From Planctomycetaceae bacterium UBA4732 (GTDB lineage Bacteria > Planctomycetota > Planctomycetia > Gemmatales > Gemmataceae): a stretch of DNA of 39,160 nucleotides. The notes under the pieces were generated by a model. That model made no database searches. It saw nothing but the letters and a program-made list of their open reading frames with translations, and had not been told where the DNA came from. Location of the stretch: positions 1 to 39,160 of the forward strand of contig DHJA01000003.1 in NCBI GenBank assembly GCA_002404095.1, written 5' to 3'. Below, in pieces: positions 1 through 39,160 of this stretch (positions within the stretch are counted from its first letter, which is position 1; each line of letters opens with the position of its first letter). Position numbers and translations under genes: made by a program.

Positions 1-53
1 CTTCCGATCAGCCTAGGGGCACCCGGTGACCCCGGTTGTCCTAGTAAATGGAG

Positions 54-81
54 TTGACAGGCCGGCCCATCTGACTAGGAT
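54..81 (+). promoter_or_regulatory. sigma70-type promoter of tRNA-Pro
   Basis: A perfect -35 hexamer TTGACA (54-59) is followed after 16 bp by TAGGAT (76-81), four of six matches to the -10 consensus. The tRNA begins 12 nt further on, so transcription would start almost at the tRNA 5' end. The placement supports this being the tRNA promoter; no experimental start is known. Confidence 0.65.
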
Positions 82-93
82 AAAACATCGTAA

Positions 94-168
94 CGGGGCG
101 TAGCTCAGTTTGGCTAGAGCGCACGGTTCGGGACCGTGAGGCCGGAGGTTCAAATCCTCTCGCCCCGA
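94..168 (+). tRNA. tRNA-Pro (anticodon CGG)
   Basis: The sequence folds into a full cloverleaf. The acceptor stem CGGGGCG (94-100) pairs with CGCCCCG (161-167), the D arm is GCTC/GAGC, the anticodon stem CACGG/CCGTG (122-126/134-138) holds the loop TTCGGGA with anticodon CGG at 129-131, and the T arm has the TTCAAAT loop. The C1-G72 pair with discriminator A73 (168) is the identity signature of bacterial tRNA-Pro. The 3' CCA is not encoded (CT follows), so it must be added enzymatically. A promoter lies just upstream and an intrinsic terminator downstream, so it is a single-gene unit. Confidence 0.95.
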
Positions 169-184
169 CTTGACTTTTCGTGAA

Positions 185-216
185 AGCCCATCGCCGAGTA
201 CGGCGGTGGGCTTTTC
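185..216 (+). terminator. intrinsic terminator after tRNA-Pro
   Basis: AGCCCATCGCCG (185-196), the loop AGTA and CGGCGGTGGGCT (201-212) form a 12-bp stem with one G-T pair, followed by a run of T. It lies 17 nt after the tRNA and should end its transcript. The remaining gap, 217-436, shows no gene; TACAAT at 376-381 is a possible -10 for the next gene but has no convincing -35. Confidence 0.8.
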
Positions 217-436
217 GGCTTGAGATACGGCCCATTTCTGGCCGCGCCCCTCCGTTTCAAATTTCGCGGTTGGACGAACGGGCCTTCTTCCGCGAGCGTC
301 GTATTGGCTTCCATTCATTTACGTTGTCCCGGTTCAAACGCCTTCTTTCAGATCGTCGTCTGAACCACGCTTCGCTACAATGCGTCCGAAATGAAGCACC
401 AGTGCGACCAATGTCATTTTCATCGGGGGGTCATCC

Positions 437-1241
437 ATGATCATTGCTCTGGCGTCGCCTTGCATCGCCTCAACCCTTGACGAAGGCTTGGACAAGATCA
501 AGCGGTTCCTGTCCGAAGCTGCGGCCCATGGCGCGGAGATCGTGTGTTTCCCAGAAGCCTATCTTCCTGGTCTTCGGGGACAGGATTTTGAGGTATTTCC
601 TTTTGATCAGGCTGACCAGGAACGGGTTCTTCAGACCGTGGCAGAGTGGGCACGAACGTATGAGGCAGCCGCTATCCTCGGGATGGAAAGAATCACGGCG
701 GCAGGCCGGCAGATTGCCGCTTATGTCATTGACGCCCGGGGCGAGATTCAGGGATGCCAAACCAAGAACCAACTCGACCCGACCGAAGATCAGTTCTATG
801 TGCCCGGAAACACCCGGCGTCTCTTCGAGATCAACGGCGTGAAGTTTGGAGTGGCGATTTGCCATGAGGGCTGGCGCTATCCCGAGACGGTGCGCTGGGC
901 AGCGGTGCGGGGCGCCAAAATCGTCTTTCATCCCCAACATACGGGGAGTGAGCAAGAAGGCGTCCGTCTGACGCAGTGGGGCGCGGCCAACGGGCCGTAC
1001 TACGAGAAGGCGATGATGATGCGCAGCAAAGAGAATACGATCTACTTTGCCAGTGTCAATTATGCCTTGCGCTTCCAAGAATCGGCGACAAGCCTCATCG
1101 ACCCGTCAAGGCGCGTGCCAGGCATACTTACCGTATGGCCAGGAAGGCTTACTGGTGCAAACCATCAACGTGCAGGAAGCAACCGGTTTGCTCGCCGCCC
1201 GATACGCGCCCGAGCGTTATCAAGAATTCACGTCGGAGTGA
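437..1241 (+). pseudogene. nitrilase-superfamily amidohydrolase, interrupted by a one-base frameshift
   Basis: The product belongs to the carbon-nitrogen hydrolase superfamily, which cleaves amides or nitriles with a Glu-Lys-Cys triad. All three residues are visible: E40 in CFPEAYLPG, K110 in CQTKNQLDP and C142 in VAICHEGWRYPE. From the ATG at 437 the frame reads through LIDPS and then becomes Arg/Pro-rich nonsense that runs on to 1507, antisense to the next gene. Skipping one base at about 1109 restores GACQAYLPYGQEGLLVQ and a normal C-terminus ending at 1241, giving about 268 aa, the usual family size. The catalytic core precedes the break. It may be a real pseudogene, a recent mutation, or an assembly error in CAAGG. 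Substrate unknown. Confidence 0.8.
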
Positions 1242-1268
1242 GCGGAAGACAGCGCAGATTTCGAGCGA

Positions 1269-1754
1269 TCAATCGGCCCCGGCGTCCGGCCCAACGTGCG
1301 TGGCGACGCGAAAAGTCTCGTGACAGCGGTTGCAGACCGAAGCTACCTTTCCCAGTCCGGCGACGCTGCCCTCATAATCGCGGTCCCCGGCCTTGCGGGC
1401 CAAGCTGGCGGCGGCCACGCGCAAATCCATCGCGTCTTGATTCCAGGCGTCCGCGCCGCCGCTCCGTGGCGGCCGCAATAAGAGAAGGTTGCCGGTTTCC
1501 GCGATGAGCAGCGATTGGCCGCGAACGAAACTCCACGTATCCGCGTCGGCTGGCTTTTGTTTGAGCAATTTCTCCAGGCTCCGGTAGTTGGCCTGATTTA
1601 GCCCGTCCATGAGCAAGCTGGTCTCGGCCACCGGGTCGAACTTGGGCGTGACGCGCGGCACCGGACGCTCCGGCCGGGCGGCCCCGGCGACGCTCAACAA
1701 AATGGGCGCCAGCGCCAGGGACGCGACGCCGCGATATAAGCCGCTGCGACTCAT
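1269..1754 (-). CDS. periplasmic cytochrome c'-like monoheme protein
   Basis: This 161-aa protein starts with a hydrophobic signal peptide (GVASLALAPILLSVAGAA, residues 9-26). It carries one heme c motif very near its C-terminus, C141-N-R-C144-H145. A C-terminal CxxCH on a mainly helical secreted domain is the arrangement of class II cytochromes (cytochrome c' family). Its ATG overlaps the stop of the upstream Rieske gene as ATGA (1751-1754), so the two are probably translationally coupled and may exchange electrons. It converges on the nitrilase gene with a 27-bp gap. The role is inferred; ligand sensing or storage of electrons is equally possible. Confidence 0.8.
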   Translation of the reverse strand: MSRSGLYRGVASLALAPILLSVAGAARPERPVPRVTPKFDPVAETSLLMDGLNQANYRSLEKLLKQKPADADTWSFVRGQSLLIAETGNLLLLRPPRSGGADAWNQDAMDLRVAAASLARKAGDRDYEGSVAGLGKVASVCNRCHETFRVATHVGPDAGAD

Positions 1755-2095
1755 GGGATGGCTCCAGAAGAAGGTTTCGGCGCCGCGTCGGGCGTCTGGA
1801 CCTGGACGACGTCGCCCAGGACGCGGACGGGGTAGCAGCCGATCTTGATGCGCGGGTTGTCGGCCCAGGCGCCGTCGGCCAGACGGAATCGCCAGGCGTG
1901 CCACGGACAGGTGACGATGCCATTTTCGACGAGGCCGCCGCTGAGTGAGGCACCCATGTGCGGGCAAACGTCGTCGATGGCGTGATAGCTCCCCTCGACG
2001 TTAAAGACGGCGATGAGCTTGTCGCCCACGGCCACCGTCTTGCCTTCGCCATCGGCCAGCTCGTCCGTCCGGCAAACGTTGTGAAACTCCTCCAT
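1751..2095 (-). CDS. Rieske [2Fe-2S] ferredoxin-like protein
   Basis: A 114-aa single-domain Rieske protein. The cluster ligands are C44-P-H46 in CPHMGASL and C63-P-W-H66 in CPWHAWRF. There is no signal peptide, so it should be cytoplasmic, like the small ferredoxins of oxygenases or the NirD small subunit of nitrite reductase. No oxygenase or reductase large subunit is nearby. A GGGAG ribosome site lies 6 nt before the ATG (complement of 2093-2095). It is first in a two-gene unit with the downstream secreted cytochrome, an unusual pairing because the two proteins should sit on opposite sides of the membrane. Confidence 0.88.
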   Translation of the reverse strand: MEEFHNVCRTDELADGEGKTVAVGDKLIAVFNVEGSYHAIDDVCPHMGASLSGGLVENGIVTCPWHAWRFRLADGAWADNPRIKIGCYPVRVLGDVVQVQTPDAAPKPSSGAIP

Positions 2096-2184
2096 TGCCG
2101 CTCCCGCAACGCCTCAACCTTCGTAGTTTCGCCGACGCCACATCCATTCTACCATCAGGACGGCATGGCGTCCGCCGGCCAGTG

Positions 2185-2193
2185 TGGTATACT
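2185..2193 (+). promoter_or_regulatory. possible extended -10 promoter for the receiver-domain gene
   Basis: TGG directly before TATACT (2188-2193) matches the extended -10 pattern TGnTATAAT. No good -35 is visible. It would leave a leader of about 110 nt before the ATG at 2312. The rest of the divergent gap 2096-2311 shows nothing else. Confidence 0.35.
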
Positions 2194-2311
2194 ACAGGGA
2201 CTGCTACTTCCGTCGTCGCCGCCGCACGCGACGCCGGGTCGCCCAACCTACCGCGTGCGACTTCCTTGACGGCCCCCAGGCCGTTGACCGAATCCTTCCA
2301 GAGGACGTTCC

Positions 2312-2710
2312 ATGCCGCCGCTTCAACCCCTGCGAATCCTCCTGGTCGAAGACAATGTCATCAACCAGAAAGTGGCCTCGCTCATGCTGGAGAAGAACGG
2401 CCATGTCGTCGTCACCGTGAATAACGGCCGGGAAGCCATTGAAACGTTGGCCGATCAAGACTTCGACGCCGTGTTGATGGACTTGCAGATGCCGGAGATG
2501 GACGGTCTACAAGCCACGGCCGCCATTAGGGCCGGCGAAGAGGGCACCGACCGTCATCTGCCGATCCTGGCCGTAACCGCTCACGCCCTCCACGGCGACC
2601 GCGAAATTTGTCTCGACGCGGGGATGGACGGCTACCTCTCCAAGCCGATCCAGAGCGCGCAGCTGTTGCAAGCGCTGGCGGAAGTGCTTTCCTTCTCAAG
2701 GCCCGCCTAA
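2312..2710 (+). CDS. stand-alone response-regulator receiver protein
   Basis: The 132-aa protein is a receiver (CheY-like) domain with no output domain. All key positions are present: acidic pocket E13-D14, phospho-acceptor D57 in VLMDLQMPEMDG, switch residue T89 in ILAVTAHAL and K111 in YLSKPI. The sequence resembles receivers at the C-terminus of hybrid histidine kinases (VEDNxINQKVA near the start, MDLQMPEMDG, GMDGYLSKP). It could therefore be a phosphorelay intermediate or a detached kinase receiver. No kinase gene is in the window, so the partner is unknown. A long hairpin element follows 31 bp after the stop. Confidence 0.9.
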   Translation: MPPLQPLRILLVEDNVINQKVASLMLEKNGHVVVTVNNGREAIETLADQDFDAVLMDLQMPEMDGLQATAAIRAGEEGTDRHLPILAVTAHALHGDREICLDAGMDGYLSKPIQSAQLLQALAEVLSFSRPA

Positions 2711-2741
2711 AACTGCACGCCGGTTTTTCCACTGCACACCC

Positions 2742-2875
2742 CCGGGTTCATGAGTACATTCACCCAGGGCTTTATTCCAGTCGCCCAAGGGGCTCAATTG
2801 ACGGGATGCTTTAAGGTCTTGGAGCCTGGAAGGCGACTGAAATAAAGCCCCGGGTGAACGTACTCGTGAACCCGG
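2742..2875. repeat. long inverted repeat, copy 1 of a two-copy ~135-bp family
   Basis: The 44-nt arms 2742-2785 and 2832-2875 are complementary at 40 of 44 positions and enclose a 46-nt loop. The same element, with matching arms and a recognisable loop, occurs at 24808-24945. It fills much of the 309-bp gene-free stretch 2711-3019, between the receiver gene and the iron operon; the rest of that stretch holds the promoter and Fur-like box described below. It lacks a clear T-run, and no reading frame inside looks genuine. It could be a REP/MITE-like repeat, a terminator or both. Confidence 0.85.
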
Positions 2876-2924
2876 AGTGCGACGGCGCCACACCCGTCGC
2901 ACTGTTTTTTCCGAAACCAAGCGC

Positions 2925-2952
2925 TTGACTTCGGCCGTCATTCAGTTACAGT
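2925..2952 (+). promoter_or_regulatory. predicted promoter of the feo operon
   Basis: TTGACT (2925-2930) and TACAGT (2947-2952) are separated by 16 bp. They lie about 70 bp before the first feoA, and the Fur-like palindrome begins 10 bp downstream of the -10, where a bound repressor would block initiation. Confidence 0.5.
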
Positions 2953-2961
2953 GTAGTTAGA

Positions 2962-2978
2962 TTGAGATTCAATCTCAA
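2962..2978. promoter_or_regulatory. Fur-box-like operator upstream of feoA
   Basis: TTGAGATTCAATCTCAA is a perfect dyad around one central base. It fits the 7-1-7 layout of Fur-family operators (TGAxAAT-n-ATTxTCA). Its position over the predicted start site of a ferrous-iron uptake operon supports iron-dependent repression. Which Fur-family member binds cannot be told from sequence. Confidence 0.6.
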
Positions 2979-3019
2979 CAAGCCGCCGAAGTTTCGACCT
3001 GCCTCCTGAGGTTGCACCC

Positions 3020-3271
3020 GTGGCTCTCGATCATCTTTTACCGCTCGAAATGCTGCAAGCCGGCGAATGGGCCGACGTGGAAGACGTTTCCGGCGAACCC
3101 GAATGGGTCGGCCGCATGGCCGAGCTGGGCGTTCGCAGCGGCTGCCGTCTTCAGGTATTGCAGCCGGGCAGCCCGTGCTTGCTGCAAGTGGGCGGCTGTC
3201 GGCTCTGCCTGCGCGGCGCATGCCTCATGCAGATCCTCGTTCGGCCCGTAACGGCCGCGGCCGCTTGGTGA
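3020..3271 (+). CDS. feoA: FeoA family protein, Cys-rich (first of two)
   Basis: An 83-aa FeoA/SH3-like protein, the small cytoplasmic partner of the FeoB iron transporter. The start is GTG (3020), with TGAGG 8 nt upstream. Typical FeoA features are MAELGVRSGCRLQVLQ and the C-terminal strand QILVRP. Unusually it has five cysteines (42, 53, 60, 63, 68), including C60-x2-C63-x4-C68 where ordinary FeoA proteins have few or none. Its stop overlaps the GTG start of the second FeoA (GTGA, 3268-3271), so the two are coupled. A metal-sensing or binding role for the cysteines is inference. Confidence 0.85.
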   Translation: MALDHLLPLEMLQAGEWADVEDVSGEPEWVGRMAELGVRSGCRLQVLQPGSPCLLQVGGCRLCLRGACLMQILVRPVTAAAAW

Positions 3272-3513
3272 GTACGCCCGTGGCAACGCCTTCCCTAGAC
3301 CAATTACGACCCGGCGGACGCGGCCGTATTACTCGCATCGACGGCGAGGACGGCCTTGTCCAGCGCCTCATGGAAATGGGCTTGCTGGAAGGCGAGGAAG
3401 TCGAAGTGGTTGGCTTCGCGCCGATGGGCGATCCGATGGAAGTACGTCTAGGCGATTACCGCCTGAGTCTTCGTCGCGTTGAAGCCGCCCGCGTCCACGT
3501 CGAGCCGCTTTAA
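3268..3513 (+). CDS. feoA: FeoA family protein (second of two)
   Basis: An 81-aa FeoA domain protein. The start chosen is GTG 3268, overlapping the previous stop by three bases; a longer in-frame extension upstream is only the shadow of the first gene. RLMEMGLLEGEEVEVVGFAPMGDPMEVRLGDYRLSLRR shows the canonical FeoA pattern in two halves: an MGL turn followed by a GDP-E-rLgdy-lsLrr strand pair. It lacks the cysteines of its neighbour. It lies 11 bp before feoB. Tandem FeoA proteins beside FeoB occur in other phyla and may form a hetero-complex on the FeoB G domain. Confidence 0.9.
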   Translation: MSTPVATPSLDQLRPGGRGRITRIDGEDGLVQRLMEMGLLEGEEVEVVGFAPMGDPMEVRLGDYRLSLRRVEAARVHVEPL

Positions 3514-3524
3514 GAAGGCACACC

Positions 3525-5762
3525 ATGCCACCCCCTCACCGACCGACGGCCGCCCTCGTCGGCAATCCTAATACCGGCAAAACCACTCTCTTTAATGCCC
3601 TATCCGGCTTGCGTCAGCGCGTCGGCAACTATCCCGGCGTGACCGTCGAAACGAAAAAGGGACAAATGACCTGTGGCGGACGGGTATTCGACGTGATCGA
3701 CTTGCCCGGCACCTACAGCCTGGCGCCGCGCAGCCCTGACGAGATGGTGGCCGTCGATGTGGTTCTCGGCTGCCAGAAGGAAGAAGTCCGGCCCGACGTA
3801 GTCGTGTCCATCGTGGACGCTTCCAACCTCGACCGCAACCTCTACCTGACGACACAAGCGCTTGAACTCGGCTTACCCGTCGTCGTCGCTTTGAACATGG
3901 TGGACGTGGCCGAGAGCCAAGGCATCCACATCGACGCCGGCCGACTCAGTCGCCAACTCGGCGTACCGGTCGTGCCCATCCAGGCCAACAAGGGCAAGGG
4001 ATTGGACGTGCTACGCGCGGCCATCGCCTGCGCGGCCTTGGACCGCACACCTGCCAAGGGGCCGTCTTTTCCCGAGGCGTTCGAGCGCGAGGTGGGAGCG
4101 CTCCGCGAGACGGTGGGAGCGGACACGCCCAACTTCCTGGTGCGTCGGCTGCTGCTGGACGTGGGCGGCTACACCGAAAAGCGGCTCGTGGACCGTCTCG
4201 GACCTGGCGGCGCCGAAACGCTGAAGGCGGCGCGCGGGCGCATGGCGGCGGCCGGCTGCCCGACGCCGGGCGTCGAAGCACGCACCCGCTATTCATGGAT
4301 CCGCGAGGCGACGGCCGGTTGTGTCCAGCGTCCGGCCAAACGCTTCGTCACCTGGACCGACCGCATCGACAAAGTGCTGACCCACAAGCTCTGGGGCACG
4401 CTGGTTTTCCTGGCGCTGATGTTCGTTGTTTTCCAGTCGATCTTCACCTGGGCCAAGCCACTCATGGACGGCATCGACTACGGCAAGGACGTTCTTGCCG
4501 ACTGGCTGCGCGACCTAATGCCGGCCGGGCCGCTTACCAGTCTGCTGCTCGACGGCGTCCTCAAGGGCGTCGGCAGTGTGCTGGTTTTCCTACCGCAGAT
4601 CTTAATTCTCTTCGGTTTCATCGCCATTCTGGAAGACTGTGGCTACATGGCGCGGGCCGCCTTCCTGATGGACAAGCTTATGTCGCGCTGCGGTCTGAGC
4701 GGCAAATCGTTTATTCCGATGCTGTCGTCGGTGGCCTGCGCCGTGCCCGGCATCATGGCGGCGCGCGTCATCGAGAACCGCCGCGACCGCCTGGCCACGA
4801 TACTCACCGCCCCACTGATGAGCTGTTCGGCCCGCTTGCCGGTCTATGTGCTACTTATCGGAGCGTTTATGAGTCCGCCGCGATTTTCGTGGTGGGTTTC
4901 GGGCCTGACCATGTTCCTGATGTACAGCATCGGCCTGGTCGTCGCGCCGATAGTGGCGCTGACGCTGAAACGCACGCTGCTGCGCGGCGAGACGCCGGCG
5001 TTCGTGATGGAAATGCCGCTATACAAAATCCCCTCGGTGCGGACGGTGTTGCGGAGGATGTACGACAGCGGCATGGCCTTCGTCGTCCGCGCGGGGACGC
5101 TCATCCTGGCGTCGATGGTTCTGGTATGGGCGCTTCTCTATTTCCCCCGTGCGGAAGGGCCGAACGGCCAACTTTATGACGTACACCTTGCTCACCTGGA
5201 AGACGAGTTGAAAGACCTCCAAAAGCAAAAGGAGGCTGCGGGCGACGGCGCTCCTTCTGAGTTGACCGACGCTATTGAGGCAAAGGAGAAGGAGGCAAAC
5301 GCTGTCCAGGGCGAGTGGCAGCGACAAAGTCTACTGGGCCGGGCGGGTTTGGCCATCGAGCCGGCGGTACGGCCGTTGGGTTGGGACTGGAAAATCGGCG
5401 TGGCGGCGCTCGCCAGTTTCCCGGCCCGCGAGGTCGTAGTCGGCACCTTGGGCGTGATTTATAACGAGGGCAAAGTCAAAAGCGACGACGTGATGGAGGC
5501 CGAGAACGTCGGCGAAACTCGCTTGGCGCGCGCTATGCAGGACGCCAAATGGGAGGGCACGGATCGCCCCGTGTTCACGACGCCGACGGCCCTGTCGTTG
5601 ATGGTGTTCTTCGCTCTGTGTTGCCAATGCGCTTCGACGTTGGCGGTCATCCGGCGCGAGACGCTCAGTTGGGGCTGGCCCGCTTTCACTTTCGTTTACA
5701 TGACGGTGTTGGCCTACATCGGCGCATTGGCGGTATATCAGATCGGTCGTCTCTTTCTTTAA
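3525..5762 (+). CDS. feoB: ferrous iron transport protein B (GTPase-coupled Fe2+ permease)
   Basis: A 745-aa inner-membrane Fe(II) transporter. The N-terminal G domain has G1 GNPNTGKT (13-20), G2 around GNYPGVT (34-40), G3 D59-L-P-G62 and G4 N124-M-V-D127. The helical GDP-dissociation region follows to about residue 250. The membrane part starts near 285 and contains both Gate regions, with the metal-path segments around SVACAVPGIMAAR and ASFPAREVVVGTLG. A charged, Lys/Glu-rich insertion (about 545-600, HLEDELKDLQKQKEAAGDG) separates the two membrane halves, probably as a coiled-coil loop. Length is normal. Third gene of the feo operon, with start ATG 3525. Confidence 0.97.
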   Translation: MPPPHRPTAALVGNPNTGKTTLFNALSGLRQRVGNYPGVTVETKKGQMTCGGRVFDVIDLPGTYSLAPRSPDEMVAVDVVLGCQKEEVRPDVVVSIVDASNLDRNLYLTTQALELGLPVVVALNMVDVAESQGIHIDAGRLSRQLGVPVVPIQANKGKGLDVLRAAIACAALDRTPAKGPSFPEAFEREVGALRETVGADTPNFLVRRLLLDVGGYTEKRLVDRLGPGGAETLKAARGRMAAAGCPTPGVEARTRYSWIREATAGCVQRPAKRFVTWTDRIDKVLTHKLWGTLVFLALMFVVFQSIFTWAKPLMDGIDYGKDVLADWLRDLMPAGPLTSLLLDGVLKGVGSVLVFLPQILILFGFIAILEDCGYMARAAFLMDKLMSRCGLSGKSFIPMLSSVACAVPGIMAARVIENRRDRLATILTAPLMSCSARLPVYVLLIGAFMSPPRFSWWVSGLTMFLMYSIGLVVAPIVALTLKRTLLRGETPAFVMEMPLYKIPSVRTVLRRMYDSGMAFVVRAGTLILASMVLVWALLYFPRAEGPNGQLYDVHLAHLEDELKDLQKQKEAAGDGAPSELTDAIEAKEKEANAVQGEWQRQSLLGRAGLAIEPAVRPLGWDWKIGVAALASFPAREVVVGTLGVIYNEGKVKSDDVMEAENVGETRLARAMQDAKWEGTDRPVFTTPTALSLMVFFALCCQCASTLAVIRRETLSWGWPAFTFVYMTVLAYIGALAVYQIGRLFL

Positions 5763-5773
5763 GGAGCGCCGCG

Positions 5774-5983
5774 ATGGATTGGCAGCTTTATTTGGCGGGT
5801 ATCGCAATTGTGGCGGCGGTCGTTTACGTTTCGCGCCGAGCCTGGCGGACGTGGGCGCACAAGGGTTCGGGCTGCGGCGGCGGCTGCGGTTCCGGCTGCA
5901 AAAGTGCGTCGCCGGCTAAATCGAGCGGTCAAGGGCGGCTTATTCCTCTCCAACAGATCACCGTGCGCCGTGAGCGCGAATGA
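5774..5983 (+). CDS. small FeoB-associated Cys-rich membrane protein
   Basis: A 69-aa protein starting 11 bp after feoB, with AAGGAG upstream of the ATG. One N-terminal membrane helix (LYLAGIAIVAAVVYVS) is followed by a basic stretch and a glycine/cysteine motif, C34-x3-C38-x3-C42. This matches the FeoB-associated Cys-rich family, which often follows feoB where FeoC is missing. It probably docks at FeoB in the inner membrane with the cysteines in the cytosol; iron or cluster binding is inferred. Last gene of the operon. The gap 5984-6024 shows no clear terminator. Confidence 0.88.
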   Translation: MDWQLYLAGIAIVAAVVYVSRRAWRTWAHKGSGCGGGCGSGCKSASPAKSSGQGRLIPLQQITVRRERE

Positions 5984-6024
5984 GCTAACGGGCGCCGCTG
6001 GCTCCTGTAGGGAGGGCAAAGTGT

Positions 6025-6270
6025 GTGGAAGAAACCTTACCCCTTCATGTCGCCACGCACCCAATCGAATACGTTTACAGGCATTTGGAGAAATATCATG
6101 GCGTTGCGACGCACATAGCGAGCAATCGGTTACATAGGATTAAGGAAGACAACGGACTGCCTGCGAATTTCAATCTGCTTTTTCACAAAACAGGGAACAT
6201 TTACCGCGCGGGCGATAGAACGTATGTCGGAAGTCTGACGTCCGGCGGCAAGACGGAAGGAGAAGGGTAA
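6025..6270 (+). CDS. small protein of unknown function, toxin-tail-like (tentative)
   Basis: An 81-aa protein from GTG 6025, with GGGAGGG about 10 nt upstream. I do not recognise a named domain. The pattern SNRLHRIKEDNGL-x6-NLLFHKTGNIYRAGD-x-TYVGSLT recalls the short C-terminal tails of Rhs-type polymorphic toxins, but this is memory-based and weak. No Rhs or other carrier gene precedes it. Its stop overlaps the next ATG (TAATG, 6268-6272), so it is coupled to the 94-aa gene, the order seen for toxin-immunity pairs. Base composition here is visibly less GC-rich than in the neighbouring feo and rsmH genes, a possible sign of transfer. Confidence 0.6.
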   Translation: MEETLPLHVATHPIEYVYRHLEKYHGVATHIASNRLHRIKEDNGLPANFNLLFHKTGNIYRAGDRTYVGSLTSGGKTEGEG

Positions 6271-6554
6271 TGGCTGATACGCTGAAACCGAACAAAAAGT
6301 ATGGGCATCTTTATGCGATTATTCGGTACGAATCCGATGCGGATCCAATGACGCCGATCAATCTTCAGGTCACAGTCAAGAAGGTTGTAAGCGATCCCCA
6401 CTACGCGGCGAGGGAAGTCGAGCGCCTGAACGAACTGAATAATGAGAAAGGTTCCCTCTACTTCTACCAGATTACGCGATTTGAGGAGGCGCCTGTTGAA
6501 TTGCTGGATGCGGCCCCGCTCCGATCAGGTGCGGCAGAAGCGCCACAAGGGTAG
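6270..6554 (+). CDS. conserved hypothetical protein, coupled to the preceding gene
   Basis: A 94-aa soluble protein with no signal peptide. The central part has the pattern QVTVKKVVSDPHYAAREVERLNELN followed by GSLYFYQITRF, an alternating strand-helix-strand arrangement. Small uncharacterised proteins with an ITVKEV...AEREVERLN...YF-W/Q-TR layout are common in planctomycetes and cyanobacteria as I recall them; function is unknown. ATG 6270 overlaps the preceding stop. It could be an immunity partner of the 81-aa protein or simply a housekeeping unknown. The tail after about residue 78 is low-complexity Ala/Gly. Confidence 0.65.
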   Translation: MADTLKPNKKYGHLYAIIRYESDADPMTPINLQVTVKKVVSDPHYAAREVERLNELNNEKGSLYFYQITRFEEAPVELLDAAPLRSGAAEAPQG

Positions 6555-6648
6555 TGTCAGCGAAAAAACGAGAAATCGAAGGCGCCCGAGCCGAACCCGG
6601 CGCTACAGCAGGTTAGCCCCGAATCAAAGAGTTCAGGAGGTTCCCTTC

Positions 6649-6891
6649 ATGCGTAAAAAATCTCCCCAACGTGGAAGCCTTGCGGAGTACGTCGCCGAGG
6701 TTCTCAAGAATGCCGTGTACGAAAAGGGGGAGCAACTCGATGTGATCGTGGCCGAGGCGCCGGATCTGCCCGGCTGCCTGACGCAAGGGGCCACCTTCGA
6801 GGAGGCGCGCGAGAATCTTGCGGATGCCATTGAGGTATGGCTGATGTCCGGATTACGAAGCGGCGAAGACTCGCCTGAAAAGGAGCAGTGA
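6649..6891 (+). CDS. HicB-like antitoxin family protein without a HicA partner
   Basis: An 80-aa protein. The ATG at 6649 has CAGGAGG 8 nt upstream, which decides it over longer in-frame starts. The stretch IVAEAPDLPGCLTQGATFEEARENLADAIEVWL is the hallmark of the HicB partial RNase-H fold (PDLPGC, then TxEEAxxNlxeAIe). HicB normally neutralises the HicA mRNase, but no HicA-like gene flanks it. There is also no clear DNA-binding C-terminus after SGLRSGEDSPEKEQ. It may be a solitary HicB-like protein, which is common, or a remnant of a toxin-antitoxin locus. A zinc-ribbon membrane gene follows after 3 bp. Confidence 0.8.
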   Translation: MRKKSPQRGSLAEYVAEVLKNAVYEKGEQLDVIVAEAPDLPGCLTQGATFEEARENLADAIEVWLMSGLRSGEDSPEKEQ

Positions 6892-6894
6892 TTA

Positions 6895-7209
6895 ATGGAC
6901 TCCTGCCCGCATTGCGGCGCCCCGCTTCGGCCGGTGCATGACGCCTTTTGCAACGAGTGCCGACAGGCACTTGATGAGCCGCCTCGACCGACTTCGGCTT
7001 CTACCCCCGGCCTACCGGCCTACGACCGGCGTCCGGTGGTCGGTTTACTATGCGGAGCAGGCCTTGGGCTGCTCAGTGGTTACGTGACTATGGCAGCAGC
7101 CATTCAAAGCCGCGGATATGTCGGAGCGTCCGGGTTCGTTTTTGGTCAGATGCTTGCCGGCGCCGTACTGGGATTCGTGGTTGGTTTGGTGATTCGTAAC
7201 ATTCGCTGA
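6895..7209 (+). CDS. zinc-ribbon protein with two membrane helices
   Basis: A 104-aa protein. Residues 4-22 form a zinc ribbon with two CxxC pairs (CPHC and CNEC). A proline-rich linker follows, then two hydrophobic helices (VGLLCGAGLGLLSGYVTMAAA and MLAGAVLGFVVGLVI) joined by a glycine-rich loop. It should be an inner-membrane protein with a cytosolic ribbon. The start ATG 6895 follows the HicB-like stop by 3 bp, and its ribosome site AGGAG lies inside that gene, so the two are probably cotranscribed. No specific role is recognised. Confidence 0.75.
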   Translation: MDSCPHCGAPLRPVHDAFCNECRQALDEPPRPTSASTPGLPAYDRRPVVGLLCGAGLGLLSGYVTMAAAIQSRGYVGASGFVFGQMLAGAVLGFVVGLVIRNIR

Positions 7210-7240
7210 CCGTACCCCATCAAAAACAGGTGCAGACTTA

Positions 7241-8185
7241 CTATGCCAAATGCGCCCACCGCAGCTTCGCCGAACGCGAACGCGGGTTGGCCGTGCGTTC
7301 GGTGTAGCCTGGCCGAATCGGCTCCGCGGACGCTTCCTCATAAACCCCCGTCAGCGTCCCATTGCGAAATGCGGACTTTACCAATCGGTCTTCTCCGCTA
7401 TGAAAGCTAATGATCGCCGCCCGGCCTCCTGGGCATAGGATCATGGGCAATACGCGCAGCAAATGTTCGAGATTGCCAAGCTCGCGGTTAACCAAAATGC
7501 GCAGCGCCTGAAACGTGCGCGCGGCCGGGTGTAGGTTCCATTTGCCCGGCGCGGGGTGCAAGCGCCATACCTTTTTTCCGTCGTTCGCTGCTTCGATCAG
7601 GACTCGCGATACGTCCACCGTTCGTCGCAACTTCCCTTGCCGGGCCGCCTCGATCAACTGCGCCGCTACGCGCTCGGCCTCCGGCTCGTCGCCGAAGTCA
7701 CGCAGGGCGCGAGCAAGCTCTTCTTCCGAAATGGTCGCCAGCACGTCAGCCGCGGATCGACCGCGCGTCCGGTCCATGCGCATATCGAGCGGGCCGTCGC
7801 GCACATAGGAAAAACCGCGCTCCGCGTCGTCCACCTGCATACTCGACATGCCGAGATCGGCCAGCACCGCATCCACCTTCTCGACGTTTTCAGCGGCCAG
7901 AACGGCCGGCAACGCGGCGAAGTTGGAATGATGAAGCGTGAAAGTAAAGCCGATAGCGGTCAGGCGCTCACGCGCTCGCGGCAAGTTTTCCGGATCGAGA
8001 TCGAGTCCGATCAGCCGACCGTTGGCGCCAACGCGGCGCAGCAGCTCCGCGGAGTGGCCGGCCCAGCCGGTCGTACAGTCCACGACCACGTTGCCTTCGA
8101 CTGTTGCCAGCGCGGTGAGTACTTCGTCGAGCAAAACGGGGCGGTGTTCGCCGGCCGGGGTACTGCGTCGGGTGTGGTTTCTCAT
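7241..8185 (-). CDS. rsmH: 16S rRNA (cytosine(1402)-N(4))-methyltransferase
   Basis: The 314-aa protein is the RsmH/MraW methyltransferase that N4-methylates C1402 in the ribosomal decoding centre using SAM. Visible features are HRPVLLDEVL at the N-terminus, the SAM motif DCTTGWAGHS, the acidic ribose contact LIGLDLDPE, DAVLADLGMSSMQVD, FSYVRDGPLDMRMD and the C-terminal NPRSRSAKLRWA. The usual GxGGH is GWAGH here. In most bacteria this gene heads the division/cell-wall cluster; here no mraZ, ftsL or mur gene is adjacent, in keeping with the dispersed cell-wall genes of planctomycetes. Divergent from the MFS gene. Confidence 0.96.
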   Translation of the reverse strand: MRNHTRRSTPAGEHRPVLLDEVLTALATVEGNVVVDCTTGWAGHSAELLRRVGANGRLIGLDLDPENLPRARERLTAIGFTFTLHHSNFAALPAVLAAENVEKVDAVLADLGMSSMQVDDAERGFSYVRDGPLDMRMDRTRGRSAADVLATISEEELARALRDFGDEPEAERVAAQLIEAARQGKLRRTVDVSRVLIEAANDGKKVWRLHPAPGKWNLHPAARTFQALRILVNRELGNLEHLLRVLPMILCPGGRAAIISFHSGEDRLVKSAFRNGTLTGVYEEASAEPIRPGYTERTANPRSRSAKLRWAHLA

Positions 8186-8200
8186 GTCTCGTCTCCCCCA

Positions 8201-8227
8201 CGCTCCCCTGTCGGGTCGCGGCTAAAC
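8201..8227. repeat. single-arm copy of the GGTCGCGGCTAAAC repeat
   Basis: Apart from one base (G/T at position 10), this 27-bp stretch is identical to 30625-30651. It is also similar to the right arm of the palindrome at 10421-10488. It lies in the divergent gap between rsmH and the MFS gene, without a matching left arm. Confidence 0.6.
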
Positions 8228-8296
8228 CCCTTGCCCCGGCGGCGCTATCCCTTTACGATGTTGCGGATTGACCACCCACACTCGCAGGACCGTGCC

Positions 8297-9730
8297 ATGA
8301 CCGCGAATGGAAGCAGCCCCGCACCGCCCGACAAGTCTGCCAGCGCGGCCGCCCCGCACCACGGCTCGGCCCTGCGCTCCGGCCTGGTCCCCGGTGCGAC
8401 GACCGCGCTCACTCTCCTGCTGTTCATCAATATGTTCAACTACATCGACCGGCAGGTGCTGTCGGCGCTTGAGAAGCCCATCCAGAACGAGTTCTTCCCC
8501 AACGGCCTGGCACAGCCCCTCTTCTGGTTCGACGGCGTCGCTTTCCGCATGGGCCTCCTGTCCACGGCGTTCATGGTCGCCTTCATGCTGCTGGCGCCGG
8601 TGTTCGGCCGGCTGGCCGACCGCATGTCGCGCTGGAAGCTCATGGCCTTCGGTGTGGCCGGGTGGAGCCTGGCCAGCGGCGCCTCCGGCCTGGCCGGCGC
8701 CTATACGGCCATGTTCCTGACTCGCTGCCTTGTCGGCGCCGGCGAGGCGGCGTATGGGCCGGCCGCACCCGCCGTCATTTCGGATATGTATCCGGCAAGT
8801 CGCCGGGGCGCGGTCCTCGCCTACTTCTATGCGGCCATCCCCGTCGGCAGCGCGCTGGGCGTCGCCATGGGCGGGCTGATGCTGTGGCTGACTGGCGGCT
8901 GGCGCTGGGCGTTTTACTTGGTCGTGCCGCCCGGCCTGCTGCTGGCCGCGCTCTGCCTGTTCATGCGCGAGCCGAAGCGCGGCGAGTCCGACCCAGCCGC
9001 TAAGCCGCACATGGGATCGTGGCGCGACTACCTCATTATCCTGAAGACGCCGTCCTTCGTCCTTTGCACCCTCGGCTACACCGCGGCGACGTTCGCCATC
9101 GGCGGCATCGGCTACTGGATGCCCGCTTATTGCGAGGACCGCGGCCAGCCGAACCTGACGGCCACCCAGGCCTTCGGCGGCATCCTCGTCGTTTCGGGCC
9201 TGGCGGCTACCCTGGCGGGCGGGTGGGCCGGCGACGCCTTGCGTCGGCGCTTCCCCGGCTCCTACTTCCTGGTGTCGGGGGCAGGCATGATCCTCGCCTT
9301 TCCGCTTATGCTCGCCTTCATCGTCACGCCCTTCCCCGCAGCCTACGGCGTGATGTTCGCGGCCGTCTTCTGTCTGTTCTTTAACACCGGCCCCGTCAAT
9401 ACTATCATCGCCAACGTCACGCACCCCGCGATCCGCGCCAGCGCCTTCGCCCTGGTCATTCTCATAATCCACCTTTTCGGAGACACTTTTTCGCCGACGA
9501 TTATGGGCCTCGTCGCCGACAAGGTTCACGCCGCTGGGGCGGCCGCGCCCCAGCCGTCCTGGTGGGCGGATTTCCTCCAGCGCAATCACGGGATGGATTT
9601 CAGCTTTCTCGTCGTGTCCGCCATGATCCTGCTCTCGGGCGTCCTGTGGTTGTGGGGAGCGCGTTACCTGGAGCGCGACACCGCCTTGGCGCCAACGCGA
9701 GGGGCGACCCTTCCGGCGCCGACCGTCTGA
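8297..9730 (+). CDS. MFS transporter, spinster-like subfamily
   Basis: A 477-aa inner-membrane permease of the major facilitator superfamily with about 12 helices. The first helix LLLFINMFNYIDRQVLSALEKPI is typical of spinster-like (Spns) members. The loop 2-3 signature is GRLADRMSRWKLMAFG, and loop 4-5 carries LVGAGEAAYGPAAPAVISDMYP. ATG 8297 is preferred because AGGA lies 7 nt upstream; an ATG at 8258 is in frame but would add a polar tail. Bacterial relatives carry sugars, lipids or organic anions, so the substrate is open. The following gene starts 2 bp after the stop. Confidence 0.9.
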   Translation: MTANGSSPAPPDKSASAAAPHHGSALRSGLVPGATTALTLLLFINMFNYIDRQVLSALEKPIQNEFFPNGLAQPLFWFDGVAFRMGLLSTAFMVAFMLLAPVFGRLADRMSRWKLMAFGVAGWSLASGASGLAGAYTAMFLTRCLVGAGEAAYGPAAPAVISDMYPASRRGAVLAYFYAAIPVGSALGVAMGGLMLWLTGGWRWAFYLVVPPGLLLAALCLFMREPKRGESDPAAKPHMGSWRDYLIILKTPSFVLCTLGYTAATFAIGGIGYWMPAYCEDRGQPNLTATQAFGGILVVSGLAATLAGGWAGDALRRRFPGSYFLVSGAGMILAFPLMLAFIVTPFPAAYGVMFAAVFCLFFNTGPVNTIIANVTHPAIRASAFALVILIIHLFGDTFSPTIMGLVADKVHAAGAAAPQPSWWADFLQRNHGMDFSFLVVSAMILLSGVLWLWGARYLERDTALAPTRGATLPAPTV

Positions 9731-9732
9731 TC

Positions 9733-10416
9733 GTGGAGAACGCCTTGATTACCATCGCTTTTTTGTTGTCGCTGACGGCCGCCCGCGCCGCGGACGATTC
9801 TTACCGCATCCAAACCGTGGACGCCGTCCCGCCGAAGGAGTTGGCCGAGCCGATCCGCAAGCTGTTGACCGACCGTTGCGTCCAGCTATTCGCCGGGGCC
9901 GATCAACCGTTGGTCGAAGTGTGGTTCCGCAAGGAAGCGCCGGCTGACGCCGTTGAGGTGCAAATTCAAAACGGCTTGACCTACCGCGAGATTCCCGAAA
10001 CCACTCTCCTTGGCGCGCTGCGCGTCAATGGAGACTTTAGCGATTATCGTCGTCAAAAGATCGCCTTAGGAGTCTATACATTGCGTCTCGCTTTCCAGCC
10101 GCCGACCGACGATCATCAAGGATCGGCGCCGTACACCGAGTTTCTCTTGGTCAGCCCCGCCGTGGAGGATACGAAGCCTGACGCGATGGAACATAAGGCG
10201 CTGGAGAAGTTGAGCATCAAGACGACAGGCAAGCATCCGGCGGTGTTGCTGTTGTTCCCCGGCAAGAACACGACTGACGAGCCGAAGCTGGTGAACAAGG
10301 ACGACTGCCGGGTGCTGATGGTGAAACAAGACGTGCGCGTCGGCGAGACGAAGGCCGTGATGGGCGTCGGCTTGGCGCTGATCGGGGCGTCACCGAAAGC
10401 GGTGGAAAAGCGCTGA
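9733..10416 (+). CDS. secreted protein of unknown function
   Basis: A protein of about 227 aa with a signal peptide (ALITIAFLLSLTAARA, cleavage near ADDSYR). The start is either GTG 9733 or TTG 9745. The TTG has GGAGA 6 nt upstream and puts the hydrophobic core nearer the N-terminus, so it may be the real one. The mature part is a mixed strand-rich domain: residues 55-115 alternate hydrophobics (PLVEVWFRKEAP, YREIPETTLLGALRVNG) and end in the LGVYTLRLAFQP pattern. I do not recognise a family. It directly follows the MFS gene and ends at a perfect hairpin. Confidence 0.75.
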   Translation: MENALITIAFLLSLTAARAADDSYRIQTVDAVPPKELAEPIRKLLTDRCVQLFAGADQPLVEVWFRKEAPADAVEVQIQNGLTYREIPETTLLGALRVNGDFSDYRRQKIALGVYTLRLAFQPPTDDHQGSAPYTEFLLVSPAVEDTKPDAMEHKALEKLSIKTTGKHPAVLLLFPGKNTTDEPKLVNKDDCRVLMVKQDVRVGETKAVMGVGLALIGASPKAVEKR

Positions 10417-10420
10417 GAAG

Positions 10421-10488
10421 TCGTTTAGCCGCGACGCGAAGCGGAGCGCGTCTCTCCACGCGCTCCGCTTCGCGTCGCGGCTAAACGA
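10421..10488. terminator. perfect 30-bp hairpin between convergent genes (repeat-family member)
   Basis: Arms 10421-10450 and 10459-10488 are complementary over all 30 bases around an 8-nt loop. It starts 4 bp after the plus-strand stop and ends 9 bp before the minus-strand stop, so it can end transcription from both sides, though no T-run is present. The right arm ends in GTCGCGGCTAAACGA, shared with the sites at 8201 and 30625. Confidence 0.8.
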
Positions 10489-10497
10489 ATGCGTCCC

Positions 10498-10908
10498 TCA
10501 ATTCGGCGACGGCTTGTCCAAACCGGGCGGGTGCATCAACGGTTTGCCAGTAAAGCGCGCCAGCTTGGTTTCCGCGGACGAAGCGGATGCCACGGCGATC
10601 AGGCCGACGGCGATATCCTCGAAGTACAGTACGGTGGCCACGCGGCCGTTAAGGATGCCGCCGCCGTGGATGAAATATCGGCCTGGCACGCGCGTCAGCA
10701 GGAGGTCCATCACCGCCACTCGGCTGCCGAACATCTGATATCCGACTTCCGCCAATACGCTTTCAAGAAAGGCGTGGCGCGTCTGTTCGCCCAGATCGAT
10801 GAACTCGGTATCTTCCCCAAAGTGATCGAAAAAGTAGTTGATTACGTCCGTGAATTGTGTGGCGTGGACCAGTTTGTCCTTCAGCACGGCGAGCAGTTCG
10901 AGGTCCAT
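10498..10908 (-). CDS. hypothetical cytosolic protein
   Basis: A 136-aa protein. The start is ATG at 10906-10908 (complement), with AGGAG 7 nt upstream; longer in-frame starts fall inside the permease gene. No signal peptide or membrane helix. The N-terminal half is helical (ELLAVLKDKLVHATQFTDVINYFFDHFGED, LESVLAEVG) and the second half is strand-rich with a GGGILNGRVATVLYFEDIAVGLIAV stretch. No known family recognised. It lies 44 bp downstream of the permease gene on the same strand and may be cotranscribed. Confidence 0.75.
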   Translation of the reverse strand: MDLELLAVLKDKLVHATQFTDVINYFFDHFGEDTEFIDLGEQTRHAFLESVLAEVGYQMFGSRVAVMDLLLTRVPGRYFIHGGGILNGRVATVLYFEDIAVGLIAVASASSAETKLARFTGKPLMHPPGLDKPSPN

Positions 10909-10952
10909 GACGGCGCTCCTGCATCGGCGATGACTTTCGTCCAATTGATAGT

Positions 10953-12632
10953 CTATCGCTTTTTGAAAGGCCACGCCGCCGCCAGCGCGCCGCCCGTTCC
11001 CACGGCCGCCAACAACAACAGACAACTCGCCGCCAGATTGTTGGTGACGCCGTAGTGCATCTGCACCCAGACGGTCTCGGCGAACGACGGCATCCCCGGC
11101 GTACTCACCAGTTTGCCCGCGCTCACTTCGCCCAACGACAGGACGCCCACGGCTACGGCCGCGCGCACACAGGCGCCTGCGTACATCGGCCATACCACGA
11201 GCCGGAACTCCTGCCACGGCGATGCGCCGTCCACGCGGGCCGCGTCGCGCAGCTCCGGCGGCGTCAACCGCACTATTGGCCACAGCACCGCGACCGCATA
11301 AGGGAAGAAACGGATCGTAACTATCCATAAAAGCGGCGTCAACGACGGCTTATAATACAAGGGGTCGGCAAGCAGGTGTGGCGCATGGGTAATGTTGAGC
11401 AGACCCTGGATGGTTTCCTGCAGTCCCAGGCCGACGACGGGGCCGGGCGTCGCCCACGCCAACGCCATCAGGACCAGTACGCCGTTGCGGAACCACCGCG
11501 AGCCGAGAGCGGCCCAACACGCCAGTAACGCCAGTACGCCGCTTAGTATCCCGGACGCTGTTGCCAATAAAAGGCTGTAAATCAGTTGTACGCCGTCCGT
11601 TCGGCTGGTCAGCAACAGATGGTCCCACAGCGATGACGGCGACCAGAGGGGCGGCGTCCCTTGCAACCCGGCGCGCCATACCAGGCTGCCGAGCGGAACG
11701 GCCAGGAGAACGCCGCATCCGACCGCCGCGACGGCGCAGAGCGGCCAGCGTCCATGTCCCAGCGAGAACAGCAACGGCGGACCCGACGCGGACGCGCCCG
11801 GCGGCAGATTCCGCTCCCAACGGCCCGCCATGAATACAACCAACGCCGCGGCTCCGAGTATCCAGGGCGCGGCCGCCGCCACGGCGCGGGCGACCATGTC
11901 GCCCCGTGACGCGCCCAGGGCATCCGCTTCCGGCGCCACCATCTGGGTGTAAACTTCTTCCGCGTAGGTGCGGACTTGCATCATGTCCGTGATGGTGATT
12001 TCCGTCGCCGTTTGCAGGCCGACCCACAGCGCCGCCGTCCCAATGGCCGCGGCGCTCCGGCGCAGAGTGACGCGGAATAACACGCGCCAGCGGTTCGTCG
12101 CCGTCAGAGCGTCCTCTTCGAGATCGCGCTCCACCCAGCGCAGAGCCTGCCCGACCACGAGGATCACCCACGGCAAGCCGGCCGCGGCGTGAATCCAGAT
12201 GGCGGAGCCGATGCCCTGGCCCCAAGGCGCCCAGACGCCGCCGGGAGCGGTGGCGCTGGCGGCCCCCGAACGTAGAGGATTCCACCATCCCAGCGGCAGC
12301 CAGCCGGTCGAACCAAGTACGGCCTGCCATCCCGACGCCAACAACGGCAGAGGTACGAACACGGCAAGGATCGTGATAAAGCGGAACGTCCGGCGGAAAG
12401 GGAGATCGGTTCGGTAGAGGAGGACGGCGGCGGCCGTGCCGAGCGGGATCGTCACGGCCACGACGCTGGCCGTGAGGCCGACGGTGTTTCGCGCCAGCGA
12501 CAGCAGCCGGCCGGCTTCGCCCCAGACGCGCCAGGCGTCGGGGTCGGTCAGCAGCCGGACCAGCGGCGAGACGAGGGGGATTCCGAGGAAAATGAAGAGG
12601 AACAGGCCGACGGCCAGACGCCAACGTGTCAT
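10953..12632 (-). CDS. ABC transporter permease with two fused permease domains (FbpB/ThiP-like)
   Basis: A 559-aa inner-membrane protein with about 12 helices made of two binding-protein-dependent permease domains in tandem. This is the architecture of ferric-iron (FbpB/SfuB) and thiamine (ThiP) importers. Each half has an EAA-like loop that docks the ATPase: EEDALTATNRWRVLFRVTLRRS in the first, LRDAARVDGASPWQEFRLVVWP in the second. No binding protein or ATPase lies beside it, so its partners must be encoded elsewhere. Substrate is undecided; Fe(III), thiamine and other solutes all use this fold. The start ATG (complement of 12630-12632) is at the first plausible Met before helix 1. Confidence 0.85.
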   Translation of the reverse strand: MTRWRLAVGLFLFIFLGIPLVSPLVRLLTDPDAWRVWGEAGRLLSLARNTVGLTASVVAVTIPLGTAAAVLLYRTDLPFRRTFRFITILAVFVPLPLLASGWQAVLGSTGWLPLGWWNPLRSGAASATAPGGVWAPWGQGIGSAIWIHAAAGLPWVILVVGQALRWVERDLEEDALTATNRWRVLFRVTLRRSAAAIGTAALWVGLQTATEITITDMMQVRTYAEEVYTQMVAPEADALGASRGDMVARAVAAAAPWILGAAALVVFMAGRWERNLPPGASASGPPLLFSLGHGRWPLCAVAAVGCGVLLAVPLGSLVWRAGLQGTPPLWSPSSLWDHLLLTSRTDGVQLIYSLLLATASGILSGVLALLACWAALGSRWFRNGVLVLMALAWATPGPVVGLGLQETIQGLLNITHAPHLLADPLYYKPSLTPLLWIVTIRFFPYAVAVLWPIVRLTPPELRDAARVDGASPWQEFRLVVWPMYAGACVRAAVAVGVLSLGEVSAGKLVSTPGMPSFAETVWVQMHYGVTNNLAASCLLLLAAVGTGGALAAAWPFKKR

Positions 12633-12691
12633 CCTATAGCCTCGCCGCCTCGCCCGACCAAAAACCAGCGATTTTCAGTAGTATCCCATAA

Positions 12692-12757
12692 GTCCCATAA
12701 GTCCTATAAGTCCTATAAGTCCTATAGGACCTATAGGACTTATAGGACTTATGGGAC
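12692..12757. repeat. palindromic TCCTATAAG repeat, copy 1
   Basis: Arms 12692-12717 and 12732-12757 pair over all 26 bases. Each arm is itself a tandem of a 10-bp unit, TCCTATAAG plus one base. A related element lies at 20980-21036. It sits between two minus-strand genes, downstream of the PQQ-repeat gene. The 147-bp gap otherwise shows nothing. Confidence 0.85.
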
Positions 12758-12779
12758 AAACGAAGACACTACTTGAGTC

Positions 12780-14525
12780 TCACGGACCTTTCGGCGCGGC
12801 CGGCCCAATGATGATAGTGTCCTCGACTTGAGTGTAGTTGGCGTTAACCAGTTTCAGCACGTCCTTAAACGCCTCACCTAATGGCTTTTTATCCACCTTG
12901 GGCGGCGTGACCATTTGTTCGTCGGGCGACGGCAATTTGCTCTCCGTGAACACCTTGGGCGACGGTGGAAATATCCTCAGCCCATATTGGAGGGCGATCC
13001 GATTCCGGTACGCCTTGAACGTGATAGGCGCCGGCGCCTCCGGCTCCGAGATCAGCTTGGCCAGTATGTCCGTCGTTTCCTGAATGCGCTCCTTCAACGA
13101 CTTTTCGACCGGCGCCCTCGGCGCCTCCTTGTGGTAAACCAACGGCCGGACGTAGTCCTTGTCGTGCAGGCAGACCACTAGGCCGTCGTTTGACGCCAGG
13201 TAGATGCGGTCGGTTGCCCCGTTGACGACGGGGAAGACGAAATCGCGGATGTCGTAGCGGCTGAGCGGCCGACCGTTCTTGCGGTCCAGGACGAGCATCC
13301 GGCCGCCGCCGTCGGTCGCGTATACGAACTTCGGATTGACCGCCAGGATGCGGTCGGCTTCGGGGTTGAAATCGCTCTGGCGCAGGTTCCAGACCGGCTC
13401 GCCCGTGTCCCGGTTCAGCCGTGTCAGACCCTTGCCAACGGCTGTCACGTATAGGTCTTTGTCCACCGCGGCGCCGTCGCTCACGTCCACAGCCACCGGC
13501 GAGCGCCGGACGGGCCGGCCCGGAACGTACCGCCATAAAACTTTGCCGGAGTCGATGCCGACAGCGTACAAGTGGGCGTCCTCGGTGGCAAGATAGGCCG
13601 CGTCCTCCGACTGGCTCGGCGTCGCCGTGAACCGACTGTCGCCAACGTAACGGTAGGACTCCTGATTGCCGCCGAAGGCGTCGCCGCTCACTTTCGGCAG
13701 CCCCAGATAAGTCCCATTGGGGATCGCCAAAAAGATAGAAGTTTTGCCTACCAACGGCCTGTATTCGACGCGCTCGTTGGTGGAGTAGTCCCAGGCGAAG
13801 AACGCCCGCACGTCTTCGGCGTAGGCTTTTGCCTGGGTATAGGCCGGCTGGTCCGTATTGGCGACGGTTTCCTTCTTTGCCGGCTTTTCCTCTTTCTTCA
13901 CTCCATTATCCTCTTTCTTCTCTTCCTTCTTCTCACCATCCTCCTCTTTCTTCTCCGCCTTTTCCTCCTTCTTCTCGTCGGCGGACGGCGCCGGGGCCGC
14001 GGCCTCGGAAACGCTGACGACCGGAAGACGGAGAGTCAGAACGCGGGCTTGCACGGTGTTTAGGTACGTCTGGGAGTCGTCTACCGCGGGCGGCGCGCTA
14101 AGGACGACGCTGAGGTTGTGCTGCCACTGGAGCGCGCCGGTCTCCCGGTCCAGCGCGAAGAGATTTCCGTTGTCCGTGGTGAGTACGGACTTGGCGTTAA
14201 AGGCGGGCGGTAGAGCGCCCTGATACAAACGTCCGGTGCGCGCCCGCCATCTGGCCCGGCCGCCGTTGTCGGCGTCGAGGACCGAGATCATACCGCTGCG
14301 CGTCTGGACGATGAGCTGGTTGCCGACGACCTGAATGCTGGTGAAGCCGTCGCGTTTGCCGTCCATGGGAACGTAAACGGCCCAATCTTGCTGAAGATTG
14401 AGCCGGTCCAACGCCTCGCGCGACGGCGGCCTCGGTTGCGACCATACGCGCGTGGGGTCGTCGGAGGCCGCGAGGACGGCCGTGAAAAGCAGCGCGCATC
14501 CGGCGCCAGCGAAGAGTTTACTCAT
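12780..14525 (-). CDS. secreted PQQ-type beta-propeller repeat protein
   Basis: A 581-aa exported protein with a signal peptide (residues 1-20). It is built of BamB/PQQ-like blades with recurring xxVLDADNGxxxW, LFALDRETGALQW, LYAVGIDSGKVLWRY, LTRLNRDTGEPVWNL and MLVLDRKNGRPLSRYDI units. Residues 184-219 are an almost pure Lys/Glu low-complexity linker that interrupts the propeller. No catalytic dehydrogenase residues are evident, so it is more likely a scaffold or binding protein of the periplasm or outer membrane than a quinoprotein enzyme. It stands alone on the minus strand; a palindrome lies downstream. The upstream gap 14526-14717 shows no gene. Confidence 0.85.
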   Translation of the reverse strand: MSKLFAGAGCALLFTAVLAASDDPTRVWSQPRPPSREALDRLNLQQDWAVYVPMDGKRDGFTSIQVVGNQLIVQTRSGMISVLDADNGGRARWRARTGRLYQGALPPAFNAKSVLTTDNGNLFALDRETGALQWQHNLSVVLSAPPAVDDSQTYLNTVQARVLTLRLPVVSVSEAAAPAPSADEKKEEKAEKKEEDGEKKEEKKEDNGVKKEEKPAKKETVANTDQPAYTQAKAYAEDVRAFFAWDYSTNERVEYRPLVGKTSIFLAIPNGTYLGLPKVSGDAFGGNQESYRYVGDSRFTATPSQSEDAAYLATEDAHLYAVGIDSGKVLWRYVPGRPVRRSPVAVDVSDGAAVDKDLYVTAVGKGLTRLNRDTGEPVWNLRQSDFNPEADRILAVNPKFVYATDGGGRMLVLDRKNGRPLSRYDIRDFVFPVVNGATDRIYLASNDGLVVCLHDKDYVRPLVYHKEAPRAPVEKSLKERIQETTDILAKLISEPEAPAPITFKAYRNRIALQYGLRIFPPSPKVFTESKLPSPDEQMVTPPKVDKKPLGEAFKDVLKLVNANYTQVEDTIIIGPAAPKGP

Positions 14526-14717
14526 GGCTCACCTGTCAAGAATCAGCCGCAAGGTGGACGCGAACGGACAACGCAGCTGTAGTCTACCACAGCGCTGGGC
14601 TGATCCCAAGGCGGCGCGGGATTCTCGACGAGACGGAGGCGCCGGGCGAAGGGGTGACGACGATGATGCGGGCTGAGGTCGGGGTTGGCGACACATGTAC
14701 ACGACCGAACCGGTCCC

Positions 14718-15122
14718 CTAGGGGACGAACGGAAGCACTCGTAAACCAGGTATTCGCGAAAACTCATCGACATTGGCAGTCAGCATCGACAGATTGTGGT
14801 AACGAGCAGTCGCGGCAATAATTAAATCGTGAGCGCCGATCATTTGGCCCTTCTTCGCTAATTCAGCGGATATTTCGGCGTGAACGCGAGCGGAGCCTAT
14901 CGTGAAGTCCAACACGCTAACTCTGGCTATTACGGCTTCGACAAAAATCAAGCGCCGCTGTCTGCGATCTTCGGTGTTCGCGCGATGGACGCCCATGAGC
15001 AATTCAGAGACGGTTACCGCGCTGACGTACACTCGCTCCAGTTGTTCCCACGGTGATAAATCGATCGGCTTGCCTCTCCTCTCCAAATGGATGAAGACAT
15101 TGGTATCGGCCATCAGTCCCAT
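14718..15122 (-). CDS. PIN-domain toxin, VapC-like ribonuclease
   Basis: A 134-aa PIN-domain protein, probably a Mg2+-dependent RNase. The acidic residues of the active site are visible as D6 (MADTNVFIHLE), E40 (VTVSELLMGV), D99 (GAHDLIIAATA) and D119 in TANVDEFSRI. The order after the antitoxin gene, with a 10-bp overlap, matches type II toxin-antitoxin operons. The stop lies inside a small dyad GTCCCC-TA-GGGGAC (14713-14726). Its tRNA or mRNA target cannot be inferred. Confidence 0.9.
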   Translation of the reverse strand: MGLMADTNVFIHLERRGKPIDLSPWEQLERVYVSAVTVSELLMGVHRANTEDRRQRRLIFVEAVIARVSVLDFTIGSARVHAEISAELAKKGQMIGAHDLIIAATARYHNLSMLTANVDEFSRIPGLRVLPFVP

Positions 15123-15355
15123 GGGTTCGCCTCCGCCGGGAATTCGGCGCGGATGGCGAGAACATCCCGCGCAAAGTCTTCGGCGTCATCCCCCAACGAA
15201 GGGAGACTTCCCAAGAAGGCATTCAACTCTCCGACCGTGAGCGGCGACGTCGGCAGAAGCTCAATGGTAACGCGAACCTCGGCATGGGCAGGTAGGTTCA
15301 GCGGTTGCGTCGGCTTCAGCACTCCGTCTTCAAATGTCGCGGTGATCGTCTGCAT
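15113..15355 (-). CDS. antitoxin, AF2212-like family (VapB role)
   Basis: An 80-aa antitoxin. The N-terminus TITATFEDGVLKPTQPLNLPAHAEVRVTI is the diagnostic strand-rich region of AF2212-like antitoxins. The acidic C-terminal part (about 45-80) would wrap the PIN toxin. A strong ribosome site AGGAGGTG lies 7 nt before the ATG (complement of 15353-15355), consistent with antitoxin made in excess. It overlaps the downstream toxin gene by 10 bp. The family usually lacks a classical DNA-binding fold, so autoregulation is uncertain. The 50 bp upstream, to the hisG stop, must hold the promoter, but none is clear. Confidence 0.88.
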   Translation of the reverse strand: MQTITATFEDGVLKPTQPLNLPAHAEVRVTIELLPTSPLTVGELNAFLGSLPSLGDDAEDFARDVLAIRAEFPAEANPWD

Positions 15356-15405
15356 TGAAACACCTCCTGAATCGCTTTCCTGTAGCGTCGGCGATTTAAT
15401 TCTAA

Positions 15406-16284
15406 TCAGTCAATGATCTTGCTGAGCGGATATTCCACAATGCCGCGCGCCCCGGCCTGTTTGAGCTGCGGCACGATATGACGGACGGTATTCTCGTCGA
15501 TGATGGTGTTGATCGCCACCCATTCCGGATCGGAAAGGGAGGAAATCGTCGGCTTCTGTAGCGCCGGCAGAACCGCAACGACCGCTTGCAACGCCGCGGC
15601 CGGCACGTTCATCATCAGGCCGACCTTGCCCTCCGCCGCCATCGCCCCTTGCAGCATCATTACCAAATCGTCGATCTTCTGGCGCTTCCACGGGTCGGCG
15701 TAAGCGGCGTGATTGCTGATAAAACGTGTGGTGCTTTGCATCAATTCGGCCACGATCCGCAGATTGTTGGCGCGCAGAGAACTTCCCGTCTCCGTTACCT
15801 CCACGATAGCATCGGCCAAGCGCGGCGGCTTGACTTCGGTGGCGCCCCAACTGAATTCGACGTGGGCTTCGACGCCATTCTGCTTCAGCCAGCGCCGGGT
15901 TAGGCTGACGACCTCCGTGGCAATGCGCTTGCCTTGCAGATCCTTGACGCCGCGCACCGGCGAATCCTCCGGCACGGCCAGTACCCAGCGCACGGGCCGT
16001 CGGCTGACTTTGCTAAAGATCAGTTCCGCCACTTCTTTCACGTCGGCTTCATTCTCCATGATCCAGTCGTGGCCGGTCAGGCCGCAATCGAGAGAGCCGT
16101 CCGCCACATAGCGCGGCATCTCCTGGGCGCGGATAAGCGTACACTGTATTTCGGGATCGTCAATGGAGGGATAATAGCTACGACTGGCGAAGGTGATCTT
16201 ATAACCGGCCTTGCGGAAGAGGTCGCCGGTCGCCTCCTGGAGGCTGCCGGCGGGGATGCCGAGTTTGAGGGACGGGCCGTTCAT
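15406..16284 (-). CDS. hisG: ATP phosphoribosyltransferase, long form
   Basis: A 292-aa enzyme for the first step of histidine synthesis, joining ATP and PRPP to PR-ATP. The periplasmic-binding-like catalytic core includes [37 protein letters not shown] and [18 protein letters not shown] (PRPP site). From about residue 215 the regulatory domain of long HisG proteins follows ([31 protein letters not shown]), so it should be histidine-inhibited and independent of HisZ. Start ATG 16284 overlaps the hisI stop by four bases. No other his genes are in the window. Confidence 0.95.
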
Positions 16285-16655
16285 TTCTTGTACACCGCCT
16301 TGGGATCGAAAACGCGCTCGCCGACGACCACTAACTCGTCCCCTTCGACGCGGCGAAAGAAGCAGCTGGAGTAGCCTTCGTGACAGGCCGCGCTGCCCAC
16401 TTGATGGACCTTAAGTAAGACCGTATCAGCGTCGCAGTCGATGTAAATCTCGCGGACTTCCTGGACGTTACCGCTCTCCTCGCCTTTGCGCCAGAGGCGG
16501 TTGCGGCTGCGGCTGAAGTAGACGGCCCGGCGCGTACGAACGGTTTCTTCGTAAGCCTCACGGTTCATCCAGGCCAGCATGAGAACGGCGCCGGTATCGG
16601 CATCCTGGGCGATGGCCGGTATCAACCCGCCGCCTTTGTCGAAGTCGATGGTCAT
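16281..16655 (-). CDS. hisI: phosphoribosyl-AMP cyclohydrolase
   Basis: A 124-aa Zn/Mg enzyme opening the purine ring of PR-AMP in the third step of histidine synthesis. The signature [28 protein letters not shown] and the zinc ligands C74 (IDCDAD), C91 and C98 (ACHEGYSSC) are intact. It is monofunctional: there is no HisE pyrophosphohydrolase extension. It is translationally coupled (ATGA) to hisG downstream. That pairs steps 1 and 3; step 2 (HisE) must be elsewhere. Confidence 0.95.
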
Positions 16656-16677
16656 AGCTCATCCAATAGAAAAATTC

Positions 16678-16760
16678 ACCACAAAGAACACAAAGAAGAA
16701 AGACCAGGAGATGCTCTAACGCTCTCGTATTTCCTTTGTGTTCTTTGTGTTCTTTGTGGT
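16678..16760. repeat. inverted repeat of the CACAAAGAACACAAAG type
   Basis: Arms 16678-16695 and 16743-16760 are perfectly complementary over 18 bp. The right side holds an extra direct copy of the TTTGTGTTC unit. The element fills the gap between apt and hisI. AT-rich and flanked by GC-rich genes, it resembles dispersed intergenic repeats of many planctomycetes. Confidence 0.75.
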
Positions 16761-16773
16761 TAAACGTATTTAC

Positions 16774-17286
16774 CTAATATCGAATCAGGCTGAAAATCTC
16801 GTGCGGCTTGAGCTTCTCCGCGCCTTTCAGGAAACTCAGTTCGACAAGGAAGGCGCAGGCAACGACGCTTCCGCCCGCCTTTTCCACCAGCTGACAGCCG
16901 GCCCGCATCGTGCCGCCGGTTGCTAACAGATCGTCCACCAGCAGCACCCGCGCGCCCTTTACTACGCCGTCGGTGTGGACGTGCAACTCGGCGCTTCCGT
17001 ACTCCAAGTCGTAGCTGAGTGAGTGCGTATGGAAGGGCAGTTTGCCCGGCTTGCGCAGTGGAATCAGCGGCTTGCGTAGGATCAGGGCCAGCGGCGCCGC
17101 GAATAGGAAGCCGCGCGCCTCGACGGCCGCCACGGCGTCCACCGGCCGGCCGCGATAGCGTTCGGCCATGCGGTCGATGGCGTATTGGAAGGCGGTCGGG
17201 TCGGCCAGCAGTGGCGTAATATCCTTAAAGAGGATTCCCGGCTTGGGGAAGTCGGGAATGTCGCGGATATACTGGGTAAGATCCAT
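16774..17286 (-). CDS. apt: adenine phosphoribosyltransferase
   Basis: A 170-aa purine-salvage enzyme converting adenine plus PRPP to AMP. It has the family start YIRDIPDFPKPGILFKDITPLL, the adenine-site region VEARGF and the PRPP-binding loop VLLVDDLLATGGT (114-126). Length is that of typical bacterial Apt. Start ATG at 17284-17286 (complement). It is divergent from the GNAT gene and upstream of hisI-hisG on the same strand; the intervening 118-bp repeat region makes a shared transcript uncertain, although both pathways use PRPP. Confidence 0.96.
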   Translation of the reverse strand: MDLTQYIRDIPDFPKPGILFKDITPLLADPTAFQYAIDRMAERYRGRPVDAVAAVEARGFLFAAPLALILRKPLIPLRKPGKLPFHTHSLSYDLEYGSAELHVHTDGVVKGARVLLVDDLLATGGTMRAGCQLVEKAGGSVVACAFLVELSFLKGAEKLKPHEIFSLIRY

Positions 17287-17347
17287 TGCGGCGCCCTTGT
17301 TTCGCGTGGAAAGTTATGGATACGAGGTTTCCCAATCGGAGGCAACC

Positions 17348-17806
17348 ATGCCGTGGACGATACGCCAGGGGCGGCCGGCCGACGCTCCAACCATCGTGGA
17401 ATTCAACCGCCGGTTGGCGATAGAGAGCGAAGGCAAGACTCTCGAGGCTGCAACGCTGGAGGCCGGCGTAACGGCGGCGCTGGCCGACCCGACCCGAAAA
17501 GGGCCGTATTACCTTGCCGTGGACGACGAGAAAATCCTGGGCCAGCTCCAGATCACTTTTGAATGGAGCGACTGGCGCAACGGCTGGTTTTGGTGGATTC
17601 AGTGCGTTTATGTGGTCGCCGAGGCGCGGCGAACAGGAGTATTCCGGTCGCTTTATGAGCATGTCGCGGCTTTGGCGCGACGCGACTCCGAAGTGATCGG
17701 GTTGCGGCTATACGTGGAACGCGACAACCACGCGGCCCAGAAAACCTATCAACGCCTGGGCATGGAGCAGACGGCGTACTTGCTGCTGGAACAGTCGCCG
17801 GTGTGA
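17348..17806 (+). CDS. GNAT-family N-acetyltransferase
   Basis: A 152-aa GNAT protein using acetyl-CoA. ATG 17348 is chosen because GGAGG sits 5 nt upstream and the product then begins with the usual first strand (TIRQGRPADAPTIVEFN). The CoA pyrophosphate loop region is VYVVAEARRTGVFRSLYEHV, followed by the C-terminal ERDNHAAQKTYQRLGMEQT motif typical of the family. The substrate is unknown. It stands alone between apt, on the other strand, and a BON-domain gene. Confidence 0.88.
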   Translation: MPWTIRQGRPADAPTIVEFNRRLAIESEGKTLEAATLEAGVTAALADPTRKGPYYLAVDDEKILGQLQITFEWSDWRNGWFWWIQCVYVVAEARRTGVFRSLYEHVAALARRDSEVIGLRLYVERDNHAAQKTYQRLGMEQTAYLLLEQSPV

Positions 17807-17881
17807 GCCGAGGTTTTCCCGCGGAGCCAAGGACGGTAGGATGGCGGGGAATGGCACGGGAGGGTGAAATCATGTCAACCC

Positions 17882-17902
17882 CCTGTCAGGACGCGGCTAA
17901 AC
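17882..17902. repeat. degenerate copy of the GGTCGCGGCTAAAC repeat
   Basis: This 21-bp stretch matches 8207-8227 with two mismatches. It lies in the 262-bp gap 17807-18068, where I see no other element and no convincing gene. Confidence 0.4.
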
Positions 17903-18068
17903 GGCTGACCGCGCCTCACGTCCCGCATGGGCGCTTCAATTTATCGCGGTTTCGCGCGGCGAGTGCAAAAAGACTCAAGACGCTGTTCCTTTGGACCGGG
18001 ACGGCGGTCAGAATGGTATAGGTTCAGCCCATGCACTCTCGGCCGGACGCCGCCGTGCGGAAAGGTCG

Positions 18069-18857
18069 ATGGCTATGTTCAACATCGTGCGGAAACCGAA
18101 AAGCCTCCCTTGGGTCGCCATTGCCGTGCTGACAATAGCGGTGTTTGGAGCGACCGCCGGCCTCGAATGGGCGGCCGAGCCGGCGCCTCCGCTGGCCGAA
18201 AAGAATCTCAGCTACCGCGACATTCAATTGACCGTACACGCTCGTAAGGCGTTGGCCGACGACACGGCAGTCGGGCCGGGGAATTTGGGTGTGCGCGTAC
18301 AAAACAATGTGGCCGTGCTATGGGGGCCCATCTCTTCGGAAGATTTGAAGAAGCGCGCCGTGGAAGTCGTGAAAAAGGTCAAGGGCGTATACGAGGTGCG
18401 CGATGCGGACGTATATGTCGCCGCTGCTCTTCCGGTGGTCGAAACGGCGGCGCTGCCGCCGCCAATCCCGGCGGCCGATGCTCCGACCCACACGGAGTCG
18501 GCTTCACCCGACCCAGTTTCCGGTGCGATTCTATCGCTGACCAGCCGGTCGCCGGTGGAAGCGGCGCCGGCTCCGGTAGTCGTCCTGCAGGCGCCGCTGC
18601 CTCTGAATGGGTCGTCGCCAACGCAGACGGTTTCGCAGGCGCCGCCGGACGAGGGTCTGGAAGCGGCCGTGGATCGGGTCCGCCAGAACAATGAACGGTT
18701 CCGTCCGATCAACTGCCGGCTGGAAGGAGACGTAGTCGTCCTCCGGCCCGGCGACGGACAGGCGGAAGACGTGATGGCGTTCGCGCGGGCGATCTCTAGC
18801 GTGCCGGGACTGACGCGAATTGTCATCCTGAGTGGTGACGCCGCCGCACCGCGCTAA
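18069..18857 (+). CDS. membrane-anchored BON-domain protein
   Basis: A 262-aa protein starting at ATG 18069 or 18075. An N-terminal hydrophobic helix (WVAIAVLTIAVFGATAG) anchors or exports it. Residues about 45-115 form a BON domain (DIQLTVHARKAL, GVRVQNNVAVLWGPISSEDLKKRAVEVVKKVKGVYEVRD), a fold that binds membranes or other envelope components. A Pro/Ala-rich linker follows, then a second BON-like half near the C-terminus (CRLEGDVVVLRPGDG and VPGLTRIVIL). It should act in the periplasm. No operon partner. Confidence 0.82.
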   Translation: MAMFNIVRKPKSLPWVAIAVLTIAVFGATAGLEWAAEPAPPLAEKNLSYRDIQLTVHARKALADDTAVGPGNLGVRVQNNVAVLWGPISSEDLKKRAVEVVKKVKGVYEVRDADVYVAAALPVVETAALPPPIPAADAPTHTESASPDPVSGAILSLTSRSPVEAAPAPVVVLQAPLPLNGSSPTQTVSQAPPDEGLEAAVDRVRQNNERFRPINCRLEGDVVVLRPGDGQAEDVMAFARAISSVPGLTRIVILSGDAAAPR

Positions 18858-19008
18858 CCCGAGCAACCTCGGCCGGCTCCTGGCGCTCGTTAAGGTGCTT
18901 CATCTCGACGAGCATCGGCGCCGCGGCGCCCGGCGCAAGGGATGACGTGGACGCGGCCATGATGTTTTCAAGCTCCGTTTCTTGATTCCTTGGAACTCCG
19001 GTTCCGCT

Positions 19009-20658
19009 CTACATTTCCTTCAAGTACTCATGCACGAACTGGACCGCCATCGCCCCTTCGCCGACGGCCGAGGCGATGCGCTTGACGGAACCCGAGCGTA
19101 CATCGCCGGCGGCGAACACGCCCGGCTTGCTGGTTTCGAGTAAAAACGGCTCGCGTCGATCATTCCAAGACGGCGACCGAGCCAAGGCAGGCCCGGTGCG
19201 GACAAATCCTTTCGCGTCTTTCTCGATTTCCTTCGGCAACCAATCGGTGCGCGGAACGGCGCCGATGAAGCTAAACAGCGCCGGGGTTTGCAGCGTCTGA
19301 TCTTTTCCCGTCTTGCTGTTCACGACCTCCACGGTAGTAAGATGCTCGTCGCCGGCAATCCGTCGGATGGTCGTGTTGGGGAGTATTTCGACATTTTTTG
19401 TCTGTTCGATCCGCCGGGCTAGGTAGCTCGACATGCTCTGCGATAAATCGTCGTTGCGGATCACCAGAAACACCTTGCGGGCGCGCCCGGCGAGAAAAAC
19501 GACGGCCTGACCGGCCGAGTTGCCGCCGCCCACCACCACTACATCGGCGTCGCGACAGACTTGTGTTTCATTGGGCGTGGCGGCGTAATAGACGCCGCAG
19601 CCCTCGAATTGTTTGCACCCATCGACCTCGAGCCGGCGGTAATCGATTCCGGTGGCGATGAGCAGGCACTTGGCGGCTACGGTTTCGCCGCTCATAAGCC
19701 GAAGGACCGGGTACGCCCTATCGAACGTCAGGCTGGCCACTTGCGCGGGAATGGTCAAGTGCGCCCCGAACTTGTCGGCTTGCAAGGTGGCGCGATCCAT
19801 TAAGTCGCTGCCAGTCATGCCCATGGGAAAGCCGAGGTAGTTCTCGATGCGTGCGCTACTGCCGGCCTGACCGCCGGGCGCCGTGCGCTCAAGCACCACG
19901 GTATTAAGTCCCTCCGAAGCGCCGTAGACCGCCGCCGCCAGCCCGGCCGGCCCCGCCCCCACTACGGCGAGGTCGTATACCACCTGTTCCAAGGGTTGGC
20001 GGAGGCCGATGGCTTCCGCCAATTTAAGGTTCGTGGGGTTGCGCAACAGAACCTTGCCGGTCCACGCGACCACCGGAGTGTCCTTCGCGCTGAGACCGAA
20101 CTGTCTGAGGAGCTTATCCACCTCCGGGTCGGCTTCCAGATCCAACCAGGTGAATAGCACCCGGTTCAGGGCAAGGAAGTCGCGGACCCGAAAGGTGTCC
20201 TGCGAGTAGCGAGAGCCGATAACGCGCAAACCCGTAAAGGTTCCCGAATCGCGCACGAGCTGCCGCCGGGCGATGAACGCCTGGAGGATGAGGTCGCTCA
20301 GGTCCGGGCACTGGTTCAGAACCTGTCGCAGGGCGTCGGTTGACATTTCGTAAACTTCGCAATCGCTCCGGGCGACGGCGCTGACGATCGACCGCCTGCC
20401 GGTCAGGTGGGAAACGTCGCCGGTGAACTCGCCGGCCTTGTGGATTGCGACCGTTTTCGGCTTCTCGCCCGATAGATCCAGAATCTCGACTTCACCGGAC
20501 ATGATGACGAAAAACTTGAAGTCGCGTTCGCCGATTTGGAAGAGCGTCTGTCCGACTTGATATTTCTTGAGCGTCCCGCCGGCGCACTTGCCCAGCGCGG
20601 CGATTTGGGCCTCGTCCAGCGTGGGAAAGGCGGCATCATGCAATCCGTGTTCGGTCAT
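19009..20658 (-). CDS. cyclic-nucleotide-binding / thioredoxin-reductase-like fusion lacking CxxC
   Basis: A 549-aa fusion. Residues 20-135 form a cNMP-binding domain (GQTLFQIGERDFKFFVIMSGEVEIL, GEFTGDVSHLTGRRSIVSAVARSD). About 143-220 is a thioredoxin-like module (LFTWLDLEADPEVDKLLRQFGL, TPVVAWTGKVLLRNPT). From 228 a TrxR-type flavoprotein follows, with the FAD motif GAGPAG (234-239), the NADPH motif GGGNSA (377-382) and the C-terminal GVFAAGD. Where TrxR has its redox CxxC, the sequence is YYAATPNE (357-364), so it cannot reduce thioredoxin by the normal dithiol route. Start ATG is at 20656-20658 (complement); longer forms run into the zinc-finger gene, which ends 2 bp upstream. A cNMP-gated flavin oxidoreductase is plausible. 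Confidence 0.92.
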   Translation of the reverse strand: MTEHGLHDAAFPTLDEAQIAALGKCAGGTLKKYQVGQTLFQIGERDFKFFVIMSGEVEILDLSGEKPKTVAIHKAGEFTGDVSHLTGRRSIVSAVARSDCEVYEMSTDALRQVLNQCPDLSDLILQAFIARRQLVRDSGTFTGLRVIGSRYSQDTFRVRDFLALNRVLFTWLDLEADPEVDKLLRQFGLSAKDTPVVAWTGKVLLRNPTNLKLAEAIGLRQPLEQVVYDLAVVGAGPAGLAAAVYGASEGLNTVVLERTAPGGQAGSSARIENYLGFPMGMTGSDLMDRATLQADKFGAHLTIPAQVASLTFDRAYPVLRLMSGETVAAKCLLIATGIDYRRLEVDGCKQFEGCGVYYAATPNETQVCRDADVVVVGGGNSAGQAVVFLAGRARKVFLVIRNDDLSQSMSSYLARRIEQTKNVEILPNTTIRRIAGDEHLTTVEVVNSKTGKDQTLQTPALFSFIGAVPRTDWLPKEIEKDAKGFVRTGPALARSPSWNDRREPFLLETSKPGVFAAGDVRSGSVKRIASAVGEGAMAVQFVHEYLKEM

Positions 20659-20660
20659 AG

Positions 20661-20951
20661 TCACTCTCGCAAGTAAGGCGACGCGGATTCCGGCGCCTCC
20701 AATTGTAGTTGATCGACGTAGCACCAGGCCCACCGCTCGCCCGGCTCGAAGGACGCCATGACGGGATGTTTGGTGTGATGAAAATGTTTGGTGGCGTGGC
20801 GGTTCGGCGAGCTGTCGCAACAGCCGACGTGGCCGCAACTCAGACAGAGACGGAGATGAACCCAGGATGAGCCGGATTTCAGACACTCTTCACAGCCGTC
20901 CGGCGTGCGCGCGGGGACGGGTGTGATGCCGGCGATGTGTTGACATTCCAT
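20661..20951 (-). CDS. UBP-type zinc-finger protein
   Basis: A 96-aa protein with the ZnF-UBP ligand pattern known from eukaryotic deubiquitinases and HDAC6: C3-x-H5, C20-x2-C23, C36-x2-C39, then GHVGCCDSSPNRHATKHFHHTKHPV and the aromatic ending WAWCYVD. In eukaryotes the fold binds the free C-terminus of ubiquitin. Bacteria lack classical ubiquitin, so the ligand is unknown; it may be a protein C-terminus. It lies 2 bp upstream of the cNMP/TrxR-like gene on the same strand, an association seen in other bacterial phyla, which suggests a joint function. Confidence 0.9.
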   Translation of the reverse strand: MECQHIAGITPVPARTPDGCEECLKSGSSWVHLRLCLSCGHVGCCDSSPNRHATKHFHHTKHPVMASFEPGERWAWCYVDQLQLEAPESASPYLRE

Positions 20952-20979
20952 GTTGAAGCTCCAGGAAGAATTTAGGTTT

Positions 20980-21036
20980 GTCCTATATGTCCCATAAGTC
21001 CTATACGTCCTATAGGACTTATGAGACTTATAAGAC
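20980..21036. repeat. palindromic TCCTATAAG repeat, copy 2
   Basis: The core arms 20989-21005 and 21011-21027 pair at 16 of 17 positions around CGTCC. Further degenerate TCCTATA-like units flank the core. It belongs with the element at 12692-12757. It lies between the DJ-1 gene stop and the zinc-finger start, both on the minus strand. Confidence 0.75.
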
Positions 21037-21038
21037 CC

Positions 21039-21599
21039 TTAATGTTTGCTCGCCACCAGGGCGCCGGCGAACAGTTTGAGCATCGCCCGATTGAACGCGG
21101 GGATGTCCTTGGGTGATCGACTCGTCACCCAATTGTCATCCTCCACGACCTCCCGATCCACCCAGTTGCCCCCGGCATTGCGGATGTCGTCCTGGATGGT
21201 ATGGTAGCTGGTCAGCGTCCGCCCGCCCACCAGGCCGGCCGACACCAATTCCCACGCGGCGTGACAAATGACGGCGAACGGTTTGCCGGCGTCTTGCATC
21301 GACCGCAGGAACGACTGTACTTCCGGCTCCGTGCGCATTCGGTCGGCGTTGACGGCGCCGCCGGGGAGCAGGACTGCATCGAAATCCTCCGGGCTGGCGT
21401 CCTTGACGGCGCGATCGACTTTGACCTTTATGGTCTTGTCGATGTCGTTGCGAACTGCCTGGATTTCCCCGCTCTTGAGCGAGACGATGGTGACAACGGC
21501 CCCGGCGTCCTTGAGCGCTTTGACAGGCTCCATTAATTCGGGTTCCTCGAAACCGTCGGTAGCAAGAACGGCCACGCGCAAACCATTCAGCTTAGACAT
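21039..21599 (-). CDS. DJ-1/PfpI family protein (general stress type)
   Basis: A 186-aa DJ-1/PfpI superfamily protein. The nucleophile elbow ICHAAWEL gives C112 next to H113, and the partner acid is in TDGFEEPEL (E18/E19). AVLLPGGAVNADRMR and the conserved YHTIQDDIRNAGGNWVDREVV-x-DDNWVTSRSPKDIPAF are typical of the YhbO/PfpI subgroup, linked to stress protection, glyoxalase or deglycase-like activity. Start ATG 21597-21599 (complement) is preferred over an upstream Met because the conserved fold starts at once (RVAVLATDGFE). The opposite-strand gap 21600-21751 shows no further element. Confidence 0.92.
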   Translation of the reverse strand: MSKLNGLRVAVLATDGFEEPELMEPVKALKDAGAVVTIVSLKSGEIQAVRNDIDKTIKVKVDRAVKDASPEDFDAVLLPGGAVNADRMRTEPEVQSFLRSMQDAGKPFAVICHAAWELVSAGLVGGRTLTSYHTIQDDIRNAGGNWVDREVVEDDNWVTSRSPKDIPAFNRAMLKLFAGALVASKH

Positions 21600-21751
21600 A
21601 ATGATTCTCTTTAATAGATAAAATCGCGCCGTCCACAGCCGCGGCGCATTCTTCCGGTGAATTAAATCATGTCGCAAATACCGCGCCTATTCGCCGGATG
21701 GCAACGGCGTAGAATGTCATGAAGGCTTTTTAGGAATGAACAGGACCGTCC

Positions 21752-23230
21752 ATGCTAACTCTCGTCGAAGAACTGGGCCTGAGCGGGTCGAATCTGGCGG
21801 GCCGCGTCCACCGGGCGCTGCACAAAATCCCTGAGTCGGAACTTCTCGGCCTATTGCAACGCATCGAGAGCGAAGCCGGCCGGCGGCATTTGGTCTACCT
21901 CCGCGACGGCAAAACCGAAGTGATCCGCGTGATGGCGTGCCCGTTGACGATCCTGCCCGACCAGCAGGCTTACATCCATTTCGTATCGCTAACCATTCAA
22001 AATGCGCTCAAACGGCTGCCGGAGGTCTATTTCCAGGACGCCGCCGTGCGCGAAATCCTGCGCATCACGCCGGAAGAAGAGGAATGGCTGTCGAGTTGCT
22101 GGGGGCCGACCCACCGCGACAACAACCCGATCTTCGGCCGGCTCGACGCCGTGGTCGATTTCACCAGCCCCATGTGGAAGGATTCGCTGCGCTTCGTCGA
22201 GCCGAACCTGAGCGGCATCGGCGGCCTGCACCTCACGCCGACCTGTGAGCATATCATTGCAGATGTGGTGTTGCCGGCCCTACGCGAACAGGACGCCGGG
22301 TTGCGATTGGAAATCGGCCAGGACATCCGTGAACTGCTCATGCACGAAGTGCGGGACCATCTGGAAAGCCTCGGCCGGCCGGCTCGGCACATATGCTTTG
22401 TCGAGCCAAAGTACGCCGGCAGCGGCCCCGACGAGCAAGAGGTGTTGGCCCGTTACTATCACGACCATCACGGCCTCAAGGTCATGCACGCCGACCCCGC
22501 GGAACTGACGCTGCGCGACGGCGAAGTCTATTACGAAGGCAATGCCATCGACCTCGCCTACCGCGACTACGCCGTCTCCGACCTCAACGACCTGCGCCGC
22601 GCCGGCGTGGATATTGAGCCAATGCGGACCCTTTTTCGCCAAAACCGCGTGATCTCGTCCATCGCGGCCGAGTTGGACCAGAAGAGCCTATGGGAAGTTC
22701 TGACCGACCCTGAAATTATGCAGAAGCTTTTCAGCGCCGACGAGCGGCGCGTCTTCCGCCGGCATATTCTCTGGACACGGCTCGTCGCCGATCGCGCAAC
22801 GCTGTTGCCCGATGGGCAGAAGGGCGGCTTGCTGGATTTCATGCGGCGCGAGCGGGAATCGTTGGTGCTGAAGCCCAATCGCTCCTACGGCGGTCAGGAC
22901 GTGCTGATTGGCCCGTCGCTGACGGATTCGGAGTGGGCCGCCGCCGTTGATCGGGCGCTCGCCGACCCAGAGCGCTGGGTGGTGCAGCAATTGGCGAGCA
23001 TCCCCGTGTCCTTGTTCCCCATTGCCGGGCCGGACGGGTCCGTACATGGCGAGCCGTTCCATGTCGTGATGGGCTTCGCACCGAGCCAGTACGGTGTGGC
23101 TATTGTGGGACGCGCTTCGCAAAGGCAGGTGGTGAACATCGCGCAGCGCGGCGGCATGTGTGCGGTACTAGTCGGCCAGGCGCCGGGTACGCTTCATGGG
23201 CCGGGTTCGTTTACCGATCCCGGCCTATGA
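21752..23230 (+). CDS. ATP-grasp-like protein of unknown substrate
   Basis: A 492-aa cytosolic protein. AGGA lies 6 nt before ATG 21752. The C-terminal third has ATP-grasp features: LVLKPNRSYGGQDVLIGPSLTDSEW (nucleotide Lys and Gly-rich loop), ADPERWVVQQL (adenine hinge) and a final GVAIVGRASQRQVVNIAQRGG. The upstream DSLRFVEPNLSGIGGLHLTP resembles the substrate part of glutathionylspermidine-synthase-like, circularly permuted ATP-grasp proteins. It would ligate a carboxylate to an amine at the cost of ATP; the substrates are unknown. No biosynthetic neighbours; 26 bp after it a small gene converges. Confidence 0.72.
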   Translation: MLTLVEELGLSGSNLAGRVHRALHKIPESELLGLLQRIESEAGRRHLVYLRDGKTEVIRVMACPLTILPDQQAYIHFVSLTIQNALKRLPEVYFQDAAVREILRITPEEEEWLSSCWGPTHRDNNPIFGRLDAVVDFTSPMWKDSLRFVEPNLSGIGGLHLTPTCEHIIADVVLPALREQDAGLRLEIGQDIRELLMHEVRDHLESLGRPARHICFVEPKYAGSGPDEQEVLARYYHDHHGLKVMHADPAELTLRDGEVYYEGNAIDLAYRDYAVSDLNDLRRAGVDIEPMRTLFRQNRVISSIAAELDQKSLWEVLTDPEIMQKLFSADERRVFRRHILWTRLVADRATLLPDGQKGGLLDFMRRERESLVLKPNRSYGGQDVLIGPSLTDSEWAAAVDRALADPERWVVQQLASIPVSLFPIAGPDGSVHGEPFHVVMGFAPSQYGVAIVGRASQRQVVNIAQRGGMCAVLVGQAPGTLHGPGSFTDPGL

Positions 23231-23256
23231 AGTCGGTTGCTCGCTGAAACCGCGCG

Positions 23257-23598
23257 TTAAGGCTGCACAAAAGGTTTCGGCTTCGAGACGGCGCCGTCGC
23301 TCCTATCACCGAAGGATCGCGTCGCCCCGTAGAATGGCAGATTGAACACCGGGCGAATCTGCGGATTATTCGGATCGTTTACAGTCGGTGCGGCGTAAAC
23401 GCGCGGGGCCACGCCCTGATAGACGCCCAGGGTCGTGAAGCCGCTGTTGAGATAGGGCACGGTAATATCGCCGCGCGCGCCCGGGTCGCGCGGCAAGACG
23501 GCCTTCTGACTCGGTACGCGATCCGCCTGAGCCGCGTTTGCCGTCACAAGGAATAGGCCGAGGACCAACGGTCCAACGGCCCAACACCAGCGGTGCAT
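23257..23598 (-). CDS. small secreted hypothetical protein
   Basis: A 113-aa protein with a clear signal peptide (VGPLVLGLFLVTANAAQA, cleavage near residue 25). The mature part is short and rich in Pro, Gly and aromatic residues (VPYLNSGFTTLGVYQGVAPRVYAAP, RPVFNLPFYGATRSFG), without cysteines or charged clusters. No family recognised. It converges on the ATP-grasp-like gene and diverges from the acyl-CoA dehydrogenase homologue. Confidence 0.7.
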   Translation of the reverse strand: MHRWCWAVGPLVLGLFLVTANAAQADRVPSQKAVLPRDPGARGDITVPYLNSGFTTLGVYQGVAPRVYAAPTVNDPNNPQIRPVFNLPFYGATRSFGDRSDGAVSKPKPFVQP

Positions 23599-23688
23599 CG
23601 CTTCTTCCCCCTGTTGGAGTTTCCGGTTTCCCGCCCGCCGCGGACGGGATGCTCTATCCTACCACTTTTTGTCACGAGAACGCCAGAA

Positions 23689-24765
23689 ATGGACGCCGCG
23701 ACGCACAGGGAATGGATCGACCAGACGACGTTGCAGGCGCTCGCGGCCCACGCCGACCGCGCCGACGCCGATACGGATTTCCCGATGGCTTCGTGGGAAC
23801 TGGTCCGCGGCGCCGGTGTGCCGGCCTGGAGCGTACCAATTGAATTCGGCGGTCTCGGCCTGTCCGCTTCGGAGCGCCTTCACGGCTACGAACAGCTGGC
23901 GGGGGCGTGTTTGACGACGACTTTTCTCCTCAGCCAGCGCGATGCGGCCGTTCGCCGCGTCCTCTCGCACGGCCAACCCGCCGTGTGCGCCGCCTTCCTG
24001 CCGCGCCTGGCTCGCGATGAACTATTTTTGACCGTCGGTTTGTCGCAATTAACCACTTCGCGCCAGCACCAAGCCCCCTCCTTGGCCGCCGCGCCGCGCG
24101 ACGGCGGCTACGTTCTCGAAGGCGTGATCCCCTGGGTCACGGGGGCGGCGCGGGCCGACGCCGTACTCGTGGGCGCGACGTTGGACGACGGCCTTCAAGT
24201 GTTGATGTTGATGCCGCGCGACCGGGCCGGCGTCGAGATCGACGCTCCGATGGACCTTTGCGCCCTACGCGGATCGCAGACGACGCAAATACATTGCCGA
24301 GGAGTGCGCATCGAACGTGAAGACGTGCTGGCGGGACCGGCGCCGCGCGTACTGGGCGCGGCGGCGGGCGGCCTGGATACGTCGTGCCTGGCGCTAGGAT
24401 TGGCCGGCGCGGCCATCGATCATTTGCACGGCGAGGCGTCGGTTCGGCCGGATTTGCGGCCGGTCGCGGAGCGCTTCGAGTCGGCGCGACAGAGCTATCG
24501 GCGACAGATGTACTCTTTGGCGGACGGCCAGGTTGAACCGGCCGACGCGACCGACCTGCGGATACGGGCGAACGAACTGGCGTTGCATTCAACGCAAGCG
24601 GCCCTAACCGTATCGAAAGGGGCGGGGTTCGTGCGGCCGCATCCGGCGCAGCGGTGGGCGCGGCAGGCGTTGTTTTTCCTGGTATGGTCGTGTCCACGAC
24701 CGGCAGCGGAGGGAATGTTGGCCCATCTGCTGCCGGATGGGGACGGCGAACCGGCCTGTGGTTGA
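23689..24765 (+). CDS. acyl-CoA dehydrogenase-like flavoprotein
   Basis: A 358-aa protein of the acyl-CoA dehydrogenase superfamily. The N-terminal helical domain includes WSVPIEFGGLGLSASERL and FLLSQRDAAVRRVL. The middle beta domain contains GYVLEGVIPWVTGAARADAVLVGA and the DLCALRGSQTTQIHCRGVRIEREDVL strand seen in the family. The C-terminal helical domain looks short for a standard 380-400-aa dehydrogenase, and I could not place the catalytic Glu. It could be a divergent dehydrogenase or a flavin monooxygenase-type relative. ATG 23689 is the first Met giving a sensible N-terminus; an upstream in-frame start overlaps the divergent gene. A long hairpin follows. Confidence 0.8.
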   Translation: MDAATHREWIDQTTLQALAAHADRADADTDFPMASWELVRGAGVPAWSVPIEFGGLGLSASERLHGYEQLAGACLTTTFLLSQRDAAVRRVLSHGQPAVCAAFLPRLARDELFLTVGLSQLTTSRQHQAPSLAAAPRDGGYVLEGVIPWVTGAARADAVLVGATLDDGLQVLMLMPRDRAGVEIDAPMDLCALRGSQTTQIHCRGVRIEREDVLAGPAPRVLGAAAGGLDTSCLALGLAGAAIDHLHGEASVRPDLRPVAERFESARQSYRRQMYSLADGQVEPADATDLRIRANELALHSTQAALTVSKGAGFVRPHPAQRWARQALFFLVWSCPRPAAEGMLAHLLPDGDGEPACG

Positions 24766-24807
24766 GAGGAATAGACCCGTAAGCAGATACGTATCCCTGA
24801 TGCCCCC

Positions 24808-24945
24808 CCGGACTCAGGAGTACCTTCGCCCGGGGCTTTATTTCGGTCGCCCTCAGCCGGGCTCCAAGAACTGTGACGATTCCGCGGGCGGAGCCCCTTC
24901 GGGCGACTGTAATAAAGCCCCGGGCGAAGGTACTCCTGAGTCCGG
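24808..24945. repeat. long inverted repeat, copy 2 of the ~135-bp family
   Basis: The 45-nt arms 24808-24852 and 24901-24945 differ at only two positions and enclose 48 nt. The loop has its own 7-bp stem (GGGCTCC 24859-24865 with GGAGCCC 24890-24896). The arms match those of 2742-2875, and parts of the loop (GGCTCCAAGA, GAGCCCCTT) recur there in the opposite orientation. The element lies in the 333-bp gene-free stretch 24766-25098; the remainder of that gap shows no gene or clear promoter. Confidence 0.88.
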
Positions 24946-25098
24946 GGTGACGACCCATATTGCAGCTTGTCAGCGACAGAGGTAGATTTAATACTTGAGG
25001 ATGCAGCCACGCCCGGCAGTCTTCCTTTGCAAAACGCCGCTTTTCCTGATAGTCCCGCCCACCCGCCGCGACTCCTACCGTCCGAGAGAACGCCAACC

Positions 25099-27606
25099 AT
25101 GCCAAGAACGACGACCCTCCCATTGTTTGCTTTGGCGATCTTCTTATGCCGAATTTCGGCGGCAACCGCGGCCGATTCGGCGCCCAAGCCGGTCGATTTC
25201 ACTCACGACGTTAAGCCGCTGCTCGCCGCCAAGTGTTACGCATGTCACGGCCCCGACGAGGGCAAGCGTAAGGCCAAGCTCCGCCTCGACGAGGCCGACG
25301 CCGCGCTCAAGAAGGTCATCAAGCCGGGCCATGCCGGGGCAAGCCTTTTTGTCAAGCGCATCACCACGGAAGACGTCACCGAAGTCATGCCGCCGACCAC
25401 GGCCAAAACCGGCTCGCTCACGGCGCCGCAAATCGATCTCCTACGACGGTGGGTGGAGCAAGGGGCCAAGTTCGACCTTCATTGGGCGTATGTGAAGCCA
25501 ACGCGGCCCGCGGTTCCCGACGTGAAAAACAAGCCGTGGGTGAAGAACGCCATCGACGCCTTCGTCGCCGCCGGCCACGAGCGCGCGGGCTGTCTGCCCG
25601 CGCCGGAGGCTGACCGCATCACCCTCATCCGCCGACTCAGTTTTGACCTGACCGGCCTGCCGCCAGCGCCGGAGGACGTGGACGCTTTTGTTCAAGACAA
25701 GAATCCCGACGCCTACGAGAAGTTGGTCGATCGGTTGCTCGCCTCACCGCACTACGGCGAACGAATGGCGAGTTACTGGCTCGACATGGTGCGCTATGCC
25801 GACACCGCCGGCTACCACAGCGACAACCCGCGCGACGTGCATCTCTACCGCGATTACGTCATCAACGCCTTCAACGCCAACAAGCCGTTCAACCGCTTCA
25901 CCGTCGAGCAGCTGGCCGGCGACCTGCTGCCGAAGCCGACGCTAGAACAGCGGATCGCGTCGGGTTACAACCGTTTGCTGCAGACGACGGAAGAGGGCGG
26001 GGCGCAGCCGAAGGAGTACACGGCCAAGTACGCCGCGGATCGAGTACGCAACGCCTCGGCCGTTTGGATGGGTTCCACGATGGGTTGTGCGCAGTGCCAC
26101 AGCCACAAGTTCGATCCGTTCACCCATAAGGATTTCTATAGCTTCGAGGCGTTCTTCGCGGACGTAAAAGAGACGGCGGTCGGCCATCAGGAGCAGACAA
26201 AATTCCCCTCCAAGGAGCAGGAGGCCGAGGTGCGCAAATGGGACGAGCAAATCGCGGTCTCCAAGGCGGCGCTGGAACGCGCGACCCCAGAACTGGACGC
26301 CGCGCAAGTGGAATGGGAGAAGACAGCCAAGGCCGAAGCTGCGGCCAAGAAAGCGCCGGCCGACGCGGTCGCGGCGCTGGCCGTCGAAGCGGATAAGCGC
26401 ACCCCGCAGCAGAAACAGGCGATTTCGACCTACTTCCATTCAATTACGCCTCAGTTGAAAAAGGAGCGCGACCAGCTCGCCAAGCTCGAAAACGACCGAA
26501 AACAACTGACGCAGAAGATTCCGACCACGTTGGTCTCAATGGCGGTCGAACCGCGCGTCATCCGCGTCCTGCCGCGCGGCAACTGGCAGGACGACAGCGG
26601 CGAAGTCGTGGCGCCGAACGTCCCCTTGTTTATGAAGCCGCTCGACGTGAAGGATCGCCGGGCCACACGCCTCGACCTGGCCGACTGGCTGATTTCGCCT
26701 GACAACCCGCTGACGGCGCGCGTGTTCGTCAATCGCCTTTGGAAGGTGATGTACGGCGAGGGGATCGTCAAATCGGCCGACGATTTTGGTACGCAAGGAG
26801 CCTTACCGAGCCACGCCAAGCTACTCGACTGGCTGGCCGTGGAGTTTGTCCAAAGCGGCTGGAACGTGAAGCATTTGCTCAAGCTGATGGCCATGTCGAA
26901 CTCCTATCGGCAATCGTCGGCCGGGTCGAATGCAATGCGCGAGCGCGACCCGAACAACGTCTTGCTGACCCGGCAGAACCGCTTCCGCCTCGACGCCGAG
27001 ATGGTGCGCGACAATGCTTTGGCAATCAGCGGTCTTTTGTCTCCGAAAATCGGCGGCCCGAGCGTCAAACCGTATCAGCCGGCCGGCTACTGGTCGTACA
27101 TGAACTTCCCGAAGCGTGATTGGACGAACGACAAGGGCGAGGACGAATACCGCCGCGGCCTGTACACCTTTTGGTGCCGGACTTTCCTGCACCCGAGCTT
27201 CGCCGCGTTCGACGCCCCGACGCGCGAGGAATGCACCGTGGATCGTCCGCGATCTAGTACGCCGTTGCAGGCGTTGGTGCTGCTCAACGACCCCACCTAC
27301 GTCGAGGCCGCGCGCGTCTTCGCGGAACGCATAGTGCGTGAAGGCGGCGCCAATACCGCGGATCGCCTCGGTTGGGCGTTTCATCGCGTTCTGTCGCGCG
27401 GCGTGAAACCCGAAGAACGCACGGTGCTCATGGCGCTTTACGAGAAACACCTGGCGCAGTACGGCGCCGATATTGATGCTGCAAAGAAGCTGGTGAGTAC
27501 GGGCGAGACCTCGTCGCCGAAGGTTATGGACGTGGCCGAGTTGGCGGCGTGGACATCGGTGGCCCGCGTCCTGCTGAACCTGCATGAGACGATCACGCGG
27601 AATTGA
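25099..27606 (+). CDS. PSCyt1 / DUF1549 / DUF1553 planctomycete cytochrome protein
   Basis: An 835-aa secreted protein with a signal peptide (residues 1-25). A PSCyt1 cytochrome c domain carries the heme motif C46-Y-A-C49-H50, followed by GPDEGKRKAKLRLD. The DUF1549 domain (about 150-365) includes LTGLPPAPEDVDAF and a second heme-like motif C330-A-Q-C333-H334 in WMGSTMGCAQCHSHKFDPF. A Lys/Ala/Glu coiled coil (about 375-470) leads to DUF1553 (about 530-800, with NPLTARVFVNRLWKVMYGEGIV and ECTVDRPRSSTPLQALVLLNDP). These proteins are a hallmark of planctomycetes and always pair with DUF1501; polysaccharide breakdown or electron transfer has been proposed. ATG 25099 is chosen because the signal peptide begins there. 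Confidence 0.95.
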   Translation: MPRTTTLPLFALAIFLCRISAATAADSAPKPVDFTHDVKPLLAAKCYACHGPDEGKRKAKLRLDEADAALKKVIKPGHAGASLFVKRITTEDVTEVMPPTTAKTGSLTAPQIDLLRRWVEQGAKFDLHWAYVKPTRPAVPDVKNKPWVKNAIDAFVAAGHERAGCLPAPEADRITLIRRLSFDLTGLPPAPEDVDAFVQDKNPDAYEKLVDRLLASPHYGERMASYWLDMVRYADTAGYHSDNPRDVHLYRDYVINAFNANKPFNRFTVEQLAGDLLPKPTLEQRIASGYNRLLQTTEEGGAQPKEYTAKYAADRVRNASAVWMGSTMGCAQCHSHKFDPFTHKDFYSFEAFFADVKETAVGHQEQTKFPSKEQEAEVRKWDEQIAVSKAALERATPELDAAQVEWEKTAKAEAAAKKAPADAVAALAVEADKRTPQQKQAISTYFHSITPQLKKERDQLAKLENDRKQLTQKIPTTLVSMAVEPRVIRVLPRGNWQDDSGEVVAPNVPLFMKPLDVKDRRATRLDLADWLISPDNPLTARVFVNRLWKVMYGEGIVKSADDFGTQGALPSHAKLLDWLAVEFVQSGWNVKHLLKLMAMSNSYRQSSAGSNAMRERDPNNVLLTRQNRFRLDAEMVRDNALAISGLLSPKIGGPSVKPYQPAGYWSYMNFPKRDWTNDKGEDEYRRGLYTFWCRTFLHPSFAAFDAPTREECTVDRPRSSTPLQALVLLNDPTYVEAARVFAERIVREGGANTADRLGWAFHRVLSRGVKPEERTVLMALYEKHLAQYGADIDAAKKLVSTGETSSPKVMDVAELAAWTSVARVLLNLHETITRN

Positions 27607-27624
27607 CCGCAGGAGAAACGGACA

Positions 27625-29058
27625 ATGAATCTCTTTCAACGATATATCCAGCGAGAAACCCGCCGCGCGTTCCTGGGCCGCGCCGCGGCCGGCATCGGCA
27701 GCGTCGCCCTGGCGTCGCTGCTCAACCCTCGCCTCCTGGCCGGCGAGGCCGCGGACGCCGGCCACTGGAAAGGCGCCGTCAACCCGCCGCACTTTAAGCC
27801 GACGATTAAGCGGATCATTTATCTCTACATGGCAGGCGGCCCGTCGCACCTCGAAACCCTCGACTACAAGCCGAAGCTGGCCGAAATGGACGGCAAGCCC
27901 ATGCCGGAATCGTTCACCAAGGGCCAGCCCATCGCCCAGCTTCAAGGCGCCAAGCTGACCTGTTTCGCACCGCAACATCCCTTCAAGAAATGGGGTAAAT
28001 CGGGACAGGAAATCTCGACGATCTTTCCCCAACTCGGCCAAATGGCCGACGACCTCTGCATCATCCGGTCGATGCACACCGAGGCGATCAACCACGATCC
28101 CGCTCACACTTTTATGAACACTGGTACGACCATCTCCGGCCGGCCGAGCATGGGTTCATGGGTCTGGTACGGCCTCGGCAGCGATTGCGACAACCTACCC
28201 GGCTTCGTCGTGCTGACCTCGACCGGCCATTCCGGCCAATCGCAGCCGATCGCGGCTCGCCAGTGGCATAGTGGGTTCTTGCCGAGCAACTTCCAAGGCG
28301 TTGAATTTCGTTCCAAAGGCGATCCCGTACTTTACGTGACCAACCCCGGCGGCGTTGACGCCGGCAAGCAGCGCGATGTGGTGGACGCGACCCGCGCGCT
28401 GAACCGTCTGGAAAATGACTCGGTGGACGACCCGGAGATCGCCACGCGCATTGAGCAGTACGAAATGGCGTTCAAGATGCAGGTCAGTGTGCCGGATTTG
28501 ATGAATTTGTCGAAAGAGACAAAAGAGACCTTCGATTTGTACGGTACGCAAGGCGGCGACGGCTCCTTCGCGGCCAATTGCTTGCTGGCGCGGCGATTGG
28601 CCGAACGCGGCGTGCGGTTCATCCAGCTCTACCATCGCGATTGGGACCATCACGGCGGCATCAAGAACGACATTCAAGTCGTGGCCAAGGAGGTCGATCA
28701 GGGGGCGGCCGCCCTCATCAAAGATCTGAAACGGCGCGACATGCTCAAGGACACGCTGCTAATCTGGGGCGGCGAGTTCGGGCGGACGCCAATGGCGCAG
28801 GGCAACGGCCGAGACCATCACATCAAGGGCTTCTCTATGTGGCTGGCTGGCGGCGGAGTAAAGGGCGGGACCACCTACGGTGCGACCGACGATTTCGGCT
28901 ACAACGCCGTGGACAATCCCGTCCATGTCCACGATCTGCATGCGACGATTCTACGGCTGCTCGGCATCAACCATGAGAAGCTGACGTATCTGCGCGAGGG
29001 ACGCCAGTTCCGCTTGACGGATGTAGCTGGGGAAGTGGTGAAGGGAATACTGGCCTGA
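27625..29058 (+). CDS. DUF1501 protein with twin-arginine-type signal
   Basis: A 477-aa DUF1501 protein of the alkaline-phosphatase/sulfatase fold. The N-terminus has a twin-arginine-like signal (ETRRAFLGRAAAGIGSVALASLL), suggesting folded export with bound metal. Metal-site segments are visible: YMAGGPSHLETLD, MHTEAINHDPAHTFMNTG, YHRDWDHHGG and GGEFGRTPMAQGNGRDHH. It begins 18 bp after the PSCyt1/DUF1549 gene, the standard two-gene unit. The catalytic activity of the family is not settled. A convergent ABC-2 permease gene ends 45 bp after its stop. Confidence 0.95.
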   Translation: MNLFQRYIQRETRRAFLGRAAAGIGSVALASLLNPRLLAGEAADAGHWKGAVNPPHFKPTIKRIIYLYMAGGPSHLETLDYKPKLAEMDGKPMPESFTKGQPIAQLQGAKLTCFAPQHPFKKWGKSGQEISTIFPQLGQMADDLCIIRSMHTEAINHDPAHTFMNTGTTISGRPSMGSWVWYGLGSDCDNLPGFVVLTSTGHSGQSQPIAARQWHSGFLPSNFQGVEFRSKGDPVLYVTNPGGVDAGKQRDVVDATRALNRLENDSVDDPEIATRIEQYEMAFKMQVSVPDLMNLSKETKETFDLYGTQGGDGSFAANCLLARRLAERGVRFIQLYHRDWDHHGGIKNDIQVVAKEVDQGAAALIKDLKRRDMLKDTLLIWGGEFGRTPMAQGNGRDHHIKGFSMWLAGGGVKGGTTYGATDDFGYNAVDNPVHVHDLHATILRLLGINHEKLTYLREGRQFRLTDVAGEVVKGILA

Positions 29059-29103
29059 GCGGATCGAGGCGGCCTGACGCAGCGGCATGGCGTAGGTTAC
29101 GTG

Positions 29104-30600
29104 CTAATCCAGCCGCAATAAGCACCACGCCAATCCGAGAAAGCCCACGCCAAAGCCCATCAGAACGCCGCACGATTGCGCCACAAGCCACAAATCCGGG
29201 ATGTAATGCGGGTCGTCGCCAAGCAGCTCGCGGTATGCGGCCAACGCCCAGCCGTGCGGCGTGAACCAACTCAGGGCTTGGGCGCTTGCCGTCATCATCT
29301 CGCGCGGCAGGATGCAGCCGCTGACCAGCGCCATCACCAACACCGGCAGGGCGCCGAACAACGCCACCTGGATTTCGCTCCGCGCCACGGCCGCCACCAG
29401 CAACGCCAGCCCCATCGACGCGAACGAAGTCGCCACGACGATGGGCAACAGCCAGGCGACTTGCTCCCACAACGGCCAGGCGTCCGGCCCCCAGTTCATC
29501 TGAAAGATGAACCGGCCCGCCAGCAGTAGGAACGCCGCCAGCCCCATCGACAACACGAACACCGGCAGCAGTTTGCCAAGGAGAATTTGAGCGCGCGACA
29601 CCGGCGCGAAGCGCAGCCGTTTCAGCGTACCCTGGCGCCGCTCCGTCACGAATACCCAGCCGACCACCATCGCCAGGAAGAACGGGAACATGACCGTGAA
29701 CGACGGCACCAATTGCTGATAGCGTTGGGCGCCGAAGTCGGACCAGTGCATCCCTTCCGGCGCCGCCGCCGCGCTTTCGCCCGGCTTCTCGTCCGTCGAG
29801 CGCGTCAGCGTCGCCCAGGTCTTGCCGGTCAGATCGTACTTCTTGAACTGCTCCTTGAGCGCCTCCTGGACGCCCTGGCCGACCTTTCGGCGATATTCGC
29901 GAGCTTCCTTCTCGTTGGAACCGGACGCCAGATCGAGCATCTTTTTCAGCGCGACCTTGTCGTCGCCGCCGAAGGCCGCGCGCACCAGTAAGTTGTTAGG
30001 AAGCGGCAATTGCACCTTTTCCCCCAGCAATTGGATGAATTCCTGGTCGCTCAGGCGCTCGAACGCTTTGCCGATCATCCACGGCAGGATGACGCGCAGC
30101 AGCGACACTTGGGCGACCTGATCGATGATGGCCGCGGCGCCGGGCTGCTTGGGGTCTTTGAGTAGGGCGGCGTCGATCTTGTCGAGGTAAACGCCGTCGC
30201 GGTGGAAGGGGTTGATGCCGTCGGCGAGGAAGGAACATTTGTTGATGCGGTCGCTGAAACCGGGCCGCAGTACGAGGACGGCCGCGACTTTGTGTTTGCG
30301 GATGCGCCGCTCTGCCTCGTCGTAGCTGGAAAGGTAATCGACGTGGATGCCCGCCGTCCCACTCAGGTCGTCGTAGACCGCTTTCGACCACGGCACGCCG
30401 GGGCTGAGGCCGTCGCCTTGGTCGAGGTCCACGACATAGACGCGCAGCTTCTCGTCGGCGTTTTTCTGGCCGAAGTTTTCGCCGAGCATTAGACCCCAGA
30501 GTAGGATAAACACCAATGGCATCCCGAGGAGGACGATCACCGCCATGCGGTCGCGCAGCAGAAGCCGCATCTCTTTTTTCGCCAGCGCCCAGATGACCAT
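29104..30600 (-). CDS. ABC-2 type exporter permease
   Basis: A 498-aa membrane subunit. One helix (about 17-37) is followed by a large extracytoplasmic domain (about 40-300, including a YLSSYDEAERRIRKHKVAAVLVLRPGFSD segment typical of ABC-2 proteins of the YhgE/LinJ/NodJ group). Five more helices then cluster at 305-495, with the ERRQGTLKRLRFAPVSRAQILLGK cytosolic coupling stretch. It pairs with the ATPase gene 71 bp upstream on the same strand to form an exporter. Substrate is unknown; drug, lipid and polysaccharide exporters share this fold. Confidence 0.9.
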   Translation of the reverse strand: MVIWALAKKEMRLLLRDRMAVIVLLGMPLVFILLWGLMLGENFGQKNADEKLRVYVVDLDQGDGLSPGVPWSKAVYDDLSGTAGIHVDYLSSYDEAERRIRKHKVAAVLVLRPGFSDRINKCSFLADGINPFHRDGVYLDKIDAALLKDPKQPGAAAIIDQVAQVSLLRVILPWMIGKAFERLSDQEFIQLLGEKVQLPLPNNLLVRAAFGGDDKVALKKMLDLASGSNEKEAREYRRKVGQGVQEALKEQFKKYDLTGKTWATLTRSTDEKPGESAAAAPEGMHWSDFGAQRYQQLVPSFTVMFPFFLAMVVGWVFVTERRQGTLKRLRFAPVSRAQILLGKLLPVFVLSMGLAAFLLLAGRFIFQMNWGPDAWPLWEQVAWLLPIVVATSFASMGLALLVAAVARSEIQVALFGALPVLVMALVSGCILPREMMTASAQALSWFTPHGWALAAYRELLGDDPHYIPDLWLVAQSCGVLMGFGVGFLGLAWCLLRLD

Positions 30601-30624
30601 GAGTTGAGTCTCTCGTTTGAGGAG

Positions 30625-30651
30625 CGCTCCCCTTTCGGGTCGCGGCTAAAC
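30625..30651. repeat. single-arm copy of the GGTCGCGGCTAAAC repeat
   Basis: It differs from 8201-8227 at one base and resembles the right arm of the hairpin at 10421-10488. A short outer dyad TCGTTT...AAACGA (30613-30653) suggests a degraded hairpin. It lies between the ABC ATPase and permease genes, so it would be part of their transcript. Confidence 0.6.
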
Positions 30652-30671
30652 GATGATGCGCCGCTGCGCGA

Positions 30672-31604
30672 TTAGTCGCGCAGTTCGCGCCCCGTCAGGT
30701 GCAGAAATACGCGCTCTAGGTTCGGTTCCTCCGTCTCCAGGCTGATAAGCTCCACCTGAAGCTCATTGAGGATCGCCACCAGGCGCACCAGCGTTGCCTT
30801 CACGTCGCGGCAGTTCAGTTCCAGCGTGCGATTGTTCGGTTCGGACAGCGTACTGTCGGGCAGTTCCGCCAGACGCGCGCGCAGGACGGGCGTCACGCGC
30901 GGTACGTTGATGCGAATCAGGCCGTTCAGCCGCTGCAACAGTTCCGCCACTTCGCCGCACGCCGCAAACCGGCCGTGGTCCATGACTCCCACGCGCGGAC
31001 ATAGCGCCTGTACTTCCTCCATATAGTGGCTGATATACAGGATAGTCACGCCGGCCGCGTTGAGGCGGCGCACCTCTTCAAAGATGTGGTTGCGCGACTG
31101 CGGATCGACGCCGACGGTCGGCTCGTCCAGCAGGAGAAGCTTCGGCTCGTGGACGAGTGCGGCCCCCATATTGAGGCGGCGCTTCATGCCGCCGGAAAAA
31201 GTGTTGACGCGGTCGTTGGCCTTGTCCTCCAGGACCACCGCCGCCAATACGCTTTTTACCCGCTCTCGCAACTCCGCGCCGCGCAAGCCGTACAGTTCGC
31301 CAAAGAAATGTAGATTTTCACGGGCCGTCAGTTCGCCATAGAGCGCTAGCTCTTGCGGCACGACGCCGATAAGGCGGCGCACCCAGCGGTCGCCTTGCCG
31401 CACGCGCCGACCTTGCAAGAACACCTCGCCGCTCGTCGGTTCCAGGAGGCACGACAGGATGGAAAGGAGCGTTGTTTTGCCGGCGCCGTTGGGACCGAGA
31501 AGGCCGAACATTTCCCCTTCGCCGACGGTGAAGCTAATTCCGTTCAGGGCCGTGACGGCCCCGTATTGCTTGTACAGATCAGCGACTTCGAGGAACGCGG
31601 CCAT
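30672..31604 (-). CDS. ABC-2 exporter ATP-binding protein
   Basis: A 310-aa ATPase subunit. Walker A is GPNGAGKTT (37-45), the signature FSGGMKRRLNM begins at 136, Walker B is LLLLDE (156-161) with D160/E161, and the D-loop/H-loop part is VGVDPQSRNHIFEEVRRL-x-ILYISHYMEE. The C-terminal part (about 225-310) is the DrrA-like tail. Start ATG 31602-31604 (complement) is chosen because the protein then begins MAAFLEVADLYKQYG; longer readings run into a palindrome. It drives the permease encoded just downstream. Confidence 0.95.
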   Translation of the reverse strand: MAAFLEVADLYKQYGAVTALNGISFTVGEGEMFGLLGPNGAGKTTLLSILSCLLEPTSGEVFLQGRRVRQGDRWVRRLIGVVPQELALYGELTARENLHFFGELYGLRGAELRERVKSVLAAVVLEDKANDRVNTFSGGMKRRLNMGAALVHEPKLLLLDEPTVGVDPQSRNHIFEEVRRLNAAGVTILYISHYMEEVQALCPRVGVMDHGRFAACGEVAELLQRLNGLIRINVPRVTPVLRARLAELPDSTLSEPNNRTLELNCRDVKATLVRLVAILNELQVELISLETEEPNLERVFLHLTGRELRD

Positions 31605-31620
31605 ATCAGTAGCGTATCGG

Positions 31621-31713
31621 AAAGGATGGCCACAGATGAACACGGATGAACACAGATAAATCAATTCTTGCTCTTAATCTGTGTTCATCCGTGTTCATCT
31701 GTGGCTATCCTTT
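31621..31713. repeat. inverted repeat of the CACAGATGAACACGGATG type
   Basis: Arms 31621-31657 and 31677-31713 pair at 36 of 37 positions around a 19-nt AT-rich loop. The arms contain direct reiterations of a GATGAACAC-like unit. It fills the gap between the DUF1080 stop and the ABC ATPase start, both on the minus strand. Confidence 0.85.
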
Positions 31714-31730
31714 GCTTTCCGGGGAGCCTT

Positions 31731-32372
31731 TTATTTCTCTTCCGCCTTACTCGGCGGCAACTCCTTGATCTCCGCCTTGCGCACGTGGACGACGCTGCCC
31801 TCGTTGTGCTGCTGAATGGCCAGATGTCCCTTGGCATAGGTCTTGTCGTGCGTATCGACCACGGTTTCGTCGTTGACCTTGATGATGATGTGGTCGCCGT
31901 CGGCGATGACTTCCTGCGTGAACCACTCGTCCGGCTTGTGCAACTTCTTCGTGATCTTCACGATGTTGTATAGGCTGCCGGTTCGCTGCGGGTCGCCGTG
32001 CGTCGAGTTGATCTGGGCCTCATAGCCTTTTGGAAAGCCCAGCTCTTTTTTGGTGCGGAAGTATTGGCCGCTGTTGCCGCCGTCGCTGATCATCGCCTCG
32101 ATCTTGAAGTCGAAGTTCTCGTAGTCGCCGCGCTCGGTGTACAGATGGCCGACGCCGCCCTCGCCGACGATGGCGCCGTCTTTTACTGACCAACGGGCCT
32201 TGTCGTCCGGGAGAGAAACCCAGCCGTCCAGGTCCTTGCCGTTAAACAGCTTGACCCAGCCTTTGTCGTCTTCCTTCGGCTTGTCTGCATCGGCCGCCGT
32301 GGTAAGGCTCGCGGATAGGGCCAACACGACCGCCGCCAGCAGCGCCAGAGCGCTGAACAATCGTTGCTTCAT
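31731..32372 (-). CDS. DUF1080 (3-keto-disaccharide hydrolase-like) secreted protein
   Basis: A 213-aa exported protein: signal peptide to about residue 27 (ALALLAAVVLALSASLTTAADA), then a single DUF1080 jelly-roll domain. Conserved segments are WVKLFNGKDLDGW, WSVKDGAIVGEGG, NFDFKIEAMISDGGNSGQYFRT, GYEAQINSTHGD and GHLAIQQHNEGSVVHVRKAEIKEL. Members of this family with activity data act on 3-keto-glycosides; for this one activity is inference. A hairpin lies upstream, and it is the last gene of the minus-strand run from 38083. Confidence 0.93.
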   Translation of the reverse strand: MKQRLFSALALLAAVVLALSASLTTAADADKPKEDDKGWVKLFNGKDLDGWVSLPDDKARWSVKDGAIVGEGGVGHLYTERGDYENFDFKIEAMISDGGNSGQYFRTKKELGFPKGYEAQINSTHGDPQRTGSLYNIVKITKKLHKPDEWFTQEVIADGDHIIIKVNDETVVDTHDKTYAKGHLAIQQHNEGSVVHVRKAEIKELPPSKAEEK

Positions 32373-32402
32373 GGATGCGTTCTCCTTGAGGGTTTTGTCT
32401 CA

Positions 32403-32460
32403 CTAACCCGAAGCGCGAGCGAGGGCTTTGACAAAATTCCTCGCTTGCGCTTCGGGTTAG
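32403..32460. repeat. hairpin CTAACCCGAAGCGC...
   Basis: Arms 32403-32424 and 32439-32460 pair at 21 of 22 positions around a 14-nt loop. It ends 4 bp before the ThuA-like stop (minus strand) and can act as a terminator between it and the DUF1080 gene. Confidence 0.8.
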
Positions 32461-32464
32461 TAGT

Positions 32465-33391
32465 TCACTTTTTAGGTGGTGCTTCCTTCTTCAATGGCAG
32501 TTCGTTTGCCTTGGGCGTTACCTTGTCAATGTTCGGCGTGATGTCGGCCTCGACGTTGCCTAGCGACCACGACAGGCCGCCGACCAGCAGATTCTGGAAG
32601 AATTCGCTCTGCCATACGTCCTCACGGTGGCCTAGCGAGGTGAAGAAGACGCGGCCCTTCTCGTGCTTCCGCGCCCACGTCTCCGGGTACGGCGGCCGTT
32701 GGTACATGTCGCCTTTCATGTCCTTGGTTTCCATCACCAGGATCACATGCAGGTCCGGCGCGAAGTTCTTCAGCGCGTACCACTCTTCATTGATGTCGAG
32801 GTCCTTCACGCCCTTGAGGCCCGGCCAGTTAGGATCGACGATCTCCAATGGAGCTTTCTGCTGGGCGCCGTGGATGATGAATTCGCCGCCGAGCATAGCG
32901 ATGTAGGGATCGAGTTGGTCGTGCGGCTGGGTCTGGTTGCGGTCGCCCTTGGAGTGGAAGGTGTCGCTGCCGCAGTGGCTGCCGACAAAGCCCTTGCCGC
33001 CGGCCACGGCGTCGAGCAGGTTCTTCTTACCTTCGGCCGACATGGGCGGCGTGCTGTCGGTGCCCTTTTCCACCGTCAGGTCGCCGGTTGTCTCGAAGAC
33101 GAAGCCGTCGAACTTCGGGAATTCCTTGGACGTGAAAATAGCGCCGTCCTTCTCGCATACCACCTCGAAGCCGTGTTTAGCGCCGAGGTCGGTGACGGTC
33201 TGCTCGGCCAGGGACAACCCGCCGTCCTTGGTGCGCTTGACGACGGAATGCTCGAAGGCTTGCGACCGCGTGTACATGAGGACGCGCTTTTTGGACCCGT
33301 CGGCGGGAGCGGTCCAGCCGAACGGCAGGCGCGAGGCGCCAAGGGCGACGGCGGCTAGGCCGGCCCTTTGCAGTAGTTGACGACGATTCAT
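32465..33391 (-). CDS. ThuA-like domain protein with export signal
   Basis: A 308-aa ThuA-like protein (class I glutamine-amidotransferase-like fold). The N-terminus has a twin-arginine-type signal (MNRRQLLQRAGLAAVALGAS). The domain shows KRVLMYTRSQAFEHSVV, FDGFVFETTGDLTVEKG, GKGFVGSHCGSDTFHSKGD and GRVFFTSLGHREDVW, all conserved in the family. ThuA relatives take part in trehalose or other sugar-ketone metabolism. It lies between a DUF1501 and a DUF1080 gene on the same strand, consistent with a secreted sugar-degradation cluster; this link is inferred. Confidence 0.92.
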   Translation of the reverse strand: MNRRQLLQRAGLAAVALGASRLPFGWTAPADGSKKRVLMYTRSQAFEHSVVKRTKDGGLSLAEQTVTDLGAKHGFEVVCEKDGAIFTSKEFPKFDGFVFETTGDLTVEKGTDSTPPMSAEGKKNLLDAVAGGKGFVGSHCGSDTFHSKGDRNQTQPHDQLDPYIAMLGGEFIIHGAQQKAPLEIVDPNWPGLKGVKDLDINEEWYALKNFAPDLHVILVMETKDMKGDMYQRPPYPETWARKHEKGRVFFTSLGHREDVWQSEFFQNLLVGGLSWSLGNVEADITPNIDKVTPKANELPLKKEAPPKK

Positions 33392-33502
33392 GGTGAGGAC
33401 TCCTTTGTATGACGTTGGCCGCGCCGTCGGGCGGGCCGATGGTGGAGGGTGCGCGTTAGTTTAGGAGTCTGTGGGTTGGATTGCCAGCGGGGGACGTATT
33501 TA

Positions 33503-33582
33503 CCCTACGAGCCGCGACCGTAAGGGAGCGGGGGAAAACCACTCCCTTACGGTCGCGGCTCGTGAGGTCGCGGCTCGTAGGG
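33503..33582. repeat. hairpin with a duplicated right arm (GGTCGCGGCT type)
   Basis: Arm 33507-33528 pairs perfectly (22 bp) with 33542-33563. Part of the left arm, extended to 33503-33519, also pairs over 17 bp with a second copy at 33566-33582, so two competing stems are possible. It begins immediately after the DUF1501 stop (minus strand). Its motif is related to the repeats at 8201, 10421 and 30625. Confidence 0.8.
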
Positions 33583-33585
33583 GTG

Positions 33586-34818
33586 TTAGCCTTTAAGTAT
33601 CTCGACCGGCTCGTACTTGCCGCCGAGTACGTCCTTGCTGGAGACGCCAAGCCACTGGTCAAGAATGGTGGCGTATACGCGCCGGAAATCCGTGCCGTAC
33701 TTCAAATTGCCCATATTAAGGTCCGCAAGGTCGGGATGCTTACCCACGGGGCCGGCCTTGACCTTGCCGCCGACGAGCAACATCGGAGCGGCCGTGCCGT
33801 GGTCGGTGCCCTTGCTGCCGTTCTCCTTGACGCGACGGCCGAACTCCGAGAACGTCATCATCAAAATGCGGTCGCGATGGCCGCGCGCCGCCAAGTCTTT
33901 GAAGAACGCCGTCATGGCTCCGGACACTTGCGTCATCAGATTGGCGTGGGCCGTGGCCTGGGCGGCGTGGGTGTCGAAGCCGTCGATGGACACGTAGAAG
34001 ATGCGGGCGCCGAGGTCGGCGTCAATGAGCTGGGCGGCGAGTTTGAGGCGCGTGGCCAGCGGCGTGTTGGGATACGTCGCCTTGGGCTGGTAGTTCTTGC
34101 CGATCTCTTGCAAGCGGCGACTGCTGGCGTAAGTGTCGGCCGCGGTCTTCTCCACAAACTGGAGCAGGCCGGCCCCCGCCTTCGGCTTGACCGCGCCCTC
34201 GATCACTTCGCGTTGATTCTTTTTGTCGGCCCCGTTGGCGGCCGCGGTCTGCAATTGAAACTCTTCCAGGGTGGAGATGGACGGCACGCGCACCGGGGCG
34301 CCTTCCATCGCCAACGGCGACTTCTCGTTGCTGGTCTTGAGGTGGAACGACGGCGTCGCCGGCATGTGCTTGAGCGCGTTGCCGATCCATCCCTCCGTAA
34401 GCGTGTCATCCGGCGCGGCAGTCTGCCAGATGTCCATGGCGCGGAAATGCGACTCCGTGGGTGTAGGATAGCCGACGCCCTGCAAGACGCACAAGGCGTT
34501 GTCCTGCAACAACTCCGCCAGTCCGTCCATGCCGGGGTGTAGGCCGATTTGGTCGTTGATCTTCTTGACCTGCGATGCGGAAATGGCGAGCGTGGGCCTG
34601 GCTTTCTTGTAGTTGTCGTCATTGTACGGCACGACCATGTTGAGGCCGTCGTTGCCGCCGGTGAACTCGACGACGACGAGGATGGTGTCTTTGCCGCCCG
34701 GCTTATCGGAAGCCGGTGCGAGCGCCGCGGCCCGGCTTAGGAAGGCCGGCATGTTCAGGCCCAAGGCCGTCACGCCGGCCGAGGTCAGTTTCAGGAAGTC
34801 GCGTCGATTTTGAGACAT
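33586..34818 (-). CDS. DUF1501 protein, DUF1800-associated type
   Basis: A 410-aa exported protein with a twin-arginine-type signal (MSQNRRDFLKLTSAGVTALGLN). DUF1501 features are VVVEFTGGNDGLNMVVPYND, HPGMDGLAELL, THAAQATAHANL after DGFD, and the metal-site FSEFGRRVKENGSKGTDHGTAAP. It differs from the other DUF1501 in the window and matches the subgroup paired with DUF1800, which lies just upstream on the same strand. The fold is phosphatase/sulfatase-like; the reaction is unknown. Confidence 0.94.
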   Translation of the reverse strand: MSQNRRDFLKLTSAGVTALGLNMPAFLSRAAALAPASDKPGGKDTILVVVEFTGGNDGLNMVVPYNDDNYKKARPTLAISASQVKKINDQIGLHPGMDGLAELLQDNALCVLQGVGYPTPTESHFRAMDIWQTAAPDDTLTEGWIGNALKHMPATPSFHLKTSNEKSPLAMEGAPVRVPSISTLEEFQLQTAAANGADKKNQREVIEGAVKPKAGAGLLQFVEKTAADTYASSRRLQEIGKNYQPKATYPNTPLATRLKLAAQLIDADLGARIFYVSIDGFDTHAAQATAHANLMTQVSGAMTAFFKDLAARGHRDRILMMTFSEFGRRVKENGSKGTDHGTAAPMLLVGGKVKAGPVGKHPDLADLNMGNLKYGTDFRRVYATILDQWLGVSSKDVLGGKYEPVEILKG

Positions 34819-34857
34819 GGAATGCTCCTTTATCGGGTCCGCACTGTGAAGTTCTTC

Positions 34858-34931
34858 GGGTGTGCCACGGCTGTTTCAGCCGTGTTTCGTCTTTGCACCT
34901 TCCGCACGGCCGAGACGGCCGTGCCACACCC
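34858..34931. repeat. cruciform-like repeat of two nested hairpins
   Basis: Two perfect 8-bp hairpins (CACGGCTG-TTT-CAGCCGTG 34866-34884 and CACGGCCG-AGA-CGGCCGTG 34905-34923) lie within a larger outer stem formed by GGGTGTG (34858-34864) and CACACCC (34925-34931). It fills the gap between the DUF1800 and DUF1501 genes on the minus strand. Confidence 0.75.
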
Positions 34932-34942
34932 AACTCAGCAAG

Positions 34943-36346
34943 CTAACTTAATTGATACTCCGGCAGCGTCAGCACCAGATGACACAAGGCGCGGACGCGA
35001 TGGTCGGCCGCCTCTTCTTCCGTCCAGTAGACCGGCGCCGTTTGCTTGTGGGCGTGTTGTTGATACTCGCGCAAGCGGGCTCGCGATTCGTCGGGAACGT
35101 CGTTTTGCAAAAAGAGCGTCAGCAAGAAATCGAGAACCTCGTCGTCGGTCTTCTTATGAACTTTGAGCGCCAGCGCCGCCGGGTCGGTGCGGGCGCTGAA
35201 ACGCGGGTCTTCGGTGGACGTGAGGGCGAGGGCCAGGTTCTGGCGGAACAGCAGGGTTTGGCCGTTGAGCCAAGTCGGGCCGCCGTCCCAGCCCTTCACC
35301 GACGGCGGATAAAACACATTCTGCCCCAGTTGCTCCAACACGGGAACCAGCGCACTCGTGCCGATATGGCCTTCCAGGCCGCGGATAATGCCGAGCGCGA
35401 AATCGACCGGCGATTTGATCCTTTTGCGGTACGCTTGATCCGAAAAGAACAGATTCGACGACAGCACCGTCTTCACGAGGGCGCCGAAGTCGTAGCCGCT
35501 CTTGCGGAATTGCTCCGCCAACGGCTCGATCAACTCCGGCGCCCCGTCTTCGCTCACGAGAAAGCGGTAGAGCTTGGCGGCGATGAAGCCGGGCGCGGAC
35601 TTTTGTTCCAGACAGATACGCACAATGTCGTCGCCCTTCCACTTGCCGGTCTGACCGAGAACCGTTTTCTCGCCGTCGTCGTGCCGACTGGTATTGAAGA
35701 GCGCGGCGTTGTCTTTGATCTCCCAGCCGGTGAAGGCGCGGGCGGCCTCGCGCACGTCATTCTCGGAATAATGGCCAATTCCAAGGCTGAATAGCTCCAT
35801 TAGCTCGCGGCCGTAGTTCTCGTTGGCGTTGCCCTTCTTGCTGTCGCGGCCGTCGAGCCAGATCAACATGGCCGGGTTCCGCGACATCTTACTTAACAGA
35901 GCGGAAAAGTCGCCCAAGGCGTATTGGCACATTAAATCATACTGGCCGAGCATGAAGCGGGCGTTCTGCACTTTGGCGTTGCTGGTGGCGAAGTGGTTGT
36001 GCCAGAACAGCGTCATCTTTTCTTGAAGCGGATGCGGACTGTACAGCATCCGGTGCAGCCACCAGGCGCGCAGCTGGACGCCGTTGTTCGAGTCGGCGAT
36101 GCTCCGCTCCATTTGCTGGCTGACCTGATCGTACTCTTCCTGCTTCGGCCCTCCTTGAAGGAGGCTTTCGATGGTCTTTTCGGGGCCGTCCTTCAACGCC
36201 TTTTCCAGCTCGCCAACGGCGGCGCCGAATGCCGCCCGACGGTAGAGATGGCCGACGCGGCGCATGTCCCACGGTGCCTTTTCGGAAGGGTGGTATGCCT
36301 GCCATGCCCAATTAGGATCAATTTTCGTATCGGCTATGTCTGTCAT
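34943..36346 (-). CDS. DUF1800 family protein
   Basis: A 467-aa DUF1800 protein. Signature segments are RVGHLYRRAAFGAAVGELEKAL, MTLFWHNHFATSNAKV, AMLIWLDGRDSKKGNANENYGRELMELFSLG and the AARAFTGWEI helix. There is no clear signal peptide. The family is nearly always next to a DUF1501 gene, as here, and the pair is thought to act together on the cell surface; the biochemical role is unknown. It begins 3 bp after the stop of the upstream 577-aa gene, so the three are probably one operon. Confidence 0.94.
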   Translation of the reverse strand: MTDIADTKIDPNWAWQAYHPSEKAPWDMRRVGHLYRRAAFGAAVGELEKALKDGPEKTIESLLQGGPKQEEYDQVSQQMERSIADSNNGVQLRAWWLHRMLYSPHPLQEKMTLFWHNHFATSNAKVQNARFMLGQYDLMCQYALGDFSALLSKMSRNPAMLIWLDGRDSKKGNANENYGRELMELFSLGIGHYSENDVREAARAFTGWEIKDNAALFNTSRHDDGEKTVLGQTGKWKGDDIVRICLEQKSAPGFIAAKLYRFLVSEDGAPELIEPLAEQFRKSGYDFGALVKTVLSSNLFFSDQAYRKRIKSPVDFALGIIRGLEGHIGTSALVPVLEQLGQNVFYPPSVKGWDGGPTWLNGQTLLFRQNLALALTSTEDPRFSARTDPAALALKVHKKTDDEVLDFLLTLFLQNDVPDESRARLREYQQHAHKQTAPVYWTEEEAADHRVRALCHLVLTLPEYQLS

Positions 36347-36349
36347 CGG

Positions 36350-38083
36350 TTATTTCCCCGTCTTCCACCGCAGGTCGAATTGAAACTCGTTCGTCGTATA
36401 GGTTTCGTCCAGGTTCACCTCGCCGACGCCGCGAACCCACTGGATGAACGCCTCCACTTGCTTCCGCGCGGCGTCCGGCGGCACGGCCTGATCCAAAATC
36501 GTTTGCGTCACCAGCGTGCCCTCGAACGCCTTCACGAGGTCCGCCAGGCCGCTGGGAACGAGTCGCGCTTGCGTGGTGGCGGCGCCGCCCGGCGATTGCT
36601 TGGTTTCCTTTTGCAATTCATCGACCAACTCGCGGCACAACTCGGTCGTGGACGACGCCACGAATTGGTTGCCGACGCGCGTGAAGCTGGGGCTGAAGTT
36701 GAAGCGATAACCGCCGTCGTCGCCCTTGTAAGGGGCGTCCTCCGGAAAGCGGTAGCTGACGATATCGCAGTCTTTGTACTTCTCTTCGTTCATCTTCAAT
36801 TTGACCTGCGTCGTGGCGAGCAGGGCGGCGCCGCGCAGCGCCGTTTCCAGGTTCCGGCCGAGCGTCTCCGGGTTGCGCATCTCACTGACGACGGCGAAGG
36901 CGGGGACGTGCTGGGCCGGGACGATCTTGTAGCCGGCGGTCGGCTGCTCGGCGGCGACAAAGCGCTGGTATGGGCCGGCGTCCGTCAGCAAAGTGCTGAT
37001 CCGTAGGCCGGACAGGAACTTTCCGGTGTTCTTATCGGTTTCTTCCATGGATTTGACGAGTTGGCTGTTGACCAGCTTCGCGCGGTCCGTCCAGATGGCG
37101 GCGGGATCGAGATAGAAAGATTCGCTATAGAGTACGCCCTTGGGGGCAAGCGGCGGTCGGGTTCCCGGCTGGCCCTCTGGAGGCAGGAACACCGTCTGGA
37201 CCGCGCCCATGCCGTCACGGCCCCGCGGGAGGCGTCCACTCAGGCGCAGCCCCTCTTGGTCCTGACAAAGGCCAATGCTGACAAACGGCGACCGGCCCAG
37301 CGTATCGACTAAGGCCCCATAAAGGAGCAGCTGAAGCATGTCGCGCGGAGTCGTGTAGAACTCCTTGAAACCCGGCTGTTGCTTCACTCCTTCCATGTTG
37401 ATCCACAGGCTGGCGAGTGGTTCGGCCGGCAGCAGGGCCGCGGCGTCGGCAACCGATGCGACCGCCGCCATGCTCTTCTTCGATTTGCCCGCGAAGAGGT
37501 CGAGAGCGCCTTGCAAGGCTTTTGGGTTGTTGCTGACGATTAGGGTGGAACCGACGACTGCCGCGCAAGCGTCCTTGCCGAAGCGGATCGTTTCGACGCC
37601 CTGATACGTCTCTTTAACAGGCCGCTCCTTCACATCCTGTCGAGCCAGCTCCTGATCGATCATTTCCAAAGCGGCCGCGACGAATTTCTTCATCAGCTTC
37701 TCGTCCTTGCCCTGGACGACAAGCAACGCCGGCGCCTTATCGCCGAACTTCGTCGCCAATACCGCGCCGCCGCCGGCGAGGCGGTCGAGCAACTCAAACC
37801 GATCCGCCCCCAGCTCTTTCTCGAAGTAGGCGAGGAACTGGTAGTAGCGGCGGTAGGTGGTCGATTTGAGCAATTCCTTGATGGACGGGAACTGCTGAAG
37901 CTCTTTCACCGCGTCGAGGTTTGTGAGCGTTTCGACCAGACGGCGCGGGCTTTTGATTTGCACCAGCAGATCGGCCGAGTCAGGCACGAAGCTCAACGGC
38001 GAAGAGGGCGTATCCGCGAGTGCGCTGGCGGCGAACAGGGCGACAAGGGAAAGGCCGGCCGCGAATCGGGAGAGCAAGCGCAT
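36350..38083 (-). CDS. secreted protein of unknown function, first gene of the DUF1800/DUF1501 unit
   Basis: A 577-aa protein with a signal peptide (MRLLSRFAAGLSLVALFAASALA). ATG 38081-38083 (complement) is preferred over longer readings because AAGGAG lies 10 nt upstream and the signal peptide starts there. It has a mixed alpha/beta body: LSFVPDSADLLVQIKSPRRLVETLT, an early GGGAVLATKF strand and VSNNPKALQGALDLFAGKS. This resembles planctomycete proteins annotated only as hypothetical, possibly DUF3352-like lipoprotein-type repeats. Its stop is 3 bp before DUF1800. It may be a surface partner of that pair. Confidence 0.85.
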   Translation of the reverse strand: MRLLSRFAAGLSLVALFAASALADTPSSPLSFVPDSADLLVQIKSPRRLVETLTNLDAVKELQQFPSIKELLKSTTYRRYYQFLAYFEKELGADRFELLDRLAGGGAVLATKFGDKAPALLVVQGKDEKLMKKFVAAALEMIDQELARQDVKERPVKETYQGVETIRFGKDACAAVVGSTLIVSNNPKALQGALDLFAGKSKKSMAAVASVADAAALLPAEPLASLWINMEGVKQQPGFKEFYTTPRDMLQLLLYGALVDTLGRSPFVSIGLCQDQEGLRLSGRLPRGRDGMGAVQTVFLPPEGQPGTRPPLAPKGVLYSESFYLDPAAIWTDRAKLVNSQLVKSMEETDKNTGKFLSGLRISTLLTDAGPYQRFVAAEQPTAGYKIVPAQHVPAFAVVSEMRNPETLGRNLETALRGAALLATTQVKLKMNEEKYKDCDIVSYRFPEDAPYKGDDGGYRFNFSPSFTRVGNQFVASSTTELCRELVDELQKETKQSPGGAATTQARLVPSGLADLVKAFEGTLVTQTILDQAVPPDAARKQVEAFIQWVRGVGEVNLDETYTTNEFQFDLRWKTGK

Positions 38084-38101
38084 GGGGTCGAACTCCTTCT
38101 T

Positions 38102-38130
38102 GCTCCCTCCCCCGCAAGGGGGGAGGGAGC
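38102..38130. repeat. short GC-rich hairpin
   Basis: GCTCCCTCCCCC pairs with GGGGGAGGGAGC around a 5-nt loop. It lies 19 bp upstream of the 577-aa gene start, in the divergent gap before the phosphoesterase gene. Confidence 0.65.
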
Positions 38131-38210
38131 CGGATGATGGTTGACGCGGGCTTCGACTACCTATACTTGACCGAGAGGCCGCGGGTTTCAAAATGACACG
38201 GAGGGCCGCC

Positions 38211-39098
38211 ATGAGCCTGCGCATCGCCATCACCGCCGATCTCCACTGGGGCCACCGCACCGGCGCCGACGCCGTCCGCCTGCTGGCGTCGTATCTTCAC
38301 GCCGAGCCGCCCGACGTGCTGGTGTTGGCCGGCGACCTCGGCGTCGGCTTGATGTTCGGGGATTGTCTCCGCCTCTTCGCGGACCTGCCGTGCCGCAAAG
38401 CCCTCGTCCCCGGCAACCACGACGTCTGGGTGCAGGCAGACGGCGCGGATTATGACTCGCTGACACTCTATGACAAACAGCTGCCGCATTGCGCTGAACG
38501 TTTCGGCTTCCACCATCTCGACCAAGGTCCGCTTCTCTTGCCGGACGCCGGCCTTGCCTTGGTCGGTTCGATGAACTGGTACGACTATTCCTGGGCGCTC
38601 GACGAACTGCGGCGCCGCTTTCCGACGGAAGAACATCGTTTGCATAGCAAGCGCTTCACACGCGGCCGGCACAACGACGCCAACTTCGTGCGCTGGCCGC
38701 TCGACGATGTTCAGTTCACGGCGCGGGTTGTGGCGACGTTTGCCCGTCAGCTTCAATCCGCGCTGGCCACGACGGACAAGGCCATTGTAATCGTGCACCA
38801 TCCGCCGTTCCACGGGTTGAGCTTCCCGCAACAAGAATCGCCGTTGCCTCTTGACGCTCTGTTGTGGGAAGCTTTCTCCGGCAATCGCGCCATGGAAGAA
38901 GTGTTAGCGCGTCACGCGGAGCGCATCCCGTTCGCGTTCTGCGGCCACACCCATAGGGCGCGCGAGGCAATGCTTGGCCCCATCCGGGGCTACAACATCG
39001 GCGGCGATTATGCGTTCAAGCGGCTGCTCGTACTGAATTGGCCGGAGGGAACCGTGACGACGCACGAATTTGGAGACGAGGCGAGCGGGGTCGCGTAA
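38211..39098 (+). CDS. calcineurin-like metallophosphoesterase
   Basis: A 295-aa phosphoesterase with the two-metal motifs D10-L-H12 (ITADLHWGH), VLAGDLG, VPGNHD, IVIVHHPPFHG and FCGHTHRA. ATG 38211 has GGAGGG 5 nt upstream and starts the fold at once; an ATG 18 nt earlier is in frame but has no ribosome site. No signal peptide, so it is cytosolic. Substrate (nucleotide, protein or RNA phosphate) is unknown. The last 19 nt of the gene lie in the left arm of a palindrome, so the final residues EASGVA and the stop codon derive from or coincide with the repeat. Confidence 0.9.
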   Translation: MSLRIAITADLHWGHRTGADAVRLLASYLHAEPPDVLVLAGDLGVGLMFGDCLRLFADLPCRKALVPGNHDVWVQADGADYDSLTLYDKQLPHCAERFGFHHLDQGPLLLPDAGLALVGSMNWYDYSWALDELRRRFPTEEHRLHSKRFTRGRHNDANFVRWPLDDVQFTARVVATFARQLQSALATTDKAIVIVHHPPFHGLSFPQQESPLPLDALLWEAFSGNRAMEEVLARHAERIPFAFCGHTHRAREAMLGPIRGYNIGGDYAFKRLLVLNWPEGTVTTHEFGDEASGVA

Positions 39099-39160
39099 GC
39101 GCCCCGAGATGGTATCAGCGACTGCATCGAACTCGGGGCGCTTACGCGACCCCGCTCGCC
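39080..39160. repeat. perfect 29-bp palindrome overlapping the 3' end of a gene
   Basis: Arms 39080-39108 and 39132-39160 are complementary at all 29 positions, enclosing a 23-nt loop. The left arm covers the last codons and the stop codon (39096-39098) of the phosphoesterase gene. The right arm reaches the window edge, so the repeat may be longer. Confidence 0.88.

Follow-up and report, generated by a model that had tools for sequence, protein, structure and literature searches.

An ATAAAG-footed family of inverted palindrome pairs, probably REPIN-like, in the genome of a Gemmataceae bacterium

The window, by which we mean the whole 39,160-nucleotide stretch of DNA that was analysed, contains two long hairpins. 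Copy 1 lies between a response-regulator gene on one side and feoA/feoB on the other, and copy 2 is flanked by a gene of the acyl-CoA dehydrogenase type and by a PSCyt1/PSCyt2/PSD1 gene. An earlier, sequence-only reading had described both as paired inverted repeats with 40 of 44 arm positions paired in copy 1 and 43 of 45 in copy 2, sharing the letters GGCGACTG-x-AATAAAGCCCCGGG; the repeats are present, the counts are exact and the shared letters occur in both copies. The elements end slightly farther out than their long arms, at 2740-2877 (copy 1) and 24806-24947 (copy 2). Folded as single-stranded DNA, copy 1 reaches -47.4 kcal/mol (z = -10.2) and copy 2 reaches -66.9 kcal/mol (z = -12.8), and none of 200 shuffled controls folds as well as copy 1 or copy 2. 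Their parts are as follows.

2740..2877, no strand assigned: copy 1, complete composite (two palindromic arms and core), aligned with 40 other copies
2740..2769, plus strand: copy 1 left arm palindrome, version GT-ATG/CAT
2770..2782, plus strand: copy 1 core stem, left strand (CTTTAT...), complementary to 2835-2847
2783..2793, plus strand: copy 1 inner hairpin GCCC-AAG-GGGC
2824..2834, plus strand: copy 1 inner hairpin GCCT-GGA-AGGC, compensated relative to GCCC/GGGC
2842..2847, plus strand: copy 1 ATAAAG foot adjoining the right arm; third-genus matches have GTAG or GTCG there
2848..2877, minus strand: copy 1 right arm palindrome, version GT-ACG/CGT, unlike the left arm
24806..24947, no strand assigned: copy 2, complete composite element
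24806..24835, plus strand: copy 2 left arm palindrome, version AC-AGG/CCT
24849..24862, plus strand: copy 2 inner hairpin GCCC-TCAGCC-GGGC
24893..24904, plus strand: copy 2 inner hairpin GCCC-CTTC-GGGC
24912..24917, plus strand: copy 2 ATAAAG foot adjoining the right arm
24918..24947, minus strand: copy 2 right arm palindrome, version AC-AGG/CCT

Copy 1 is followed directly, at 2876-2911, by another hairpin and a TTTTTT run, which together resemble an intrinsic terminator, and a TGAGATTCAATCTCA palindrome is located before feoA.

The genome that holds the window is a 6.8-Mb draft in 299 contigs with a completeness of 90%, and planctomycete cytochrome c domains occur among its genes. The proposal that the hairpins belong to an element family rather than being two chance terminators is borne out by 84 strand-wise matches to copy 2 in this genome. 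A covariance model of the core gives 100 strand-wise matches, which fall at no fewer than 53 separate places, including 6 partial ones; this figure was counted by hand and is a lower bound, with 109 first-look candidates scored. The two window copies are therefore not the only ones. With at most two mismatches allowed, the motif AATAAAGCCCCGGG is found at 62 forward and 60 reverse places, compared with 15 and 6 for a reversed control. Both arms could be recognised in 43 extracted composites, of which we aligned 41, leaving out one that contains Ns (L025) and one with an internal duplication (L011). Among 18 further arm loci, 12 are solitary arms with readable flanks inside a contig; the other six lie at contig ends, adjoin Ns or are remnants of composites.

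Examination of the alignment shows a common order of parts. The first half runs from an outer flank through an arm palindrome, CTTTAT, a variable stem and an inner hairpin to a weak central hairpin, in which 73.5% of cells are paired; the second half continues with another inner hairpin, a variable stem, ATAAAG (the foot in most copies), the other arm palindrome and TGCGAG or TACAC. The outer flank, (C)CTCGCA or GTGTA, shows weak conservation across the 82 flanks (of 86) that were compared. The arm palindromes are about 30 nt long and come in five main versions (AC-ACG/CGT-G, AC-AGG/CCT-G, AC-GTG/CAC-G, GT-ACG/CGT-A and GT-ATG/CAT-A), which are discrete, with intermediates almost absent. The inner hairpins likewise vary, as GCCC/GGGC, GTCC/GGAC, GCCT/AGGC or GCAC/GTGC (5 of the 42 copies in this tally, those with GCAC variants, were read by eye), and the letters AGTA, CTTTAT and CTC are conserved in loop and core. 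The flank motif GGCGCCTAATTCCGAAGG is a doubtful part of the element: it occurs at five places in the genome, and three of the four with known surroundings adjoin an element end or arm, but the fourth (in contig C214) has no element beside it; the fifth (in C105) is at a contig end.

Each arm is a palindrome, and the two arms are also inverted relative to one another; two foldings were compared, one with pairing within each arm and one with pairing from arm to arm along one long stem. The sequence-only reading had claimed that many substitutions are matched on the opposite arm, and compensatory changes are indeed present among the copies. The part of this claim that stands is that arms of the same version come together more often than by chance: both arms carry an equal version in 27 of 43 copies, whereas 20,000 shuffles average 10.4 and never exceed 21. 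Shared ancestry, a constraint on the long stem or conversion from one arm to the other could each account for this. The claim breaks down in the 15 of 43 copies whose arms carry different triplets, since 29 of these 30 arms are nonetheless complementary internally. Over all 43 copies, the triplet is complementary within the arm in 85 of 86 arms. Specifically, alignment columns 12-19 pair in 41/41 copies and columns 135-142 in 40/41, whereas the arm-to-arm pairs 12-142 and 19-135 hold in 29/41 and 30/41. The two small core hairpins keep their own pairing in part, as the arms do; the inner pair 48-57 holds in 41/41 and its arm-to-arm alternative 48-105 in 36/41. Over the whole structure, the within-arm model accounts for 15 pairs with double-sided changes (94 cells) and the long stem for 9 pairs (62 cells), the core stem being common to both models in this tally.

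Several measures point the other way and count against the REPIN-like reading that we develop below. Columns 7-25 are unpaired in 32/41 copies, whereas the long-stem pair 7-147 is unpaired in 2/41; likewise, columns 47-58 are unpaired in 21/41 and the long-stem pair 47-106 in 0/41. The mismatch at these column pairs is A-C on the aligned strand and G-T on the other. In addition, the long stem has more paired cells (96.0 versus 91.2%); it is also the fold of lowest free energy and the one that prevails in the RNAalifold consensus. The weakness of the central hairpin is a further point on this side. Both foldings probably matter, but at the version-defining triplet the within-arm folding is the one that survives. 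That the triplet letters change while their pairing stays argues for a hairpin over an ordinary sequence-specific protein site. The copies with unlike arms separate within-arm from between-arm pairing, which are usually confounded in hairpin repeats, and point to the unit that is maintained.

It is conceivable that mutation alone made these hairpins, with template switching or conversion in palindromes perfecting them in the absence of selection. The discrete versions, the near absence of intermediates and the excess of same-version arms are what such a process might leave behind; however, it explains neither the amplification of the element, nor the conserved letters of loop and core, nor the conservation of the core across genera, and we consider it very improbable.

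The positions of the copies were compared with genes called by a simple codon-based caller. Forty of the 43 composites overlap called ORFs by 20 nt at most. Over all 43, the gaps are tandem in 24 cases, divergent in 13 and convergent in none, with three composites overlapping an ORF and three without a neighbour. The 0/37 convergent composites (those with two called neighbours and without overlap) compare with 15 of 101 background gaps, for which loci partly overlap (Fisher P = 0.011). In the 24 tandem gaps, the element lies a median of 20.5 nt past the stop codon and 121 nt ahead of the next start, and it is closer to the upstream stop in 22 of 24. This distribution, with copies past stops and ahead of starts, could be that of a promoter-side DNA architecture element, for example, a cruciform-prone insulator or a supercoiling/gyrase site that selection keeps upstream of promoters, and a palindromic character that stays constant while base identity varies would suit such a role. 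Nevertheless, convergent genes surround 2 of the 13 solitary arms that have a called gene on each side (at a low gene-call threshold), the family is patchy (this genome and one other among 95 of the family, with single weaker core matches in two more), and insertion followed by purifying selection yields a similar placement. Of the 55 start-facing genes, the 30 scanned with Pfam also lack a common function, which led us to reject the idea of a regulon. Their functions are mostly unrelated and include a class II D/K/N tRNA synthetase, ribosomal S2, a deformylase and a kinase, among others, the only repeated functions are PSCyt1/PSCyt2 (in two) and ABC-transporter domains (in three), four genes have no Pfam match, and none of the 30 is a transposase. 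We regard a purely architectural element as unlikely.

The strong folding and the compensatory changes could also reflect a structured RNA such as a leader, an sRNA or an RNase target. However, no Rfam model matches either copy at its gathering score (the sole hit is a tRNA), matches below the gathering score are mostly to microRNA-type hairpins, 13 copies lie between divergent genes, and the genes downstream are unrelated. Orientation within tandem gaps is 15 versus 9, a count made by eye that is uncertain for the more symmetric copies, and this also speaks against a transcript. A transcript function is thus disfavoured, and we give it a low probability.

Mobility as a MITE had been among the options left by the sequence-only reading. 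The arms could be terminal inverted repeats of a MITE mobilised by a DDE transposon; such a non-autonomous element would have inverted ends, a length near 140 bp and a high copy number, as this family does. In contrast to what such an origin predicts, there is no excess of 3-8-nt direct repeats around the 39 of 43 copies tested, whereas 4-6-nt direct repeats flank 10 of the 11 copies viewed of a second repeat family in the same genome. Furthermore, the ends are themselves palindromic with exchangeable versions, and an unsystematic look noticed no larger element with these ends. A cut-and-paste MITE is therefore disfavoured, and we judge it about as improbable as a structured RNA.

We consider it probable, with moderate confidence, that the element is REPIN-like, with two REP-type palindromes, inverted so that their heads face inward, on either side of a conserved and structured core of about 85 nt. 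The observations that support this are the many copies, nearly all clear of called genes, the palindromic arms with complementary triplets, the mixing of versions between the two ends, the solitary arms and the absence of target-site duplications in the 39 copies. In the mechanism that we propose, the element would act as a single-stranded DNA hairpin, and a RAYT-type Y1 (HUH) tyrosine transposase acting in trans would copy it within the genome, with the ATAAAG foot taking the place of GTAG as the guide. Selection would remove insertions that cost the cell a promoter or gene, so that the remaining copies would lie just past stop codons and away from promoter regions, and solitary arms may result when the centre is deleted between short direct repeats (CCGGGG). 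A central deletion in an inverted REP dimer has been described as a possible source of double-foot single REPs (PMC6006769), which match the solitary arms seen here if that step is accepted.

The family shares much with known repeats. ERIC/IRU and BIME elements are intergenic inverted repeats of about the same size, although we liken them to the family by description only. Like GTAG-type REPs and REPINs, it has many intergenic copies of a short palindrome, arranged as inverted doublets with a hairpin-forming spacer and also as singlets. Two defining characteristics differ: the hairpin foot is ATAAAG rather than GTAG or GTGG, and none of 19 PF01797 loci is a cognate RAYT flanked by the same repeats. 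Because both of these were tested and neither was found, we do not file the family as a GTAG REP. According to Bertels and Rainey 2011 (PMC3116915), REPINs are inverted REP doublets with hairpin-forming spacers and compensatory changes; they are extragenic, have many copies and have singlets taken as derived from doublets, all as here, but the present family differs from what is described there by a conserved core with two further hairpins, by its foot and by the lack of a RAYT found with it. The GTAG- and CGTC-tagged REPs described in PMC3733652 also form head-to-head dimers with conserved, sometimes structured spacers, as homodimers or as heterodimers with different stems, and the CGTC class, like this family, is without a dedicated transposase. 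Unlike those families, ours has neither tag; the aligned flanks contain no conserved CGTC on either side of the arms. Untagged REP-like families nevertheless exist elsewhere, according to the same source (PMC3733652). PMC6006769 describes atypical structures beside Y1 subclasses 2.6 and 3; class 3 occurs mainly in Planctomycetes, Acidobacteria and Proteobacteria, and its structures are REP-like without GTAG, as in our family, but they have a CnGA foot, whereas our arms have ATAAAG and no Y1 gene beside them. A title-level search of a limited literature collection returned no title on an ATAAAG-footed family. On our best reading, this is a variant of the known REP/REPIN repeats with a replaced foot and not a new class. 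A more elaborate version of the REPIN-like reading is, in our estimate, as unlikely as the purely architectural one: a REPIN lineage would have exchanged its GTAG guide for ATAAAG and acquired a doubly nested cruciform, whose two large hairpins and two small ones can alternatively close up as a single long stem; a transposase whose usual substrate is another REP family may move this lineage in trans, and the promoter-side placement may have given it an insulator role.

Relatives of the element are rare. By blastn, 2 of 95 family genomes match, this one included; the other, G036, belongs to a second genus and has the same core with different arms, CCCCGGGCTCG-NN-GACTCGCCCGGGG. A search of 59 relatives likewise found the family in two, counting this genome, and a search of 392 genomes of the phylum, with 11 candidates scored per genome, found it in this genome only. 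An IUPAC pattern run against genome contigs, from which records of this genome were possibly excluded, returned four stretches, all in the MAG NC_groundwater_65, which is probably G036 given the equal core scores of the loci; with the same possible exclusion, a stricter pattern had no match in genome contigs and the IUPAC pattern none in viral contigs. When the core covariance model was applied to 41 genomes of the order, three matched, again including this one.

Two genomes of a third genus each contain a single weaker core match, L199 and L200 (E = 9.9e-4 and 1.9e-3 per genome, 41 searched), and both matches recurred in a search of DNA selected so as to contain them. Reading outward from the core, the arms are GTAG-CCGGGGTCGTGAGACCCTGG and GTCG-CCAGGGTAGTGAGACCCTGG in L199 and GTAG-CCAGGGTCGTGAGACCCTGG and GTAG-CCCGTGGGCGTAAGCCCCTGG in L200. 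These arms have the REP format, and three of the four carry a GTAG foot where the element in our genome has ATAAAG. Against 60 shuffles that keep the hairpins, the core alignment score of L199 is in clear excess (20 versus a maximum of 15.5) and that of L200 in narrow excess (19 versus 18.5). Together, these weaker matches suggest that related cores with REP-format arms occur in the third genus. Against the link, GTAG-footed hairpins show no excess over GATG-footed controls in 765 kb of third-genus DNA (41 versus 63); none of 11 third-genus Y1 loci has GTAG arms of the L199/L200 type beside it. If it holds in more copies, a homologous core with GTAG feet in one genus and ATAAAG feet in another would provide a direct test of guide change in single-strand transposases.

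The search for a cognate transposase covered the 10 PF01797 genes of this genome and 9 in G036, with flanks of up to about 1.5 kb on either side, less at contig ends; the assemblies are incomplete and some loci are cut short. No arm lies beside any of these genes, and the best arm match near them has 4 mismatches, which is at chance level. Two candidates for a cognate RAYT, L088 and L090, were rejected: AAAG-footed hairpins lie beside their Y1 genes, but the hairpin sequences are unrelated to the arms. A link to the RAYT repeat of contig C49 through a common GGAGTAC was also set aside, as that repeat has different arms and a different core.

The second repeat family noted above was seen at 11 loci of this genome (L171-L176 and L178-L182) and has the form (C)AGTACTTTC...GAAAGTACT(G) with an inner hairpin TCACGCTCCGCGTGA. 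The direct repeats at its flanks are GTAA, GTTA, TTAC or CGTAAG, and the remaining copy, L175, has inverted flanks instead. By eye, these flanks look like halves of another REP-like hairpin, as if the family inserted into such loops. They resemble hairpins of the AGCCGCGACC...GGGAGCGG / GAGCGAGGG kind, perfect or nearly so, that lie in the window at 10421-10488, 32402-32461, 33502-33582 and 39080-39160. The window also has a 40-nt inverted repeat of the ACAGATGAACACGGATGAACAC type at 31621-31713. A Y1-transposase gene at L092/L177 (G000:C49:16900-17700) has the second-family hairpin TCACGCTCCGCGTGA on both sides. At L094 (G000:C154 near 10282), GTAGCCGGCCTCTGTGAGGCCGG hairpins lie alongside a weak Y1-transposase match that is below the Pfam cut-off; the GTAGCCGGCCTCTGTGAGGCCGG hairpin is also present in the sampled DNA of genomes G066 and G075.
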